From: Candidatus Bathyarchaeota archaeon
GTDB taxonomy: Archaea; Thermoproteota; Bathyarchaeia; Bathyarchaeales; Bathycorpusculaceae
Reading direction: 5' to 3'
Assembly: GCA_026014545.1 (NCBI GenBank)
Contig: JAOZIH010000001.1
Span: 1 to 64,000 of the forward strand
Length of the DNA: 64,000 nucleotides
Below, piece after piece: positions 1 to 64,000 of this stretch. A program made the translations under genes and the position numbers. A model generated the notes under the pieces. The model saw only the letters and a list, made by a program, of their open reading frames with translations, ran no database searches and was not told the DNA's origin. Position 1 is the first letter of the stretch, and every line of letters begins with the position of its first letter.

Positions 1-160
1 GGAAACTGTGCATTTCGCAGTTGCTAACCCTGCTAAAGCCGTGATGCTCCAAGCCTTAGCCATAGCCTTACCCATAGTAGCAATTGTAGCGCTAATAATA
101 GTAATCAGACGCAAACGCCGAAAGCAATACGCCTTGCCTTCCTTAGAAAAGGAAAAATAG
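1..160 (+). CDS. C-terminal end of a membrane-anchored protein (5' end outside window)
   Basis: An open frame runs in from the window edge (codons from base 2) to a TAG at 158-160. The last ~50 residues hold one hydrophobic segment rich in Ala, Leu, Ile and Val, then a basic stretch (RRKRRK) and a short charged tail. This is the usual C-terminal anchor of archaeal exported or surface proteins, with the basic residues on the cytoplasmic side. The ectodomain lies outside the window, so family and function cannot be named. It could be related to the other anchored surface proteins of this window, but the visible tail is not similar enough to say. Confidence 0.6.
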   Translation, partial: ETVHFAVANPAKAVMLQALAIALPIVAIVALIIVIRRKRRKQYALPSLEKEK

Positions 161-263
161 CTAAAAGCTGCCAATGTTTATGGGCCAAATGGCGGATTAG
201 ATTTTTAAGTGCAAAATTTACATTAAGAGCGTTGAAAAATGAAGACAAGCTGGGAATTATATC

Positions 264-1352
264 TTGGATTTAGAACGAAAAATTGAGTTAATCTGCAGGC
301 CGCCAACCGAGGAAGTGCTTACGCCGAGCGATCTGCGGCAACTCTTGGAAACAGATTCGCATCCCGTTGCCTACAATGGTTGGGAGCCCTCGGGTCTAGT
401 GCACTTGGGCACGGGCGTAATCTGCGCTTACAAGATGAAGGACTTCGCTGAGGCAGGCTTACGCTTCAAAGCCTTCTTGGCCACATGGCATGCTTGGCTT
501 AACAACAAGCTCGGCGGCGACATGGCGCTTATCCGCAAAGCCGCAGACCTTTTCCGCCACTCGTGGATAGCGCTTGGCGTGCCCGCGGACAAAGTGGAGT
601 TCATCTACTCCGACGAGCTCTATGACGACTTGGATTACTGGGCGAAGACGCTGCTGGTTGCCAAGAACATGACGGTGGCGCGGACAAGGCGAACATTGGA
701 GATTGCAGGCCGCAAGGAAACCGACGCCCGCTACGTTTCAGACTTTCTATACACGCCCATGCAGGTCGCTGACATCTTCCATTTAAACGTGAAAGTCTGC
801 CAGCTCGGCATGGACCAACGCAAAGCAAACGTCGTCGCCCGCGAATTAGGCGAGAAAATCGGCTACTGGAAACCCGTCTGCGTTCACCATCACCTTCTCC
901 AAGGCTTGGAGAAGCCCAGCGTATGGCCGATTCCGCAGGGACAGGAGAAAGAGGCGCTGTCATCCGCGAAAATGTCAAAAAGCAAACCGGAAACATGCAT
1001 CTTCGTCTATGACACGCCTGAGGAAATAAGGCAAAAGATGATGCGCGCCTTCTGCCCAGAAAGAACCATAGCCTTCAACCCTGTGATTGACATCTGCAGG
1101 CACATAATCTTCCGAGAAAAATCCATTTTCACCATAGAGCGCCCAGCCAGATTCGGCGGTACCGTTGAGTTCCACAGCTTCAACGAGCTTGAAGAGGCTT
1201 ACGCACAGGGCAAGCTTCATCCGCAGGACCTCAAAAGCGGCGTTGCCGAAGAACTAGCCAAAATCCTTGAGCCTGTACGCCGATACTTCGCAAACAATAG
1301 AGAAGCCAGCGAATGCTTGGAAACTGTTCGTAAAGCAAAGATAACAAGGTAA
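264..1352 (+). CDS. tyrS: Tyrosyl-tRNA synthetase, archaeal type
   Basis: Class I aminoacyl-tRNA synthetase that charges tRNA-Tyr using ATP. The class I signature appears as HLGT at residues 47-50 after YNGWEPSG, and KMSKS is intact at 236-240. The stretch MQVADIFHLNVKVCQLGMDQRKAN is typical of TyrRS tyrosine recognition and argues against TrpRS. At 362 residues it is in the range of longer archaeal TyrRS proteins and has no bacterial S4 tail. The start used is TTG at 264; the nearby ATG at 239 is out of frame and soon stops. The next gene begins 6 bases downstream, so the two are probably co-transcribed. Confidence 0.95.
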   Translation: MDLERKIELICRPPTEEVLTPSDLRQLLETDSHPVAYNGWEPSGLVHLGTGVICAYKMKDFAEAGLRFKAFLATWHAWLNNKLGGDMALIRKAADLFRHSWIALGVPADKVEFIYSDELYDDLDYWAKTLLVAKNMTVARTRRTLEIAGRKETDARYVSDFLYTPMQVADIFHLNVKVCQLGMDQRKANVVARELGEKIGYWKPVCVHHHLLQGLEKPSVWPIPQGQEKEALSSAKMSKSKPETCIFVYDTPEEIRQKMMRAFCPERTIAFNPVIDICRHIIFREKSIFTIERPARFGGTVEFHSFNELEEAYAQGKLHPQDLKSGVAEELAKILEPVRRYFANNREASECLETVRKAKITR

Positions 1353-1358
1353 GCTGCC

Positions 1359-1784
1359 TTGTCTACAAAATTACGTGAAAAAGAGGAAAAAATTCTTCAA
1401 ATTCTTGAAGAATTAGCAGAGGAATCTGCAAAAGGAACGCCTATAGTAGTCGAAGGAAAGAAGGATGCTGAGACACTTCGCGCCATCGGCGTAACAGGCG
1501 TAATACTAACGGTTAAAACCGGAGGCAAATCCCTTTTAGATGCTGTTTCTGAAATAGAAGCGCTAAACACGCCTGAAATTATTCTATTCTTGGATTTTGA
1601 CAGGCGAGGAAGAGAAGCTACGAAACTTCTCAAACAAAGCTTGGAACACGCGAAAATAACGGCTAACCTAAGGTTTTGGCGGGAACTTTCAGCATTAGTG
1701 GGAAAGGAAATCCAATGCATAGAAAGCCTAACAGCATATTTAGCCACTTTGCATACGCGCGCCGGCGCTCAAGCGCAAACGTAA
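1359..1784 (+). CDS. Toprim-domain protein (UPF0292-like)
   Basis: A 141-residue stand-alone Toprim domain. It has the conserved Glu in IVVEGKKD (residues ~29-36) and the acidic DFDRRGRE motif (~78-85) of Toprim folds, which bind Mg2+ in primases, topoisomerases and RNase M5. The family is close to archaeal UPF0292 and DnaG/RNase M5-like proteins, whose substrate is not settled. It starts with TTG 6 bases after tyrS, suggesting one transcript. A role in rRNA or nucleic-acid processing is inference from the domain only. Confidence 0.85.
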   Translation: MSTKLREKEEKILQILEELAEESAKGTPIVVEGKKDAETLRAIGVTGVILTVKTGGKSLLDAVSEIEALNTPEIILFLDFDRRGREATKLLKQSLEHAKITANLRFWRELSALVGKEIQCIESLTAYLATLHTRAGAQAQT

Positions 1785-1844
1785 ACAACGCATTTCCACA
1801 CAAATAATTGAAGCTACACAGTTTGAATATGGCTTTTTTGTGGC

Positions 1845-1856
1845 AAAATATTTTAA
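1845..1856 (+). promoter_or_regulatory. TATA-like promoter box before the 1895 gene
   Basis: AAAATATTTTAA lies about 45 bases before the ATG at 1895. A start about 25 bases downstream would give a short leader that includes the GAGGAGA ribosome-binding site. Confidence 0.4.
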
Positions 1857-1894
1857 CCACTACTCCGCAGTTACAATATAATTGAGGAGATCTT

Positions 1895-2128
1895 ATGCCG
1901 AGAGCTTTTGTGTTGATAAACGTGGAATCAGGCTCGGAAGACGAAGTCTTGAAAATCTTAAAGTCCGTTGAAGGCGTGGAAGAAGCTTACTTTGCTTACG
2001 GCGTTTACGATTTAATCACAAAAATCAAAGCTGACTCAATGGATGAACTAAAAGAATTGGTAACACGTAGAATCAGAACGATAAGCAACGTCAGGTCAAC
2101 ACTGACATTAATAATGATGGAAGAATAA
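1895..2128 (+). CDS. Stand-alone Lrp/AsnC ligand-binding (RAM) domain protein
   Basis: A 77-residue protein made only of the regulator-of-amino-acid-metabolism (RAM) ferredoxin-like fold, without the DNA-binding helix-turn-helix of Lrp. The typical pattern is present: beta strand, helix over SEDEVLKILKSVEGV, then AYFAYGVYDLITKIKA and a final TLTLIMM strand. GAGGAGA 7 bases before the ATG is a good Shine-Dalgarno site. Such proteins oligomerise and bind small effectors, often amino acids; whether this one modulates an Lrp regulator elsewhere is unknown. A second protein of this type lies at 11699-11977. Confidence 0.88.
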   Translation: MPRAFVLINVESGSEDEVLKILKSVEGVEEAYFAYGVYDLITKIKADSMDELKELVTRRIRTISNVRSTLTLIMMEE

Positions 2129-2299
2129 TCCGTCCACCCTTTTTTAACTCAATTTTTTCGCTGGCGCCATTATAGTCATAACAAGGGCATATTTTTGTTT
2201 TACGCATTAAGATTTGCATGCTCTCAACAGGCTTAGACACAAATAATATAGCACTTGGATGACAACAAGCATATAGAATACAGTGGGAGAATATGGTTC

Positions 2300-3523
2300 A
2301 TGCAAAAGTCTTATTCGCGGTTGCTTGGTGTAATTGGAAAACCTAACACGGGCAAATCTACTTTTTTCAGCGCTGCCACATTGGCGCCAGCGGAAATCGC
2401 GAATTACCCCTTTACCACCATAAAGCCTAATCGCGGCATAGGCTACGTGCGAACACCCTGCGTTCACGAAGAATTCCAAGTGAAAGACAACCCTAGAAAC
2501 TCTCTATGCCTTAACGGCGTGAGGCTGGTTCCCGTGGAAATTATAGATGTCGCCGGCCTCGTTCCAGGCGCCTGGGAAGGACGCGGATTGGGCAACCAAT
2601 TCCTGGATGAGATACGAAAGGCAGACGCGCTTATTCACATAGTTGACGCATCAGGCGGCACAGACTGCGAAGGGCGGTTATGTAAGCCCGGCGAGCATGA
2701 CCCGCTGGAAGATGTGCGGTTCCTAGAGCGAGAAATAACCATGTGGATTGCTTCAATAATCAAGAAGGACTGGGCGAAACTCGCTAGAACCGCGGAAGCA
2801 GAATCCAAAGATCTTCACAGTATGCTTGAAGAACGCTTAAGTGGTTTAGGCATAAAGCGCAATCACATTTTCGAATCGATCAGAAAGGCAGGGCTAAACG
2901 CGGATAAGCCGACAAGTTGGAGTGAAGAGGACTTCTTGAAATTTGTGGATACTCTGAGGCGAATTTCAAAACCCATGCTAATAGTAGCCAACAAAATTGA
3001 TATGCCAACTGCTGAAGCAAACTTGGAAAAACTGCGAAAACTCGATTACATAGTTATCCCCTGCTGCGCGGAGGCTGAGCTTGCGCTGAGGCGCGCTGCT
3101 GAAAAACAGCTCATCGACTACACACCAGGAGACTGCAACTTTAGGATACTTCAGCCAGAAAAACTATCTCAGAGTCAAATCAGAGCTTTGGAGTCCATAC
3201 GTGAGAAGGTTTTAGTTAAGCATGGCTCCACCGGCGTCCAAGATGCCATAAACATGGCTTACTTTAAGCTTCTCAACATGATCACCGTGTATCCAGTGGA
3301 AGACATAGAGCACTTATCAGACCATGACGGGCGTGTTCTGCCGGATACTTATCTTGTGCCCTATGGGACGACAGCGCGCCAATTCGCTTATCTGATTCAC
3401 ACAGAGCTTGGAGAAGGCTTCATATACGCCGTGGATGCACGAGAGCGAAAAAGAATCGGCGAGGACGCGGTTCTACGCGATAGAGATGTCATATCCATTG
3501 TGAGTGCTAAAAAACGTGGGTAG
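2300..3523 (+). CDS. YchF/Ygr210-type P-loop GTPase with TGS domain
   Basis: An Obg-related GTPase/ATPase of the archaeal YchF-like branch (COG0012). The P-loop GKPNTGKS is at residues 13-20, the G3 motif is DVAGLVPGA, the G4 motif is NKID, and a C-terminal TGS domain ends in [15 protein letters not shown]. The frame is also open back to a TTG at 2255. The ATG at 2300 is preferred because GGGAGA lies 10 bases before it and a TATA-like AATAATATA lies near 2238-2248. Members associate with ribosomes and are implicated in translation or stress control. It is convergent with uppS, with only 7 bases between stops. Confidence 0.9.
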
Positions 3524-3530
3524 GCGCTGC

Positions 3531-4316
3531 TTAAGCGCCATAGCGCCGTTTGCGTTTTTGAAACGTTCGTATTGCTCTCAAGAGATCTATTAGCCTAAAA
3601 TCGGGCCAGTAGACATCTAAAAAGGCAAGTTCGCTGTAGGCTGACTGCCAAAGCAGAAAGCCGCTGAGTCTTTCTTCGCCTGAAGTTCTAATGATTAAGT
3701 CAGGTTCCTGTTTGGGCAGATGTGCCGTGTAAAGGTGCTTTTCAAAAACGGTTTCATTTACCCCTTCAAGTTTTAGTTCGCCTTTTAACACTTTCTCTGC
3801 AATAGACTTCGCTGCATCCACAATTTCGGCTCTTCCACCGTAAGCAAAAGCAATATTTAAGAACTGATTATCATATGCTTCTGTTGCTTTCTCTACATCT
3901 GCGATGAGCTGCCTAAGGCTTTCCGGCAAAAGGTTTAAGCGGCCAATAACCTTCACGTGCACCTTGTTTCGGTGTATACGCTCGTCAGTCAAAAGCTTGC
4001 AGAACTTTTCTTCAGCAAGCTTCATTATTTCTGCAACTTCTTGTGGCGACCGCCTAAAATTCTCTGTAGAAAACGCGTAGAGCGTTATGAATTTCACTTC
4101 AAGCTTGTCACACCACTCCAGAAGCTGTTCAACTTTTTCAGCGCCCTTTTTGTGGCCTAACCATGGATTAAGATCCTTCTCCAGAGCCCATCGTCTGTTT
4201 CCATCCAGGATTATGGCGATGTGCTCCACTCTAGCGCCGTTCTTAACTTGATACCATAGCCATTTTTCATAAAGTTTGTAGGCGCCTACAACTGACAGAA
4301 GCTTCTTAAGCACCAC
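3531..4316 (-). CDS. uppS: Cis-prenyltransferase (undecaprenyl-diphosphate synthase family)
   Basis: This enzyme makes the long polyprenyl diphosphate lipid carrier for glycan and S-layer protein glycosylation by adding isopentenyl diphosphate units in cis. The catalytic Asp is D38 in the HIAIILDGNRRWA motif. GHKKGAEK, the TLYAFSTENFRR motif and the product-side RTSGEERLSGF (210-220) are all intact. Its 261 residues fit archaeal members, which usually start from geranylgeranyl diphosphate. It lies 85 bases downstream of the DUF373 gene on the same strand and may share its transcript. The chain length of the product cannot be read from the sequence. Confidence 0.93.
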   Translation of the reverse strand: MVLKKLLSVVGAYKLYEKWLWYQVKNGARVEHIAIILDGNRRWALEKDLNPWLGHKKGAEKVEQLLEWCDKLEVKFITLYAFSTENFRRSPQEVAEIMKLAEEKFCKLLTDERIHRNKVHVKVIGRLNLLPESLRQLIADVEKATEAYDNQFLNIAFAYGGRAEIVDAAKSIAEKVLKGELKLEGVNETVFEKHLYTAHLPKQEPDLIIRTSGEERLSGFLLWQSAYSELAFLDVYWPDFRLIDLLRAIRTFQKRKRRYGA

Positions 4317-4401
4317 TTAATTGAACCCCGCGTTTTCTGAACATTGCCACAATATGTTACCTATGAGAAGTAAAAATTTTAATGCCTTCAATTAAAGCTT
4401 G

Positions 4402-5661
4402 CTATAGTTCAAACAAAATCCGAAATAAGCGGTTTTTAATGCTTGTTTGAGGCAAGTTTTCTTCAAGTTCTTCGGTTTTACTTTCAGGTTTTTGGAAGAA
4501 GTCCGCAGCCGACCTGTGTATGACAATTACCAACAGCACCGATGCGATAGCGATGAGTATGCCTACGACGATGGTGTAAACCAAATTGGCGAATTCGGGA
4601 TTATTAAGTCCAACTCCGGGTTTGATGAGGATGTTCGCTGTTGCATCGAGAATCCAGCGGAACCAAGCTACTGATACCACTAGTGCAGCGTTCCGCAGCA
4701 ATCGCGCGTCTCGCTCAAAATAGAAGCGTATGCTTCTCCCGAAAAGCGCAATGATTATGCCTACCACAACAAGATCGGTGAATCCTTTGATGAAGAAGCC
4801 CGCCGCCTCTGGAAGTTTGCTGAACCAACCTGCTAAATCTTCAGGAACCGATGTTATGTTGTTCACTGCATTGGTTACACCCAAGAATATGCCTACCGCT
4901 GTGCAGAGAATTCCTGCGATGACCGTGTAATTCGCGATCTGCATGGGTAATGGCGGCGGCGAGTATTCTCTGGCCCACTTGTAAAGGTTTCCAGCGGCTC
5001 TATCAACACCAAAACCCTTAATGAGCAATACTACACCTAAAATGAGCACTATCGCTATGAGATAATAGTTAACTGCGCCAGGTATTACGGAGAGAACACC
5101 GTAGAGAAAGAACAGCAGCCCAGGTATGCCTAAGGCTAGGCGTGCATAGCGAGGAGTTTCCCATATGAGTTTAAGGTAACGTGAAAAAAGTGCCGCTGTT
5201 TCCTCTATGGATTCGCTGTGCTTAACCACTATCCGCCTAATAGATGACACGGGAACTCTTGATTCCACAAGTGGCAAGACGGCTTCGTCTGAATAGCCAT
5301 CTGTAACCAAAATAACTTCGCTTGCGTTGAATGACTGAATTATATTGCTCAATTCAGCAACAAGTTTCCTGTCTGCGCTTACGCCGCCCAGTTCTGTGCC
5401 CGATATAGTTGCGATTTCAAAGATTTCTTCGGGTTGCCTTTCATTTTGCAGTCTGTCATATAAGCGTACAGCTTCGAACATGGCGTTGGCGTCTGGCTCT
5501 TCTGGGTCACGTAATGCCAATGCTACAGCGGCTTCCAAATTTGCGCTTCTTCCCAAAATTGGCGTTTTTATTTCGGCCTTCTTTTCTAGATCGCCATCTC
5601 TGTCAACACATAAAATTAGGATGCGCTTCTCGGTTTTCACCGCCATTTCTTTTTCATTCAT
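4402..5661 (-). CDS. DUF373 family membrane protein
   Basis: A 419-residue archaeal protein. The N-terminal soluble part (about residues 1-175) begins with ILILCVDRDGDL and contains GRSANLEAAVALALRDPEEPDAN, as in DUF373. About six hydrophobic segments follow between residues ~180 and 395, then a short cytoplasmic tail. The function of DUF373 is unknown. The order is coiled-coil protein (5697-6581), 35 bases, this gene, 85 bases, uppS, all on the minus strand, so one operon is likely. An envelope-related role is a guess from the uppS neighbour. Confidence 0.88.
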   Translation of the reverse strand: MNEKEMAVKTEKRILILCVDRDGDLEKKAEIKTPILGRSANLEAAVALALRDPEEPDANAMFEAVRLYDRLQNERQPEEIFEIATISGTELGGVSADRKLVAELSNIIQSFNASEVILVTDGYSDEAVLPLVESRVPVSSIRRIVVKHSESIEETAALFSRYLKLIWETPRYARLALGIPGLLFFLYGVLSVIPGAVNYYLIAIVLILGVVLLIKGFGVDRAAGNLYKWAREYSPPPLPMQIANYTVIAGILCTAVGIFLGVTNAVNNITSVPEDLAGWFSKLPEAAGFFIKGFTDLVVVGIIIALFGRSIRFYFERDARLLRNAALVVSVAWFRWILDATANILIKPGVGLNNPEFANLVYTIVVGILIAIASVLLVIVIHRSAADFFQKPESKTEELEENLPQTSIKNRLFRILFEL

Positions 5662-5696
5662 CTATTCTCTATTCCTATTTTCTTTACAAGTTAACT

Positions 5697-6581
5697 TTAA
5701 TCTTGCGTTGGCTGATCCTGTGAGTCGTCGTCTGCAAGCAACTGAAACTCTTCCCAGCTTAGTTTTTCGCCACGTTGCAGCTTGCTTCGCGCTTGCGCCT
5801 CAAGTTTTTCCTTAAGCATTTTTTCCGCTGTTTTCCTTTGCATTTCGTTTTCTTCCCTTATAGCATTTTGCAGTTGCCTCTTTTGCTCTATTAATGCCTT
5901 CAGCGCTTGCTGCAGAGGTTTAATGCGCTCTTTTGCTTGTATGTAGGCGCTGTGCATTAAGTTAGCTTCCTTTTTAATTTCATCTGCCTCTTTAATCTTG
6001 GTAATGATGAGTGCGTGAAGTTCTTGGCTTTTTTGAGCAGCGGCAATTAGTTTTTGATGACTCGCGTTTGCCTTAGCTTCAAGCGACTCTAACTCTTGCC
6101 GTAGCGCCGCAATTTTCATGTTTTGCTGATCGATTTTCTGGTATATGTTTAGCTGCGGCTCAAGTTGCCTAGCTTTTTCCACAAGTTTCTTTTCCTCTTG
6201 CAAGTCAAGCGGCATCGTTTGGATTTTCCACTCGATGTCTTGGATTTCTTTCTCCAGCTGCAGCCGGCTTTTCTTAGGCTTTTTTGCTTTTAACTCTACA
6301 ACTTTTCTAGCTAATTCCCTTATCTCTTTAATGATTATCTTTTTTCTTTCTCGCGTCGCATCGCGTTGCTGCTTTAAAACCTTTACCGTATCATTTAACT
6401 GGTCACGCTCGCGCTTAAGCGAGTGTATGCTTTCCCTGTGCTTCCTGAATTTTTCATTGAGCCTATCCCGCCTTTCAGCATATTCGCTTATCTCTGCGTT
6501 AGCTTTGTTGATTTCACTTTTCAAAGAGGCTATTTGGTTGTTGAGAGCTGCAGTTTGATTTGCCTTATGTTGCCCGTTCAC
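5697..6581 (-). CDS. Archaeal coiled-coil protein (COG1340-like)
   Basis: A 294-residue protein that is almost entirely alpha-helical coiled coil, rich in Glu, Lys, Gln, Arg and Ala with heptad-like hydrophobic spacing. It ends in a short globular-looking piece (RGEKLSWEEFQLLADDD). This resembles the uncharacterised archaeal coiled-coil family COG1340. The start is GTG at 6581 with GAGG about 8 bases upstream. It is the first gene of the minus-strand set with DUF373 and uppS. It has no catalytic motif; a scaffold role is inference. Confidence 0.82.
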   Translation of the reverse strand: MNGQHKANQTAALNNQIASLKSEINKANAEISEYAERRDRLNEKFRKHRESIHSLKRERDQLNDTVKVLKQQRDATRERKKIIIKEIRELARKVVELKAKKPKKSRLQLEKEIQDIEWKIQTMPLDLQEEKKLVEKARQLEPQLNIYQKIDQQNMKIAALRQELESLEAKANASHQKLIAAAQKSQELHALIITKIKEADEIKKEANLMHSAYIQAKERIKPLQQALKALIEQKRQLQNAIREENEMQRKTAEKMLKEKLEAQARSKLQRGEKLSWEEFQLLADDDSQDQPTQD

Positions 6582-6730
6582 AAGTAATCCTCTGCAAAAA
6601 TGTCAATAATAACATTGTGATTTTTAAATTAATATCAAAATAATCCCGCGCTGTTAACGCCTTCAACTTCAGCGCAACAGCACCGCAGCCTTATATGCAC
6701 AATAAGCCTACGGTTGGAATCATGCAATAA

Positions 6731-6740
6731 ATTTTAAATA
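6731..6740 (+). promoter_or_regulatory. TATA box of the first PQQ-propeller gene
   Basis: ATTTTAAATA lies about 65 bases before the ATG at 6805, giving an expected transcript start near 6765. A perfect 6-bp inverted repeat (CCTTGA / TCAAGG, 7-base loop, 6765-6783) would sit at the very 5' end of the leader, followed by AAGGAGAG as the ribosome-binding site. Confidence 0.5.
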
Positions 6741-6804
6741 TGGAAAAACTGAAATAACACGTGCCCTTGACAAACAATCAAGGAGTAAAAAGGAGAGAGA
6801 AAGA

Positions 6805-9342
6805 ATGATTAGGACAAACAAGATTGCTGCTGCAATTGCTGTTGTCCTTTTGATTGCTGCTGCAAGCTCCGTTGTACTAGTTTCTAAGGCTCAACTGCAA
6901 CTAGGCGAAGTTCCAACCTTCTTATATGTCAGCGTTGCGCCTAACCCTGTGGGAGTTGGTCAAACAGTATACGTTAATGCCTTCTTCAGTAAACCCCCCC
7001 TTACAGCAGGCCTCGCCGGCACAGGAGACATGTACACTGGCGTAACAATCGAGGTCACAAAACCTGATGGAACAAAAGAAACACTTGGCCCCTACAAGTC
7101 AGATCCGACAGGCGGCATGTGGGACACATTTGTGCCCTCAACTACAGGCCAATACAAATTCAAAGCAATCTATCCTGGCCAGTACGTAAATGGGTCAATG
7201 TCCAGCCTGTTCGGTCCACCCACACGTGTTGAATTAACATACTTGCCCAGCACCAGTCCAGAAGTAACCCTCACAGTCCAATCTGATCCAGTAGGCATGA
7301 ATTACAAGACACCGCCGCTTCCAACCGAATACTGGTCTCGCCCAATTTACGCGACCAACTGGGATTGGGCTCAACTTGGCGGAAGCTGGTATGGTCTCCG
7401 CGCCGCCTCCTTCGCGACCACAGGCATGTATGATGCAATGGGCAATTTCCAGCCATACTCTACCGCGCCAAACGCGCCGCACATTCTGTGGACTAAACCA
7501 ACACACTTCGGTGGTCAACCTGGTCTTCCAATACCCAACGACCAAATGAGCAATTACATGTCCACAACAATCGCCACTAACTTCTTCGAGCCAATAGTCC
7601 TTCACGGCATTCTCTACTATACCCATTTTGCAGGACCTACAGCCCAAAAACCTGAGTGGATAGCCGTTGACCTACGCACAGGAGAAACGCTATGGACTAG
7701 AAAAGCTGGTCTATCTGGTAACGAAGTGTTCCGAATGGGCCAGATACTCAGATTCCATGCGATACAAGAATACGGCTCATGGGCATTTCTATACTCCACA
7801 GAGTCTGCTGCATTCTTCGGAACGCCAACTTTCTTCAATGTATGGGATCCAATGACAGGAACATTTCTGTTTAATATAACCGGTATTCAAAATGTTCCAT
7901 TCATGATCTCGCTGGAAGGCGAATGCCCAGGAACATTGCTAGCCTACTACACATCAGGTAATAACCTTGTACTTTGGAACTCGACTAAACTAATGATGAG
8001 TGCAAGCTTTGACAGAATCACTATCAGACCCAGTGGAACATACAACTGGTCAGCTGGCATCGAATGGCAAGTCCCACTACCAACAACAGTTGACGGTCAA
8101 CCCATTGGCGGTTCGTTGAGCATTGCCGCACGCACACCAGAAGTGATACTTCTTACATACAACCCCACGCCGGGAATGTTCATCTCACTTAACTTAGGCT
8201 ACATGATTGCAGCGGGCTTCGATGCAAAAACAGGCGCACTACTTTGGGGACCAAAGAACATGACGATGCCTAAATATGAGGACATGAGTATACTTGCGGC
8301 TCGCGACGGCGTCTTCGTGATGCACAACAAAGATGCAGATGAAGCTTATGGCTATAGTCTCGAAACAGGCGAAAAACTGTGGGGCCCAGTAAAGCTACCT
8401 GGCAATGCATGGAGCTGTATTTCAGTCGCAGCTGAAATAGCCTACGATACTGCCTACATCTGGGACTTCGGAGGCTATGTTAACGCCTTGGACCTTAAAA
8501 CAGGCCGAATCAAATGGACCTTTGAGCCTAGAAGCGCCGGTTACGATGCACCAACTCCAATGTATCCGCTCTGGGTATTCGGTTCTGCCACAATCTGCGA
8601 CGGCAAACTATTCTTCTCTGAAGGCAGCATGTACAACCCACCACTGCACCCAGCGTACAGGCTGGCGATAAACGCGACAACAGGCGAGCTAATTTGGAAG
8701 ATCCTCAGCTACAGCGGTCGATGCCCTGCAGCGCACGCAGATGGTATGATGGTAGAATGGAACAGCTTTGACTCACAGATATACTGCTTCGGTAAGGGCC
8801 CAACTGCTGTGACCGTTCAAGCTACACCTGAAATCTCAGTGAAAGGCAGCAAGATACTCGTGAAAGGCATGGTCACCGACGAGTCACCCGGCACTAAGGA
8901 CTATGACGTACGCGCTAGATTCCCGAATGGCGTTCCAGCCATCGCTGACGAGTACATGAGCGAATGGATGGAATACGTATACATGCAGCAAATCAAGCCA
9001 ACAAACATCAAAGGAGTCGAAGTCACCATTACAGTGCTCGACCCTAACGGCAACTGCTATGACGTGGCTAAGACGACAAGCGACGGCAGCGGCTTCTACA
9101 GCGCAACCTTTGAGCCGCCAGTTCCTGGCAAGTATACGGTGATCGCCACCTTCACAGGCTCAGAATCCTACTACGGCTCATCAGCGGAAACAGCCATATA
9201 CGTGGAAGAAGCAACACCTACCTCAACCGAACCCACCACTACGCCTGCGTCGATGGCTGAAACCTACATACTAGGCTTCGGCATCGCCATACTCGTAGTG
9301 GTCATTATAGGTTTTGCTCTACTACTGCTCAGAAAGAAGTAA
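6805..9342 (+). CDS. Secreted, membrane-anchored PQQ-type beta-propeller protein (paralog 1)
   Basis: This 845-residue surface protein has a signal peptide of about 30 residues ending near SKAQ. An Ig-like N-terminal domain follows (PNPVGVGQTVYVNAFF, about 40-150), then a large PQQ-like propeller (about 175-665). The propeller shows repeated blades such as VDLRTGETLWTR, FDAKTGALLWGP, SLETGEKLWGP and LDLKTGRIKWTF. A second Ig-like domain (about 690-815) and a Thr/Pro-rich linker lead to one TM helix and a basic end (LLLRKK). The ribosome-binding site AAGGAGAG is strong. It has paralogs at 34914-37478 and 63510-64000. No PQQ-dehydrogenase catalytic residues can be assigned, so binding or structural roles in the cell envelope are more likely than catalysis. 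Confidence 0.88.
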   Translation: MIRTNKIAAAIAVVLLIAAASSVVLVSKAQLQLGEVPTFLYVSVAPNPVGVGQTVYVNAFFSKPPLTAGLAGTGDMYTGVTIEVTKPDGTKETLGPYKSDPTGGMWDTFVPSTTGQYKFKAIYPGQYVNGSMSSLFGPPTRVELTYLPSTSPEVTLTVQSDPVGMNYKTPPLPTEYWSRPIYATNWDWAQLGGSWYGLRAASFATTGMYDAMGNFQPYSTAPNAPHILWTKPTHFGGQPGLPIPNDQMSNYMSTTIATNFFEPIVLHGILYYTHFAGPTAQKPEWIAVDLRTGETLWTRKAGLSGNEVFRMGQILRFHAIQEYGSWAFLYSTESAAFFGTPTFFNVWDPMTGTFLFNITGIQNVPFMISLEGECPGTLLAYYTSGNNLVLWNSTKLMMSASFDRITIRPSGTYNWSAGIEWQVPLPTTVDGQPIGGSLSIAARTPEVILLTYNPTPGMFISLNLGYMIAAGFDAKTGALLWGPKNMTMPKYEDMSILAARDGVFVMHNKDADEAYGYSLETGEKLWGPVKLPGNAWSCISVAAEIAYDTAYIWDFGGYVNALDLKTGRIKWTFEPRSAGYDAPTPMYPLWVFGSATICDGKLFFSEGSMYNPPLHPAYRLAINATTGELIWKILSYSGRCPAAHADGMMVEWNSFDSQIYCFGKGPTAVTVQATPEISVKGSKILVKGMVTDESPGTKDYDVRARFPNGVPAIADEYMSEWMEYVYMQQIKPTNIKGVEVTITVLDPNGNCYDVAKTTSDGSGFYSATFEPPVPGKYTVIATFTGSESYYGSSAETAIYVEEATPTSTEPTTTPASMAETYILGFGIAILVVVIIGFALLLLRKK

Positions 9343-9370
9343 AAGCGACAACAGCACATTGCAAAAATCC

Positions 9371-9382
9371 CCTTTTCTTTTT
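9371..9382 (+). terminator. T-rich terminator after the first PQQ-propeller gene
   Basis: CCTTTTCTTTTT about 30 bases after the stop at 9342 resembles the pyrimidine/T-run terminators of archaea. The convergent tsr3 ends just beyond, at 9416. Confidence 0.4.
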
Positions 9383-9415
9383 GTGCTTAATCTTAACTGC
9401 CTAAAGAAAAAACTG

Positions 9416-9964
9416 CTAAATGCCGCACTCGTTTTCATTATCTTGGGGACTACCGAATTTTGACCGCATTATTTTGATGATGTCTTTGCTATTTTTTGCC
9501 GCCGCGTAATCATCAAGGTGCACAGAGTTTAATTCAAAAAAAGTGTGACCCCAAACGAAAATTGAAAGAACTCTCCGCGCTTCATCTTTGAATCCTGTAA
9601 TGTACAATGCGGCAGCGAGTGCTTCGGCGGTCGTTAGCTTTGTGGCTTTGCTGAAGTTTACAGGGTTACCTGCCAGCAAGATAGGTAGGCAACGTGCCGT
9701 TCCCCTCACATGCTTTGATAATACTTTTTCAGCGTGCTCCCAGCTGCAATCCAAGGCAACTATGCCGAAATTTGCCACGCGTTCTCTATCGGCAGGTGAA
9801 AAGGCTGTTTCCGCGAAGGGATTAAGTATCACAGCGCGCTTCGGCAGAAATCGCATCTGAGTCACGACTCTAGCTATTCCATGGCGTTTGAGCTTTAATC
9901 CAGTGCACCGTTTGGGATGACACTGATGCGCGTGATAAATGGTTAACCTAGGCGACTGCTCCAC
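9416..9964 (-). CDS. tsr3: 16S/18S rRNA aminocarboxypropyltransferase Tsr3 (DUF367)
   Basis: Tsr3 transfers the 3-amino-3-carboxypropyl group of SAM to a small-subunit rRNA uridine during ribosome maturation. The DUF367 hallmarks are visible: YHAHQCHPKRCTGLKL near the N-terminus, LNPFAETAFSPAD, ALDCSWEHAEKV, and LPILLAGNPVNFSKATKLTTAEALAAAL in the SPOUT-like core. At 182 residues it is close to other archaeal members. Its start overlaps the 3' end of nnr by 17 bases, so translation is probably coupled. Confidence 0.93.
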   Translation of the reverse strand: MEQSPRLTIYHAHQCHPKRCTGLKLKRHGIARVVTQMRFLPKRAVILNPFAETAFSPADRERVANFGIVALDCSWEHAEKVLSKHVRGTARCLPILLAGNPVNFSKATKLTTAEALAAALYITGFKDEARRVLSIFVWGHTFFELNSVHLDDYAAAKNSKDIIKIMRSKFGSPQDNENECGI

Positions 9965-11495
9965 CTGCTTTTCGCACCTTCAAATGGCTCATGGGATCAT
10001 CCAAAACCTTGGGAATCCATTCAATTAGGTCTGTAGCCATCAGATGATAGCCAATTTCGCTTGCCGCGAAGTCTCCTGCCGCGCCGTTTACAAAGGCGCC
10101 CGCTGCCGCAGCCTCAAACGCGTCAGCCTTCTGCGCTAAAAATGCGCCGACAATTCCTGCAAGCACGTCGCCTGTGCCGCCAACCGTCATGCCGGGATTA
10201 CCTGTAAAGTTCCGCTTAACCCGTTTTGAATCGCAAATGATGTCCACTTGACCCTTTAGCAGGATAACTGCTTTCAGTTCAGCCGCTGTCTTCTGCACCT
10301 CCGCAACGCGTTTTTCACTGTTTTCAGACAGTTGACGTCCAGTTAGCACCGCGTATTCGCCTGCGTGAGGCGTCAGCACAAGCGGCACCTTCAAGGCGCG
10401 TTTGCATTCAGCGAAAGCCTTCAAGCCGTCCGCGTCAAGTAGTAACGGTTTACCTGCACCTTCAATGGCTGGCACAAATGCTTTAACAAATTCTCGTGTT
10501 TTAGCATGCAAGCCGAGGCCGGGACCGAGAACAACGGCATCAACTGTCTCTAGGTAGGGCAACAATTCTTCAATGTTCGCTGAACTTAGGTTGTCGCCCT
10601 TTAGTTTCAGCGTTATCAGGTTTGGCGACATCGCCGAGGCAGCGTATGCGGTTTTCTCGGGCGCCGCAAGATAAACGATGTCCACGCCTGTCCGCAGGGC
10701 AGCTAACGCAACTAATGCTGGTGCTCCAGAGAAAACTTCGCTGCCGCCTACAACCAATAAGCGTCCGAAATCACCTTTGTGCGCGCTTGCAGAACGTGGT
10801 TTCTTGACCAGAAAAACGTCGCCTGGCCCAGCGAATTTTTCCAGGGCCTCAGGTAGACCTATGTCTCTTACGACGAGTTCACCCACATACTTCTTGGCAT
10901 TATGTAGTCCCGGTTTTGCCTTATAGAATGTTACCGTAAGGTTTGCTTTTACAGCGTTACCTAAGACTTCTCCATTGTCTGAGTCGATTCCTGTGGGTAC
11001 ATCAACGGCTACTTTAAACGCACTTAGCATATTGATGTACTCAACCATCTGTGCGATGGGCGGTTTAATCTTGCCTTTCGTTCCCGTTCCCAAAAGCGCG
11101 TCAACAACTATGTCGGCATCTACTTTGGGCAGGGCAGCGCTGTCAGTGACTTCGTGAATTGGGATGCTTTCGCGTAAAGCTTGAAGTGCAAACCAGTTCT
11201 TTAGTGCCGCTTCATGTCGTATGTCTGCGCCTTTTCCTGCGAGAACCACAGATACGTTAAAGCCCAACGCTAACAGATGCCGCGCTGCGACGAAGCCGTC
11301 GCCGCCGTTTCCTCCTAAACCGCAGAAAATGACAACTTTTCGTTCGCATGGAAAATGCGCGGCAATTTCCTCCGCTACGTTGCGCCCGGCGTTTTCCATA
11401 AGTTGTAATAGGGAAATGCCAAAATATTCCGCGTTAATTTCCAGAGTACGCATTTCTCGGCTTGTTATGGCCGTCGCGTTCTTTTTTGCTTGCAT
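9948..11495 (-). CDS. nnr: Bifunctional NAD(P)H-hydrate epimerase / ADP-dependent dehydratase
   Basis: This enzyme repairs NADHX and NADPHX, damaged hydrated forms of NAD(P)H. The N-terminal half (about 1-215) is the YjeF_N epimerase, with VVIFCGLGGNGGDGF and a DALLGTG motif. The C-terminal half (about 225-505) is the ribokinase-like YjeF_C dehydratase, with LTPHAGEYAVL and the nucleotide/catalytic GGTGDVLAGIVGAF. At 515 residues it matches the usual fused protein. The start ATG is at 11495 with a TATA-like box near 11525-11540, and a copy of the dispersed motif lies at 11601-11625 upstream. It overlaps tsr3 downstream. Confidence 0.95.
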   Translation of the reverse strand: MQAKKNATAITSREMRTLEINAEYFGISLLQLMENAGRNVAEEIAAHFPCERKVVIFCGLGGNGGDGFVAARHLLALGFNVSVVLAGKGADIRHEAALKNWFALQALRESIPIHEVTDSAALPKVDADIVVDALLGTGTKGKIKPPIAQMVEYINMLSAFKVAVDVPTGIDSDNGEVLGNAVKANLTVTFYKAKPGLHNAKKYVGELVVRDIGLPEALEKFAGPGDVFLVKKPRSASAHKGDFGRLLVVGGSEVFSGAPALVALAALRTGVDIVYLAAPEKTAYAASAMSPNLITLKLKGDNLSSANIEELLPYLETVDAVVLGPGLGLHAKTREFVKAFVPAIEGAGKPLLLDADGLKAFAECKRALKVPLVLTPHAGEYAVLTGRQLSENSEKRVAEVQKTAAELKAVILLKGQVDIICDSKRVKRNFTGNPGMTVGGTGDVLAGIVGAFLAQKADAFEAAAAGAFVNGAAGDFAASEIGYHLMATDLIEWIPKVLDDPMSHLKVRKAGGAVA

Positions 11496-11600
11496 GTTTC
11501 AGCCCTGAATAAGTTAATTACTCTTTGAAAAATAAGCCTATCCATGAATATGACAAAAATTCCAGCGTACAGCTCCTTAATTGCCGTTACATTGTTGGCT

Positions 11601-11625
11601 TGTATACGAAAGCATCAACAAAACA
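11601..11625 (+). repeat. Dispersed motif, copy A
   Basis: Reads TGTATAC-GA-AAGCATCAACAAAACA. It lies between nnr (start 11495, minus strand) and the RAM gene (stop 11699, minus strand), 106-130 bases before the nnr start. It is one of five near-identical copies in the window. Confidence 0.75.
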
Positions 11626-11698
11626 CCCTTTTCCGTAGCTTTACGCGCTGCGGAGCTCTGCCTAAAGCACGTTTAGAGGCGCCTATGCTTTATGCGGC

Positions 11699-11977
11699 TT
11701 ATTTTGTATTTGCACGATTGCGTTTCCCTCTGTAGGCCCTAGATACAATCATGGTAGAGGTTACCAGAACGTTTGGTACGGCGCGCATCTTTTCCGATAC
11801 GAACTCTTCCAGCATGCTCAAATCCTGCGCCTCGATTTTTGCAACCACATCATATTCACCGAAGATGATGTCGGCTTGCAGCACCTCATCAAACTCAACC
11901 AGCTTTTGACATACTTCCCTTTCGGCTCCCGAATTAACTTTGAATAAAACGTAGGCTAAGACAGGCATATTTTTCAC
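11699..11977 (-). CDS. Stand-alone Lrp/AsnC ligand-binding (RAM) domain protein
   Basis: A 92-residue RAM-domain protein without a helix-turn-helix. The pattern VLAYVLFKVNSGAEREVCQKL, then ADIIFGEYDVVAKIEA, then NVLVTSTMIV follows the ferredoxin-like effector domain of Lrp proteins. A basic tail (RAYRGKRNRANTK) is extra. It is similar in layout to the protein at 1895-2128 and is oriented like nnr, which lies 200 bases downstream. The effector is unknown; a link to the neighbouring NAD-metabolism genes is speculative. Confidence 0.85.
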   Translation of the reverse strand: MKNMPVLAYVLFKVNSGAEREVCQKLVEFDEVLQADIIFGEYDVVAKIEAQDLSMLEEFVSEKMRAVPNVLVTSTMIVSRAYRGKRNRANTK

Positions 11978-12125
11978 CGTACCTTTTTAGTTCAGTATCC
12001 CTTAATTACTTTTCCATGCGCTGCCTACACAAGGATTTTTGGAAAAACATTTATTCTCTGCTTAGCCCATATTTGTAACAGGCGCTGATAATTATTTGAT
12101 TGAACCTTGTTTAGGTGAACCTTGC

Positions 12126-12848
12126 TTGAAGAAAGACTTTAGCGTAAAAAGCACGGATGCGCTTATAATCGTTGATGTTCAAAATGACTTTTGCTCTGGC
12201 GGTGCCTTACCTGTTCCAGACGGAGATCAGGTAGTTCCCGTGCTTAATGACTACATAAAAATCTTCAAGAAAACAAATGCGCCCCTTGTAGCCACAAGAG
12301 ACTGGCACCCGCCAAACCATATATCTTTCAAAGCTCAAGGAGGCCCATGGCCGCCTCACTGCATTCAAGATACTGAAGGCGCTAAATTTCACTCTGACTT
12401 GAAGCTTCCCGACGCAGCCATCATCATCTCCAAGGCTACTGATCCGCTTAAAGAGGCTTATTCAGGCTTTGACGGCACCAAACTTGCAGACGTGCTTAAC
12501 AAGGCGGGTGTTACAAGGGTTTTTGTGGGTGGTTTAGCAACCGATTACTGCGTCAAAAACACGGTGCTTGATGCACGTAAGTTGGGTTTCGCAACCGTGC
12601 TGCTATTGGATGCTGTTCGTGGAATTAACGTGAAGCCCGGCGACGTAGAGGCTGCCATCGCTGAGATGCTTCGAAACGGTGCTGAGCAAGCCACCTTAGA
12701 TGACTTTCCAGAAACCATTGAGCTTCCGCCAGCGGGAGATTCTGACACTGAGGTTTTAGCGAAGAAACCATTGATTAAAGTTGCTACGAAAAAGAAGGCG
12801 CGCATGCGTCCTCGTGGCAAATATAAAAGAGTGCGCACTGAGCAGTAA
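12126..12848 (+). CDS. pncA: Nicotinamidase (isochorismatase-like hydrolase)
   Basis: This enzyme hydrolyses nicotinamide to nicotinate and ammonia in NAD salvage. Numbered from the upstream TTG at 12096, the catalytic triad is D27 (VDVQNDF), K113 (ISKATDP) and C152 (LATDYCV). The metal-binding TRDWHPPNH motif has D69, H71 and H75. The start at TTG 12126 is preferred because GGTGA lies 7 bases before it. Past the catalytic domain there is an unusual ~40-residue tail ending in a strongly basic segment (KVATKKKARMRPRGKYKR), which most nicotinamidases lack. nnr, another NAD-related gene, lies nearby. Confidence 0.92.
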   Translation: MKKDFSVKSTDALIIVDVQNDFCSGGALPVPDGDQVVPVLNDYIKIFKKTNAPLVATRDWHPPNHISFKAQGGPWPPHCIQDTEGAKFHSDLKLPDAAIIISKATDPLKEAYSGFDGTKLADVLNKAGVTRVFVGGLATDYCVKNTVLDARKLGFATVLLLDAVRGINVKPGDVEAAIAEMLRNGAEQATLDDFPETIELPPAGDSDTEVLAKKPLIKVATKKKARMRPRGKYKRVRTEQ

Positions 12849-13359
12849 CAATTGCAGGTTTAGGTCAGCAAAAGTTAACGTGCCCCTCACTTTCTTCGCT
12901 TCTTTTTACTAGATTATGGTCCGAAGGCAGGTTTTTATTCGAATTTTAACGAAGCTTATATATACATGAAATTTGCAACAGAAAATTCATAGGTGAAGTC
13001 TCATTCCGTTGCAGTTTTTATGGTAAAATGCGCCGAAGAACGCGTATTAGTGGCAGGTAATTGTTAGTTTTTTGAATTAGTCGTTGCGTTTTCACGGAAG
13101 AATTGCTGTTATTGTTCTTTTATGGCTTGCGAAAAAATTTCGAATAGCCACTTTTTACAATAAAAAGCTAAAATTTATGGGACTTAGGCTAAAAATTAAC
13201 TTTAAAAAGTTAAAATAGCATGGTGAATAGCTTTCTGGGCAGTATACGAAACACGATTTTTTTTTAAAAAAAAAAAATTGTCTCCAGCGGCAAGTCCTGT
13301 CAAAAGTTAGTCGTGAATAAAGTTGCTTGGAAATGCGCTAAGAAAAGTGGATTATGCGT
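12849..13359. other. 510-base AT-rich intergenic region with a strong unassigned TATA box
   Basis: No convincing gene is visible. CTTATATATAC at 12955-12965 is one of the best TATA boxes of the window. It is followed after about 30 bases by AGGTGA and a possible 15-25 codon frame (ATG 13020 or GTG 12994, stop 13066-13068), too short to support. Further on there is a run of about ten T followed by twelve A near 13257-13278. It could hold a small transcript or simply be spacer DNA. Confidence 0.4.
12955..12965 (+). promoter_or_regulatory. Orphan TATA box
   Basis: CTTATATATAC with no annotated gene for several hundred bases downstream on this strand. The box is equally good as a generic AT-rich sequence, so promoter activity is unproven. 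Confidence 0.35.
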
Positions 13360-13776
13360 TCACGTTTCGCCCATGACTTGAATAAGGACTGTGCGCTTAC
13401 GCGGGTAAACGTCTGTTTCTACGAAAAGCAAAGATTGCCAAGTTCCAAACTCCACATGTCCGTCAATTACAGGCAGCGTTTTATCTGGCGGTAAAAGAAC
13501 TGATCGCAGGTGCGCGTAAGCATTAGACGGATGCTGATAAGCGCCTTGCACGGGCACTATTTTTTCAAGGAAGGCTTTGATGTCGTTGAGCAAGCCATAG
13601 TCGTTTTCTGTCAAGATTAGTATGCCCGTTGCATGTGGCGCAAAGACATGGACCAAGCCATTTCGGATGCCTGCGCTGGACACGGCTTCTTGAACTTTGT
13701 CCGTTAAATCTATGAACTCGATAGCACCCTTTGTGGAGAAACTATAGTGCTTGTTAACAACTTTAAAGCTTGACAT
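13360..13776 (-). CDS. YjbQ/UPF0047 family protein
   Basis: A 138-residue single-domain protein of the UPF0047 (YjbQ) family. It shows the conserved VFAPHATGILILTEN motif and the C-terminal GTWQSLLFVETDVYPRKRTVLIQVMG, with the His and Glu residues that form the family's presumed active or metal site. Some bacterial members show weak thiamine-phosphate synthase activity, but the physiological role is unresolved. ATG start at 13776. A degenerate copy of the dispersed motif lies about 90-110 bases upstream. Confidence 0.92.
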   Translation of the reverse strand: MSSFKVVNKHYSFSTKGAIEFIDLTDKVQEAVSSAGIRNGLVHVFAPHATGILILTENDYGLLNDIKAFLEKIVPVQGAYQHPSNAYAHLRSVLLPPDKTLPVIDGHVEFGTWQSLLFVETDVYPRKRTVLIQVMGET

Positions 13777-13863
13777 GACAGCTTCCCATAGTTATCTGTG
13801 CGGGGCTATTCAAATTTTTTTCTGCGCTGCCCAGTGCATTGCAAATTTGGCTGGGTTTGTGTT

Positions 13864-13888
13864 ATTTTTGTCTATGCTTTTGTATACG
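13864..13888 (-). repeat. Dispersed motif, degenerate copy G
   Basis: The plus strand reads ATTTTTGTCTATGC, then TTTTGTATACG. It matches the consensus except in the CATCAAC core, where CATAGAC is found. It lies upstream of the yjbQ-like gene. Confidence 0.5.
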
Positions 13889-13956
13889 CCTTCTTTATAG
13901 AGGATGCTTCGTGTGCATCAGTGATGGCTAATTGAATAGGTAATATTTATGCAACT

Positions 13957-13978
13957 AGAATCACTGAGCGATGATTCT
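13957..13978. other. Hairpin in the yjbQ-lonB spacer
   Basis: AGAATCA and TGATTCT are perfect 7-base complements with an 8-base loop. Two further small stems follow at 14003-14036 (GGGCTG-TTTT-CAGCCC, then CCCTT-CAG-AAGGG) just beyond the lonB stop. They could be part of the lonB 3' end or a small RNA. Confidence 0.35.
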
Positions 13979-14002
13979 GCAATGTTGCTGTAAGCGAAAA
14001 AT

Positions 14003-14036
14003 GGGCTGTTTTCAGCCCCCCTTCAGAAGGGAAGTT
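14003..14036 (-). terminator. Tandem small hairpins at the lonB 3' end
   Basis: GGGCTG-TTTT-CAGCCC is directly followed by CCCTT-CAG-AAGGG, ending 10 bases from the lonB stop codon. No strong T-run follows on the minus strand, so a processing or stability role is as likely as termination. Confidence 0.3.
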
Positions 14037-14045
14037 TCGTCGGCA

Positions 14046-16304
14046 TCAAGGTTTACGCTTGTATTTTTGAACAGGGATTTGGATAACTTGCTGCTCAACA
14101 AGGCATTCTTTTAAGTAGTCATCTAATGTGGCTGCAGGCACCACTTCAATAGTGTAATCTCGCGGATCGATCGAGTGCAGGTAGTTTTTCTGTGGAATAA
14201 CTACTTTCTTGAAGCCCCATGCCTCGGCAGCTTTAATCTTCTCGTGAACTCCACCAACCGCGGTGATCTGTATAGTGCCGCTGACACTTAGGTTTATTTC
14301 GCCGGTAACAGCCACATCCTGCCGTATCAGTTTCCCTTCGATCAGCGAGCATAAGAGAATGGCCATTGTTACGCCTGCGGAAGGACCATCAACGCCGTAG
14401 GACTGGGCGAAGTCAATGTGCGTTAAGTAATCCTGCGCTATGTCTACACCGTATTTTTGAATGATGACACTTCTCACTTTGGCTATGCTGTCCGAGATGA
14501 AGCTTTGACCCTTCGCAACTCCGGTCACTTTGTAATAGCCCTTAAGCGGCTGATCACGCGGCAGCTCGCTTTTCTTAACTAGCTGCGCTTTCACACTAAG
14601 CACATTACCTGTCATTTCGCCGCTGTAGGGGTCATGAACTACTGCCAAGCCGTGAATCTGCCCGAGTTTTACGCCTTCAGGATTTATTTCCAAAAGCTTG
14701 CCCCGCTCGTGCATTTCATGCTCCAGCAGCTGCTTCTGAATAGTTTTGCAGTGCTCATTTATCGCTTCCAAAACGTGACGCCGCTCAACGACCTTGCAGT
14801 TCTCATTCATAGCCAAAGTTGCTGCAGTCTTAATTATGGAGATTAAAGGTCTAAATCGTGTAGTAAGCGCATCCCGCTTGTTGCTTCGCCTTCGGCCTTC
14901 CTCAACTATTTCTATGCATGCCTCTCTATCGAAAGGTATCAAGTTGAAACGCTTGACCTCTTGCGCTATGAACTGAACGTACTTGCGCCTATTCTCTAGC
15001 GTGTTGGGCATGTCGTTGTTCATGCGCACCACTTTGCCGTAGCCGTAGAAGCGATCCATAAGTGCCGGGTGAATCTGGCTTATGCTGTCAAAGTTTCCAG
15101 CGCCTACCAAGAAGGTTATGGCTGGCACAGGCTCTGTGGACACAGCCATCGCCGAAGTGCCCCCGCCATGCCACCTGTCCCGCAGGGTTATGGGCAGCTG
15201 CCCATCTTCCAAAACAGTGAGCAGCGTAATTGCCTCTTCTTGATCTAAGTTTTTGATTTCGTCAATATACAAGATGCCCAACGACGCTTTGTGCACGTCT
15301 CCTGCGGTTACGCGCTGATGCTCAGGCGTTCCTAACCCGCCAGTCTGAAACGGATCCCACGCTACTGACCCAAAGAGTTGTGCGCTTCTATGGCCCGTGG
15401 CGTCTACAAATGGCGCTTGCTCTGAACTGTTGTCTACTATAAGTTTTGGGACGTCAGATTGCTGTGCGCCTCCGATGCCGCGGAGGTTAGCTAATCCGCC
15501 TATGCGTGAGAACCACCAGATGAAGACGCTGAAGAAGATGAGGCTGCCGCCGGGAATAAACGTTAAGGGCACAATGTTTAGGAAGCGGTCAACAAGGTAA
15601 GCTGAGAAATTGTTGTTGTATAATTCCTGCCAGGATGTGCCTCCAAGCGAAACGCCGCCGGCGTTCCATGCTTGCCAAGCGTCAACCATAAAGTATAAGC
15701 CTAATCCCAGGAGGAGGACACCTAATGTAAGCATAAGCGCTTGCACTATGCGAAGACCGACTTTCGTGGCGAACTTGCGCTTAAGCTCTTTAAGCTGCTC
15801 TTTTTGCTGTATCTTTTTGCCTTCTCCAGCTTTGTGGATAGATATGCGAGGCTGGCTGGGCATTGCAGGATTTTTCCATGAGAGGACATCGAAAAGTTTT
15901 ATGCCGTTTTCCTTGTAAACCTGCGTCAGTTTCTCCGCCAAGGCTCTGCCGAGAAGCGACTTGCCTGTTCCTGGGTCGCCCAAAAGTAGCAAGTAAGGGC
16001 CTGGGCTGATCATGGTTTTTGCTGAGGGCTTGTGCTCTTCGGGTTTACTCCAGTATGTGTACCACTGCGTCTGCTCTAGATGCTTAAGCTTGTGCACCCA
16101 CTCGTTTAGGCAGAGAAAACTCTCGTTAAGGGCCTGCTCTTGGCCTATAATCCAGCTGATCATGTTGTCGTCTACTGGGAAACCTTCGGTTGTTTTGAAT
16201 TTGCCCCAGTTCCAGCGGACCTTCACGGTTCTGCCCTGAACAGTGCGGCTGATCGTTTCAGTGTCTGTGCCGAAATATTCAAAAGACACGCCTTCTCCTC
16301 CCAT
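14046..16304 (-). CDS. lonB: Membrane-bound ATP-dependent protease LonB
   Basis: Archaeal Lon, the main membrane-tethered AAA+ protease for protein quality control. The Walker A motif GDPGTGKS is at 109-116. Two TM segments (about 178-205 and 250-270) are inserted between Walker A and Walker B (ILYIDEIKNL), as in archaeal LonB. The S16 protease domain has catalytic Ser642 (DGPSAG) and Lys689 (GGVHEKIKAA). The ATG at 16304 has its nearest SD (AAGGAGAG) too far upstream, about 14 bases. The codons after it contain GGGAGGAG placed 5 bases before an in-frame GTG at 16289, so the true start may be that GTG. Confidence 0.96.
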   Translation of the reverse strand: MGGEGVSFEYFGTDTETISRTVQGRTVKVRWNWGKFKTTEGFPVDDNMISWIIGQEQALNESFLCLNEWVHKLKHLEQTQWYTYWSKPEEHKPSAKTMISPGPYLLLLGDPGTGKSLLGRALAEKLTQVYKENGIKLFDVLSWKNPAMPSQPRISIHKAGEGKKIQQKEQLKELKRKFATKVGLRIVQALMLTLGVLLLGLGLYFMVDAWQAWNAGGVSLGGTSWQELYNNNFSAYLVDRFLNIVPLTFIPGGSLIFFSVFIWWFSRIGGLANLRGIGGAQQSDVPKLIVDNSSEQAPFVDATGHRSAQLFGSVAWDPFQTGGLGTPEHQRVTAGDVHKASLGILYIDEIKNLDQEEAITLLTVLEDGQLPITLRDRWHGGGTSAMAVSTEPVPAITFLVGAGNFDSISQIHPALMDRFYGYGKVVRMNNDMPNTLENRRKYVQFIAQEVKRFNLIPFDREACIEIVEEGRRRSNKRDALTTRFRPLISIIKTAATLAMNENCKVVERRHVLEAINEHCKTIQKQLLEHEMHERGKLLEINPEGVKLGQIHGLAVVHDPYSGEMTGNVLSVKAQLVKKSELPRDQPLKGYYKVTGVAKGQSFISDSIAKVRSVIIQKYGVDIAQDYLTHIDFAQSYGVDGPSAGVTMAILLCSLIEGKLIRQDVAVTGEINLSVSGTIQITAVGGVHEKIKAAEAWGFKKVVIPQKNYLHSIDPRDYTIEVVPAATLDDYLKECLVEQQVIQIPVQKYKRKP

Positions 16305-16929
16305 ATTGCTACCAGTCTCTCCTTTTTAATCAATTAAAGAACTTATTTCCAAACTGGCAATATTCAAAAAACCGTACATAACCCTTGCAAAATCACCTGA
16401 AAGCAAACGGATTTTCGAACAAACTTTTTAGGAAAATCCGCTAATTTTAAAGCCTATTTAATTACAAAGGCTAAATTATGAGGTTGTATGTTTTCGAATA
16501 GCCAGCGCTGCAGAAACAGGCGTATTTTTTGTTTAAAACGCAGAAATGGAAAAGCCAAAAATGAGCCTAAAACAGCCAAAGCGCTTTATTTCTGTCCTTT
16601 CATCTTCTTGTTTTATGCTAATCTATGGAGAAAACCGTGGCCTCATATAAAGACTGACGAAAATCTCCATGCGACGCCTAAGCGACTTCACTTCGAGCCT
16701 ACTTCGAGCGGATTCTCATGTTCACAGGCGCTTTGCTGCTGTCAACTGAGTTTTGTGTGGTGACTGCATGTGTGGCTAATGGCCTTCAAGCGCAAGTGGA
16801 TAGTCAACTGCTGTTAGGTGCTTCGCTGATTGTTCTGTTAAAGGAGGCAGGCTTTGTCTGCTGCGATTCTCCGCGCTAAATCAAGTACCGCGTGATGGTT
16901 TTGTCTATGCGCTGTTGCGTGGTTAGCGT

Positions 16930-16955
16930 GTTTTCGGTTGATGTATTTGTATACA
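16930..16955 (-). repeat. Dispersed motif, degenerate copy F
   Basis: The plus strand reads GTTTTCGGTTGATGTATT, then TGTATACA. It keeps GTTGATG and TGTATACA but has CG inserted or changed in the T-rich arm. It lies in the lonB-hjc spacer and is not adjacent to a start codon. Confidence 0.55.
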
Positions 16956-17183
16956 GCGTGCTTACCGCCGGTGTTTTCTGTAGTGTGAGTTGTTGTGGTG
17001 GTGCCAAAAAAAGGCGTTTTGCGGCTTATTTGGGATGAGCGGGCACATTTGCATTGCTTGGTGTAGGCTAAAACGCTGTGATTTTTGAGATGTTTACGGA
17101 GTGATTTGCATATTCGGTGGATATGGTTGTATTGGTATTACTTGGAATGCATCATTTTCACCAGCATGCTCCAGAGAGAAAAA

Positions 17184-17207
17184 TGTATACAGAAGCATCA
17201 ACAACAC
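17184..17207 (+). repeat. Dispersed motif, copy B (upstream of hjc promoter)
   Basis: Reads TGTATAC-AG-AAGCATCAACAACAC and ends about 12 bases before the TATA box of hjc. In archaea this is a position from which an activator could act. Confidence 0.75.
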
Positions 17208-17218
17208 TTCGCATAATT

Positions 17219-17228
17219 CTTTATATTT
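17219..17228 (+). promoter_or_regulatory. TATA box of hjc
   Basis: CTTTATATTT lies about 35-43 bases before the GTG start at 17262, which would give a leader of about 10 bases. Confidence 0.5.
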
Positions 17229-17261
17229 GCTACACTACTACTGCTGCAGAGGGCAAAAGCC

Positions 17262-17681
17262 GTGATAAAGGACGCAGACAGAATTAAACTTCGCCGATGG
17301 CGCAAACGCGGCTTCTACAGCGAAAACGCGCTTGTGAAGCTACTACAAAAAAACGGTTACAGCGCCGTGCGCATTCCAGTCAGCAACCCCAGCTTAAGCC
17401 CACTACCAGACATCATCGCCCGAAAAGGCGAACACGTCTACGCCTTCGAGGTAAAGAATGCGGATTACTACGCGTATTTCCCAAAGCAGCAGATTGACAA
17501 ACTCTTCAGGTTCCTCAATGAGCTTATGCCCGGCAGCAACGAGCAGAAGCACGCTGTGATCGCGGCGCACTTGGGTAAAAAGTGGCTTTTCAGAGAGGTC
17601 AACTGGACAGACTGGGAGAGGGATAAATTACCAGAGAAAATCAGGATTCTTAAGCGAGACCGAGGAAATTTTACACTGTAG
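17262..17681 (+). CDS. hjc: Archaeal Holliday junction resolvase Hjc
   Basis: A dimeric endonuclease that cuts four-way DNA junctions in recombination and repair. It has the PD-(D/E)XK nuclease core with E21, D50 (LPDIIARKG) and E63-V-K65 (YAFEVKN), plus a Gln at about 77. The motif AVRIPVSNPSLSPLPDI is highly typical of Hjc. It has 139 residues and starts with GTG 34-43 bases after a TATA box. It lies immediately upstream of the ABC genes but is not obviously linked to them. Confidence 0.93.
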   Translation: MIKDADRIKLRRWRKRGFYSENALVKLLQKNGYSAVRIPVSNPSLSPLPDIIARKGEHVYAFEVKNADYYAYFPKQQIDKLFRFLNELMPGSNEQKHAVIAAHLGKKWLFREVNWTDWERDKLPEKIRILKRDRGNFTL

Positions 17682-17732
17682 CCGAAGTGTGCATCAACGA
17701 AGTTAATTGCATAAGGCATTATGGCCTAAAAG

Positions 17733-17743
17733 CATATTATAAC
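17733..17743 (+). promoter_or_regulatory. TATA box of the ABC transporter genes
   Basis: CATATTATAAC lies about 25-35 bases before the ATG at 17768, so the transcript may be leaderless or nearly so. This also supports 17768 over the upstream in-frame GTG at 17687. Confidence 0.5.
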
Positions 17744-17767
17744 TTCCGCACATTTTCTGATACAGCC

Positions 17768-18457
17768 ATGGAACCAAAAGAATTAGCTGTTTACTTGCGC
17801 GATTTATGTAAAGCTTATCAAATTGGCGATGTGGAAGTTGAAGTTCTAAGAGGCGTAAACCTATCTGTCACAAGAGGGCAATTTGTTGCCATTTGCGGCC
17901 CGTCGGGTTCGGGGAAAACCACGTTGCTCAACATTATCAGCGGCATAGACAAAGCAACAAGTGGGCAAGTAATAGTTTTAGGGCAGGACTTAGCTGTGCA
18001 AGATGAGGATTTTCTGGCGGAGTTCCGATGTAATAATGTGGGTTTCGTTTTTCAATCCTACAATCTCGTCTCAACTTTAACGGTAGCAGAGAATATAGCT
18101 TTTCCAATGGAGTGGCGCCGAAAGTCTGAAGTAGAAATAGAAAAACGCGTAGCTGAACTGTTGGATACCGTGGGGCTAAAGCATAGAGCGAATCATTTTC
18201 CCGCCCAACTAAGCGGTGGCGAGCAGCAACGTGTGGCGCTTGCTCGCGCTTTAGCTAACGATCCGCCATTGATTCTTGCTGATGAGCCTACTGGAAATTT
18301 GGATGCCAAGAACTCGCAGAAGATAACGCAGATGCTGCAGATGCTGAAGGCGCAAGGAAAAACAGTTATCGTAGCAACGCATGATCCTGAACTTGTGCGG
18401 TTATCCGACAAAGTTCTGCGCTTGGAAGAAGGCAGATTGGCGAGTTGTGATGAGTAA
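17768..18457 (+). CDS. ABC transporter ATP-binding protein, MacB/LolD type
   Basis: ATPase subunit of a FtsX/MacB-type exporter. Walker A GPSGSGKT is at 44-51, the Q-loop is in [11 protein letters not shown], the signature is [15 protein letters not shown], and Walker B is [12 protein letters not shown], a sequence characteristic of the LolD/MacB/FtsE group. From the ATG at 17768 it is 229 residues long, normal for the family; the frame extends back to 17687 but that part is not conserved-looking. The stop overlaps the start of the permease gene. Confidence 0.93.
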
Positions 18458-20300
18458 GGCTGCTTTTCCAGTAAATGATCTTCTGCGTAGAAAGTGGCAA
18501 ACGGGCTTGACTGTGGCTACTTTAACGTTGAGCGTTACCTCTACTTTTTTCTTGTTGCTCTTCAGCAGGCGAATGGGCGTTGGGCTGGCATCCGCAGATG
18601 ATGTGCTTACTCACGGTTTGTCCACGGTTTTCTCGCAGTTCATAATATTCATTGGCATTCTGATTTTCGCGGTAGGCGCCGTGATAACTTCATTCATAGT
18701 GTTTTTAATGATGAAACAAAGAACACGCGATTTCGGCTTAATCAAGGCTGCTGGCTGTCCAAATGGGCTTGTTTTTGCATACTTCCTAACCGAGCTACTA
18801 ACAATAACCTTCGTAAGCTGCGCTTTAGGTGTTACATTCGCCTATGCATTGGACAGCGCTGTTGCCCACATTTTCCAGTTACAAGCATATCCAAAATTGC
18901 CTGACTTGTGGCTTGCCCTTTTAGTATTCGCCGCTTTTTTCGCTCTTGCTTTAATATTTGGCGTGAAACCCCTATTGGAAGCAGCGCGTTTATCACCAAT
19001 AAAGGCGTTGTCGCCAATTCAATACTTCGGTATAAGCGCTGACCGCAAACATAAGCCCTTATCGAAGTTTGTTTTAACTCTGCGAATTGCCTCAAGAAGC
19101 TTATTCAGGCGACAGGCGGCAAGCATCCGCGTTGTCCTACTACTTTCAATAGTTTTTATGCTGCTTACGGTGGCAGTAGCTGGAAGCATAATTGCCAACG
19201 ACACCACGAAGTTATGGATTAAAAGCGCCATCGGCGAAGACACCATCATAATAGCGCATAACAGCATGTGCACTCAGTACCGTCTGCTTCTGTCAAAGTT
19301 CTCTGGCGCCACAGAAAATGGCGATTTTGACTACCTAAACGTGCAGTTCGCCATACCTGATGCTTTAATTCAGCGGTTAAAGGCCACATCGGCCGTGGCG
19401 GCTGTTGATGCACGTCTAATCTGTAAGGCACATGTGTATGAGGTAAGGAATTTCACAATTGATCCAGAAACTTTGGCAACTATTCCAGTTGGCGATAACC
19501 GCGAAGGCGACTCGTTAATAGTGGGTGTTGACCCGGAAAACGTGATAACCGCTTGGACAATCAATGGAAGATTTTTAGCTACCGCCGACGCTGGCGCAGC
19601 TGTAATCGGAGATTCTCTAGCGCAAACAATGTTTTCGCAGCCTCTGGTTCAAAGTGCTCGCTTATACAACAAGACTTTTAGCGTGGTAGGCGTCTGTGTT
19701 GACCCAATTAATAACGGCCGCGTCATTTACGTTCCCCTCAAGCAACTACAAAACATCACAAGCATGCCTAACGTCAACCTTCTGCTTGTTAAAATTGCGC
19801 CCTCCGCTGACCACGAAGTCGCTTTAGCGCAGATAAAAAGGGAAATTCTCAGCTTAACTCCCGATTTCGCCATAATGGAATTGAATAATGTGCTTCAAGA
19901 GTCGATTAATTTTCTGGGTTCCGCATGGCTAACTGTCATGCTTCTGCCCTTGTTCACGCTAGCGTCTGCGGCATTATGCTTGGTTGGCTATATAATGCTG
20001 GCTGTGGATGAACAGCGGCAAGAATTCGCGATTTTACGCGCCATAGGCGTGAAACCGAATACGATTATTGCCATTCTCGCGGTTCAAAGCATTGTCGTTT
20101 TGCTTTCAAGTTTTGCAGTTGGACTCTCTTTGGGCATAATAACAACAGTGCTGATTCTAGTGCCCAACCCCGTGGTAACCAGCCTAACCATATTGGAAGT
20201 TGCCTTATGGCTATTGGTGGCGTTAACAGTCATGCTTCTTCTGAGTCTTTATCCAGCCATTCGGTTTGCGAAAACGCCTCTTTTAAAAATCTTAACCTAA
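18450..20300 (+). CDS. ABC transporter permease, FtsX/MacB family
   Basis: Membrane partner of the preceding ATPase. The ATG at 18450 overlaps the ATPase stop by 8 bases, indicating coupled translation. Of about 616 residues, one TM helix lies near the N-terminus and three form a first FtsX-like bundle (about 60-180). A large extracellular domain (about 250-480) and a second three-helix bundle (about 500-610) containing the FtsX-typical [15 protein letters not shown] follow. Such mechanotransmission-type exporters move lipoproteins, peptides or drugs; the substrate here is unknown. Its 3' end overlaps the convergent nuclease gene by 9 bases. Confidence 0.9.
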
Positions 20301-21011
20301 ATGTGTAAATTCCTTCAGAAAGTACTTTAGCGACCCCGTGTAGGCCGGTAACTGGCTTAAAAAATCTTGCAGCTGAAGCACGGGGACAATGGGCACGTTG
20401 TCATAAAACTTGAAGCGGGCTTGCGTCAGCGACAAAACAACGGGCACAAACTTTGCCTTATCCCATTTCGTACATCTAAGCTCTAAGTTGATGTTTGGCG
20501 ATGAGTCAGCTAGCGCTCTTGCTCGTTGCACTTGCGCCTCGATAATGCGCTTTAAAGCGGAAGGCGCCACGCGGCTCCAGTGCTTGCAGTCTATGCATAC
20601 AACGAGTGGCTTCTTGCATCCAACCACGTCTATTTCCCATCTTCTGCCTTCATGTTTGAAATGCAGATTTTCAATAACACTATAGCCGTTTCTTTCCAAA
20701 GCAGCCGCTGCCATATCTTCAAATTCTTGCCAACGTAAAAACGCGCTGACACGCTCCACATCTGCGCCTATGGATATAGCCCTGACGGCCAGCCTAAAAC
20801 GCTTATCCCGTGGTATCTTGATAGCGCCGCTCTGCAAATTAAGTAATTTTTCATTTTGAAATTTTTCCAGCAAATCCCTTATAACATCCATGGGAAGCCT
20901 GATGACCTTATTGACATCTTCAATTAAAACATCGCCACTCTGCGTCAACCTCAGCAAAGAAATTAACACTTCTCTCTCAACAGACATAGTTAAACCCGCA
21001 GAAAAATGCAT
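20292..21011 (-). CDS. Mrr-like PD-(D/E)XK nuclease with N-terminal winged helix
   Basis: The N-terminal part (about 10-70) has the pattern of a winged helix. The rest is an Mrr/restriction-endonuclease-like fold with a Glu in EFEDMAAAALERNGY (~96-98), D128 in RRWEIDVVG and D141-C-K143 in CIDCKHW, in place of the more usual ExK. Related archaeal proteins are annotated as restriction endonuclease-like, but no methyltransferase is adjacent. The start may be ATG 21011 or ATG 20987 (MSVEREV). TTTAAA near 21049-21054 is a possible TATA box, with motif copy C upstream. Function in repair or defence is inference. Confidence 0.8.
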   Translation of the reverse strand: MHFSAGLTMSVEREVLISLLRLTQSGDVLIEDVNKVIRLPMDVIRDLLEKFQNEKLLNLQSGAIKIPRDKRFRLAVRAISIGADVERVSAFLRWQEFEDMAAAALERNGYSVIENLHFKHEGRRWEIDVVGCKKPLVVCIDCKHWSRVAPSALKRIIEAQVQRARALADSSPNINLELRCTKWDKAKFVPVVLSLTQARFKFYDNVPIVPVLQLQDFLSQLPAYTGSLKYFLKEFTHLG

Positions 21012-21078
21012 AAATCTGTTAACAACACATCATTCTCGCAGAACACTTTAAACATGCTCGCAGGAGCCTCTGCAAACT

Positions 21079-21103
21079 TGTATACGGAAGCATCAACAAA
21101 ACA
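21079..21103 (+). repeat. Dispersed motif, copy C (upstream of the nuclease gene)
   Basis: Reads TGTATAC-GG-AAGCATCAACAAAACA, identical to copy A except for one base in the two-base spacer. It lies about 25 bases upstream of the possible TATA box of the minus-strand nuclease gene. Confidence 0.75.
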
Positions 21104-21271
21104 CACTTTCTTGCATCTCCAGCAAACAGTTTGCGCTACCAAGCGATAACCCACACCAAGTTATCACTAATAACCTTTGACCCCTTTAAAGTCTCCTTAA
21201 CCGTTTTTACAGGTCCTATGCTGAATGCAGGGATCTCTTATAGGCTACTTCGCATATCGTAACGCCGATAA

Positions 21272-21366
21272 TCGAATGGTTCCATAATTTTTAGATAATT
21301 TCGTTGCATTTTCCCTTAATTCAAACAGTTATTTTTAGCTTTTTAATGTAAAATGTGACCATTCGA
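21272..21366. repeat. Inverted repeat pair in the nuclease-mobA spacer
   Basis: TCGAATGGT (21272-21280) and ACCATTCGA (21358-21366) are perfect complements 77 bases apart; with flanking bases 12 of 13 positions match. The space between is AT-rich and carries a repeated GATAATTT. It could be a large stem or a pair of protein-binding sites. Confidence 0.4.
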
Positions 21367-21662
21367 TAATTTTTCGTAACCCAAAAAGCAAGCAAAATCA
21401 AAATTTTTCCAACCTCAAGATACTACAAGCGCCCAAAACAATCCCACTTATGAAATACAATGTAAGGCTCCATTCTAAACCTGTGATTTCAGTCTATCTC
21501 ATGCGCGTTTTTCACCTATTTTGCCTCTACAAAGTGCGAAAAACAGCGCCAAACACCAAAGATTGCCCCTTTGCCTAGCTCTCATTGTCCATGTATTTAT
21601 AAGGTTCGCTCTTTTTCGACAAATTCGCAGAGACTGCACCAGCCGGAGCGCTTGCTAAAGAA

Positions 21663-21686
21663 GTTTTGTTGATGCTTTCGTACACA
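21663..21686 (-). repeat. Dispersed motif, copy D
   Basis: The plus strand reads GTTTTGTTGATGCTT-TC-GTACACA, with TACAC replacing TATAC. It lies about 65 bases downstream of a plus-strand TATA box and 20 bases before the hairpin at 21705-21719, and 90 bases beyond the mobA stop. Confidence 0.7.
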
Positions 21687-21773
21687 AAGGACAATTTTTA
21701 ACGTAAGGGGACTCCCCTTTAGGATTGTATGAAGGAGGTGTAAGGAAAAAGAAGCAGGTCTTTCAAAAACCAC

Positions 21774-22421
21774 CTACAAAATGCGTTTTAAAGGTCTCAC
21801 TTGCTTTCTCAGCGCAACCATAGCAGCAGCCTTTTTTAAGTCTGCACGCGTGTTTATGTTAAAAAATGTGCGAAGCTCCGGATCCAACTGCTGAACGACC
21901 AGTGTGGAAACATAGCGTACACCACGAAGCTTCTCAATCATAGCGCGCATATTTAATTTGCCTTCTGCAACGGCAGCCTTTGCGGCTTCAAGCGCTAGCG
22001 TGGTGCAATAAACTGCGTGTAGTGGCTCTACATTTCCATTAGGCCATCTTGGAATAACAGCCGCCTTGCCAATGCACAGTTCAAAAAGTAGGGAAATAAC
22101 TTCGCTTGAGATAAAAGGCATATCAAAAGGCAAAATTAGCGAATATAGTCCATGAGCAACGCTCAAGCCCGTTAAAGTACCAATCAGCGGACTATTTGAC
22201 TCGCAAACATCCACAGCGAAACTTACATCCGAATCAACAAGGCGTGCATACTCGGCAACACGCTCCTGGGAGCTAGTAACCACGATTATCTCGTCGACAA
22301 TTGGGCGGACTTTGTCTACAACGTGTTTAATCAACGGTTTGCCATTAAGCTCTAAAACGCCCTTGTCTTGGCCGAATCTGCTGGAAGCACCGCCAGCTAG
22401 CACAATAGCCGTTCTGTCCAC
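21774..22421 (-). CDS. mobA: Molybdenum cofactor guanylyltransferase MobA-like
   Basis: This enzyme attaches GMP to molybdopterin (Mo or W form) to make the dinucleotide cofactor. It is a nucleotidyltransferase with N-terminal LAGGASSRFGQDKGVLEL, where the Arg and Lys bind the phosphates. The metal-binding Asp is in ILPFDMPFIS, and EPLHAVY is typical of MobA. It is 215 residues long with a GTG start at 22421, which lies about 25 bases after a TATA box, so translation is probably leaderless. A dispersed motif copy lies further upstream. No other Mo-cofactor gene is in the window. Confidence 0.9.
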   Translation of the reverse strand: MDRTAIVLAGGASSRFGQDKGVLELNGKPLIKHVVDKVRPIVDEIIVVTSSQERVAEYARLVDSDVSFAVDVCESNSPLIGTLTGLSVAHGLYSLILPFDMPFISSEVISLLFELCIGKAAVIPRWPNGNVEPLHAVYCTTLALEAAKAAVAEGKLNMRAMIEKLRGVRYVSTLVVQQLDPELRTFFNINTRADLKKAAAMVALRKQVRPLKRIL

Positions 22422-22440
22422 TGCTTTTTCTCCGCTTACG

Positions 22441-22452
22441 CATTTTTATACA
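22441..22452 (-). promoter_or_regulatory. TATA box of mobA
   Basis: TGTATAAAAATG on the minus strand, centred about 25 bases before the GTG start at 22421. Motif copy E lies about 35 bases further upstream. Confidence 0.5.
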
Positions 22453-22484
22453 GTGCTCAAGCGTTCTATAAGTGTTTGCGTTAA

Positions 22485-22508
22485 GTTTTGTTGATGCTTT
22501 TGTATACA
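22485..22508 (-). repeat. Dispersed motif, copy E (upstream of mobA promoter)
   Basis: On the minus strand it reads TGTATAC-AA-AAGCATCAACAAAAC. It lies upstream of the mobA TATA box, between mobA and the ParA-like gene. Confidence 0.75.
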
Positions 22509-22534
22509 GCTTTAAAAAGAAGAGGCAAAAATGG

Positions 22535-23314
22535 CTACTTAATATTGTCGCTCTCTATTTTTTTGGCCAGGTCTTCTAAGATTTTGCTGAATGGGTGATC
22601 TGGCTTATCCTGTGCAAATATCAAGTTTCCTTCAGCGCGCAGAATCTCGCAGAAGCAGGGCACGACAGCTAATAGTGGAAAGTGATACACCACTTTGACT
22701 TTGTCACGCATTTCATCCATCTTCGCCTTTGACGAGGCATCAAGCACTTTGTTAATCACTAAGCCTGTCTTCTTTTCGAATAACTCGTAGATTTCATGTA
22801 GCATGCGCCGTGTTCCATTTACGTCGGAGCGGTCTCCAGTGGTTGCCACAAGCACTAGATCTGCTGCTACTATTGCATTTATTGATGAATACTGTAGACC
22901 TGGACTGGTGTCAAAAACCAGATAGTCGAATCCTTGCTCTTTCATCAGCGTGTTCCTCAGCGATAGGAGTCTTCCTAAGGCGCGCATTTCCCACTTTCTA
23001 TCCTTCGCGCAAATATCACGGATCGCTTCAGTTGTGGGGTTTGCAAGGCAAACGAAAAATTTGTCTTTCATTTGAAGCTTGCTGCTTAGATCAATAAGGA
23101 CTTTGTTTATGTCGCATGAACCGTTTAGGTAATCGTTCAGCCAGTATTCTGTGCTTTCCACTTTGAGTATAGCGAAGAGGCTGGGCGCTCGAAAATCCAA
23201 GTCGAAGAGACAAACTTTGTTTCCATGTTTGGCTAAAGTGGCAGCTAAATTAACAGATAGAAGAGTCTTTCCTGTGCCGCCTTTATACGAGTGTATGGCT
23301 ATGATTTTACTCAT
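22535..23314 (-). CDS. ParA/MinD-family ATPase
   Basis: Deviant Walker A ATPase: KGGTGKT at residues 11-17 counted from the ATG at 23314, a second Lys-like region, and DYLVFDTSPGLQ as the Walker A' motif. Such proteins position DNA, chemotaxis arrays or complexes, or regulate their partners. GTG 23326 overlaps the previous stop, but GGTGA placed 7 bases before ATG 23314 makes that ATG the likelier start. It is co-transcribed with the winged-helix gene at 23323-23700. No ParB-like gene is nearby, so a plasmid-type partition system is unlikely; the winged-helix protein may be its partner. Confidence 0.88.
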   Translation of the reverse strand: MSKIIAIHSYKGGTGKTLLSVNLAATLAKHGNKVCLFDLDFRAPSLFAILKVESTEYWLNDYLNGSCDINKVLIDLSSKLQMKDKFFVCLANPTTEAIRDICAKDRKWEMRALGRLLSLRNTLMKEQGFDYLVFDTSPGLQYSSINAIVAADLVLVATTGDRSDVNGTRRMLHEIYELFEKKTGLVINKVLDASSKAKMDEMRDKVKVVYHFPLLAVVPCFCEILRAEGNLIFAQDKPDHPFSKILEDLAKKIESDNIK

Positions 23315-23322
23315 CTGTTCTT

Positions 23323-23700
23323 TCACCTTGATTCGTGAACTTCTTTGTCAATATAGAAGTAGGCTTTTCTGCCCTTGCGCTCTTTTTTGAGATAACCCAT
23401 AATTACTAGCTGATTAAGATATGCGCTTTCTACTGCGCGGGCTCTGTTTGTTTGCTGAGCAACTTCGTCTGCGGTAGCCCTTCCGAACCTGCAGATTGTC
23501 ATAGCGGTTTTTCGAAGGTGATCCGGCATTGAGAGTAGAGTCATTACATCTAGTGAGGCATCGGGAACAGTTGGAGTTTCTTTTTTACCGTGCTTTTGTA
23601 GTTCTATCATTACTTCCATTTTTTCATTAAGTTTCTCAAGGTTTTCTTTTATTTTTTCAAGGATTTGCAGAGGTTTTTTGCTCAGCATTTCTTCTTTCAT
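23323..23700 (-). CDS. Winged-helix DNA-binding protein with N-terminal coiled coil
   Basis: A 125-residue protein. Residues ~10-40 form a likely coiled coil (LEKIKENLEKLNEKMEVMIEL). Residues ~55-120 form a MarR-like winged helix (TICRFGRATADEVAQQTNRARAVESAYLNQL, then a wing in KKERKGRKAYFYI). It overlaps the ParA-like gene and lies upstream of it in one transcript. A TATA-like TTTAATAAATA lies near 23750-23760. It may be the DNA-binding partner of the ATPase or an autoregulator of the operon. Confidence 0.78.
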   Translation of the reverse strand: MKEEMLSKKPLQILEKIKENLEKLNEKMEVMIELQKHGKKETPTVPDASLDVMTLLSMPDHLRKTAMTICRFGRATADEVAQQTNRARAVESAYLNQLVIMGYLKKERKGRKAYFYIDKEVHESR

Positions 23701-23893
23701 TATAGTGTTATCTCCGAGTGTTGTTCATGTCTACAGTAGAGAACCACGTATTTATTAAATCTTACGAAACAACAGTAATTATTCATAAAAGTAACGCCCA
23801 CTACTTACAAACTGTCCAACAACATAACAGAAATACAAAAAAGACAAAAAACTATTCAACGTACAATAGTGAGCTAAAAACAAAAACTGGCAA

Positions 23894-24187
23894 CTAGTAA
23901 GGAGTCGGCATCTGGTTTCTCGCTTCTTCAACGATAGGCAAGACTTGCTTCAGCTCTCTGAAGTACTTAAGCACCGTTATGCCTCGCTGAGTGATCGCAT
24001 AAACCACACGTCGTTTCCCAATAGTCCTTTCTTCCACCAGTCCTTGCTTCATCAGGAAATCCAGATACTCCTTCAGTACACTGCAATTAACGTTAGCCTT
24101 ATACATTACATGCGTTAACTTAAGCGGGCCTCGCTGAGCTAATACCTTTAGGATGTCAATATACATCTCAAGTTTGGAACGTCTCAT
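23894..24187 (-). CDS. Winged-helix transcription regulator, ArnR1-like (HTH_45)
   Basis: A 97-residue regulator of the archaeal HTH_45 type. It begins RRSKLEMYIDILKVL, continues with GPLKLTHVMYKANVNCSVLKEYLDFLMKQGLVE as the helix-turn-helix and ends the wing with KRRVVYAITQRGITVLKYF. The same architecture is seen at 52809-53162. GAGG lies 7 bases before the ATG and a clear TATA box (24221-24230) lies about 35 bases upstream. Target unknown. Confidence 0.85.
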   Translation of the reverse strand: MRRSKLEMYIDILKVLAQRGPLKLTHVMYKANVNCSVLKEYLDFLMKQGLVEERTIGKRRVVYAITQRGITVLKYFRELKQVLPIVEEARNQMPTPY

Positions 24188-24220
24188 ACATAGGCCTCTT
24201 TTTTGCCATATTCATCGTTT

Positions 24221-24230
24221 TTTATATAAA
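24221..24230 (-). promoter_or_regulatory. TATA box of the ArnR1-like regulator
   Basis: TTTATATAAA, a perfect palindrome, centred about 38 bases before the ATG at 24187. Confidence 0.55.
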
Positions 24231-24241
24231 GCTTTTATGTA

Positions 24242-24457
24242 TCAGTGGTAAGTATTTTTCTTCATCGCGCCGCCTTGCTGCCGCATGTTTGAGTATGCAC
24301 AATTTAACACGTTTAATCTATTTTCGAAGGCAGTGACCATGTCATCTATCAATATTTGTTGCAATTCTGTCGAGAGATTCCTGATTTTTTCGTCGAAAAC
24401 AGCGGCCATTTTTGTCTCTAGTTCTTTTCTATCTTTAAGTGTAATATGTTGCTTCAC
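24242..24457 (-). CDS. Small helical protein of unknown function
   Basis: A 71-residue charged, probably all-helical protein (KDRKELETKMAAVFDEKIRNL...). No family is recognised. It has a strong ribosome-binding site (GGAGGAAG 3-5 bases before the ATG), which supports it as real. It lies upstream of the winged-helix gene at 23894-24187 on the same strand with about 55 bases between, but that gene has its own TATA box. Confidence 0.6.
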   Translation of the reverse strand: MKQHITLKDRKELETKMAAVFDEKIRNLSTELQQILIDDMVTAFENRLNVLNCAYSNMRQQGGAMKKNTYH

Positions 24458-24558
24458 ATATCTTCCTCCAGTCTTAACGCAGAGAAATAACGGTGAAACT
24501 ATTTAACTAACTTACGACGCAAAAATACAGATTAAAAATTCACGTGCAGCATACTGCA

Positions 24559-25545
24559 TCATATTGGTGGCTTAGTTATACTCTTCTTTGTTAAACCTTC
24601 GCGCATCCAATTTTCAAACTCTTTTGAAGGCGGTGCATCAAGATAAAGTTGCTTCCGTTTGGATTCCAAAAAGTTGTTTTTTTCGCCAGCAAACTCGGCT
24701 GCCGTCATTATCTTATGTCCAGCACGAAGCGCCAGTTCGTAAACACGTGTTATTTTCTGCTGCCAATGCTTATCCCTTAAAGCGTGATGTTCCAAAATGG
24801 TTAAGGGCACTTTCTCAACAACAGCCGCCAAATTTTTAAGTCCCTGCTGCAATTGAGCTTCATCAACTTTGAAACCGCTTAGATAAAACGGTGGTCCACC
24901 TATCATAATCACTTGAGGGTTTGCCAACTGAATTAATTCTAACGTGCGTGCGGCTATGGGACCCTGGACATCAGGCGCGAACATGAACCGCTCGTCTTCG
25001 TATTCGATCAGCGCCATTATAACCCAGCCTAACATGGAATCTTCAGGTCCATGAGGCACCGCTTCTGAAAAACGCAGCAGTGTCCTTTTCCCGAAAGTAA
25101 ATGATTTGCCGTCTGCAGGCTCCAGTGACGCAGCGTATTTCCCACCTGTTTTCTGGAAAAGCCACGCGCGCTGCCTCTGGCTGGCGTTGATATTTTCTTT
25201 GGGATTTTTCATTAGCACTTTTTTGCCTTGGTAAATTTGCCGTGCAGTCTCGTTCGCTTCCGTCCAGTTAACCAACCAATCTTCGTAGGAAGGTGTATGA
25301 TGATCAAAATGGTAATGACTGATTGTTACCACCTCTGCCTTTTCGGAAGCTTCTGCAATGTGCTTCCGCAGAGTGCTTATAGCTTTAAACTCAAGCGGGT
25401 GCGGAGGCAAACCAAACCGATATGGACAAAGAGAGATACCTGCGTCTAATAATATTTCAACGTCAGGTGTTTCGACAAGCGTGCACATGGATCGGACACC
25501 GAAGCTTTCAGCTGCTAACGGTGTTATCTTAATCTTTTTCAGCAT
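24559..25545 (-). CDS. UPF0282 metallo-beta-lactamase-fold hydrolase
   Basis: A 328-residue MBL-fold protein of the archaeal UPF0282 family. The metal-binding motif SHYHFDHH gives H77, H79, D81 and H82. A further conserved His (VPHGPE), the metal-bridging Asp (FAPDVQGP) and a C-terminal His pair (ILEHHALRD) complete the site. The family lacks a known substrate; the fold hydrolyses phosphodiester, thioester or RNA bonds in relatives. ATG start at 25545. No operon partner is evident. Confidence 0.9.
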   Translation of the reverse strand: MLKKIKITPLAAESFGVRSMCTLVETPDVEILLDAGISLCPYRFGLPPHPLEFKAISTLRKHIAEASEKAEVVTISHYHFDHHTPSYEDWLVNWTEANETARQIYQGKKVLMKNPKENINASQRQRAWLFQKTGGKYAASLEPADGKSFTFGKRTLLRFSEAVPHGPEDSMLGWVIMALIEYEDERFMFAPDVQGPIAARTLELIQLANPQVIMIGGPPFYLSGFKVDEAQLQQGLKNLAAVVEKVPLTILEHHALRDKHWQQKITRVYELALRAGHKIMTAAEFAGEKNNFLESKRKQLYLDAPPSKEFENWMREGLTKKSITKPPI

Positions 25546-25658
25546 GCGGCAACCTCATTTTCATGTGGTTAGTCGAGGGCACTGGCAAGTAAAAACATTC
25601 CGTTAACGCGGAGAATTTTACCTTAAAGCTTTAATTGCAGATTAGGCAATTTTTGTTT

Positions 25659-25727
25659 GGTGGGCAATGACGACTCTGGCCCCGAAGACCTTGCGGATGA
25701 TTTGGATCTTGAGTGCGGGAGCCTACC
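25659..25727 (+). ncRNA. Candidate structured RNA (weak)
   Basis: A 69-base stretch is bounded by GGTGGGC and GCCTACC, which can pair over 7 bases with one G-U. Inside are two C-box-like sequences (ATGACGA and GATGATT), but no clear D boxes. CTTTAATT at 25629-25636 is a possible TATA box about 25 bases upstream. It has no T-loop, so it is not a tRNA. Chance pairing is possible. Confidence 0.2.
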
Positions 25728-25742
25728 AACGCCAAAGAGCAC

Positions 25743-26336
25743 TCAAAGATCACGCATTTTTTCATCTTCGGGTTTTTCCCAGAGTTCCAGCTGCTGCTTC
25801 TTTAACTCCACTCGTTTTCGTTGCAGATATTTGTAAACCGTATGGTGTTGGCATCCGTCGATGAGCATTTGCACAGCGTTTCTTGCGGCGTCCACTTGCT
25901 CAAAAGTGCCTATGAAGCCTACAGTATGCCCATAAACAACTACACTGGTATCTGTTAACTCCTCGATGGTTCGGCGTGTTTTGCCTTCTGCGCCGATTAT
26001 GCGGCCTTTCACGCGTCGGATGTCCGATTCTGACCGGCCGAATATTGTGCGTAAATCTATGAAGTCGAAGATGTTGTCTGGATTTTCAAGCAAGCGGAAG
26101 GCGTGTTCAGGCGAGAAACCTCTGCCAATGGCGGTTACCAAATCCTTGGCTCGAAGTAGTAGGGAGGGGTCAGTGGCTTTTTCTGAGAGGGTTATGGTTA
26201 CTCCGCCAGAGTCGCTTTCAATCTGCAGTTCTACCATGAGCTTTTCCTCGATTTCGCGTTTTACCTTGCCTTCTGAGCCAACTAAGACGCCAATTCGCTC
26301 TTTGGGGATTCTGATAAATGCGCTTGGTCTTGACAT
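25743..26336 (-). CDS. Dim2/Pno1-like KH-domain RNA-binding protein
   Basis: Archaeal homolog of Dim2p/Krr1, which helps mature the 3' end of small-subunit rRNA. It contains two KH domains: about 5-70 with the loop VGSEGKVKREIEEK and about 100-165 with IIGAEGKTRRTIEEL. A basic helical tail (LQRKRVELKKQQLELW) follows. Its ATG lies 2 bases after the rio1 stop, and aIF1A-rio1-KH is a widely conserved archaeal gene order. Binding near the anti-Shine-Dalgarno end of 16S rRNA is known for homologs, not shown here. Confidence 0.94.
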   Translation of the reverse strand: MSRPSAFIRIPKERIGVLVGSEGKVKREIEEKLMVELQIESDSGGVTITLSEKATDPSLLLRAKDLVTAIGRGFSPEHAFRLLENPDNIFDFIDLRTIFGRSESDIRRVKGRIIGAEGKTRRTIEELTDTSVVVYGHTVGFIGTFEQVDAARNAVQMLIDGCQHHTVYKYLQRKRVELKKQQLELWEKPEDEKMRDL

Positions 26337-26338
26337 TT

Positions 26339-27127
26339 TTAACCCACAATTTTCCTGTAAATTTCTTCAGTTGACAACACTTCAACGCCTAACCGACTAA
26401 AGAACCTATTTATGTTCGTCAAATCGCGGTTTAGGAAAAACTGAGCCATCGGATGTGATGTTGGCACCGCTTGTGCCATATCAATAAGAACGGGGTTACC
26501 CTTCCACATCAATATATTATACTCGCTTAAGTCCCCGTGCACCAGCTCAGCCTTACGGTAAAGCCTTTCCAAATAAGTTAGTAATAGCTTGTAGACTTTT
26601 GCAGCGTTGCTTGGCGGCTGCTCTTTAAGCGATGGCGCGTTGACGCCGTCTTTTCCAATGAACTCCATCACCAGCACGTTGTCTTTTACCGCGATGGGTT
26701 TTGGCACGCGCACCTTTGCTTCATACGCCTGTTCCAGATTTTTGAATTCTTTTTGAGCCCAAGCGAAAACCAGCGATCTGGTATCGCGTTTAACGCCTTT
26801 AAATCGATAATCGCCTTCAATGTACTTCAGTCGTCCTTTTCGAAACTCTGCGGCGGTTGTCAAATAGATTTTTACAGCCAAGTCTTTTCCATCCTTGTCC
26901 TTACCCCAGTAGATGCGTGCTTCCTTTCCAGCGTTAACTACTCCGTGCAATTCATAGAGCACGCCACTGTTTAGGAAATCGTAAATAACCATGAGGGTTT
27001 TTTGATCGAAAACTTCTTCTATGGTTGCTCGTTCAGTTGAAAAGTCATGTCTAAGCATTCTGTCTCTTTTTTCGACGAGTTTTTCTTTATACGCTAGTTT
27101 CTCCTGAATCTTTTTGGCCATAAACAT
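26339..27127 (-). CDS. rio1: RIO1-family atypical serine protein kinase
   Basis: A RIO1 kinase/ATPase acting in late 40S/30S maturation. The flexible nucleotide loop (VNAGKEARIYWG), the ATP-anchoring Lys in LAVKIYL, the catalytic loop VHGDLSEYNIL with its Asp and Asn, and the metal-binding IDMAQAV are all present in 262 residues. It is co-transcribed with the KH gene. TCTTTAAATA at 27151-27160 (minus strand) is a likely TATA box, so it may be transcribed separately from aIF1A. Confidence 0.96.
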   Translation of the reverse strand: MFMAKKIQEKLAYKEKLVEKRDRMLRHDFSTERATIEEVFDQKTLMVIYDFLNSGVLYELHGVVNAGKEARIYWGKDKDGKDLAVKIYLTTAAEFRKGRLKYIEGDYRFKGVKRDTRSLVFAWAQKEFKNLEQAYEAKVRVPKPIAVKDNVLVMEFIGKDGVNAPSLKEQPPSNAAKVYKLLLTYLERLYRKAELVHGDLSEYNILMWKGNPVLIDMAQAVPTSHPMAQFFLNRDLTNINRFFSRLGVEVLSTEEIYRKIVG

Positions 27128-27150
27128 TCACAATGTTATACGTCGTGTAG

Positions 27151-27160
27151 TATTTAAAGA
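27151..27160 (-). promoter_or_regulatory. TATA box of rio1
   Basis: TCTTTAAATA on the minus strand about 25-35 bases upstream of the rio1 start at 27127. Confidence 0.45.
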
Positions 27161-27246
27161 GCTTGAAGTTAAAAAGAAAACAAGGCAAAGGTGCCATAAA
27201 ATTTTTTACGAGTTGGATTTACGTTAAGTGCATCATGAAAAAGCGC

Positions 27247-27552
27247 TTATATAGTGAGTAAGCCTTTTTTGCGGAGTGTTTCCGCTTGGGCGTGCGTGTA
27301 TCGCCAGGTTACATCGCCACGTTTGTCGCTTTGGAAGTCCCACGGTGAAACAAGAACAACATCACCTTCACGTATCCATACGCGCCTTTTCATTTTTCCG
27401 CGGATTCTACAGAGGCGCTCGTTTCCGTCTTGGCATTTGACTAGGATGCGGTCGAAACCGAGCAGTTTCACCACTACGCCTAAAACTTCTCCTGGTCCTG
27501 GATAGACCATTTCGCTTATTTCGCCTTCGCTTAACACTTTCTTCTTTCCCAA
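27247..27552 (-). CDS. eif1A: Translation initiation factor aIF1A
   Basis: A 101-residue OB-fold (S1-like) factor that binds the ribosomal A site in initiation. The sequence EVLGVVVKLLGFDRILVKCQDGNERLCRIRGKMKRRVWIREGDVVLVSPWDFQSDK is diagnostic. The start is TTG at 27552 with GTGAGGT about 7 bases upstream. It heads the conserved aIF1A-rio1-KH cluster, with about 120 bases between it and rio1. Confidence 0.97.
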   Translation of the reverse strand: MGKKKVLSEGEISEMVYPGPGEVLGVVVKLLGFDRILVKCQDGNERLCRIRGKMKRRVWIREGDVVLVSPWDFQSDKRGDVTWRYTHAQAETLRKKGLLTI

Positions 27553-27749
27553 ACTTGAACCTCACGGGTTTCGTTGTAAAAGAATGATTAGGTTCCTTAA
27601 AAGCATGTTCATTTCAAAATGTGCAATTGTAGCGGTTAAGCGGCAAATTGCTGCAATTTCGCGTTGTAAGCCAAAGCGAAATTTAAAAGCTGATTGCGTA
27701 CAAAGAAGGATATTGAAGTTTGTGGACTACTGCTACAGTGCTGAGCACT

Positions 27750-28169
27750 ATGAGGGAAGGAATTGTGTCAAGAATTCGGTTCTTCATAAGCTTCATGGCT
27801 CTTGACAAGCCATGGTTTTACCTCTTTGCCCTATTTGCTTCCTTCACGATTATGCTTGTTTGGTTGGGCAACCCTTTGCTTCCAGCGCCAAGCCTGCAAG
27901 AGTATGGTTTGGCGTGGCATCATATTCCGGAAATAATATCGTTTCTGTTATTCGGAATGTGGCTTGGAAGTTTAGGCTATTTATCCACGGAAAGCTTAAC
28001 TTATAGTGACTTTTTAACGCTGGTGCTCACGGCTACTATCATTCTTGCCTATGCGAAGATTATATCGTATCTCACAATGTTTCCAATTGTCCTAACAATA
28101 GCGCTTATTCCATCATTCGCAGGTTACTTCACCATACGCTTATATCAAATTCGTAAGGCTAAACTATAG
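27750..28169 (+). CDS. Small membrane protein, function unknown
   Basis: About 139 residues from the ATG at 27750 (the frame extends to 27720). There are three to four hydrophobic segments: near 20-40 (WFYLFALFASFTIMLVWL), 60-80, 90-105 and 108-130. It ends in a short basic tail. No family is recognised and no residues suggest an enzyme. It is divergent from aIF1A and followed 135 bases later by the HD-domain gene. Confidence 0.6.
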   Translation: MREGIVSRIRFFISFMALDKPWFYLFALFASFTIMLVWLGNPLLPAPSLQEYGLAWHHIPEIISFLLFGMWLGSLGYLSTESLTYSDFLTLVLTATIILAYAKIISYLTMFPIVLTIALIPSFAGYFTIRLYQIRKAKL

Positions 28170-28304
28170 AAGGTTGCTAGCGGCTATGCGACTGTTCTGT
28201 TTCCAGGGCATTTGGTCTGCAAATTGCTATGCTTATGTGCGCTTTGGGATTTGGCGTAGCTTTTTATGCATAAGTGCATGTACGTGTAAAGGGAGGCTTG
28301 CGTC

Positions 28305-29084
28305 GTGTCTTATGTCTTTAACATTCCATACCGCGACAATACAAAGCTGAAGCACATAGTTGAAAAGGTCAGAGCGGATGTTAAACTGCAGAGTTTTTGG
28401 AAATGCGCTAACGTCATGGCTATTGAGCGTTTGGGCTACACGGATCACGGTCCAACACATGTGAAAATAGTTGCTAATTTAGCGCTTAAGCTACTGCGCA
28501 TTCTCGTGGGTACGCATGTTACGCCAAGTGTAGTTAAGAATTATGGTATGCGGAATGAGGATGCAGAGGTTGTGGTGGTGCTCGGCGCAATTTTCCATGA
28601 TTTAGGCATGATTGTAACAAGGCCAGATCATGAAAAGTACAGTGTGCTTATTGCGTTGGAGTTTCTTGAGAAGCTTTTAACGCCAATTTATCGGGAAGAA
28701 GAACGGGCAATAATTATCAGCGAAGTGTTGCATGCCATCGTAGCGCATGAGCAGCCGAACAAACCGTTGACCGTGGAAGCAGGTGTTGTGGGGATTGCTG
28801 ATGCTTTGGATATGGAAGCCGGCAGAGCAAGAATTCCTTTCAAATCTGGGAAAATTGACATTCATGCAGTTTCTGCGTTATCCATAGAAAAAGTGGAAAT
28901 ATTGGAGGGTGAGGAGAAGCCGGTAACCATAAAAATTACAATGAGCAATTCTGCAGGCGTTTTTCAAATCGACGAGTTGCTGAAGCCAAGAATCGAGAAG
29001 TCAGGGCTGCAAAACTATATTCACGTTGTGGCGGAGATAACCGGAGAAAAGGAACGGAAAATCCTAGAAAAATTTGAAATATAG
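28305..29084 (+). CDS. HD-domain metal-dependent phosphohydrolase
   Basis: A 259-residue HD-superfamily protein. Metal ligands are visible in YTDHGPTHVKIV, in the HD pair of GAIFHDLGMIV, in a further His (VLHAIVAHEQ) and in the distal Asp (VGIADALDME). Many archaeal relatives hydrolyse nucleotides or cyclic (di)nucleotides; the substrate is not determined. It starts with GTG, with GGGAGG about 8 bases upstream. A 72-residue gene follows after 16 bases, so the two are probably co-transcribed. Confidence 0.85.
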   Translation: MSYVFNIPYRDNTKLKHIVEKVRADVKLQSFWKCANVMAIERLGYTDHGPTHVKIVANLALKLLRILVGTHVTPSVVKNYGMRNEDAEVVVVLGAIFHDLGMIVTRPDHEKYSVLIALEFLEKLLTPIYREEERAIIISEVLHAIVAHEQPNKPLTVEAGVVGIADALDMEAGRARIPFKSGKIDIHAVSALSIEKVEILEGEEKPVTIKITMSNSAGVFQIDELLKPRIEKSGLQNYIHVVAEITGEKERKILEKFEI

Positions 29085-29100
29085 TGTTTAGGGTGCTCTT

Positions 29101-29319
29101 ATGAGAAATTCTGAATGCACAATCTACATCATGTACAAGGACAAGTGGCTGCAAAAGTACCGAAAAGACAAGGAAGGTTGGGTTCAAATCAGCGCGAATG
29201 GCTCGGTGCGACCTTGCACTGCAGAGCAAGTGCTTTCACATCTTCTTCCGTCGCTTGCAGGATTAAAAGGGCCGCATGTTACTGTTAAAGTTGAACCAGA
29301 CAGCATAAATCGTAGCTAA
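29101..29319 (+). CDS. Small conserved-looking protein, function unknown
   Basis: A 72-residue protein starting MRNSECTIYIMYKDKW, with a mixed alpha/beta look and no recognised motif. GGGTG lies 6 bases before the ATG. It lies 16 bases after the HD-domain gene, and the tight spacing and ribosome-binding site support it. It is convergent with the DUF4382 gene at 29342. Confidence 0.6.
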   Translation: MRNSECTIYIMYKDKWLQKYRKDKEGWVQISANGSVRPCTAEQVLSHLLPSLAGLKGPHVTVKVEPDSINRS

Positions 29320-29341
29320 AAAGAGAAAAAGAATGGATATT

Positions 29342-30487
29342 TTAAGCTGCAGTAGCAGTTACGGTGTATGTTTGGAAGCCTTCGCCCATCAGCCTGATCG
29401 TGTAGTTATTGCCAACTATGGGTGTTACAGTCCACAAGGGATCTTGCTTCCAGCCAGTGTAAAGCGCGATAACGTCATTGAAGGTTAACGTGACGCTTTC
29501 GCCAGGATTTATCGTCACTGATGAGAAGGGATTAACGAATCCAGCTGGCTTCCAGTAAGCGCCGTACACAGGAATCAGCGAGGTATCGTTTACTCTGAAT
29601 GGAATTGTCTGTGGGTAGCTCTTTACTCTGTGCTCCATGCGCCAGCCACGCCCAAATGCTTTCCATCGAGTTTGTGTCGCGTTGAATTCGCCATGTAGCG
29701 TTAGTCCAAAGATTCTGAATGCTATGTCGCCCTCGTTCTTCAAAGTCACTGAAAGGCCTGTAGTGTTTTCATTTACTGTAAGCGTTGCCGAAACAATTGT
29801 CACATTCTTCTTAAATTCCTCTTGCACGCGCGTAAGCCGCACGCGGTTATGCTCGCCAATTTCGATGATTGTGCCTACTTTGGTTTGTGCTGAGGTTATC
29901 TCTTCGACAATAATTGCATTCGCGCTGGGTACAAGCACGTAGTAATATACAGTCGCGTCATTCTCGTCTGTTGCTTGTATCTGCACTAGTGTTGGGTTGA
30001 AGTCGATTAGTACACCTGAAAGTGTCTTGTTCACCGCTCCGTTAACCACTTTAACAACAAAGGTCTCGGAGAGCGCCGTTACATTATATACTTCGTCGTT
30101 TATAACAGCGGTCACATTAGCTATGGAGAACTGAACCTTATCCACTGTTGAATTAATTGGGATGGTGACGGTAGCAAGCGTTTGTGTCATATTTATCAGC
30201 GAGAACAAGTTCACAGTGCCTTCAGCATCGACAGGCAGCCACTCATCTGTTCCATTCGGGTAAATCACGTGTAATGCAATATCCGTGTATGTCAGATTAA
30301 GCTGGGTTGTTCCAGCAGGAACCGTAGGTGGATCAGTAAGCATAACAGCGAAGGTCGCGCCCTCCACGGTCGGAATTGTTGGCACAAGTGGCGTATTCGG
30401 CAGGTTCGCAAATAACGATACAGCGATAATGGCAACTGCAACGGTAACTGCAGCCAGACCATACCTGAAAGGCCATCTTCGATACAT
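29342..30487 (-). CDS. DUF4382 surface protein
   Basis: A 381-residue exported protein. An N-terminal hydrophobic signal/anchor (about 8-30) is followed by the DUF4382 pattern: AVMLTDPPTVPAGTTQLNLTYTDIALHV, then VNLFSLINMTQTLATVTIP. A second beta-rich domain follows. Many N-x-S/T sequons fit a glycosylated archaeal surface protein. There is no C-terminal anchor. DUF4382 has no known function. The HTH-TM gene upstream (30615-31034) is on the same strand and may be its regulator. Confidence 0.82.
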   Translation of the reverse strand: MYRRWPFRYGLAAVTVAVAIIAVSLFANLPNTPLVPTIPTVEGATFAVMLTDPPTVPAGTTQLNLTYTDIALHVIYPNGTDEWLPVDAEGTVNLFSLINMTQTLATVTIPINSTVDKVQFSIANVTAVINDEVYNVTALSETFVVKVVNGAVNKTLSGVLIDFNPTLVQIQATDENDATVYYYVLVPSANAIIVEEITSAQTKVGTIIEIGEHNRVRLTRVQEEFKKNVTIVSATLTVNENTTGLSVTLKNEGDIAFRIFGLTLHGEFNATQTRWKAFGRGWRMEHRVKSYPQTIPFRVNDTSLIPVYGAYWKPAGFVNPFSSVTINPGESVTLTFNDVIALYTGWKQDPLWTVTPIVGNNYTIRLMGEGFQTYTVTATAA

Positions 30488-30614
30488 TTCGCTTTCCTCG
30501 GCAAACTGAAAAGGCAGAGCGTACTAAAAACCTACACATTTTAAAGCTCTTTAAAACCATTTGAAAGCGCATTAAACAGTTTTTAATCATAAAAATGAAT
30601 GAAAAAATTTTGAG

Positions 30615-31034
30615 TTAAACGGCTAGTTTTCGCCAAAGCCTAATTGTTTCAAACCAGAATACCGCAAGCATTGCGAAACTAACGCCGATCAGATATGGAA
30701 TAAAATCTCCGCTGTTCCATATTGCTGTTGAAAAGAAGACAACGAGAATAGTGAAGAGCAATGAAAAGAAGAATAGCTGCGGCACGACGGCAGGCCCGAT
30801 TTTCGAATAGCCCTCGAGAACACGATCAGCCGAATCTTTTACTGCTGAATATCGTCCATACGCATCTTGCTTGGCAAAACCCAATTCAACAAGCTTCCCC
30901 AGATGGTAAGAGGCAAGCGAGGCTGAAGAAAAGCCAAGCGCATGTTGGACATCTCTAAGCTCGGATGGGCTATTCTTGAGCAAATACAAGTAAACCTTCA
31001 ACGTGTTACCTTTAATTTCTTGACTTTGCGGCAT
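30615..31034 (-). CDS. Winged-helix regulator with two transmembrane segments
   Basis: About 139 residues from the ATG at 31034 (an upstream in-frame ATG is at 31058). Residues ~5-70 form a winged helix (LKVYLYLLKNSPSELRDVQHALGFSSASLASYHLGKLVELGFAKQ). Two hydrophobic helices (about 82-103 and 112-130) then place the protein in the membrane. Such membrane-tethered archaeal HTH proteins are thought to sense envelope signals. It is about 130 bases upstream of the DUF4382 surface-protein gene and in the same direction. Confidence 0.78.
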   Translation of the reverse strand: MPQSQEIKGNTLKVYLYLLKNSPSELRDVQHALGFSSASLASYHLGKLVELGFAKQDAYGRYSAVKDSADRVLEGYSKIGPAVVPQLFFFSLLFTILVVFFSTAIWNSGDFIPYLIGVSFAMLAVFWFETIRLWRKLAV

Positions 31035-31177
31035 ATAACAGAATAAAATAGAGAACACACTACTTAACCTTACGATGGAAGCAGCAAAAGTGGCTGCAGC
31101 ACTCTTGAAGTATAGTTAATTGCTTGGAAAACTACTTGAGCAACCTCCTCTTTAGAATGGGCAAGAGATGTGAGGCG

Positions 31178-32566
31178 ATGAAAACAAGAGTTGAAATAGA
31201 CCCGTTAGGCGAGAAAGCTATACCTGAAACCGCCTACTACGGCATTCAGACACTACGCGCCACAGAAAACTTTCCAGTAAGCGGCATCAAGGCGCCACGT
31301 GTCTTCATCGAAGCGTATGTTATGGTTAAAAAGGCAGCCGCTTTAGCGAATGCGGAAGTCGGTTGGCTTGACCAAAAAATTGCGAATGCCATCATTCAAG
31401 CATGCGATGAAGTTCTCGCTGGCAGGTTTCTGGATCAGTTTGTTGTTGATGTTTTCCAAGCTGGCGCTGGCACGTCGTTTAACATGAACGTCAACGAAGT
31501 AGTGGCCAATAGAGCACTGGAGATTTTGGGCAAGGCAAAGGGCGACTACAAAACCATAAGCCCCAACGATCACGTGAACATGGCGCAATCCACAAACGAC
31601 ACTTTCCCCACAGCAATGCACATCGCTGTTCTAATGGCGCTGCAGCCCTTGCTTAAGGAATTGGATAAGCTTGCCGAAGCCTTCGAGAAACTGGCTGAAA
31701 AACACAGAAACACGGTAAAGTCCGGGCGCACGCACCTTCAAGACGCGGTGCCTCTGACCATCGGACAAGAATTCGGCGCCTACGCTTCGGCTATAAGAAA
31801 CGCTTGCGTGCAACTTAAGGAAAGACAGAAAAATTTGTATGCGCTCGCGTTGGGCGGCACAGCGGCAGGCACAGGCGCCAACACGCATCCGCGTTACAAG
31901 CAGCTGGCAATTGAAGCGTTGCGGAAGATGACTGGGTTTCCCTTGAAACCCGCAGGCAACCCGTTTGAGGCGCTGCAGAGCTGCAGACCCATGCAGACGG
32001 TGTCCAGCGCGCTTAAAGAGTTGGCGCTAGAGCTTATCCGAATTGCGAATGATTTGCGTTTGCTCGCGTCTGGGCCGACAACGGGCTTGGCGGAAATTGA
32101 GCTACCACCAGTGCAGCCTGGCTCGTCAATAATGCCTGGCAAAGTTAACCCTGTTATGGCTGAATGCCTAAACATGGTGGTGTTCCAGGTGGTGGGCAAC
32201 GATTTGACTGTTTCGCTTGCGGTGCAGGCTGGCCAGCTGGATTTGAATGTTATGACGCCTGTTATAATGTATAACATGCTCTTTTCCATTCAAATCTTAA
32301 CGAATTACCTGCCAGTTTTCAGGCGAAAATGCGTGGAGGGCATAACCGTCAACGAGAAGCGCTGCGCAGAGTTTTTGGAGAAGAATCCGTCGTTGGCAAC
32401 TTTCCTTTCGCCTTACATCGGCTATTTGGAAGCAGCGAAAATAGCGAAGCAAGCGCTGGAGGAAGGGCGCTCTGTGAAAGAAATTGCATTGGAGAAGGGC
32501 TTGCTTAAGCCGGAAGAGCTGGAGAAAATCTTTAACCCGAAAAGGTTAATCAACGAGGAAAGATGA
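31178..32566 (+). CDS. Aspartate ammonia-lyase / class II fumarase family lyase
   Basis: This family interconverts fumarate with aspartate plus ammonia, or with malate. The signature GSSIMPGKVNPV is intact, as are SGRTHLQDAVPLTIGQEFGAY, TISPNDHVNMAQSTNDTFPT and LEIL-type fumarase/aspartase motifs. The N-terminal PETAYYGIQTLRATENFPVSG and GQEFGAY lean toward aspartase. From the ATG at 31178 (GTGAGG just upstream) it is 462 residues long; the frame extends back to 31124. The archaeal two-subunit fumarase is not seen here, so either activity is possible. Confidence 0.88.
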   Translation: MKTRVEIDPLGEKAIPETAYYGIQTLRATENFPVSGIKAPRVFIEAYVMVKKAAALANAEVGWLDQKIANAIIQACDEVLAGRFLDQFVVDVFQAGAGTSFNMNVNEVVANRALEILGKAKGDYKTISPNDHVNMAQSTNDTFPTAMHIAVLMALQPLLKELDKLAEAFEKLAEKHRNTVKSGRTHLQDAVPLTIGQEFGAYASAIRNACVQLKERQKNLYALALGGTAAGTGANTHPRYKQLAIEALRKMTGFPLKPAGNPFEALQSCRPMQTVSSALKELALELIRIANDLRLLASGPTTGLAEIELPPVQPGSSIMPGKVNPVMAECLNMVVFQVVGNDLTVSLAVQAGQLDLNVMTPVIMYNMLFSIQILTNYLPVFRRKCVEGITVNEKRCAEFLEKNPSLATFLSPYIGYLEAAKIAKQALEEGRSVKEIALEKGLLKPEELEKIFNPKRLINEER

Positions 32567-32580
32567 CCGCTGGCTCGGCG

Positions 32581-33924
32581 CTACGTGTTTACTCCGTAAA
32601 TGCTGACTTTAACTACGGCATCTGTGACTGTAGAGTTTGCCTTAGCATCCACTAATATGTTCCAAATTACGCTCTGAGACGGAAACATGCGCAGAACATC
32701 ATCATCGCTCAGCCATAGAGTAGTAGCGTTGCTGAAGGATTTTTCCACGCTCGGCGAGATAACATTATCAACAAATTCAAGGCGGAACCGCACCGTGACT
32801 GTTTCGTTATATGCAAAGCTGCCTTGCACTTCTATTTTCGGTTTAAATGAAGCAATAGTTAGCGGTCGCATCTGAATGCTTTGCACAGGCCCATACTGCC
32901 CATTTACGCCTACTGGGATTTCTAAGTCTTCTTGCTTGAATATTGCGCCGACTCCGGCGATCCATTTGTTAAATGGGTTATGGATCTTAGCTGTCCAGTT
33001 GCCTAAGAAACTGATGCCGCCTGCAAGAATTGGCGGCGTAATCGAGGTCGCGCCCAGCGATATCGCGTATAATTGGTCTGGATAATCCGCGAATGACTCG
33101 AAAACTACGCCGAACAGCAGCGTCTGATGCATTGACCCATCAACTAAAAGGCCTGTTTGATTACGTACAAAGCCGTTCTCGCCCATCCACATTCTTACCT
33201 CTTGGATTTGGCTATCAGAGAATTCAGCGAGGCGCTCGACTACTATGCCTACTGAATCGTCAAGGATGTTAAAGAAGCACCTGCTGATTTTTGAGCTTGC
33301 ATAAGAGCCTGTGCCATTGCCTATGGGAGTTCGGAAAACTATGCTTGCGGTGGAGTTTATGAAGCGGCAGTCTGATATCTCGGTGCCTTCGCTCCAAGTT
33401 TCCGTGTTTACAACCTCAATCGCCACGGCGCAGCGCACAAACTCCATATTGGTTATGGTGGTGCCAAAAGAATTCTCAACCCGCAAGGTGCCGTTAATTA
33501 TCGTTAATCCTGAAATGACGTTGTTCTGCGAACTGTTGTAGACATCACCTTTTATGATGAACCTTTTACCGTTGCCTACTATCACTGCGCCATCACTGAG
33601 TATTCTTCCACGCTGCTTATTATTCACCTGAACATCTGAGTTTAATGTGTAATTGCCTGGTTTGATGTAAATAACATTGCCTTTGGCTACTGCTTGACTG
33701 ATGACTACGGCAGCGTCAGATGAAGTAAATTCAACGTAGCCGCTTGCCATATTCCTTGCACTGTATACGCCATCTTGAAAAATTACATAATCATAGGCGG
33801 AAGTGTAAGCCGCGTTTTCCACAATCTGTCTTAAATCAAAAATCAGGTACATGTTAACAGCCAAAAGCACCAAAACAATTATCAGAAGTGATGTTTGCAC
33901 TCGTTTGGAAAGAGAGTTTTTCAT
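32581..33924 (-). CDS. Exported right-handed beta-helix protein
   Basis: A 447-residue protein with an N-terminal hydrophobic helix (about 11-30) acting as a signal or anchor. A parallel beta-helix-like region (about 85-290) follows, in which strand-turn units recur: NNVISGLTIING, FGTTITNMEFVRC, GTEISDCRFINSTA and SSKISRCFFNI. The C-terminal part (about 340-447) is a beta-sandwich-like domain. Beta-helix proteins often bind or cleave polysaccharides, but no catalytic cluster can be assigned. It is convergent with the lyase gene, with 14 bases between stops. Confidence 0.75.
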   Translation of the reverse strand: MKNSLSKRVQTSLLIIVLVLLAVNMYLIFDLRQIVENAAYTSAYDYVIFQDGVYSARNMASGYVEFTSSDAAVVISQAVAKGNVIYIKPGNYTLNSDVQVNNKQRGRILSDGAVIVGNGKRFIIKGDVYNSSQNNVISGLTIINGTLRVENSFGTTITNMEFVRCAVAIEVVNTETWSEGTEISDCRFINSTASIVFRTPIGNGTGSYASSKISRCFFNILDDSVGIVVERLAEFSDSQIQEVRMWMGENGFVRNQTGLLVDGSMHQTLLFGVVFESFADYPDQLYAISLGATSITPPILAGGISFLGNWTAKIHNPFNKWIAGVGAIFKQEDLEIPVGVNGQYGPVQSIQMRPLTIASFKPKIEVQGSFAYNETVTVRFRLEFVDNVISPSVEKSFSNATTLWLSDDDVLRMFPSQSVIWNILVDAKANSTVTDAVVKVSIYGVNT

Positions 33925-34036
33925 GGCTGTTTCATTCCTAAAGTGTGCTAAATGAGCTAACGGAATAGTGTTAGACCCGTCTTCTTCAGATAAGGTTTAT
34001 TGTAACCGAGAAAAATACGGCGCTCAGCGTAGCATG

Positions 34037-34333
34037 CTAAAGTTTCACGATTTGCGCGTGAGGCACACCTTCTATGTGCAAAACAGCCTCTGGATGCACG
34101 TAACCTTTTTCGATGGCTTTCTCAACGCAGTTTTTGCCAACCATGTTAACAATAGTTGAATTCTCAATCATTCCCATAGCTTCTTCTAAACTGACTTTTC
34201 CACCATTGTAAAATTCAGCTTTCACGTGAAAAGTGATTTCACCTTCCTTGAGGGTTCGGCCGAGCACATCGCAGTCGCAGATAGCCAATAATACGTTTCT
34301 ACCAACTTTTTTAAAGTTAACATAAACATCCAA
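34037..34333 (-). CDS. DUF424 family protein
   Basis: A 98-residue archaeal DUF424 protein. It starts MDVYVNFKKVGRNVLLAICDCDVLGRTL and continues with ITFHVKAEFYNGGKV and a final HIEGVPHAQIVKL. Its gene follows aIF2-beta by 14 bases, and DUF424 genes are often found with translation genes in archaea. Function unknown; a translation-linked role is inferred from context. Confidence 0.9.
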   Translation of the reverse strand: MDVYVNFKKVGRNVLLAICDCDVLGRTLKEGEITFHVKAEFYNGGKVSLEEAMGMIENSTIVNMVGKNCVEKAIEKGYVHPEAVLHIEGVPHAQIVKL

Positions 34334-34347
34334 GTTTCAACGCGCTC

Positions 34348-34758
34348 TCATAACTGCTTTATAGACGACTTCGCACCGCACGCATTACACACTAAAAAGG
34401 ATAAACGCTTCTCCTTAACAATCTTCGTGTCTGGACGCTTACAAACCGGGCATATCACAAAAATTTCCATGTATCTCTGCAGTAACCGTTCAAGGCTGTC
34501 CTGTTGAAACTTTCCTTGAAAAATTACACGAGACTCTTGAATCGTGGCGGCTGTGGCAAGCTCCCGCGTTAAAAACTTTAGAATATGCTGCGGATCCCTA
34601 TCCAAAACCTCAGCAACATCTTTAAAGTTAGATATTATCGTACGCATACCTATTGTAGTTATAGCCAATCGCGGCAAAGTTAAACGTTCGCGCTTCGCCG
34701 AAACCTCAGGCGTCTGCGCATATGCGCTCTTCAGTAATTCATCATAATCGTATTTCAT
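34348..34758 (-). CDS. eif2b: Translation initiation factor aIF2, beta subunit
   Basis: A 136-residue beta subunit of the heterotrimeric initiator-tRNA carrier. After the N-terminal helix comes the core domain (RTIISNFKDVAEVLDRDPQHILKFLTRELATAATIQ) and the C-terminal zinc ribbon with two CxxC pairs (CPVCKRPD and CNACG). A TATA-like TATTTTAAAT lies at 34791-34800, about 35 bases before the ATG. It is co-transcribed with DUF424. Confidence 0.96.
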   Translation of the reverse strand: MKYDYDELLKSAYAQTPEVSAKRERLTLPRLAITTIGMRTIISNFKDVAEVLDRDPQHILKFLTRELATAATIQESRVIFQGKFQQDSLERLLQRYMEIFVICPVCKRPDTKIVKEKRLSFLVCNACGAKSSIKQL

Positions 34759-34790
34759 TTTCTCTCAGCAAGAACCATGTATCAACACGT

Positions 34791-34800
34791 ATTTAAAATA
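34791..34800 (-). promoter_or_regulatory. TATA box of the aIF2-beta gene
   Basis: TATTTTAAAT on the minus strand, placing the transcript start about 10 bases before the ATG at 34758. Confidence 0.5.
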
Positions 34801-34875
34801 TTAGTTTTCCAACAGCAAACTTGAATTTATGCGGTAAACTCTAACAGGCGATAACAACTTTAGCTTACATAAATA

Positions 34876-34885
34876 ACAAAAAAAG
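34876..34885 (-). terminator. T-run after the second PQQ-propeller gene
   Basis: On the minus strand CTCTTTTTTTGTTATTT begins about 30 bases after the stop at 34914, an archaeal-style oligo-T terminator. Confidence 0.4.
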
Positions 34886-34913
34886 AGGAGAGAAGTTAGC
34901 TGGGCATTGCTGC

Positions 34914-37478
34914 TCAGCGCTTTCTAAGCATCAGAATTATCAGCAGTCCAATCACGATGATGGCAACAAGCATGGCAATTCCAAAGCCCAAAACGTATGT
35001 TTCAGTCATTGTCGCAGGTGTCGGTGTAGCCTCAGGCGCAACTGGCGCTTCTTCAACGGCTATAGCTGTTTCAGCATATGAACCCCAATAGGACTTAGAG
35101 CCTGCGAAGCGTGCGACTATGGTGTACTTGCCGGGAACAGGTGGCTCAAACGTGGCGCTGTAAAAGCCTGATCCATCCGTGGTGGCTCTGGCTACTTCGT
35201 AGTAGTTGTTGTTCGGGTCAAGCACCTCGATGACTACTTCAACGCCCTTCACATTCGCTGGACATTCAAATTGCTTGTAGACGTAGAGCATCCAGTCACT
35301 CATCGACTCGTCCGCAACAGCGGGAACACCATTCGGGAACCGCAATTTTATAGCTGAATCTTGCGTGCCTGGTGAAATGTCGGTCACCATGCCTTTTACG
35401 AGGATTTTGCTGCCGTGCGTAGCGATTTCAGGCGAAGCCTCAACAGTGGTTTTGCTTGGACCCTTGCCAATGGCGTAAATGCGCTGGTCATACGTGTCCA
35501 TGGTTGCGATTATGCTGTCGCCGATAATTGCGCGTCCGCCCCAGCGTGTCTGACGGAACATGCCGTTAACGCGGAATACTTCTTCGCCTGTGTCGACGTC
35601 AAGGCATATGAAGGGTGCACCACGTGGCAAGGGGTTCTGTGGCGAGTGTTCGCTTTGGCCAATGTAGAGTTTTCCGTCGGAGATGAACAATGGCGTTATA
35701 GGCCACATGTCACCGCCGAATTCCTTATCAAACATCTCAGTGCTTCCGTAGGGATCCTTAACTTCGTAGGTCCATAGTAGCTTGCCTGTCTTCACGTCAT
35801 AGCAGTATACGATTCCAGCGAAGTCTGCAGTGAAGAACAGCTTGTCATACGCAATGTAGGATGTTGCACCGTATATTGAGCGTATATCCATTGGGTCTGT
35901 TGGGCCCCAGATTTGTTCGCCTGTATCAAGATTGAAGCCGTAAACTTGCCGTGTTTCCTTAGCGCGCAGCGTGAATACGCGGCTGTCTTTGCTTACGGCA
36001 CCGCGTATCATAGCTATGTCGCCTGGCGGTTTCTGCCATGTCTTGTTGTATATGAGTTCGCCTTCTCGTCCTGGTTTAAGATTAACCGCCCACAGCACAA
36101 TTGGTTGGTCGCCTAAAACCATCCATGAACCGTACAGTTGGTTGCCGACAATCATGTCGCCAGGGTAGATTGCCCATACTGAACCAGGTAAGTCCCTAGG
36201 TATTGTCTTGTTCCACATGTAGCCGAGAGTGCCATTGAGTGTTGTTCCCATATATCCTGGTCCTTGATTCAGCCAGCTTCCATGCGCCGGTCCTGTTGGA
36301 CCTACATCGCGCAGTTTCTGTTGCCTTTCAACCTGTGTTGAATTCCAAAGCGTCATCCAGCCTGCAGCTTGGTTAATGGTGTAGATTAGGATTTCACCGT
36401 TTGGACCGAATACTCTGGTTCCTGAAGGCACATTGTTTATGCTGAAGACCCAACGACCTGTTGAGGCCTCATATGCATTGTAGGTGGTGCCGACAATCGA
36501 CCATAGGTATGCGTAAGCGGCATGGTAGTTGTATGAGTCAAAGTAGAATAGCTGACCAAACTGTAGCGTTATATTGCCCCAGTTTCGAGTCCACAGTTCT
36601 TCGCCAGTGCGCAGGTCTACAGCGACGATTTCACGTTCGATTCTTGTGGCGCCGTCTGCCTTTTCCACATTGAAATAGATTACGCCGCCGATTATTACTG
36701 GCCATCGACTGCCAAGCGCGCTGGAGCTTAAGAAGAAGCCTTCGTATGCGTCGCCTGTTTCATAGTTGTGTTCACCTAATTCGCCGCCGACCAAGCCGCC
36801 GCCAAGCGGGCTGAAAGCGCCTTTTATGAGCGGTTTCGCCCATAGGACATGGGCGGTTTCTGGCGCGTCGTTGTAGGGTGCGTACATGTTGAATGGGGCG
36901 TCAACCCAGTTTCCTGCGATTACGGCCCATTCTCTAGCTTGAGCATCTATAGGGCGACTCCAGTACTCAGTTGGAAGCGGTACACCTGGATAGCCTGGTA
37001 ATGTTTCATCTTGCACGACAAGTTCGACTATATCGCTGTCGCTGGCCTTATACCATACGGGACCGAAGAATGTGGGGTCAAATGCGGGCCGTGTAGTCCA
37101 ATTGTACAGTTGCGCTGGAAAATGAGCCTGGAATTTATAGGTTCCCTTCATGGTAGGCATATAGAGCGTGCCTGTTGAGCCTGTTGCGTCAGTTTTGTAT
37201 GGCCCTAATGTTTCGGTTGTGCCGTCAGGTTTGGTAACTGTAACGGTTAGCCCGCTCCAACCGTCTGGGTACTGGAGAAGGTAATCTGTGATGCCGAAGA
37301 TGACTTGTACTGACTGCCCGACGCCTACGGGGTTGGGTGTTACTACGATGTATGCGTATGTCTTTTTTTCGGGATATGTTTGTGCGGTAGCTAAGGGTAT
37401 AGCCAATAGTGAGATAGCCATTGCAGCGGTTAGAAGCAAAACGAATATAGCATCATGTCTATTTTTAGCAAGTTGCAT
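34914..37478 (-). CDS. Secreted, membrane-anchored PQQ-type beta-propeller protein (paralog 2)
   Basis: An 854-residue protein with the same layout as the one at 6805-9342. It has a signal peptide to about residue 32, an Ig-like domain starting VVTPNPVGVGQSV, and a PQQ-like propeller with blades such as VDLRTGEELWTRNWG, FNLDTGEQIWGP and YDVKTGKLLWTYE. The C-terminal Ig-like domain (KILVKGMVTDISPGTQD through FAGSKSYWGS) leads to a Pro/Thr-rich linker, one TM helix and LMLRKR. Its C-terminal 160 residues are very similar to the partial gene at 63510-64000. The ligand is unknown; a structural or sugar-binding envelope role is inference. Confidence 0.88.
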   Translation of the reverse strand: MQLAKNRHDAIFVLLLTAAMAISLLAIPLATAQTYPEKKTYAYIVVTPNPVGVGQSVQVIFGITDYLLQYPDGWSGLTVTVTKPDGTTETLGPYKTDATGSTGTLYMPTMKGTYKFQAHFPAQLYNWTTRPAFDPTFFGPVWYKASDSDIVELVVQDETLPGYPGVPLPTEYWSRPIDAQAREWAVIAGNWVDAPFNMYAPYNDAPETAHVLWAKPLIKGAFSPLGGGLVGGELGEHNYETGDAYEGFFLSSSALGSRWPVIIGGVIYFNVEKADGATRIEREIVAVDLRTGEELWTRNWGNITLQFGQLFYFDSYNYHAAYAYLWSIVGTTYNAYEASTGRWVFSINNVPSGTRVFGPNGEILIYTINQAAGWMTLWNSTQVERQQKLRDVGPTGPAHGSWLNQGPGYMGTTLNGTLGYMWNKTIPRDLPGSVWAIYPGDMIVGNQLYGSWMVLGDQPIVLWAVNLKPGREGELIYNKTWQKPPGDIAMIRGAVSKDSRVFTLRAKETRQVYGFNLDTGEQIWGPTDPMDIRSIYGATSYIAYDKLFFTADFAGIVYCYDVKTGKLLWTYEVKDPYGSTEMFDKEFGGDMWPITPLFISDGKLYIGQSEHSPQNPLPRGAPFICLDVDTGEEVFRVNGMFRQTRWGGRAIIGDSIIATMDTYDQRIYAIGKGPSKTTVEASPEIATHGSKILVKGMVTDISPGTQDSAIKLRFPNGVPAVADESMSDWMLYVYKQFECPANVKGVEVVIEVLDPNNNYYEVARATTDGSGFYSATFEPPVPGKYTIVARFAGSKSYWGSYAETAIAVEEAPVAPEATPTPATMTETYVLGFGIAMLVAIIVIGLLIILMLRKR

Positions 37479-37656
37479 TTTCCTTATTCTCCTTTAATTT
37501 GGTGCTACTATGGTTTGCAGCAATTACTTTATAAAATTTTGCAAATCTTCAGCAGACCATAGGGAGGTTACACTCCCAGCGTGTCGCAAACAACAGTCAT
37601 GCATGTCAAAAAAGAAAAGGAAATTTGATATCAGAAATTGGACAGAAAGTAAAGGT

Positions 37657-38169
37657 TTACTTCGGCATTATGTGCCATTCGCAGTAGGGATCGCCTTTTT
37701 CGACGCATCGAATCTTTGTTATTTTTGGGGTTTTATGTACGATTTGCTCGTATACGCCAGCCACGAAGCCTTCTATGCAGCTGCGGTAGAGTGATTTATC
37801 ACAGCCTAAGTCGGCGAAGAAGTTGTTCCATATTCTAAATTTAACTTCAGCCCGCTCAATGTTTAATTCGGTAACTTGTATTTTTCCGAGCCCAGCGTCT
37901 GTGAATCTTTGGCCAACGGTTTTCAGGAAGTGCTGTGCGCCAATTTTTGTGATGTTGGCGGTTTCTTCTACGAAGCGTTTGCCCGCGGCTTTTCCTGCTT
38001 CGAAAATTATTACTTTGGCGCCTGACTGGAAGATTTCAGAAAGTCGTGTGCAGATTTCTTCAATGCGGGCTTTGGTGAGGATTATGCATCTTTCGCCGGT
38101 TAACTTATCTCGGATTATGCCGTTTTCGCTATCAAACTCGAACTGCATTTGATATTCACGAGGGTTCAC
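37657..38169 (-). CDS. V4R (4-vinyl reductase-like) domain protein
   Basis: A 170-residue protein ending in the V4R hallmark KIRCVEKGDPYCEWHIMPK, where Cys and the final Cys-x-x-His are candidate metal or thiol ligands. An upstream helical part contains IIFEAGKAAGKRF. V4R domains bind small hydrophobic molecules and occur in regulators such as XylR/DmpR and in bacteriochlorophyll enzymes. No DNA-binding domain is attached here, so it may be a stand-alone sensor. Confidence 0.85.
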   Translation of the reverse strand: MNPREYQMQFEFDSENGIIRDKLTGERCIILTKARIEEICTRLSEIFQSGAKVIIFEAGKAAGKRFVEETANITKIGAQHFLKTVGQRFTDAGLGKIQVTELNIERAEVKFRIWNNFFADLGCDKSLYRSCIEGFVAGVYEQIVHKTPKITKIRCVEKGDPYCEWHIMPK

Positions 38170-38305
38170 TCTGTTTCATCATTGTATTTATACCTTTACA
38201 ATTTTACTATGGAAATTTTCCTTTGAAAAATTGGGTGTGCCTTAAGCAAAGTTTCATAAGCAGCTGTTCCAACACATTTTAGAAGATAAAAAGGAGTGTA
38301 CGTGT

Positions 38306-38995
38306 ATGGTTGTTGCTGGAAAGCTCTTTCGGCTTAGTGAGCAGCTGCCTTTGTCTGAAATAGCCGTGAAGCTGGACGGTTACTGCAACGAGGAGCCTTT
38401 TGAAGAAGGCGATTACAAGTTCACGCTTGTAAGGGAGGTAAGCGGGCTTTCAGCGAAGGAGAGCGCGCTTAGCGGCGTGTATTCACATGATTATGTTCTA
38501 TACGTGTTTCACAGGGGCAAGACGGTGCCTTTGCCGCGGACTGTGGAGGCGCTTTTCAGCTTTAATGAGGTTGCGGGCTCTGTGATTTTGACTGTTGTGG
38601 AGCGGAAGCGGGTTGCCAATTTCATAGCGAACAAGCTCAGCGAACTCTTGTTCGAGAGAGTGGGCGGCATAGTGGAGGCGCGAATTTTGCCTGAAACCTT
38701 GCGCGAGTTCCATCGGAAGAACGCGGAAGATACGAAGATAACCTTTTTTGATAATGTGGATATTCCTAATGTGGATAAGTTGTCGCTCTATGGGCCTGAC
38801 TTGATTAACACGCCACTGTTCGAGGATTACCTGAAGCGCGGGGATCTGTGGTATGTGGTTGCAAGGTCAAAGGAAACGGGTTACGTTGTTGGTGTCACAA
38901 GGGATGCCTCGGTTACTATATTCAACTTGGCGGATAAGGGCAAGTACTTGGATTATGTGAATAAGGAGATTTATCCGTTGATTTTGAAGGCATAA
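38306..38995 (+). CDS. Conserved-looking cytoplasmic protein, function unknown
   Basis: A 229-residue soluble protein starting MVVAGKLFRLSEQLPLSEI with AAAGGAG upstream of the ATG. It mixes beta-rich segments (DYVLYVFHRG, VAGSVILTVVERKR) and helices, with no signal, TM or known motif. Codon use and ribosome-binding site support it. It precedes a membrane-protein gene by about 110 bases. I do not recognise the family. Confidence 0.7.
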   Translation: MVVAGKLFRLSEQLPLSEIAVKLDGYCNEEPFEEGDYKFTLVREVSGLSAKESALSGVYSHDYVLYVFHRGKTVPLPRTVEALFSFNEVAGSVILTVVERKRVANFIANKLSELLFERVGGIVEARILPETLREFHRKNAEDTKITFFDNVDIPNVDKLSLYGPDLINTPLFEDYLKRGDLWYVVARSKETGYVVGVTRDASVTIFNLADKGKYLDYVNKEIYPLILKA

Positions 38996-39106
38996 GCCCA
39001 CAGCCTCGGTTACTGTGCGCTTACGTTGGCGGTTTTCTGAGTAAATCATAAAAATTGAAGTCGAAATATATTCTTTTTAATTCTTTATTTTACGGAGGTG
39101 GTTTCG

Positions 39107-39571
39107 GTGAAAATTGATAGTCTTGTAATCGCTGTGGCGCTGTACGCTGTGCTACAGATTTTGTTTGCGTTTCCCTTAACGGTTCTAGCGCTTCAGGTTT
39201 TGGGTGTTACAATGGTTGCGCATTATAGCGCGGGGCTTGGCGCTGTTTTCCTTAGCATGATGGTTGTCGGCTATCTATTCGGAGCGGAGATTCGGCAGGC
39301 GCCGCGGGATGCAGTTTTGCGGATAGCGCTTTTAAGTGCATTTTACGAGTTGCTTGTGGTGGTGTTTCAGCCTACGCTTGCGGATTGGATTCCCTTCGCT
39401 GTCAGCAAGCCTATTGACGCATTTGATGGAACCGTTGTGACTACGGTGGAGTGGTTCCTCTACAACTTATCGAGGCGAGGAAACATGTTTCCTAACGTGA
39501 TTATTGTAATTGGCGTAGGTATCCTGGGATTATATGCTGGATTAAAAATTAAGAAAGCTAAAGCGGTATGA
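39107..39571 (+). CDS. Small membrane protein, function unknown
   Basis: About 154 residues with four hydrophobic segments (near 5-25, 35-60, 70-90 and 130-148) and a basic end (KIKKAKAV). The GTG at 39107 is chosen because GGAGGTG lies 6 bases before it; the in-frame GTG at 39098 is part of that site. No family is recognised. Confidence 0.65.
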   Translation: MKIDSLVIAVALYAVLQILFAFPLTVLALQVLGVTMVAHYSAGLGAVFLSMMVVGYLFGAEIRQAPRDAVLRIALLSAFYELLVVVFQPTLADWIPFAVSKPIDAFDGTVVTTVEWFLYNLSRRGNMFPNVIIVIGVGILGLYAGLKIKKAKAV

Positions 39572-39638
39572 ACCAGCACTTTCTCAGATAATTTTCTTCA
39601 AAAATTTTGTTTTTCCGATTCAAGGGAGAATTTTCGTG

Positions 39639-40619
39639 TTATTCTGAGGAAAATTTTGTTACCGGGCTTCCGTCCACATAGGAGCAGCGGATGCCGTATT
39701 TTCGTGCACACTTCAAGCAGAGTATCGGGTCGCAGAGCGTTGTGGACAAGTATTTTTCTCCGCCGTCGGGTGCGATGGCGACTATCACAGCCTTTTCGAG
39801 CTGGCTTGCCTTTTTTAGGGCTACGTGGAATATGGCGCCTGAGCTTGGCCCGACGAAGATGCCCTCTTGAAGCGCGAGTAGTCTAGCGGCTTCTTCGGCT
39901 TCTTCAGCGCGTACTTTGTGGATTTCATCCACACCTGCGGGTTGCCAGATTTCGGGCACGTGTTGGGTCTCAAGGTTTTTCAGGCCTTGGATGAGCGTGC
40001 CCTCTTCGGGTTCGACGGCGATTACTTGTATGCGTGGGTTATACTCCTTCAGCCGTTTGGATACGCCCATGAGCGTGCCCGTTGTGCCGATTCCAGCGAC
40101 GAAGTGCGTTACCTCGCCTTCAGTGTCTCGCCAGATCTCCTCTGCAGTTGTCTCGTAATGCGCAAGCACGTTGGCTGGGTTAGCATACTGGTTGGGCATG
40201 AAGTACTTGTCTGGGTTTTCGCTGACTATTTTGCGTGCTAGGTCTTCTGCGCCGTCCATGCCTTTGGCTGCTTCGCTGAGGATTATTTTTGCGCCGAAGG
40301 CGTTTAGGATTTGGCGGCGTTCCATGGTCATGTTTTCAGGCATGACGAGGATGAGGTTGTAGCCTTTTACGCGGCAGACCAGCGCGAGGCCTATGCCTGT
40401 GTTGCCGCTGGTTGCCTCGATAACTGTCTTGTCCCGGGTTAGCTGCCCGGTTTTTTCGGCTTGTTCTATCATGTATTTGGCTATGCGGTCTTTGACTGAG
40501 CCGCCAATGTTGAATTTTTCCAGCTTCAAGTAGAGCTTAACGTTTGGGTTCTTGTTAAGCTGGTTTATCCGCACCATGGGCGTGTTGCCGATTAAGTCTA
40601 AAACGTTTTTTACTATCAT
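39639..40619 (-). CDS. cysK: Cysteine synthase-type PLP enzyme
   Basis: O-acetylserine (or O-phosphoserine) sulfhydrylase of the fold-type II PLP family. The Schiff-base Lys is in NIGGSVKDRIA, the substrate loop is TSGNTGIGLA, and the phosphate loop is GIGTTGTLMG. From the ATG at 40619 it is 326 residues long. The C-terminus carries a Cys-rich piece (CDPILCLKCARKYGIRCSY) with four Cys in 16 residues, which could bind metal or regulate the enzyme. The acceptor substrate cannot be read with certainty. cysS lies 6 kb away. Confidence 0.9.
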   Translation of the reverse strand: MIVKNVLDLIGNTPMVRINQLNKNPNVKLYLKLEKFNIGGSVKDRIAKYMIEQAEKTGQLTRDKTVIEATSGNTGIGLALVCRVKGYNLILVMPENMTMERRQILNAFGAKIILSEAAKGMDGAEDLARKIVSENPDKYFMPNQYANPANVLAHYETTAEEIWRDTEGEVTHFVAGIGTTGTLMGVSKRLKEYNPRIQVIAVEPEEGTLIQGLKNLETQHVPEIWQPAGVDEIHKVRAEEAEEAARLLALQEGIFVGPSSGAIFHVALKKASQLEKAVIVAIAPDGGEKYLSTTLCDPILCLKCARKYGIRCSYVDGSPVTKFSSE

Positions 40620-40627
40620 TGGGCATC

Positions 40628-41479
40628 TCAAGAGGTAATGGCAGCGCGAAGGTAAATCGTTTTCTGTTTTGCAGAGGGAGTTAAGGTGGTAACGGTTTTA
40701 TGATTGCGTTTTTTGAAGTAGATTATTATGCCTATAGCAATGATGGCAGCTGAGGCTACGAGTGCTATTATCGGCGGTGTTGGAGAAGGTATTTCTACGC
40801 TGAAGTAAACAGTTTCAGACATGCCTATGTGTCCATCTTTGTCCATGGCGTAAATTGTGACGTTATGTTTCCCATTGTTTAATCCGGCCAATGTTGTGTT
40901 TCCAGCAATTGTCACGGTTTTCTGTCCGTCTAAGCTGTATTCGAATTTAGAAGCTGGTTCGTTGATTGTGAAGGCTAGTTGTATGTTGTTTGTCTCGTAG
41001 GTTGTGTTTTGGGGCGATAGAATGAATATTTCTGGCGGATAAACAACAGTGAAATTAATTATTTCAGAACTTGCCTTGTATATACGATAGTATAGGGTCC
41101 CACCACTTGTCGAGGTCGTGTAATAGCTTTTGCAAGAAGCAACAACTTGTAGGCTATGTGCTCCTTCAGAAAGGCCTTCAAGTGTTGTTGACCAGTTCAA
41201 ATTTTTAGTCTCCTCACTATAAACAAGATGCTTTTGCTCGTCTAAAGTGTATTCAACATGATTGATCCACTGATGGTAAGCTACCGCAGTTATGTTGAAA
41301 TGCAGCAAGACTTTGTTTTCATATGTCTTGTTTGTAGGAGAAATGACTGAGATTAATGGTGGAACAGTGTCTGGAGATGTTGGAATAAAGTTTGCTATTG
41401 CCACCTCACAGAATAATGCTCCGCCAATTAGCAGAAGTGCTGAGATGAAAACTACGGCTAGCGCTTTTATCATTTGCAC
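40628..41479 (-). CDS. Membrane-anchored surface protein with Ig-like repeats
   Basis: A 283-residue protein with a signal sequence (about 1-30). Two Ig-like repeats follow: one starts PPLISVISPTNKTYENK, the other PPEIFILSPQNTTYETN, each with a YSLD- or YTLD-type strand and an L-x-x-GxHxx turn. A C-terminal TM helix (about 235-257) leads to a basic tail. The second repeat resembles the repeats of the kelch protein at 48053-49708. Several sequons suggest glycosylation. Its 3' end lies directly against the cysK start. Confidence 0.75.
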   Translation of the reverse strand: MQMIKALAVVFISALLLIGGALFCEVAIANFIPTSPDTVPPLISVISPTNKTYENKVLLHFNITAVAYHQWINHVEYTLDEQKHLVYSEETKNLNWSTTLEGLSEGAHSLQVVASCKSYYTTSTSGGTLYYRIYKASSEIINFTVVYPPEIFILSPQNTTYETNNIQLAFTINEPASKFEYSLDGQKTVTIAGNTTLAGLNNGKHNVTIYAMDKDGHIGMSETVYFSVEIPSPTPPIIALVASAAIIAIGIIIYFKKRNHKTVTTLTPSAKQKTIYLRAAITS

Positions 41480-41583
41480 ATAATAATAGTTAAGCTAAAC
41501 CTTAACTTTTATGGTTACGCTATTGAATTTTGGCTGCGGAGGTTATGCAGAATTTTTATAGCTATGAACGCATATTTTTTGTC

Positions 41584-42000
41584 ATGCAAACCGTGTTGAC
41601 GCTTGAGACATTTCTGAACTTGCTCCTAGCTGTAGCATTAGGTGCCATCGTTGGCATAGAACGCGAATTGACACATAAACCCGCAGGCCTCCGCACGCAC
41701 ATGCTTGTGTCGCTGGGCGCATGCCTATTCACCATCGTCTCCGTGAGCTTCGCGGTGGACCCCGCGCGAATTGCATCGGGCATCGTGGCGGGCATCGGTT
41801 TCATAGGCGCGGGAACCATCTGGGGCGAAAAAGACAAGGTTAAGGGCATAACAACCGCCGCCAGCTTGTGGGCGACAGCCGCGATAGGCTTAACCACAGG
41901 AATAGGCGATTACCCGCTGGCAGCCGTGGTAACAGCCGTCGTCGTCATCATTCTTGCTTCGGGCAGTGCCCTAAGGAAACTTGGGCTAGAGAAGGACTAG
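41584..42000 (+). CDS. MgtC/SapB family membrane protein
   Basis: An integral membrane protein with the MgtC N-terminal domain: LAVALGAIVGIERELTHKPAGLRTHMLVSLGACLF, then IASGIVAGIGFIGAGTIW, then GITTAASLWATAAIGLTTGIG. The conserved Glu-Arg and Arg-Thr-His motifs are intact. Four to five TM helices in about 139 residues fit the short archaeal members without the cytoplasmic domain. Start choices are TTG 41530, ATG 41545 or ATG 41584; the last fits the family best. Some relatives modulate F-type ATPase or Mg2+ homeostasis; the role here is unknown. Confidence 0.88.
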   Translation: MQTVLTLETFLNLLLAVALGAIVGIERELTHKPAGLRTHMLVSLGACLFTIVSVSFAVDPARIASGIVAGIGFIGAGTIWGEKDKVKGITTAASLWATAAIGLTTGIGDYPLAAVVTAVVVIILASGSALRKLGLEKD

Positions 42001-42046
42001 TGACGCATTTCATAATGTTTTTCTTTATGTCTTTGGCAGGCTTGTT

Positions 42047-42550
42047 TTATTTTTTTGCGGTTTTTTGTTTTTCTCTTAGGTAATTTCGGATGCTGTTAAC
42101 TTGGTCGAGGGTTATGTTTTCGATTATTTCTTCAAGTTCTAAAACGAAATTTCGGGCGGCGTCCACGTTTTTCTTTATTTTGTTGTGGTTTAGCGCTGTT
42201 GCTATGTAGTATTGGGCGTCTATTCTTTCTTGTTTGGCTTGAGCGATATCGTTAACTAGGGCTTGGCGGATGATTCCTTGGTTAGCAAGCAACTGTGCCA
42301 AGTTGATGGTGCAGTCGTGTATTTCGGATTTAGCTCCAATTTTCATGAGTAAGGCGTACAATGCGAAGTATCTTGCGTAGTAGGCTGTGGTTGCAATCCA
42401 GTCCACTTCGTTGATTTGTAGCGCCGCGGTCATTGTGTTTAATGCGCTTGCGGCTTTTTTGAGGTAGGCTTTTGTGAGGTTAGGGTTTGGTTCGATTATG
42501 CGTATACCGTGTTTTTGTTTGAGGCACCAAATTAGGTTGTCATCTTTCAA
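42047..42550 (-). CDS. HEPN-domain protein
   Basis: A 167-residue all-helical HEPN protein paired with the nucleotidyltransferase gene upstream, which it overlaps by 11 bases. The core is KAYLKKAASALNTMTAAL, then WIATTAYYARYFALYALLMKIG and a late helix with QERIDAQYY. Arg60 is present but no His follows 4-6 residues later, so the Rx4-6H ribonuclease motif of toxic HEPN proteins is missing. In MNT-HEPN modules one partner is usually toxin and the other antitoxin. Confidence 0.85.
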   Translation of the reverse strand: MKDDNLIWCLKQKHGIRIIEPNPNLTKAYLKKAASALNTMTAALQINEVDWIATTAYYARYFALYALLMKIGAKSEIHDCTINLAQLLANQGIIRQALVNDIAQAKQERIDAQYYIATALNHNKIKKNVDAARNFVLELEEIIENITLDQVNSIRNYLREKQKTAKK

Positions 42551-43148
42551 CGTATGTCCTCCATAATATTGTTACGAACTGGTCTGGGTTGCATAGGATT
42601 ATGTGGTTTCTAATTATTTCCTTTGTTAGGAGGTCGCCTGTTCTTAAGCCCATTTTGAAGTCTTCTGCTGTGGCGGTTTTTGTGTTGATTTTTTTGCCGT
42701 ATGTTGCTTCGAACTTTTTGATTTGGGTTACATGTTCTTTTGTGAGTGTGCCTATACAGAACAGGTCTATGTCGCTTTGTTCGATGGCGGTAGCACTGGC
42801 GTAGCTGCCGAATAGGATTAAGGAGTTGGCGTTTTCTATGTTAGATAGGTGTTCCGCAAGTTTTTTGATTATGAAGGTTTTTTCGAGGTAGCTTATTGTT
42901 TCGAGTTGCTCGGCTGCTGTGAGGTAATATTTCGTTAGTATGTTCGCCTTGTTTAGTAGGTATTGTTTGTTTCTTCCTACTGTTTTGTGTTGGAGTATTT
43001 TGGTTTGTTCGAGGTGTTTTAGGTGGGGCAGTAGGGTTACGTGGCTGGTGCCTAAGAGTTTCGCCATTGCACGGATGTGAAAGTTTGCCTCGTAATCGGT
43101 TCGATAAAGCGTTAGAATCTTAAGGCAATTGGTAGTATTTTCGACCAT
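42540..43148 (-). CDS. HTH-nucleotidyltransferase (MNT) protein
   Basis: A 202-residue protein. Residues ~1-70 form a winged helix (HIRAMAKLLGTSHVTLLPHLKHLEQTKIL). Residues ~105-200 form a minimal nucleotidyltransferase with ILFGSYASATAIEQSDIDLF, giving the GSY...SDIDL motif with two Asp ligands. It is the first gene of the MNT-HEPN pair. A near-perfect inverted repeat (43131-43166) is centred next to the ATG, suggesting that the winged helix represses its own operon. Confidence 0.88.
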   Translation of the reverse strand: MVENTTNCLKILTLYRTDYEANFHIRAMAKLLGTSHVTLLPHLKHLEQTKILQHKTVGRNKQYLLNKANILTKYYLTAAEQLETISYLEKTFIIKKLAEHLSNIENANSLILFGSYASATAIEQSDIDLFCIGTLTKEHVTQIKKFEATYGKKINTKTATAEDFKMGLRTGDLLTKEIIRNHIILCNPDQFVTILWRTYVER

Positions 43149-43166
43149 ATGGTAGAAAATATTACC
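43131..43166. promoter_or_regulatory. Probable autoregulatory operator of the MNT-HEPN operon
   Basis: Left arm GGTAGTATTTTCGACC (43131-43146) and right arm GGTAGAAAATATTACC (43151-43166) are complementary at 14 of 16 positions around a central ATAT. The start codon of the HTH-MNT gene (43146-43148) sits at the centre, and the expected transcript start near 43155 is inside the right arm. Confidence 0.65.
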
Positions 43167-43350
43167 AGTCTCTATTAAGCATTACTCATTGTCAATATTC
43201 TATGAAAAGAGGAAATAAAAAAGGACTGACATTTTATCCAACCAACACTGACAGTTGAGGCCGTATGAGCTGAAAAATTAAATTTCAATTCAATCAGCCA
43301 ATTAGTTACACGCAGAAAAAAGCAATAAAAAATTATGAGGGAACGAGGTT

Positions 43351-43905
43351 TCAGCTTAGGTTATCGAGACTTTCAGATTGCCCATCAGACGGTTCAGCGA
43401 TGTTTGTATATTCTAAGAAAGCAGACTTTGATTTGACCAAGAAAAATGTGCTTATCAGCGAAAGCGCAAGTGTAGGAAATACTGAAAGCATTATGTATTC
43501 TCCATATCCGTATCCATATCGCCAAATTACTGCAAGACTGAATACTGCTGAAGCAACCAAAAGAACTGTGCCGAGAACAGCAAATTTAAAGCGCTTTTTT
43601 GCAAGCGACAGCACTCCAGCCGCAAAGCCAAATATTGATGCAACAAGCGCAAAAATTCCGAACAGCAAAAATCCCAAAAATTCAGCCGCAGTATAGCCGT
43701 ATTGTGAGTAGTAGGCGATGTACGTTTGGTAATTGTTGATACCGATAGCAGCCGCTGCGATGGAAAAAGCAGCAGCAACTATTGCTAGAATACCTGGCGC
43801 AATCGAATCCGAGCTCCTGCTTTCTGAATCAAGAGGAACGCCACAGTACGCGCAAAAGCTACTGTTTTCGTCAAGAATCTTCTTCCCACATTTGGAACAG
43901 TTCAA
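43351..43905 (-). CDS. Zinc-ribbon membrane protein
   Basis: A 184-residue protein with an N-terminal zinc ribbon (C3, C6, C18, C21 in MNCSKCG and FCAYCG). Four hydrophobic segments follow (about 36-55, 72-98, 105-128, 137-157), then a Ser/Glu-rich tail. TTG start at 43905 with AAGGAG about 13 bases upstream, a little far. This layout is common in archaea without a known function. Confidence 0.75.
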   Translation of the reverse strand: MNCSKCGKKILDENSSFCAYCGVPLDSESRSSDSIAPGILAIVAAAFSIAAAAIGINNYQTYIAYYSQYGYTAAEFLGFLLFGIFALVASIFGFAAGVLSLAKKRFKFAVLGTVLLVASAVFSLAVIWRYGYGYGEYIMLSVFPTLALSLISTFFLVKSKSAFLEYTNIAEPSDGQSESLDNLS

Positions 43906-43988
43906 GTCGAACCATGACTCCTTTTCTTGAGAGACTCACAAAGCTTTACCTATTTAACTGTATTTCAAGATTCAACCTTAATCAGCGC

Positions 43989-44195
43989 TTACAATGTCTC
44001 CAGAAACTCGATGTCTTTGAAAACACTGTATTTAGATTCTCGAAAAACCTTTTTGACAGAATTTGGGAAACCTTGAGCCTCTTCCCAGCAATAAGCAAGC
44101 GCTTTAGCTGAATGACAATTTTCCCATTGTTTATGGGGTTCTGCAAGTTGCGTTCTCCAATCCTCAGGTGTGGAAGTTTTGACGTAAAAACTCAA
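43989..44195 (-). pseudogene. Truncated remnant of a DUF6946-like protein
   Basis: A 68-residue frame starting TTG. The sequence TPEDWRTQLAEPHKQWENCHSAKALAYCWEEAQGFPNSVKKVF resembles, from memory, the N-terminus of a family of several hundred residues usually near restriction or repair genes. The frame stops after FLETL and no continuation is visible in other frames downstream. It may be a decayed gene or a real short protein; the assignment is tentative. Confidence 0.4.
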
Positions 44196-44329
44196 TTGAC
44201 ATCTCTTACTTGTTTGATTTGAAAAGCCAGAGTATTAATAATTTGTGAAACTAAAAGAAGAATTAAAGATAAATTCACACTTGATAACACTAAGCTAATA
44301 TCGCGACGGACAGTGTCTTAAGGAAGAGA

Positions 44330-45448
44330 CTATATACTCAAAGGCGGTAGCAGTTTCCCTTTTCTCTCCAAATCGCCCTTTACAAAAAATATTGACACGT
44401 TTTCGCCATATTCAACCTTAACAATGGCATCGTCTATTTCAATCCGGCGTAACTCATTAAGAAATATTTCCGTCTCCTGCTGAGTCATGACTGGAAAGCC
44501 ATAATGCCTGTTTATGTATCCCAAGGCTCCATGTGTTTTGGTTTTTTCCTTTACAAAAGCCACATGCCTTCTTAAGCGCGCTTCTATTTGCTGATTCGCA
44601 AAATCAACTATGCCCGCAAATCGGTGGAAGATGTGCCGCTTGAAATTTGGATCCGCCTCGAAGCCTATGCTGTTTCTTCCCGCCGCCATCGCCGCAACCA
44701 TGGTGGTGCCCGTGCCCAAAAACGGATCCAGAACCATGTCGCCCTTTATGGAATACATGTTGATTAGCCGATAGGGCAACTCAAATGGGAACGCGCCGCT
44801 TCTGTCCCGAATCGCCTTGTCAATGTTATTCTGTTTGGCTCCTTTCAAGTCTTCCCAGACATCAGAGAACCATTCGTTCCGCTCTTCCCAAAAGAAAGCA
44901 CTTTCCCTGCGCCTACGCTGCTCATCCGCGTCGCGGAACCGCCGCGGCTTACCCTTCCTAAGAATAAGTATGAACTCATGCTCCAGTGTAACATACGCGC
45001 CAGCTGGCAGCATTCCTGAACCCATAAACTTGTTAGGCGCATTTGTCTGCTTCCGCCACAGAATCTCAGGCAACGCGCTGAAGCCCAGTTTTAGGCAATA
45101 TGACAGAACCCGTGAATGGTTCGGATATAGCTTGAACTCGCCACCCACAGTCCTAGTGGCATCGCCTATGTTGATGCATGCAAAGCCTCCGTTCTTCAGC
45201 ACGCGATAAACCTGCGTCCAAACCTTATCCAGTTCCCTGTGCATTAATTCAAAAGCTCCGCACCCATCATCCCTTCTAAGCGCTTCCTCTACTGCTGGAT
45301 TCTGCTCTGCAAAGACGACATCCCACATGGCAATCATCGGGTAGGGCGGAGAAGTAACCACCAAATCTACCGATTCACAAGGAACGTCGTTCATATCCTG
45401 CGCATTCTTAAACAGCACTTTGTGAAGCGTCTTCACCGCGTTTCCCAC
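44330..45448 (-). CDS. Site-specific DNA methyltransferase (N4-cytosine/N6-adenine type)
   Basis: A 372-residue beta-class amino-methyltransferase. The catalytic motif IV is TSPPYPM near residue 32. The SAM-binding motif I follows late in the protein as DPFLGTGTTMVAAMAAGRNSIGFE, as expected for the permuted beta group. The SPPY form favours N4-cytosine, though N6-adenine is possible. GTG start at 45448, which lies about 25 bases from a TATA-like box (45467-45477). No restriction endonuclease gene is adjacent, so it looks like an orphan methylase; the Mrr-like protein at 20292-21011 is 23 kb away. Confidence 0.9.
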   Translation of the reverse strand: MGNAVKTLHKVLFKNAQDMNDVPCESVDLVVTSPPYPMIAMWDVVFAEQNPAVEEALRRDDGCGAFELMHRELDKVWTQVYRVLKNGGFACINIGDATRTVGGEFKLYPNHSRVLSYCLKLGFSALPEILWRKQTNAPNKFMGSGMLPAGAYVTLEHEFILILRKGKPRRFRDADEQRRRRESAFFWEERNEWFSDVWEDLKGAKQNNIDKAIRDRSGAFPFELPYRLINMYSIKGDMVLDPFLGTGTTMVAAMAAGRNSIGFEADPNFKRHIFHRFAGIVDFANQQIEARLRRHVAFVKEKTKTHGALGYINRHYGFPVMTQQETEIFLNELRRIEIDDAIVKVEYGENVSIFFVKGDLERKGKLLPPLSI

Positions 45449-45535
45449 AAATATTCAGCACCTCAGCCTATAAATGCACTATCCCCTCCGCGACTCCATC
45501 CCAAAACGAAAACACGCCGCGCCTTCATATTTGGC

Positions 45536-45585
45536 GGCTATTAGCCAATCAATGCAGAAAACAGTAGAGGGGCTACCGCTTAGCC
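45536..45585. other. Two small hairpins with the same stem upstream of cysS
   Basis: GGCTA-T-TAGCC (45536-45546) and GGCTA-CCGCT-TAGCC (45571-45585) use the same 5-base stem. They lie between the methyltransferase start and cysS. A proximal TATA-like CTTAAATAA near 45650-45658 would leave them outside the cysS transcript. Confidence 0.3.
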
Positions 45586-45696
45586 ACCAGCCATTAGGAC
45601 GCCGGGCTTTAAAGTTGCAGACTACGCAAAATGGCAAGGGTCAACTGGAACACTTAAATAATTTTCATCCATGTATGACAGCATAGAGGGCAATGA

Positions 45697-47127
45697 TTGA
45701 ACATGCCTACCACGGAAATATGCTTTTTCAACACGCTAACGCGTCAGAAAGAGACGTTTAAGCCCATAGAGCCGGGCAAAGTGCGAATGTACACTTGTGG
45801 ACCCACAGTTTATGACTACGCGCACATCGGTAATTTTCGCGCCTTCATTTTTGAGGATCTGCTGAAACGGTGGCTTGAATACCGCGGTTTCACGGTCATT
45901 CATGTCATGAACATCACGGATGTGGATGATAAAACCATAAAGGGCGCCCAGAAGCAGCAAATCCCCTTGGCAAAGTATACAGAGTACTACATAAACGCGT
46001 TTTTCGAAGACATCCAAGCGCTTAACATTAAACCAGCCAACCACTATCCGCGTGCCACAGAGCATATTCCAGAAATGGTGGCGCTGATACAGACACTGCT
46101 CCAGAAGGGCTATGCGTACAAAGCAGCAGACAACTCCATTTACTACGCCATAAGAAAATTCAAAGACTACGGCAAACTCAGCCACATCAAAATCGAAGAG
46201 CTCAAAGAAGGCGCAAGAGTAAAAACAGACGAGTACGAGAAGGAAGAGGCACATGACTTTGCCCTATGGAAGGCTTGGACACCAGAGGATGGCGATGTAT
46301 TCTGGGAAACTCCGCTTGGGAAAGGGCGGCCTGGCTGGCATATCGAATGCTCAGCCATGTCCATGCGTTATTTGGGCGAAACATTTGACATCCACTGCGG
46401 CGGGGTTGACAATATTTTTCCGCATCATGAAAACGAAATCGCACAGAGTGAAGCGGCAACGGGCAAAAAATTCGTCAACTACTGGCTCCATAACGAGCAC
46501 TTGCTGGTTGACGGAAAAAAGATGTCGAAGAAACTTGGCAATTTTTACACGCTGCGCGACTTGCTTAAGCGGGGCTTCGATCCCATTGCAATCAGATTTC
46601 TGTTAATGTCCACGCATTATCGTGCGCAGCTTAACTTCACCTTTGAAGGGCTGAACGCGGCGCATGCTGCAGTGGAGCGGCTGGGAAACTTCATGAGACG
46701 CCTACACGCGGCAGACGGGAAAGCCAGTGGAGGGAAAGTTGCCCAACTAATAAGCGAGGCACAAGCGCGCTTCACCGAGGCAATGGACGACGACCTAAAC
46801 ATAAGCGTAGCCTTAAGCGCGCTCTTTGATTTTGTCCGCGACGTTAACGCTCTGCTCGATTCTAATTTGGTAAGCAAAAATGAAGCGAGCGAAGCGGCTC
46901 AATTTATTCAGCGCTTAGACGAAGTTCTCGGCGTGATTGGCAAAGTGAAAGAAACGGAGGAAACGTTGCCGAAGGAAGCAGAAGAATTGATTAAAGAGCG
47001 GGAAGAAGCACGTAAGGCAAAGAATTGGGCTCGTGCAGACGCGCTTAGGCTTAAACTGCGGGAGATGGGCGTAATAATTGAGGATACGCCTCAAGGCGTC
47101 AGGTGGCGCCTAGTAAAGAAGACGTAG
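45697..47127 (+). CDS. cysS: Cysteinyl-tRNA synthetase
   Basis: A class I synthetase charging tRNA-Cys. The zinc ligand C34 is in YTCGPTVYDY, the class I HIGN motif is at 43-46, the second zinc site is in GWHIECSAMS and FPHHENE, and KMSKKLGNF is intact. The C-terminal anticodon-binding DALR-type region ends in RAKNWARADALRLKLREMGV. It is 476 residues long. TTG 45697 has GAGGG 6 bases upstream; ATG 45703 is the alternative. Its last 29 bases overlap the convergent lplA gene. Confidence 0.96.
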   Translation: MNMPTTEICFFNTLTRQKETFKPIEPGKVRMYTCGPTVYDYAHIGNFRAFIFEDLLKRWLEYRGFTVIHVMNITDVDDKTIKGAQKQQIPLAKYTEYYINAFFEDIQALNIKPANHYPRATEHIPEMVALIQTLLQKGYAYKAADNSIYYAIRKFKDYGKLSHIKIEELKEGARVKTDEYEKEEAHDFALWKAWTPEDGDVFWETPLGKGRPGWHIECSAMSMRYLGETFDIHCGGVDNIFPHHENEIAQSEAATGKKFVNYWLHNEHLLVDGKKMSKKLGNFYTLRDLLKRGFDPIAIRFLLMSTHYRAQLNFTFEGLNAAHAAVERLGNFMRRLHAADGKASGGKVAQLISEAQARFTEAMDDDLNISVALSALFDFVRDVNALLDSNLVSKNEASEAAQFIQRLDEVLGVIGKVKETEETLPKEAEELIKEREEARKAKNWARADALRLKLREMGVIIEDTPQGVRWRLVKKT

Positions 47128-47911
47128 CCTGCGCGTTTAGATTCCATTCTGCAGTGGAATATTTCTGCTTGTAAAGTTTCCGCGCAAGCGCCATCTCATA
47201 ATGGGTCAAAGCGCCAGCTACCAAGTGAACCTTCAACTTCGCCGTGAAGCCTTGAATAAGCGCGTTGGCAACTGTTTCCGCCGAAACTGCGTGGTGCAAT
47301 TCATTTTGTATGGAAGTAATCTTTTTCTCGGCGATTTCCGCCGCTTGTGCACAGTTATCGGTGAATTGCACGCGAAGAAGTTGAAACATTCGCGGCAAAT
47401 CCACACTAAGCAGAAGTGTGCCATGCTGCTGAATGACGTTGCGCCTTAAGGTTTGCGCGCTACCGCTAATTTTACGACCTTTCACGGTAAGGTTCGGGCA
47501 GTTTTTTGCGTCGCCAGGGTCAAAGTCAGCGGTTACCCCCAAAAGCCTTAATGCATCTGTGATGGCAGAATACACCGCAGTGTATGCACCCACAGTGTCG
47601 CCTGTTCGACTTAGATCACGTGCCTGCGCTGTAACACTGTAGGTTATCTCGCCCTGCTGATCATGATAAACGGCGCCGCCGCCGCTGTTTCTGCGAACAA
47701 AATCAACGCCGAGCTTCTGAAGCGCCTCCATGTAGACGACTTCTCGTGGATTCTGATTTTTGCCGATGCTCACGGCGCTGGGTTTCCACTGGTAAAGTCT
47801 TAGAGTATTTGGTACAAAATGTTCTGAACGCGAAATCAGGATGGCTTCGTCGATAGCCATATTCATGAATGCATTATGGGTTTGAAGCGGAATTAAACGC
47901 CAAGTCTCCAT
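47099..47911 (-). CDS. lplA: Lipoate-protein ligase A family protein
   Basis: A biotin/lipoate ligase-fold enzyme that attaches lipoate (or octanoate) to carrier domains. The N-terminal METWRLIPLQTHNAFMNMAIDEAIL, the VRRNSGGGAVYHDQQGEITYSV loop and the catalytic Lys in NLTVKGRKISGSAQ are typical. A 270-residue catalytic domain carries a short extension; archaeal LplA often needs a separate partner (LplB), which is not visible here. The gene is convergent and overlapping with cysS. A COG1856 radical SAM gene 3.9 kb away may belong to the same cofactor pathway. Confidence 0.9.
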   Translation of the reverse strand: METWRLIPLQTHNAFMNMAIDEAILISRSEHFVPNTLRLYQWKPSAVSIGKNQNPREVVYMEALQKLGVDFVRRNSGGGAVYHDQQGEITYSVTAQARDLSRTGDTVGAYTAVYSAITDALRLLGVTADFDPGDAKNCPNLTVKGRKISGSAQTLRRNVIQQHGTLLLSVDLPRMFQLLRVQFTDNCAQAAEIAEKKITSIQNELHHAVSAETVANALIQGFTAKLKVHLVAGALTHYEMALARKLYKQKYSTAEWNLNAQATSSLLGAT

Positions 47912-48052
47912 GTTTTAGGCCTTCGTGGATGATTTTTGGCAGTGTTTCAGCTTAAAATCCTTATGCTCGCCGAGGTCAAATATAATGATGAAAAAGCAGC
48001 GAGCGCGTTGCAATGCATTTATAGCTAGAACTGTATGGAGTGTGCTTTATCT

Positions 48053-49708
48053 TCAAAGCGTTAGCTGCTGGTTATTATTTGTCTTGGATTTACCTAACTT
48101 TCGTGGTTTTAACAACAGAAGGTATCCTGCAACTACTATTATTGTTACTATTGCGGCTGAAGCTACGACTAAAACTGTTGGAAAAGGAGCTACAACGAAG
48201 TAAATTGTTTCAGAGGTCCCTGTGTTTCCTACAAGGTCTGTGGCGTAAACCGTAAAACTATGCGAGCCTTCGGAAAGAACAGCCAAAGTAACGTTTCCCG
48301 TTACAGTTACGTTATCGCGGCCATCAAGGCTGTAGCCTATCCATGAAACTGGTTCGTCCACTATGAATATTGCGTTTATATCAGTTTCGCCGTAGCTCCT
48401 GTTTTCTGGTATCAGAACCGTAATTTTCGGAGGAACTGTGTCCACGGAGAAGTAAACAGCTTCGGAAGAAACAACGTTTCCAAAAGTGTCGTTAACTGAA
48501 ACTACAAGTTTATGTGCACCCTCAGCCAAATCAGACAAAATAGTATCTCCCGTAATCGTCACATTCTGCTGGTCATCTAAACTGTAACATAGCCAATTCG
48601 TTGGCCTATTAACCGAAAGCACCAGCGGAACATTCTTAGAAGCATAAGTTTTATTTTCAGGGGACAAAATCTGCAGTTGCAGCGGCACAGTTCCATATCC
48701 AATCGGCGCATACCGCTCGTTCGCAGCAAGCATATTCAGCCCATTGAAGCCGCCGATTGCATAAATGGCATCATCGATAACCGCGAGCCCCAAATATGCC
48801 CGAGCCGTCGGCATTAACGCGCCAGTGCTCCATTCATCGCGTTCAAAATCATAAGCGAAAGTTGCGTTGCTGTAGTTGGTTCTGTCGAAGCCGCCTATTA
48901 CATAGATTCTCCTCGGCGCTGTTACGCCGCTGGTTACACATGCCGCTGCGTGGCTCAAAGCAACAGGAAGCTCGGTTCGGCTGCTCCACGTGTTGCTTTT
49001 TGTATCATAAACCTGGGTGGATGAAACAATGGTTACATTTGCTAAGCCCTCTTGGAACTGCCGTGCACCACCAATAATGTATATTGTATCGTCAACAACC
49101 GCGGCTGCGTAGCCGAACACTGGAATAGGTATAGAAGACGCCGTCGTCCAAGTGTCCGTTTCGGGATCATAAACCTCGGTTACATTAAGTTCATGATAGA
49201 AGGGTTCAGTGCCCCAGTAAGCTTTTCCGCCGATAAGGTATATTTTGCCATCGACGACACACGCTTCCAAGTCTGCTCGCGGAGTAGGCATCGCCGTCTT
49301 TGTTTCCCATGTGTCTGTTGCTGGATCGTAAACTTCATTTGCGCCTGTGAATCCGGAAACAACATTATTGCTGTCGCCTACTGTTCCGCCTATGCAGTAA
49401 ATTTTGTTTTTGTAGACTGCGATGGCGAAGCCGCTTCGTGCGGTCGGCATCGGCGTTTTGGTGGTCCACGTGTTTGTAGCGGGATTGTATTCCTCGTTGA
49501 TGGAAAGCTGCGTGTTGTTGCTTATACCGCCGATTGCGTATATTTTTCCACCTACCGCGGCAACACCGAGCCCGCCTCTTGCTGTCTGCATCGGCGTCTT
49601 TACTGCCCATTCATTTTCAGCAGCACCAGCCGAAGGCAATGGAACAGCCACCAGCAGCAAAGAGGCAATTACTACGCCTATCAGCAATTGAAACAACTTT
49701 CTACTCAT
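48053..49708 (-). CDS. Membrane-anchored kelch-repeat surface protein with Ig-like repeats
   Basis: A 551-residue protein with a signal peptide (about 1-30). Six kelch blades follow (about 33-330), each with paired motifs such as GKIYAIGG, YNPATNTWTTKTPMPTARSG and VVDGKIYLIGG. Two Ig-like repeats (about 340-430 and 430-515) contain YSLDDQQNVTITGDTIL and YSLDGRDNVTVTGNVTLAVL. A TM helix (about 515-535) leads to a basic tail. The Ig-like repeats match those of the protein at 40628-41479. Probable role: extracellular binding or adhesion; no enzyme motif is seen. Confidence 0.86.
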   Translation of the reverse strand: MSRKLFQLLIGVVIASLLLVAVPLPSAGAAENEWAVKTPMQTARGGLGVAAVGGKIYAIGGISNNTQLSINEEYNPATNTWTTKTPMPTARSGFAIAVYKNKIYCIGGTVGDSNNVVSGFTGANEVYDPATDTWETKTAMPTPRADLEACVVDGKIYLIGGKAYWGTEPFYHELNVTEVYDPETDTWTTASSIPIPVFGYAAAVVDDTIYIIGGARQFQEGLANVTIVSSTQVYDTKSNTWSSRTELPVALSHAAACVTSGVTAPRRIYVIGGFDRTNYSNATFAYDFERDEWSTGALMPTARAYLGLAVIDDAIYAIGGFNGLNMLAANERYAPIGYGTVPLQLQILSPENKTYASKNVPLVLSVNRPTNWLCYSLDDQQNVTITGDTILSDLAEGAHKLVVSVNDTFGNVVSSEAVYFSVDTVPPKITVLIPENRSYGETDINAIFIVDEPVSWIGYSLDGRDNVTVTGNVTLAVLSEGSHSFTVYATDLVGNTGTSETIYFVVAPFPTVLVVASAAIVTIIVVAGYLLLLKPRKLGKSKTNNNQQLTL

Positions 49709-49900
49709 GCGGTTGGCTCCCAGTGGCTTTCAGTAATATGATGTATTTTATCCTTATATGGTTAAAGGCTTTTAGCCTCTGTCTAATCCCATGTTGTGGC
49801 ATTGCTCTCGATATTTTAAGGAGTTAACTCTGCATGTTTATACACATAAATTTAAAGAAAACCCAAATAGTTCTATGTACGTAGTAACTGCCGGATAAGA

Positions 49901-51034
49901 ATGCTGAGAACGGGTGTTGCTAATCTGCCACTTCACGGCGGTAAGGCGCCTGCTTGGCTGACCAACCGCATGTGCAAACTCGCCAGAGAAATAGCCCGCA
50001 TCATAATTGACGAACACGGCGCAAATGTATTTCTAAAGCGCATTTCGGACCCTTACTGGTTCCAAGCCCTCGGCTGCGCTTTAGGCTATGACTGGCACAG
50101 CTCAGGAGTAACCACCGTGCTAACCGGCGTTCTTAAGCAAGCTTTGTCGCTTGATGAGCATGGCGTAGTCGTTTGCGGCGGAAAAGGAAGAACCTCACGG
50201 AAAACACCCGCAGAAATCGCTGAGGTCGGCGAGAAAATAGGTTTTTCAGAAGAGACCGTTGAAGCGCTGACGTACACAAGCAGAATGACGGCGAAGGTGG
50301 ATAACGCAGCGATTCAGGCGGGTTACCCGCTTTATCATCACGCTTTTATCGTAACTGCTGGTGGGCAGTGGGCGGTTATCCAGCAAGGCATGAGCGCGGA
50401 AGACCGCACCGCACGCCGTTACCACTGGCTGTCAGATAACGTAACAAGTTTAGTTGTTGAGCCGCATAACGCGATAGTTGGCGAAACAAGACGGCAAAGA
50501 GTTTTGGATATGACTGCGAAAGCTAGCGAAGGCGCACGCAAAGCTTCAGTAGACATAGCGAAAGAACGTCCCGCCAGAGTTATGCGTCTGCTTGAGGCTG
50601 CTAGGCCGCTGCATCAGCGGTCGCTGATGAAATGGCTTCCCGAGGCTGAAAATGACGGGTGGCATCAATCGTTTGAAGCGCTATGCATGCCGAGAAGCAT
50701 AAACTGGGAGACAATAAGCCGAATTTACGAGTTTCAACCACGAAATTACGAGGAGCTCTTAAGCGTGAAAGGCGTGGGCCCAGCAACGGTGCGTGGTTTA
50801 GCTCTTGTGGCAGAACTAATCTACGGCGAGAAACCAAGCTGGGAAGACCCAGTCAAGTTTAGCTTCGCCTACGGCGGTAAGGACGGCGTGCCGTTCCCCG
50901 TAAACCGCAGAGCAATGGACGAATCAATTCAGCTGCTCCGACGGGCAGTAGAAGCAGCGAAGATTGGTGACAAGGAGAAGCTGCAATCGCTGCAGCGGCT
51001 TCGCCGGCTTATTCCTGAAAAGGTAAACTCTTAA
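49901..51034 (+). CDS. DUF763 family protein with C-terminal helix-hairpin-helix
   Basis: A 377-residue DUF763 protein: RTGVANLPLHGGKAPAWL at the N-terminus, SDPYWFQALGCALGYDWHSSGVTTV and the Lys/His-rich centre are highly conserved in the family. Near residues 275-300, LLSVKGVGPATVRGLALVAELIYG is a helix-hairpin-helix DNA-binding motif. The family is found in thermophilic bacteria and archaea and may act on nucleic acids, but its function is not known. It is probably co-transcribed with the DUF998 gene 41 bases downstream. Confidence 0.92.
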   Translation: MLRTGVANLPLHGGKAPAWLTNRMCKLAREIARIIIDEHGANVFLKRISDPYWFQALGCALGYDWHSSGVTTVLTGVLKQALSLDEHGVVVCGGKGRTSRKTPAEIAEVGEKIGFSEETVEALTYTSRMTAKVDNAAIQAGYPLYHHAFIVTAGGQWAVIQQGMSAEDRTARRYHWLSDNVTSLVVEPHNAIVGETRRQRVLDMTAKASEGARKASVDIAKERPARVMRLLEAARPLHQRSLMKWLPEAENDGWHQSFEALCMPRSINWETISRIYEFQPRNYEELLSVKGVGPATVRGLALVAELIYGEKPSWEDPVKFSFAYGGKDGVPFPVNRRAMDESIQLLRRAVEAAKIGDKEKLQSLQRLRRLIPEKVNS

Positions 51035-51075
51035 ACGTAAACGATGCTTAAGATGAGTTTAGGCGGGCGCATTGG

Positions 51076-51729
51076 ATGTCAAAATCGAGAAGCGTAACGT
51101 GGCTTAAAATCTCAGGAATCTGCGGCTTATTGACGCCTATCGTGGCGTTTTCATGCATTTTCCTAGCCATTTATTTCGCTCCAGAATTCAGTTGGACGCA
51201 TAATGCTTTAAGCGATTTAGGCGTGATGCCCGGCGTTACCGCAGCCCTTTTCAACTATGGCTTAATATCCAGCGGCGTTTTGGGTTTAATCTTCGCAACC
51301 AGCTTACCTAGCGCAACAAGTTTTTTGGGAGTCGCGTCTGCTGACGGCAAATTGCGTTCTATGCCCCATAGAGGACGCGTTGGCGCATTGTTCTTTCTGT
51401 CGGCATGCATAGCGCTTACAGCCATCGGAGTCTTTCCCGAGGATGTTAAACCAATGCATTTTATTGCTTCAGTGGCGTTCTTCGTGCTGCTGATTTGTGC
51501 CTTATTGAGTTTAGGCATAGGACTCTGGCGATTGAAACAGAAACCGTGGGCGATGTTCACATTGTTATTGGGCGCAGTTGCCGCTGCACCCTGGCTACTG
51601 CTGCTTGTGGTTCGCTACGTTTCAGGCGTAGCTATCCCCGAGTTCATAGCGGCTGTTGCCGGCGGATCGTGGGCAGCAATTTTCGGCTTCAAGATACTGC
51701 GGCTGGCGTCACAAGCAAAAGCTTCATAG
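51076..51729 (+). CDS. DUF998 family membrane protein
   Basis: A 217-residue integral membrane protein with six hydrophobic helices. The DUF998 pattern FAPEFSWTHNALSDLGVMPGVTAALFNYGLISSG follows the first helix, and IGVFPEDVKPMHFIASVAFF comes mid-protein. The conserved Asp, His and Asn residues near the outer face are kept. Function unknown. It follows DUF763 by 41 bases. Start TTG at 51076. Confidence 0.87.
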   Translation: MSKSRSVTWLKISGICGLLTPIVAFSCIFLAIYFAPEFSWTHNALSDLGVMPGVTAALFNYGLISSGVLGLIFATSLPSATSFLGVASADGKLRSMPHRGRVGALFFLSACIALTAIGVFPEDVKPMHFIASVAFFVLLICALLSLGIGLWRLKQKPWAMFTLLLGAVAAAPWLLLLVVRYVSGVAIPEFIAAVAGGSWAAIFGFKILRLASQAKAS

Positions 51730-51769
51730 TGCAGAATGCCAGGTTTCGTGAAAAGCATCGCCTTATGCG

Positions 51770-52774
51770 TTACTTCGAAATACTTCGAAAGGCAGCGTCC
51801 ACATATATTTGGGCGCAACAGTAGCTTGAAAAACTTGACACGTAACCTTCTGCATTAGCGTATCTAATGGCTTCTTCGCTTGGAAAGGCTATAGCGTCGA
51901 CACCTGCCTTGAGCGCCAAGACATCGGTTTCAGCACGGTGCTTTGCCTTCGGCCGCATGCAGCCCAACACCAGCGGTGTTTCAGGAAACATTAAACGTGC
52001 AGCAGCGACTACGCGAGCGACATCGATTGGTGCTGGCAGCTTTGTGCCTGCCATTGCGGTGCCGTGTATAGGCATGAAGGCAATGATGACTATGGCAGAT
52101 GGTTTCACTGCAGCGATCAGCCTAAGCGCTTCGTATTCGCCTTTCAATTTTCCATCGTGGAGCCCAACGATAACATGTGGCACAAAATTTAATCCCGCCT
52201 TTTGCAGCGCAAGCAGCGAACGCGCGTAATCTTGGGCGCTCACATTCAGATTGCATACTTTTTTTATGGTTTCATCAGAGCCAATTACGTCTATTAGCGC
52301 AGCGTCGACACCTGCCTCTTTAAGTGCCACTACAGTTTCTGCGTCAATTATGCCTGTGTGAACGAAGACGGTTAAGTCTAACTCGCGCTTAATTGCAGCT
52401 ATAGCAGAAATGAAAGGCTTAAGTGGAACGGAACCGTCTGGCTGGCATCCGCCGCTGATGAGACAGCCTTCAGCGCCATCTCTCTTAAGCATAGCAGCCA
52501 CTTGGAAGAGCGCCTCAGGAGTGGGCGCCGGCTGCATGGTTTGCAGGATTTTGCCGCCGCAATGCTTGCAGTTAAGTGCGCATGCCCCGCCAGTCACGGA
52601 CACCGTGGGAAACAGATTAGGCGAAGCATGGTAATAGCGCGTTTTATAATACATGAAGCTAGGCGCGTAAAATCGCACTGTTCTCGGCGCTTGCGCAAGC
52701 GCATGGCTATCCAGCAAGCTTAGAAGGTTCTCGGAACTTATGTTCCAAAGTGTTTCTGGAGAAAGCGGCGCCAT
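51770..52774 (-). CDS. BioB-like radical SAM protein (COG1856 type)
   Basis: A 334-residue radical SAM enzyme with the [4Fe-4S] ligands C65, C69 and C72 (CALNCKHCGG). It matches the archaeal biotin-synthase-related family: ISGGCQPDGSVPLKPF, VFVHTGIIDAETV, HVIVGLHDGKLKGEYEAL and LGCMRPKAKHR, with a Cys-Cys pair near the C-terminus. Members of this group are part of the two-protein lipoyl synthase (LipS1/LipS2) described in archaea; which subunit this would be is not certain. The second protein is not in the window. lplA lies nearby. Confidence 0.85.
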   Translation of the reverse strand: MAPLSPETLWNISSENLLSLLDSHALAQAPRTVRFYAPSFMYYKTRYYHASPNLFPTVSVTGGACALNCKHCGGKILQTMQPAPTPEALFQVAAMLKRDGAEGCLISGGCQPDGSVPLKPFISAIAAIKRELDLTVFVHTGIIDAETVVALKEAGVDAALIDVIGSDETIKKVCNLNVSAQDYARSLLALQKAGLNFVPHVIVGLHDGKLKGEYEALRLIAAVKPSAIVIIAFMPIHGTAMAGTKLPAPIDVARVVAAARLMFPETPLVLGCMRPKAKHRAETDVLALKAGVDAIAFPSEEAIRYANAEGYVSSFSSYCCAQIYVDAAFRSISK

Positions 52775-52808
52775 GACTTCTCGCTACGAAAAAGGCGCTG
52801 AGACTTAC

Positions 52809-53162
52809 TTAACAGTTTTCGTTTCGACTCGCACGTTTTGGCGCTTCCTCGTTAAACTCCGACAGCGCCGGCAACATCTTTAAGGCGTCGCTTACATCTT
52901 CAACCATGGTTTGCAGCTTCTCAAGCCGCCTTGTGAGTGTAAGCGTTCTGTAAATCGCTAAACCACGCTGCGACAGAGCATAACGCGTCTTCGTTTTGTA
53001 ATGCCTCTCTTCCACTAAGCCGCATTTTAAGAGAAAGTCAAGCCGCTGGCGGAGGGCAAGGCAATCCATGTTGCATGTATAAGCTATGCCGTCAACTGTC
53101 AAGTGTCTATCGGCTAATGCGGCCAGTATTTCCTCGTAAAGTTCAAGTTTTGACTTGCGCAT
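52809..53162 (-). CDS. Winged-helix transcription regulator, ArnR1-like
   Basis: From the ATG at 53162 the protein has 117 residues starting MRKSKLELYEEILAAL, as does the regulator at 23894-24187; the frame also extends to 53243. The winged helix is about 20-70 (HLTVDGIAYTCNMDCLALRQRLDFLLKCGLVEE). A helical C-terminal part may dimerise. It lies directly downstream of acs on the same strand and just upstream of the radical SAM gene, so regulation of the acetate genes is possible but unproven. Confidence 0.82.
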   Translation of the reverse strand: MRKSKLELYEEILAALADRHLTVDGIAYTCNMDCLALRQRLDFLLKCGLVEERHYKTKTRYALSQRGLAIYRTLTLTRRLEKLQTMVEDVSDALKMLPALSEFNEEAPKRASRNENC

Positions 53163-53307
53163 GCCTGCACGCTCTGCGCTTTCAAAGGAAAGCGCTTTTT
53201 TGAATAAAGAATTTGTGAAGCCGAAATCTTGAACCAGAAACACGCATAAAACTACGAATCAACAATTACTGCGGCAAATAAAGTTAGAAATGCAGAGAAA
53301 AAAGAGG

Positions 53308-55266
53308 CTACTTTGCCAGTTGCCTGCGCAGTTCTTCGTATGTGGCTTTGATGTCTTCCACCGAAGCCTCGTCCTCCAGCGTGGAGGTGTCGCCAAGCGG
53401 AGCTCCAGTGAGCACTGCTTTGAGTAGGCGGCGCATGATTTTTCCGCTGCGTGTCTTAGGTAGCTTGTTCGCGATCACGATGGCGTCCGGCGTGGCTATC
53501 GGGCCGATGGTTGTTCGGATGTGCTTTACGAGTTCGGCGCGTAGCTCCTCCGACGGCGAGAAGCCGCTTCGCAACACAACGAACGCCACGGGCACTTCGC
53601 CTTTCACGGGGTCTTCTTTGCCCATCACCGCGGCCTCCGAGACTGCAGGGTGCGCAACTAATGCGCTTTCAAGTTCCACTGTGCCGATGCGGTGCCCAGC
53701 TACCTTGAGGACTTCGTCTGCTCTGCCGAGAAGCCAGAAGTAGCCCTCTGGGTCCTGGACGGCGTAGTCTCCAGTGTAGTAAACTCCTTGCCATCTTCCG
53801 AAGTAGGTTTGCTTGAATCTCTCAGGATCCTTCCACAACGTTTGAAGCATTCCAGGCCAGGGTGTTTTCACCACGAGGAAGCCTTTGGTTCCAACTTTTG
53901 CAGGCTGCCCTTTCTCATCATAAACTTCCGCTTGAATGCCTGGCAGCGGATATGTTGCTGAGCCTGGTTTAAGCGGCACAAGCTCAATGCCCGCGAGCGG
54001 CGCAATCATGAAGCCACCTGTCTCGGTCTGCCACCACGTGTCAATTATTGCTAAGCGTTCTTTTCCGATTACGCGGTTGTACCATCGCCATGCCTCAGGA
54101 TTTATGGGTTCGCCGACCGTGCCCAGCAGCCTAAGCGTGCTTAGGTCGTGCTTGTTTACCCATTCTTCGCCGAATTTCATGAACATTCTAACAGCTGTCG
54201 GCGTGGTGTAGAGTATTGTGACGCCGTGTCTTTCGATGATGTCCCACCAGCGATCTTGTGCGGGATAATCGGGTGTGCCCTCAAAAAGCAGTGAGGATAT
54301 GCCTAACGATAGTGGCGCGTAAACGTTGTATGTGTGTCCGGTGATCCAGCCTATGTCCGCGGTGCACCACCATAGATCCTCATCTGTGGGGTTGAAAGCC
54401 CATTTAAGCGTCCAATAAGCCCACAATAGATACCCTCCTGTGCCATGCTGGACGCCCTTGGGTTTGCCTGTGGTGCCCGACGTGTAAAGTATGAAAAGCG
54501 GATCCGTTGCTTGCATGGGTTCAGGTGGGACATACGCGTTGGCGCTTACTCTTGCAAGGGCATCATGATACCAGACATCACGTCCCTCTTTTATGCTCAC
54601 ATTTTGGCCTGTTCGCTTTACGACTATGACTTTCTCCACTGTCGGCGTATTCTGCAAGGCGCGATCCGCATTGTCCTTTATTGGTACTACTTTGCCGCGT
54701 CTGTATGAGCCGTCAGCGGTTATGAGAATTTTAGCTTCGCAATCGTTGATGCGGTCGGCAAGAGCTTCGGCGCTGAAGCCGGAGAAGACGACCGTGTGAA
54801 TTCCGCCCAAGCGGACTGTTGCAAGCAATGCTATGGGCAGTTCAGGAATTACTGGCAGATATACGGCTACGCGGTCGCCTTTTTTGAGGCCAAAATTTTT
54901 AAGCACAGCCGCAAGCCTATTTACTTCTCTAAAAAGCTGATAATAAGTGTAAGTTTTAATTTCGCCGAGTTCACCTTCCCAGATGTATGCAAGCTTATGT
55001 TTTCGGGCTGTTTTCACATGCCTGTCTAATGCATTGTGGGATACGTTAAGAACGCCGCCAACAAACCATTTGTAGAATGGCGGGTTTGAGTCGTCCAGCA
55101 CTTTGTCCCATGTTTTAAACCAGTCAATCGCCTTTGCTTTTTCAGCCCAGAACTCCTTCGGATTTTTTAAGGATTTTTCCCGTTCTTGCAAAAGTTTTTC
55201 GCCAAAAGACACGTGGGCATCTTTTGGACAGATTTTTTCTTCAAATGGCAAATTAGTTTCAGGCAT
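53308..55266 (-). CDS. acs: AMP-forming acetyl-CoA synthetase
   Basis: This enzyme converts acetate, ATP and CoA to acetyl-CoA, AMP and PPi. It is an ANL-family adenylase of about 652 residues with the P-loop YTSGTTGKPKGVQHG, the DTWWQTETGG acetate-pocket motif (its Trp is typical of acetate specificity), GDYAVQDPEGYFWLLGRADE and the C-terminal catalytic Lys in KTRSGKIMRR. The frame extends 18 codons to ATG 55320, which lies about 25 bases after AGATATATT and could be a leaderless start. ATG 55266 fits the family better. satP is immediately upstream. Confidence 0.95.
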   Translation of the reverse strand: MPETNLPFEEKICPKDAHVSFGEKLLQEREKSLKNPKEFWAEKAKAIDWFKTWDKVLDDSNPPFYKWFVGGVLNVSHNALDRHVKTARKHKLAYIWEGELGEIKTYTYYQLFREVNRLAAVLKNFGLKKGDRVAVYLPVIPELPIALLATVRLGGIHTVVFSGFSAEALADRINDCEAKILITADGSYRRGKVVPIKDNADRALQNTPTVEKVIVVKRTGQNVSIKEGRDVWYHDALARVSANAYVPPEPMQATDPLFILYTSGTTGKPKGVQHGTGGYLLWAYWTLKWAFNPTDEDLWWCTADIGWITGHTYNVYAPLSLGISSLLFEGTPDYPAQDRWWDIIERHGVTILYTTPTAVRMFMKFGEEWVNKHDLSTLRLLGTVGEPINPEAWRWYNRVIGKERLAIIDTWWQTETGGFMIAPLAGIELVPLKPGSATYPLPGIQAEVYDEKGQPAKVGTKGFLVVKTPWPGMLQTLWKDPERFKQTYFGRWQGVYYTGDYAVQDPEGYFWLLGRADEVLKVAGHRIGTVELESALVAHPAVSEAAVMGKEDPVKGEVPVAFVVLRSGFSPSEELRAELVKHIRTTIGPIATPDAIVIANKLPKTRSGKIMRRLLKAVLTGAPLGDTSTLEDEASVEDIKATYEELRRQLAK

Positions 55267-55373
55267 GCCGATACCATCGCATGATTTTTTTGTTTTAGAC
55301 AATAGAAACAAATTATACATATAAAGTTAATTAATCGGCAATATATCTGAAAAATAAAAAAATAAGGCTGTTT

Positions 55374-55973
55374 TTAGTTTGTGGGGCATATTGGAAGGAT
55401 TGTTTTTCCATAGGTTTCGTTCAGCACTTCTGCTATTGCGAGGTAGACAGCGCTTAAACCGCAAATGATGCCTTCGATGCCTAGCATGTTATTAAGCGTG
55501 AAGGTTCCAAACAGCGCGGGGTTCCCTGTTAATTCTCGAATGGTAAGCAGAAAGAACAGTATTGCCAAGCTTAAGAACACAAACTGTAGCGCACGATTCT
55601 TCTGCAAAGTCCCGAAGAACAGTGCAAACGTAAATAAGCCCCACATGAAGAAGTAAGCAGCCATGGCTGTTTCTGTCGGAGCCGCTATGCCAATAAGCAG
55701 CGGTGTCTTCGGCAACAACAGCAGCAGCACAAGGGACCACCAGAAAAGCCCATAGCTTGTGAACGCCACGGTTCCGAAAGTGTTGCCCTTCTTGAACTCC
55801 ATAACTCCCACGATGACTTGGGCTAAGCCGCCGTAAGCCAAGCCCATCGCAAGAATCATAGTGTCTAACGGAAATAAGCCGGCATTATGCAGATTAAGCA
55901 GCACGGTGGTTAAGCCGAAGCCGAGCAGTCCAAGCGGAGCAGGATTCGCTAATCTTTCACTCATTCGTTTCAC
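55374..55973 (-). CDS. satP: SatP/GPR1/FUN34 family acetate transporter
   Basis: A 199-residue six-helix membrane protein with the family signature [23 protein letters not shown] near the N-terminus, a [13 protein letters not shown] motif and a buried Asn/Thr-rich second half. The family imports acetate (or succinate) with protons. It sits upstream of acs on the same strand with about 50-110 bases between, so uptake and activation are coupled in one locus. Confidence 0.93.
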
Positions 55974-56033
55974 GCCTTTTCGCGGTTAAAGGCTGTTTTG
56001 AAGACAGCCTTGTTTTAAGCTTTTCTATAAGCG

Positions 56034-58826
56034 CTACTTCCACTTCCAGAATTTCCGGTTCATTGTGAACTCAGGCAGCACAAACAATGCTAAAGCCGCT
56101 ACGCCTATGACGTACGCTAAATCTGTTAGGCTTAGAGCTGTCAAGTGGAATAGTTGCTGCGTTATGGGTATGTACGTAATCCCAAGCGTCAAAACTATCG
56201 ACACTATTTCCGCTATTACAAAGAACTTGTTCTTGAACGCGTCTTTGCCCATTCTCCAGACACTGCGTTTCTCGGAGCGACAGTTCCACACCACGAGCAG
56301 CTCGAACATTGCTGCTTGCACAAACGCTGTTGTTGTTGCCTCCTGATATGTGAGTTTACGCGCAGCTTCGTCGATGGCGCCATTCGGTAGCATCCATGGA
56401 TGCGATGGCCACACGTAATACTCTAGAGAGAACACGAGTATGGTTCCGATTGCTTGAAGTAGAAATGACATGACAATGAATCGGCCCATGCCGTGCAGTA
56501 TGCTTTCTTCGGGTTTTCTAGGTGGCCTATCCATCACGTCTACGTCAGGCGGGTCAGTGGCAAGTGCAACTGCAGGGGCGCCATCTGTGACCAAGTTTAT
56601 CCACAGAATCATCGCTGGTAGCAATGGCAGCGGGAATAGTTCAGAGCCGAATATGCCGCCGAGTATGGCAAATGTGCCTATGACGAGCAGTTCGTCAAAG
56701 TTGCAGGCAATCAAGAAGCGCGCGTACTTGCGGATGTTGTCGTAGATTACGCGTCCTTGCTCGACGGCTTTAACTATTGTGGCGAAGTTGTCGTCTGTGA
56801 GAATTACGTCAGAAGCCTCTTTGGTAACGTCAGTGCCAGTTATGCCCATGGAAACGCCAACGTCAGCAGCTTTTACCGCTGGTGCATCATTCACACCGTC
56901 GCCCGTCATAGCTACGATGTGGCCTTTCTTCTTCCAAGCGTTAACAATTTTCAGTTTTTGCTCGGGCAAAACACGAGCGTAAACGCTGACTTTTTCCACT
57001 TGCTGCTCAAATTCTGCGTCGCTTAGCTGCTCCAACTCGGGACCAGTTAGCACTAAATAGCCTTCCCTGAAAATGCCAACCTCTCTGGCCACTGCCACAG
57101 CGGTTAATTTGTGGTCGCCAGTTATCATTACGGCTTTAATTCCTGCTTTTTGGCACGTCTTATTCGCTTGTATCGCTTCCTCCCGAGGCGGGTCAATCAT
57201 TCCCTGCAAACCTACAAAGACCAAGTCGCTTTCAATTGCTTCGTCATCTAATTGCTCTGCGTTGGCAGGTAATTTCTTATACGCCATAGCAAGAACACGC
57301 AGAGCATTCCCGGCTAACTGCTCGTTTACCTGTAGAATCTTGGCACGTTTTGCTTGAGTTATCTTGGTTTCTTTGCCGTTTTCCAAGATATATGCGCATC
57401 GTTCAAGAATTGTTTCAGGCGCGCCTTTCGCGTAGGCAACTGCATCAATCTCGGGTGTTTTATGCACGGTGGTCATGCGTTTTCTTTCAGAAGTGAAGGG
57501 GATTTCACGTATGCGTGGGTAGAGTTTATCCAATTCTTCTCTGCTGAATCCAGCTTTCTCGGCGACGACGATTAAGGCGCCTTCTGTTGGGTCGCCAAGA
57601 ACCTCCCAGCAGTCGCTGTTCTCTTTTCTTCTGAGCTGAGAGTTATTACATAATGCGCCTATTCTAAGCAGAAGCCCAGCATCACCCTCAATCTTCAATG
57701 GAACACCATCTAGTTTACATTCGCCTTTTGGCGCATAGCCTACGCCTGTAACCTCTATGAACTTCCCGTCAACATACAACTGGCGCACGGTCATTTCGCC
57801 CTTAGTTATGGTGCCAGTCTTGTCGGAGCATATAACCGTGACAGCTCCTAAGCTTTCAGCTGAAGACAGCTTTCGGACAAGCGCATTTCGCCTTGCGAAC
57901 TCGCGTGCTCCAAGCGCCAATGTCACGGTGACTATGGCGGGCAAACCTTCTGGAACCGCGGATATAGCCAGAGATATGGACGACATGAACGCTTGAATTA
58001 AGCCTTCGAAGTTTAAAACTCCCGACGCCACAACCTCAAATGCTTCCAGAGCAAAGATTATGACACAAACAGCCACTACAACCTTGGCGATTTTGCCTGC
58101 AAACTTGTCCAATTTTTTCTGCAGTGGTGTTTCCTCTTCCTCGGCTGTCTGCACCATCTCAGCGATTTTGCCAAACTCCGTGCTCATGCCCGTGGTGGTA
58201 ACGATGGCCTTTCCACGTCCATAAACGACATGCGTCGCCGTGAACAACATGTTACTTCGCTCAGAAATTGGCGCGTCATCTTTAACAGGCGCCACACTTT
58301 TGTTCACAGGCGCGGATTCGCCAGTTAAAATTGCTTCGTTTGCCTTAAGCTCTATAGCTTCGATAATTCTGGCGTCTGCAGGGACTCGGTCGCCTGCTTC
58401 CAGAACGAGAATGTCTCCGGGAACTATTTCCTTGGCAGGTATAATTTTTTCTTCGCCATCCCTTAGGACACGAGCCTTTGGCGCAGTCAACTTTTTCATG
58501 GCTTCTACAGCCTTTTCAGCGCGGTACTCCTGAATGAAACCTGTGACTGCAACCATAATGACGATGGCGCCGATGATGATGGCGTCAGCCATGGCCTCCA
58601 TGAAGCCTTCAGCTTCGCCAATCATAACCTCGTAATACCCTATTACGCCTGATAGAATGGTGGCAGCAATGAGGAGAAGAATGAAGATGTCCTTGAACTC
58701 GTCTAGAAACATGCTAAGCGCGGACTTGCGCTTCTTCGCTACCAACTCGTTATAACCATATTTTTTCAGTCTCTCTTGCGCTTCTTGCGAGGTTAACCCT
58801 TCATGGGTAACGGCTAGCGCGCGCAT
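56034..58826 (-). CDS. P-type cation-transporting ATPase (P2A/Ca2+ type)
   Basis: A 930-residue P2-type ATPase. The N-terminal cation-ATPase domain (LAVTHEGLTSQEAQERLKKYG) is followed by TGES at 168-171, PEGLP at 292-296 and the phosphorylated Asp in DKTGT at 335-339. TGDGVNDAPAVKAADVG follows, and about ten TM helices in all. The intramembrane PEGLP and the late Asn-x-x-x-Asp motif fit SERCA/PMCA-like Ca2+ pumps, though Mn2+ or Na+ cannot be excluded. The leader carries a hairpin and a TATA box near 58906-58917. It lies between the acetate genes and hppA. Confidence 0.93.
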   Translation of the reverse strand: MRALAVTHEGLTSQEAQERLKKYGYNELVAKKRKSALSMFLDEFKDIFILLLIAATILSGVIGYYEVMIGEAEGFMEAMADAIIIGAIVIMVAVTGFIQEYRAEKAVEAMKKLTAPKARVLRDGEEKIIPAKEIVPGDILVLEAGDRVPADARIIEAIELKANEAILTGESAPVNKSVAPVKDDAPISERSNMLFTATHVVYGRGKAIVTTTGMSTEFGKIAEMVQTAEEEETPLQKKLDKFAGKIAKVVVAVCVIIFALEAFEVVASGVLNFEGLIQAFMSSISLAISAVPEGLPAIVTVTLALGAREFARRNALVRKLSSAESLGAVTVICSDKTGTITKGEMTVRQLYVDGKFIEVTGVGYAPKGECKLDGVPLKIEGDAGLLLRIGALCNNSQLRRKENSDCWEVLGDPTEGALIVVAEKAGFSREELDKLYPRIREIPFTSERKRMTTVHKTPEIDAVAYAKGAPETILERCAYILENGKETKITQAKRAKILQVNEQLAGNALRVLAMAYKKLPANAEQLDDEAIESDLVFVGLQGMIDPPREEAIQANKTCQKAGIKAVMITGDHKLTAVAVAREVGIFREGYLVLTGPELEQLSDAEFEQQVEKVSVYARVLPEQKLKIVNAWKKKGHIVAMTGDGVNDAPAVKAADVGVSMGITGTDVTKEASDVILTDDNFATIVKAVEQGRVIYDNIRKYARFLIACNFDELLVIGTFAILGGIFGSELFPLPLLPAMILWINLVTDGAPAVALATDPPDVDVMDRPPRKPEESILHGMGRFIVMSFLLQAIGTILVFSLEYYVWPSHPWMLPNGAIDEAARKLTYQEATTTAFVQAAMFELLVVWNCRSEKRSVWRMGKDAFKNKFFVIAEIVSIVLTLGITYIPITQQLFHLTALSLTDLAYVIGVAALALFVLPEFTMNRKFWKWK

Positions 58827-58831
58827 TACTT

Positions 58832-58846
58832 CATCGGTTTCCGATG
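58832..58846 (-). promoter_or_regulatory. Hairpin in the leader of the P-type ATPase gene
   Basis: CATCGG-AAA-CCGATG on the minus strand is a perfect 6-bp stem with a 3-base loop, ending 6 bases before the ATG. It would mask the region where a ribosome-binding site is expected and could affect translation. Confidence 0.35.
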
Positions 58847-58905
58847 CATGCCAAGATTTAGACGTTTCCGCTCTCCCCTTCGCTTACTCTGCTATTAAGT
58901 TCCAC

Positions 58906-58917
58906 TATTTTTATATG
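58906..58917 (-). promoter_or_regulatory. TATA box of the P-type ATPase gene
   Basis: CATATAAAAATA on the minus strand about 80-90 bases before the start, giving a leader of about 60 bases that contains the hairpin at 58832-58846. Confidence 0.45.
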
Positions 58918-59046
58918 AAGCAGTTTTAACCTTTTCTCCTTTCTTTTGGCATTCCATCATAATAAAGGCTAATAAAGAAGTTCGTATAGAGTTCCCGAAC
59001 AATCTAGAGAAAAACAGAAAGAGAAGAAACGGGAGAGTTAGAAAGA

Positions 59047-61116
59047 ATGTTTGAACCGTGGCTTATAGCGCCAATATCTGCAGCACTATCGATCCTAGTT
59101 GGGCTATACTTCTACCGTTACATAAACAAGCAAGATTCGGGAACAGAAAAAATGCGGGAAATCTGCGACGCAATCAGAGAAGGCTCAAGAGCATTCCTGC
59201 GGCGAGAATACAAAATACTAGCAATCTTCGTCGTTATAGTCGGCACGCTCATCGGCATTTTCCTGCCACAACCTGTATGGACAAACGCTAACCCCATTCA
59301 AAACTTAAGCTTAACATTGGCATACATGTTCGGCGCCTTCTGCTCCGCGCTGGCGGGCTACTTCGGAATGGAAGTCGCAACCAAAGCAAACGCGAAAGCA
59401 GCATATGCAGCACGCAGCGGCCTAAACAAGGCGTTTCCTGTGGGATTCCGCGGCGGCGCAGTCATGGGCCTCGCCGTAGTCGGTTTCTCGCTGCTTGGCA
59501 TAAGCTTAGTTTACGCCGTCACAGGCATGCCTGAGGACATGGAAGTCCCACCCGTTTTAGCCTTTAGCTTCGGCGCAAGTGCACTGGCGCTCTTTGCAAA
59601 GGCAGGCGGAGGCATCTACACGAAAACCGCGGACATAAGCGCTGACCTCGTGGGCAAAGTTGAGCTGGGCATACCTGAGGATGACCCGAGGAATCCAGCG
59701 GTAATAGCGGACAATGTAGGCGACAACGTGGGCGACTGCGCAGGCATGGGCGCGGACTTGGCGGATTCCTACATAGCCAGCACGGTGGCTACAATGATTC
59801 TTGGTGTTGCGTTAGGAAAAACTGAGATTGCATTGCTTTTCACAGGCATCGGCATAATCGCCTCCATAATCGGTGCGCTTACGCTTCGTATAGGCGCGAA
59901 GGGCAATCCTGGCAAAGCGCTTAATATGGGAACTTACATCACATGCATACTCTTCTTGGCAATGACGTTTGCCGCCGTATACTACCTCAATTATCCGCTC
60001 CAGCTGTGGGGCGCCGCGCTTGTCGGCTTAACTGCAGGCATAATAATTGGCACAACATCAGACTACTTTACATCAGAAGATAAGAAGCCTGTTGCGAAAA
60101 CAGCTGAATCTGCAAAAACCGGAGCTGCAACCACCATCATCACCGGTTTCTCTTATGGCTTGCAAAGTGCTTTTCCACCACTAATCGGCATAGGCGCTGC
60201 CTCAGCAGTTGCATACTACCTTTGTGCGCCTCTCGGCGCAGGATATGCCCTGTTTGGCGTCAGCCTAGCGGCAGTAGGTATGCTCTCAATTGTGGGCATG
60301 ATAATCGCCAACGATGCCTACGGACCAATAGTGGACAACGCGCGGGGAATCGCAGAGCAAGCAGGTTTAGGTGAAGAAGTCATCCGTGTAACCGACCAGC
60401 TTGATGCAGCAGGCAACACGGCTAAGGCAATTACTAAGGGCTTTGCAATAGGCGCGGCTGGCTTAACCGTTATTGCATTGCTCGCGGCATTCCAAGAAAT
60501 CGCTACAAAGGCAGGGCACTCAGTGATATTTGATGTTATGAATCCGCTTGTGCTTATGGGCGCCCTGATAGGTGTAGGCATGCCTGCAGTGTTCTCAGCC
60601 ATGCTCATGCTTGGCGTCGGACGCAACGCGGAGAGAATGATTGCGGAAATCCGAAGGCAATTCCGGGAAATTCCAGGTTTGCGGGAAGGCAAACCAGGCG
60701 CTAAACCAGATTACGCGAAATGCGTTGACATAGCCACTACTGGTGCTCTGCGGGAGCTACTGCCCGCAAGCGTCCTTGTAATAGTCGTAACACTGATGGT
60801 GGGCTTTGTCGGCGGCATTCCCGCGTTAGGCGGCTATTTGGCAGGAAGCATATTCTCCGGCTTGCTGCTGGCGCTGCTCATGGCGAACGCGGGTGGCTTA
60901 TGGGATAACGCGAAGAAGCTTATTGAAACAGGCGTGCATGGTGGCAAGGGCTCAGAAGCGCACAAGGCAGCGGTTGTCGGCGACACGGTCGGCGACCCCT
61001 TTAAGGATACTGCTGGTCCATCATTGAACACGATGATTACGGTTATGTCGCTGGTGGCTTCACTGTTCGCAGCGCTAATCATCCAATACAATCTGCTGGG
61101 CATGTTAGGGCTATAG
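59047..61116 (+). CDS. hppA: Membrane H+-translocating pyrophosphatase, predicted K+-independent
   Basis: A 689-residue integral membrane enzyme that couples PPi hydrolysis to ion pumping. The PPi site is in DISADLVGKVELGIPEDDPRNP (about 196-217) and DNVGDNVGDCAGMGADL (222-238), and the C-terminal conserved part is GDTVGDPFKDTAGPSLN. At position 460, GNTAK places Lys where K+-dependent enzymes have Ala, so a K+-independent proton pump is predicted. GGGAGAG upstream of ATG 59047 is the ribosome-binding site. It may use the PPi released by acs and other ligases. Confidence 0.95.
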   Translation: MFEPWLIAPISAALSILVGLYFYRYINKQDSGTEKMREICDAIREGSRAFLRREYKILAIFVVIVGTLIGIFLPQPVWTNANPIQNLSLTLAYMFGAFCSALAGYFGMEVATKANAKAAYAARSGLNKAFPVGFRGGAVMGLAVVGFSLLGISLVYAVTGMPEDMEVPPVLAFSFGASALALFAKAGGGIYTKTADISADLVGKVELGIPEDDPRNPAVIADNVGDNVGDCAGMGADLADSYIASTVATMILGVALGKTEIALLFTGIGIIASIIGALTLRIGAKGNPGKALNMGTYITCILFLAMTFAAVYYLNYPLQLWGAALVGLTAGIIIGTTSDYFTSEDKKPVAKTAESAKTGAATTIITGFSYGLQSAFPPLIGIGAASAVAYYLCAPLGAGYALFGVSLAAVGMLSIVGMIIANDAYGPIVDNARGIAEQAGLGEEVIRVTDQLDAAGNTAKAITKGFAIGAAGLTVIALLAAFQEIATKAGHSVIFDVMNPLVLMGALIGVGMPAVFSAMLMLGVGRNAERMIAEIRRQFREIPGLREGKPGAKPDYAKCVDIATTGALRELLPASVLVIVVTLMVGFVGGIPALGGYLAGSIFSGLLLALLMANAGGLWDNAKKLIETGVHGGKGSEAHKAAVVGDTVGDPFKDTAGPSLNTMITVMSLVASLFAALIIQYNLLGMLGL

Positions 61117-61131
61117 CACCATCAACAACTA

Positions 61132-61145
61132 CTTTTTTATTTTTC
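61132..61145 (+). terminator. T-run terminator after hppA
   Basis: CTTTTTTATTTTTC begins 16 bases after the hppA stop, matching archaeal oligo-T termination. Confidence 0.45.
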
Positions 61146-61209
61146 ACTATATGCGCTTTTGCGGTAAGTTTTTGTAGCGAATTCACAAAGTAAACTTGAG
61201 AGAAGTTCT

Positions 61210-61911
61210 ATGAAGTTTGAAACCCAAGTAAAGGAAATTATCCCTCGCACGGACAATGTGCTTAGTTTCAGATTTCCAAGACCTGCGGCTCTAATCTATA
61301 AGCCAGGGCAGTATCTGCTTGTGACAATAAAAGCTAATGAAAAAAGTTTGACTAAGCCGCTTAGCTTATCCAGTAGCCCAACAGAAAAAGAGCATATCGA
61401 GTTTACCAAGAAGCTTACGGACAGCGAGTTCTCGAACGCCTTGAGGGCGCTTGAAGTGGGTGATTGGGTAATTATTGATGCACCTTATGGCACGTTCACT
61501 TTTGAAGGCGAAAGCGCGAAAATAGTGTTGCTTGCAGGCGGAATTGGAATAACGCCGTTTATGAGCATCTGCAGGTACTGCACAGATAAGCGCCTGAACA
61601 TAAAAGTTACGCTGCTTTATGGCAATCGAAGCGAGAAAGACATAGTTTTCAGAGGAGAGCTTGAAGCGTTAGAGAGGCGAAACAGAAATCTTAAAGTGGT
61701 TTTTATACTCAACGAAGCCAGCGATTCTTGGAAAGGTGCCATAAGCGTAATTGACGCTGGGCTGGTCAAAAAAGAAGTGCCTGATTACAGGGAAAGTTTG
61801 TTTTACGCGTGTGGGCCTCCTCCAATGATACAAGCAATGGAGAAGCTCATTAGAGATTTAGGTTTACCATCAACCCAGCTGAAGCTTGAAGTCTTTACAG
61901 GACATACATAG
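61210..61911 (+). CDS. Ferredoxin-NADP reductase-like FAD/NAD oxidoreductase
   Basis: A 233-residue protein of the FNR superfamily. The FAD-binding beta-barrel has KPGQYLLVTI and KPLSLSSSP, equivalent to the RxYS motif. The NAD(P) domain has LLAGGIGITPFMSI, the GNRSEKDIVF segment and ACGPPPMIQAMEK. It has no fused 2Fe-2S domain and no transmembrane part. It could pass electrons between NAD(P)H and a soluble ferredoxin or other acceptor; the partner is not in the window. ATG start at 61210. Confidence 0.88.
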   Translation: MKFETQVKEIIPRTDNVLSFRFPRPAALIYKPGQYLLVTIKANEKSLTKPLSLSSSPTEKEHIEFTKKLTDSEFSNALRALEVGDWVIIDAPYGTFTFEGESAKIVLLAGGIGITPFMSICRYCTDKRLNIKVTLLYGNRSEKDIVFRGELEALERRNRNLKVVFILNEASDSWKGAISVIDAGLVKKEVPDYRESLFYACGPPPMIQAMEKLIRDLGLPSTQLKLEVFTGHT

Positions 61912-62000
61912 GATTTATAATGAAACCATTAAAAATCGACAGCTTGCTTGAGTTTAATAAATGCATGATTGAAAGTCAAATGTTGGAAACATAAATGGAG

Positions 62001-63284
62001 TTATGGGTAGAATCTGCGTGTGGTTCTTGGAAATGGAATGGCGTCTATGATGTTCTCTAAATCAAGCATCCAAGTTAGCAGTCTTTCAAGCCCTAAGCCG
62101 AAGCCTACATGCGGCACAGTACCATAGCGACGGAGGTCCAAGTACCAGTCGTAATCTTCTTCCTTCAAGCCCATTTCGCGTATTCGCCGAATCAACGTGT
62201 CCTTGTCGTCTTCTCTGACGCCGCCCGTGGATATCTCGCCTATCCTTGGAACCAGCATGTCCACTGACATGGCAATTTCAGGATGCTCTCGGTAAGTTTT
62301 GCAGTAAAACGCTTTCACCGCCGCTGGATAATCATATATGAAGAAGGGCTTGTTGAATTCTTCAGCCAGTGCTTTCTCGTCGTCATAGCCGAAGTCGTCG
62401 CCCCACTTGAGGGCAGACCCTTTCTTGGCGAGTCTCTCAACTGCTTCGGTGTAGGTTATTCTCGGGAAAGGCGTCTTAACAGACGACAGTTTGGTAACGT
62501 CAGCGCCTAATTCTTCAAGCTGTTTCTTGCACTTATCAGCGGTTTGCTGGCAGATATACGCTAAGAGCTCTTCTTCGAAGCGCATCAAGTCATGCATGTC
62601 GGCAAACGGCCATTCGCCTTCAATGTGCCAGTACTCTGTTAAATGCCTAATTGTGCGGCTTTTTTCAGCGCGGAACGAAGGCGCAATACAGTAAACCTTC
62701 TCTAACGAGTAAATTAGGATTTCAAGGTAAAGCTGCGAGCTCTGCGTTAGATAGAGGTCTTGGTCAAAATACTTTAAGCCGAAAAGAGTTGAGCCGCCTT
62801 CCACGGCTGCGGAGATGAACATGGGCGGGGAAACTTCTGTGAAATCTTGGCTTTTGAAGAATTCGCGAGTGAACCCCAAAACATTAGCTCGAATCTTCAT
62901 TATAAGATTCATGCGGCGACTACGCAGCCACAAGTGGCGGACATCTCGGATGAACTGCTCACTCTTGTCTTTAGTTATGGGGAAAAGCTCAGCCAAGCCA
63001 ATAATAGATATGGCCTCAGCGACAATTTCGTAGCCGCCAGGCGCGCGCGGGTCAGACTTAACGGTGCCCTCAAGCGTCAAGGAAGATTCAATCGTCAATC
63101 GTTCCGCTTCACTCCACGCGGCGCTGTCCTTTCTAACGGTACACTGAATAACGCCTGTTGAATCTCGGATAAGTAGGAAAATCATTGTTTTTCCTTCTCG
63201 TTTACGGTAAACCCATCCTCTAACAGCAACTTTTTTGCCATCGCAGCAGCCGTCAAGGACCTCGCGAATCTTCACCAAAGTCAT
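62001..63284 (-). CDS. asnS: Asparaginyl-tRNA synthetase
   Basis: A class IIb synthetase charging tRNA-Asn. The N-terminal OB-fold (VAVRGWVYRKREGKTMIFLLIRDSTG) binds the anticodon. Class II motif 2 appears as FRAEKSRTIRHLTEYWHIEGEW, whose EYWHIE form points to AsnRS rather than AspRS. Motif 3 is VGFGLGLERLLTWML. It is 427 residues long, normal for archaeal AsnRS. ATG start at 63284. A genomic AsnRS suggests direct charging besides any transamidation route. Confidence 0.95.
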   Translation of the reverse strand: MTLVKIREVLDGCCDGKKVAVRGWVYRKREGKTMIFLLIRDSTGVIQCTVRKDSAAWSEAERLTIESSLTLEGTVKSDPRAPGGYEIVAEAISIIGLAELFPITKDKSEQFIRDVRHLWLRSRRMNLIMKIRANVLGFTREFFKSQDFTEVSPPMFISAAVEGGSTLFGLKYFDQDLYLTQSSQLYLEILIYSLEKVYCIAPSFRAEKSRTIRHLTEYWHIEGEWPFADMHDLMRFEEELLAYICQQTADKCKKQLEELGADVTKLSSVKTPFPRITYTEAVERLAKKGSALKWGDDFGYDDEKALAEEFNKPFFIYDYPAAVKAFYCKTYREHPEIAMSVDMLVPRIGEISTGGVREDDKDTLIRRIREMGLKEEDYDWYLDLRRYGTVPHVGFGLGLERLLTWMLDLENIIDAIPFPRTTRRFYP

Positions 63285-63468
63285 TTTGCATCAACTGCTC
63301 CCTTTAGGTATTACGTTCAAACCTAAATTCCTATCTATTTTAAGCTTTAAACTTAACGTGAAATAACAAAGAAAAAGAATAAATCGAAAACGGCTGACAA
63401 ACAACTGTACAAGCCAGAAATTATACGCGCTTCCTAAATCCTCTGCCTTTTAAACAGTAAGGCAATAG

Positions 63469-63475
63469 AAAAAAA
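63469..63475 (-). terminator. T-run after the third PQQ-propeller gene
   Basis: On the minus strand a run of seven T (CTTTCTTTTTTTCTATTG) begins about 35 bases after the stop at 63510. Confidence 0.35.
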
Positions 63476-63509
63476 GAAAGGGAAAGAATCTCGGCGTCTG
63501 CTATTGCAG

Positions 63510-64000
63510 TTATGACCGCTTTCGGAGCACCAGTATGTTTATGATTGTGGCTACGATGATCACAATGATTATGCCAATTACTGCAGGCACAAAGTATATG
63601 TCCGCGATAGACTCGGCAGCGGTTGGCGGCGCTTCAGTGGCTGGCGGCGCTTCCTCTACATAGACAGCTGTTTCTGCATGCGAGCCGTAGTATGCCTTGG
63701 AGCCTGCGAAGCGTGCGATAATGGTGTACTTGCCGGGCACAGGCGGATCAAACGTGGCACTGTAGAAGCCAGACCCATCGCTTGTTGTTCTGGCAACCTC
63801 ATAATAGTTGTTGTTGGGATCAAGCACCTCGATGATGACTTCAACGCCCTTCACGTTAGCTGGGCATGGGAATTGCTTGTAGACGTAGAGCATCCAGTCA
63901 CTCATCGACTCGTCCGCCACGGCAGGCACGCCGTTCGGGAACCTCATAGCCAACGCTGGACTCTTCGTACCAGGCGAAACATCAGTGACCATACCTTTTA
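63510..64000 (-). CDS. C-terminal part of a third PQQ-propeller surface protein (5' end outside window)
   Basis: The frame is open to the window edge. The visible ~160 residues are a C-terminal Ig-like domain (KGMVTDVSPGTKS, RFPNGVPAVADESMSDWM, ATFDPPVPGKYTIIARFAG), a Pro/Thr-rich linker, one TM helix and LVLRKRS. This is closely similar to the end of the protein at 34914-37478 and clearly related to 6805-9342, so a PQQ-type propeller is expected upstream. The TM segment itself differs from the other two. Confidence 0.85.
   Translation of the reverse strand, partial: KGMVTDVSPGTKSPALAMRFPNGVPAVADESMSDWMLYVYKQFPCPANVKGVEVIIEVLDPNNNYYEVARTTSDGSGFYSATFDPPVPGKYTIIARFAGSKAYYGSHAETAVYVEEAPPATEAPPTAAESIADIYFVPAVIGIIIVIIVATIINILVLRKRS

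Follow-up and report, generated by a model that had tools for sequence, protein, structure and literature searches.

The window, i.e., the whole stretch of 64,000 nucleotides that was analysed, carries an array of about 10 kb in which copies of an asymmetric motif and of a second element, here named element B, follow a mirror-symmetric layout (> B < ... < centre > ... > B <; Table 1). In the near-complete related genomes that were tested the array lies opposite the orc1-linked replication origin, and with its mirror symmetry it therefore looks like a sequence-marked chromosome terminus. We consider it probable (roughly 0.62) that in one order of Bathyarchaeia the array, with a putative protein bound to it, either defines the replication terminus by its sequence or organises the chromosome.

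Table 1. Features of the array and its flank in the window.
Feature	Position	Strand	Remarks
Motif copy, left outer	11601..11624	+	Upstream of nnr; points to the array centre
Element B, left copy (TTTTTAACTTTTTATTGTAAAATGTGACCATTCGAnnnTTTTT)	13132..13174	-	Bracketed by motif copies 11601+ and 13868-; 52.2 bits, used in training
Motif copy, left inner, slightly degenerate	13865..13888	-	Upstream of yjbQ
Centre divergent pair, left half	16935..16955	-	Placed at 16930 by the sequence-only reading; conserved in at least 36 genomes as the partner of the + site
Centre inner region	16956..17183	.	Fixed-spacing blocks TGGTGA, GTAATAC, TCACC, TTTAGCCTAC, ATAAG (minus-strand reading)
Centre divergent pair, right half	17184..17207	+	About 55 bp upstream of hjc in the window
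Motif copy, right inner	21079..21102	+	Upstream of Mrr-like nuclease gene; first site of the convergent pair that brackets right element B
Element B, right copy	21332..21374	+	In the Mrr-mobA intergenic stretch; 59.5 bits, used in training
Motif copy, second site of the convergent pair that brackets right element B	21663..21686	-	One of the six copies with up to three mismatches
Motif copy, right outer	22485..22508	-	Between mobA and the ParA-like gene
ParA-like ATPase/winged-helix (wHTH1) operon	22535-23700		Adjoins the array

Six copies of the motif with up to three mismatches were found in the window, at 11601(+), 13868(-), 17184(+), 21079(+), 21666(-) and 22488(-), against a mean of 0.01 expected from dinucleotide shuffles of the same DNA, so that its frequency is far above chance. 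A seventh, degenerate copy with four mismatches is regarded as real because it is conserved in relatives as the left partner of 17184(+), with which it forms the centre pair. In the whole genome (1.86 Mb in 41 contigs) all copies with 0-1 mismatches fall inside the 11 kb interval; the only matches elsewhere, on contigs C23 and C34, carry three mismatches each and look like chance. Seven copies, their confinement to about 11.6-22.5 kb and their intergenic placement, all claimed by the sequence-only reading, are thus borne out. The length of 24-25 bases given there was too short, since 184 distinct sites define a consensus of about 31 informative positions, YGTATACRRAAGCATCAACMAAACAcAcwTT. The word GTTG, which is polarized in Thermococcales (PMC2958812), sits in the complement of the motif.

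The exact 18-base core was found in 115 of the 163 genomes of the window's order (Bathyarchaeales) and in 0 of 94 genomes from the rest of the class, with none in reversed controls; among these genomes the motif is confined to one order of Bathyarchaeia. At least 36 genomes, from five families, have divergent motif pairs 205-325 bp apart with the inner blocks at fixed spacing. Loss of the sites in relatives had been named as a reason to drop the motif; both the motif and the centre pair are conserved there. In the window and three relatives (G001, G002 and G014) the centre pair lies next to the promoter of hjc; in six others (G007, G009, G013, G031, G032 and G036) it is found in a long intergenic stretch, with yjbQ and LonB each about 300-760 bp away. 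The inner structure is the same in both settings and the neighbouring genes differ. The centre element was also considered as a structured ncRNA and rejected, given that its inner region has no Rfam match and its core no conserved fold (consensus energy of -0.5 kcal/mol, with only the inverted motif arms pairing).

Element B is a new element of 43 bp that on each side of the array is flanked by a convergent motif pair. When scored, the best other match in G007 reached 20.0 bits and the reversed control 14.8; the first 27 bp of the right copy are the same in G001 and G002. Another 13 loci yielded element B independently, mostly together with flanking motif copies in convergent orientation. The Mrr-mobA intergenic stretch around the right copy is AT-rich (39% G+C versus 47% in the window). 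Where a genome has element B, its outer motif copies (about 4.6-9 kb out) are directed inward; this is not expected from a simple fork trap.

The position of the array was evaluated in the genomes of relatives, the window's own genome being fragmented and outside these tests. The distance between the array and the point opposite the orc1-linked origin is 0.1-2.3% of the chromosome in four near-complete genomes. Its centre in G127, a single contig of 2.73 Mb, is 2.0 kb from the antipode of orc1, and the offsets are 17 kb in G048 and 19 kb in G067, which belong to the same genus, and 37 kb in G007; in G128 the array is 848.7 kb from orc1 in a genome of about 1.7 Mb. Antipodal placement gave a Fisher p of 3e-5, or 3e-4 after allowing for the choice of two orc paralogues. 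Multiple asymmetric sites opposite the origin, as in a fork trap, were found except in three single-contig MAGs of low completeness (G065, G073 and G075), in which the centre pair lies away from the antipode; unreliable assemblies are the suspected cause of these exceptions.

Compositional skew places the origin at orc1. In G007 this gene is at 1,080 kb, with the minimum of the gene-corrected GC skew at 1,088,247 and the AT maximum at 1,081,647; in G127 it is at 2,271 kb, with the AT skew maximum at 2,270,153 and an AT-rich upstream region with ORB-like repeats. A word skew in G127, for which words were picked only on the G007 origin, has its minimum at 901-906 kb, and the array spans 901-909 kb. 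With the array masked the minimum shifts to 878-893 kb and the best V split to 820-865 kb; because of this shift, an exact vertex at the central site (905.8 kb) is partly circular and was withdrawn. The skew of G007 switches over a broad plateau, from 220 to 560 kb, with no point switch at 300 kb.

Dispersed motif copies on orc1-bearing contigs point toward orc1 in 40 of 40 cases. Of these, 20 represent a single orthologous site, and two genera account for nearly all of them. These arm sites and the inner sites of the array agree with the orientation of a fork trap, whereas the outer copies of the cluster disagree. The dispersed copies flank unrelated genes, often 8-35 bp behind a gene's 3' end; their neighbours, named from sequence alone, include the 3' end of an S19 gene, GDH, ThiD, PGK and a radical-SAM gene.

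On these grounds, the motif would be the binding site of a putative sequence-specific DNA-binding protein, and the array of motif and element B would mark the replication-terminus region. Forks from the orc1-linked origin may meet around the divergent centre pair, where the bound protein could serve as a polar boundary or anchor that aids fork convergence, unlinking or terminus segregation, as in Ter/Tus, RTP or MatP/matS; the mechanism would be polar fork arrest or terminus anchoring. That a dedicated protein-DNA array brings converging archaeal (MCM/CMG-type) forks to a polar halt or locks them, and also organises the terminus, having evolved independently in one order of Bathyarchaeia, is a possibility that we regard as doubtful. 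To our knowledge, reviews describe archaea as being without a sequence-marked chromosome terminus. If the terminus reading is true, archaea too have evolved such termini; termination by an archaeal, eukaryote-like replisome could then be tested directly, and the array could lead to a new terminus-binding protein.

A transcription-factor regulon, with the motif as operator of hjc, Mrr, mobA, nnr, yjbQ and scattered genes, Hel308 and MazG among them (a DNA-repair-like set), is unlikely, even though many copies lie 40-140 bp upstream of a start codon and the arm copies of G127 precede Hel308-like and MazG-like genes. The centre element often lies 300-760 bp from any start, the dispersed neighbours share no common theme, several copies sit behind gene ends, the uniform polarity of the arm sites toward orc1 is not predicted, and no conserved placement at the promoters of a coherent gene set was found. 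The sequence-only proposal of an activator or repressor site survives as a likely, predicted protein-binding site and falls as a promoter regulon, since the sequence and structure of the centre are kept while its neighbours change. If the array were a second replication origin, the motif would be recognised by another initiator and the DNA would unwind at the convergent pairs that flank AT-rich element B. Several origins are common in archaea, inverted motif pairs around AT-rich DNA resemble archaeal origins, and most genomes of the order have a second Orc paralogue; nevertheless, the skew sign at the G127 array is opposite to that at orc1, genes to the right of that array are mostly directed toward it, in G000, G007 and G048 the second orc gene lies away from the array, and the orc1 origin has other, ORB-like repeats. 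A second origin is unlikely, and the motif was rejected as an ORB on the skew sign and on orc genes not being adjacent.

In the window, as in many relatives, the array has the ParA and wHTH1 genes as its neighbours, and archaeal SegB sites cluster around segAB (PMC12284271), which would suit parS-like centromere sites of this operon. However, in G007, G036, G014 and G048 the array stays with yjbQ/LonB/hjc and the ParA-wHTH1 genes are about 50-95 kb off, and the four genomes of family f9 that were searched lack wHTH1 and a close orthologue of the neighbouring HTH_45 protein (wHTH45), yet they carry motif copies, as does most of genus g45. Linkage and co-occurrence with a ParA/centromere-binding operon were therefore not found; on synteny and phyletic pattern ParA-wHTH1 was rejected as the binder, and a centromere is very improbable. 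The HTH_45 protein was rejected too, for lack of co-occurrence with the motif: orthologues with 69-92% identity are present in f1, f2, f6, f7 and one f4 genome, but f3, f5, f9 and G046, which have the motif, show only paralogue-level HTH_45 matches of 38-49%. Near-identical dispersed copies in both orientations could recall a mobile or MITE-like repeat spread by transposition, and the sequence-only reading had allowed for a mobile or recombination-related repeat; this has practically no chance. Copies are vertically conserved at orthologous sites in different genera and families, their internal architecture is kept, and the motif is absent outside the order, which excludes such a repeat. No shared terminal repeats were seen in the flanks, and non-homologous placement with target duplications was not seen.

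The array resembles Ter/Tus of E. coli and Ter/RTP of B. subtilis in its asymmetric sites of about 20-30 bp clustered at the terminus, with the innermost pair inverted and the arm sites sharing one polarity relative to fork movement; it differs in that the outer cluster copies point the "wrong" way, and in having element B, fixed inner blocks, an archaeal replisome and a putative binder. Like MatP/matS of the E. coli terminus macrodomain it is multi-copy and mainly confined to the terminus, with a single binder presumed for the array. The matS site is short and palindromic, with copies distributed across hundreds of kb, whereas the array motif is asymmetric and its copies are concentrated within about 10 kb. 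Archaeal ORBs are likewise long asymmetric boxes in inverted pairs, but their sequence differs and the ORB-like repeats are at orc1, i.e., the opposite pole. The short polarized sequences that accompany XerA/dif in archaea are frequent 4-mers whose polarity reverses at origin and terminus, and dif has 28 bp (11-6-11) (PMC2958812); terminus location and polarity reversal are common to the array. A search for a 28-bp 11-6-11 inverted repeat shared by G007 and the terminus region of G127 gave no convincing candidate, and one weak match to the bacterial dif consensus (G127, 901,656) was no better than other matches, so that a conserved XerA/dif site in or near the array was rejected. The SegB sites of Sulfolobales, 13-bp palindromes that are 83% intragenic and near the origin (PMC12284271), are also archaeal sites for chromosome maintenance that cluster close to a gene of the ParA family; in contrast, the motif described here is 24-31 bp long, asymmetric, intergenic, opposite the origin and not tied to ParA.

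A search of the window with the query TGTATACNNAAGCATCAACAA, allowing up to three mismatches, detected six copies of the motif versus 0.01 expected from shuffled sequences, which settles the comparison with chance frequency proposed in the sequence-only reading. When the search was extended to the whole genome (1.86 Mb in 41 contigs, with the window at C33:1-64000), every match with 0-1 mismatches fell inside the single interval to which the copies had been confined by that reading, and all window copies are intergenic, as it had stated. From 184 distinct sites the motif was defined as approx. 31 bp long, YGTATACRRAAGCATCAACMAAACAcAcwTT; most of the 89 sites checked are intergenic even with short, probably spurious ORFs counted as genes. 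Likewise, the proposed search of relatives at up to three mismatches found the motif in 51 of 61 genomes, mostly clustered. The exact 18-base core GNATACRRAAGCATCAAC is present in 115 of the 163 genomes of the window's order and in 0 of 94 from the rest of the class, and its reversed pattern gave 0 matches in all 257. Across 84,980 species genomes scanned, the matches listed were almost only from Bathyarchaeia, including Ca. Bathycorpusculum; six scattered bacterial matches among those listed are about the number expected by chance from the information content of the pattern.

Motif and element B copies in the window
Feature	Position	Strand	Remark
Motif copy	11601	+	≤3 mismatches to TGTATACNNAAGCATCAACAA
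Element B, left mirror copy	13132	-	found as mirror of 21332(+)
Motif copy	13868	-	≤3 mismatches to TGTATACNNAAGCATCAACAA
Seventh motif copy, degenerate	16935-16955	-	left partner of 17184(+) in centre element
Motif copy	17184	+	≤3 mismatches to TGTATACNNAAGCATCAACAA
Motif copy	21079	+	≤3 mismatches to TGTATACNNAAGCATCAACAA
Element B, right copy	21332	+	Mrr-mobA spacer
Motif copy	21666	-	≤3 mismatches to TGTATACNNAAGCATCAACAA
Motif copy	22488	-	≤3 mismatches to TGTATACNNAAGCATCAACAA

The core of the array is a centre element, a back-to-back motif pair (minus, then plus) 205–325 bp apart. It occurs in no fewer than 36 genomes, which belong to five families (f1, f2, f3, f4 and f6); a single convergent pair, with a spacing of 346 bp, occurs in genome G004. 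In the window this element is 16935(-)/17184(+), so that a degenerate copy noted from the sequence alone is explained as its left half. In family f1 the pair encloses the blocks TGGTGA, GTAATAC, TCACC, TTTAGCCTAC, ATAAG and a second TGGTGA at nearly fixed spacing; no conserved RNA fold was found in this inner region and no Rfam family matched it. Half of the element (GTATTAC - TCACC - motif) recurs at secondary copies (L019 9298, L022 12562, L025 13085 and L026 12184), a pattern resembling duplication of the centre element inside the array. The sequence-only reading had suggested a promoter regulator. The centre element adjoins hjc in the window, G001, G002 and G014, and lies approx. 300–760 bp from LonB and yjbQ alike in G007, G009, G013, G031, G032 and G036; since its structure is constant while the neighbouring genes differ, a promoter role is disfavoured.

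A second conserved element, B (TTTTTAACTTTTTATTGTAAAATGTGACCATTCGAnnnTTTTT), lies in the AT-rich Mrr-mobA spacer, and its first 27 bases are identical between G001 and G002. A weight matrix built from 10 copies recovered 13 further loci, most of them flanked by convergent motif copies; independent copies score 28–52 bits, and the maximum is 20 bits in G007 and 14.8 in the reversed control. Where both copies were detected (the window, G002, G014 and G127) the left one is on the minus strand and the right one on the plus strand, and these orientations, with those of the motif pairs, give the array the order > B < ... < centre > ... > B <. G007, G009, G013, G031 and G036 have neither strong B copies nor strong outer sites that point inward. 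A weaker B-like copy, 13190-13216 (-), directly adjoins the left element B of the window, and both are beside repeated CCTAAGTCCCATAA.

Regarding chromosomal position, in G127, a single contig of 2,733,033 bp, the centre of the array falls 2.0 kb from the antipode of orc1, the origin-linked gene. The distance is 17 and 19 kb in G048 and G067, and 37 kb in G007 after two contigs were joined; in G128, array and orc1 are 848.7 kb apart in a genome of approx. 1.7 Mb. Antipodal placement has a Fisher's combined p of 3e-5, which rises to 3e-4 when the presence of two orc paralogues is allowed for by doubling. The array is not antipodal in G065, G073 and G075, single-contig MAGs of 62–88% completeness. 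Single-contig MAGs at 62–92% completeness comprise G065, G069, G070, G073-G075, G081, G082 and G154-G158, two of which match the 'chromosome' records CP070820 and CP070749; these may be scaffolded pseudo-chromosomes, and their gene order therefore needs caution.

Gene-corrected skews of G007 turn at orc1 (GC minimum at 1,088,247, AT maximum at 1,081,647), as does the AT skew of G127 (2,270,153). At orc1, cumulative GC skew has a minimum in G007 (C1) and a maximum in G127 (C1), while AT skew peaks there in the two genomes alike. Within the family, GC skew thus varies in sign. Polarized words chosen on the G007 origin only, then applied to G127, reached their minimum at 900.9–905.9 kb, and with the array masked at 878–893 kb (best V split, 820–865 kb), which places the G127 array either in the replichore switch or no more than some tens of kb away. 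The G007 switch is spread over a broad plateau, 220–560 kb, that takes in the array at 300 kb. The DNA upstream of orc1 in G127 contains an AT-rich stretch and repeats: an 810-bp intergenic region (G127:C1:2272316-2273125) has CACACCCC...TTCTACTGGA repeats, which are ORB-like, around a very AT-rich stretch, and is likely a canonical origin for the order.

All 40 motif sites outside the array on orc1-carrying contigs are oriented toward orc1. Half of them (20) represent a single positionally orthologous site, approx. 10–17 kb upstream of orc1 and adjoined by a MazG-like gene wherever the flanks are readable; the other 20 reach 302 kb out on one side and 189 kb on the opposite one, and form roughly ten positional groups. 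The rule is also obeyed in G048 by four placeable left-replichore sites and two weak right ones, and by the centre pair and inner copies of the arrays; the outer copies of B-bearing arrays break it.

The motif is asymmetric, conserved and polar, and forms a symmetric array opposite orc1. A dedicated protein would bind it, and the array would act where replication forks converge. The outer copies, which point inward, weaken the case for a pure fork trap; an anchor organising the terminus and a boundary acting on both forks are equally compatible with the data. As the binder, ParA-wHTH1 and wHTH45 were both rejected because their genes do not track the motif across genomes. At 22535-23700 (minus strand) the ParA-like ATPase gene overlaps by 4 bases that of a small protein whose N-terminus is charged and probably coiled and whose other end is a winged helix. 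The small protein is 65–95% identical over most of the order; the two are a candidate for an undescribed partition module. The wHTH1 match of G042, G049, G058 and G004 has one in-frame stop, perhaps decay, a sequencing error or a match-end stop. The HTH_45 protein (97 aa; 23894-24187, minus strand) is 69–92% identical in f1, f2, f6, f7 and one f4 genome, and has only distant paralogues in f3, f5 and f9.

In searches of open-access literature on archaeal termination sites and on Bathyarchaeia origins or termini, no account of such an array came up, and according to one review archaea have no defined termination sites and no known Ter/Tus (PMC7776575). Thermococcales have polarized 4-mers and dif sites (PMC2958812), and in Sulfolobales SegB palindromes lie near segAB (PMC12284271); none of these matches the array in sequence, length, symmetry or placement.
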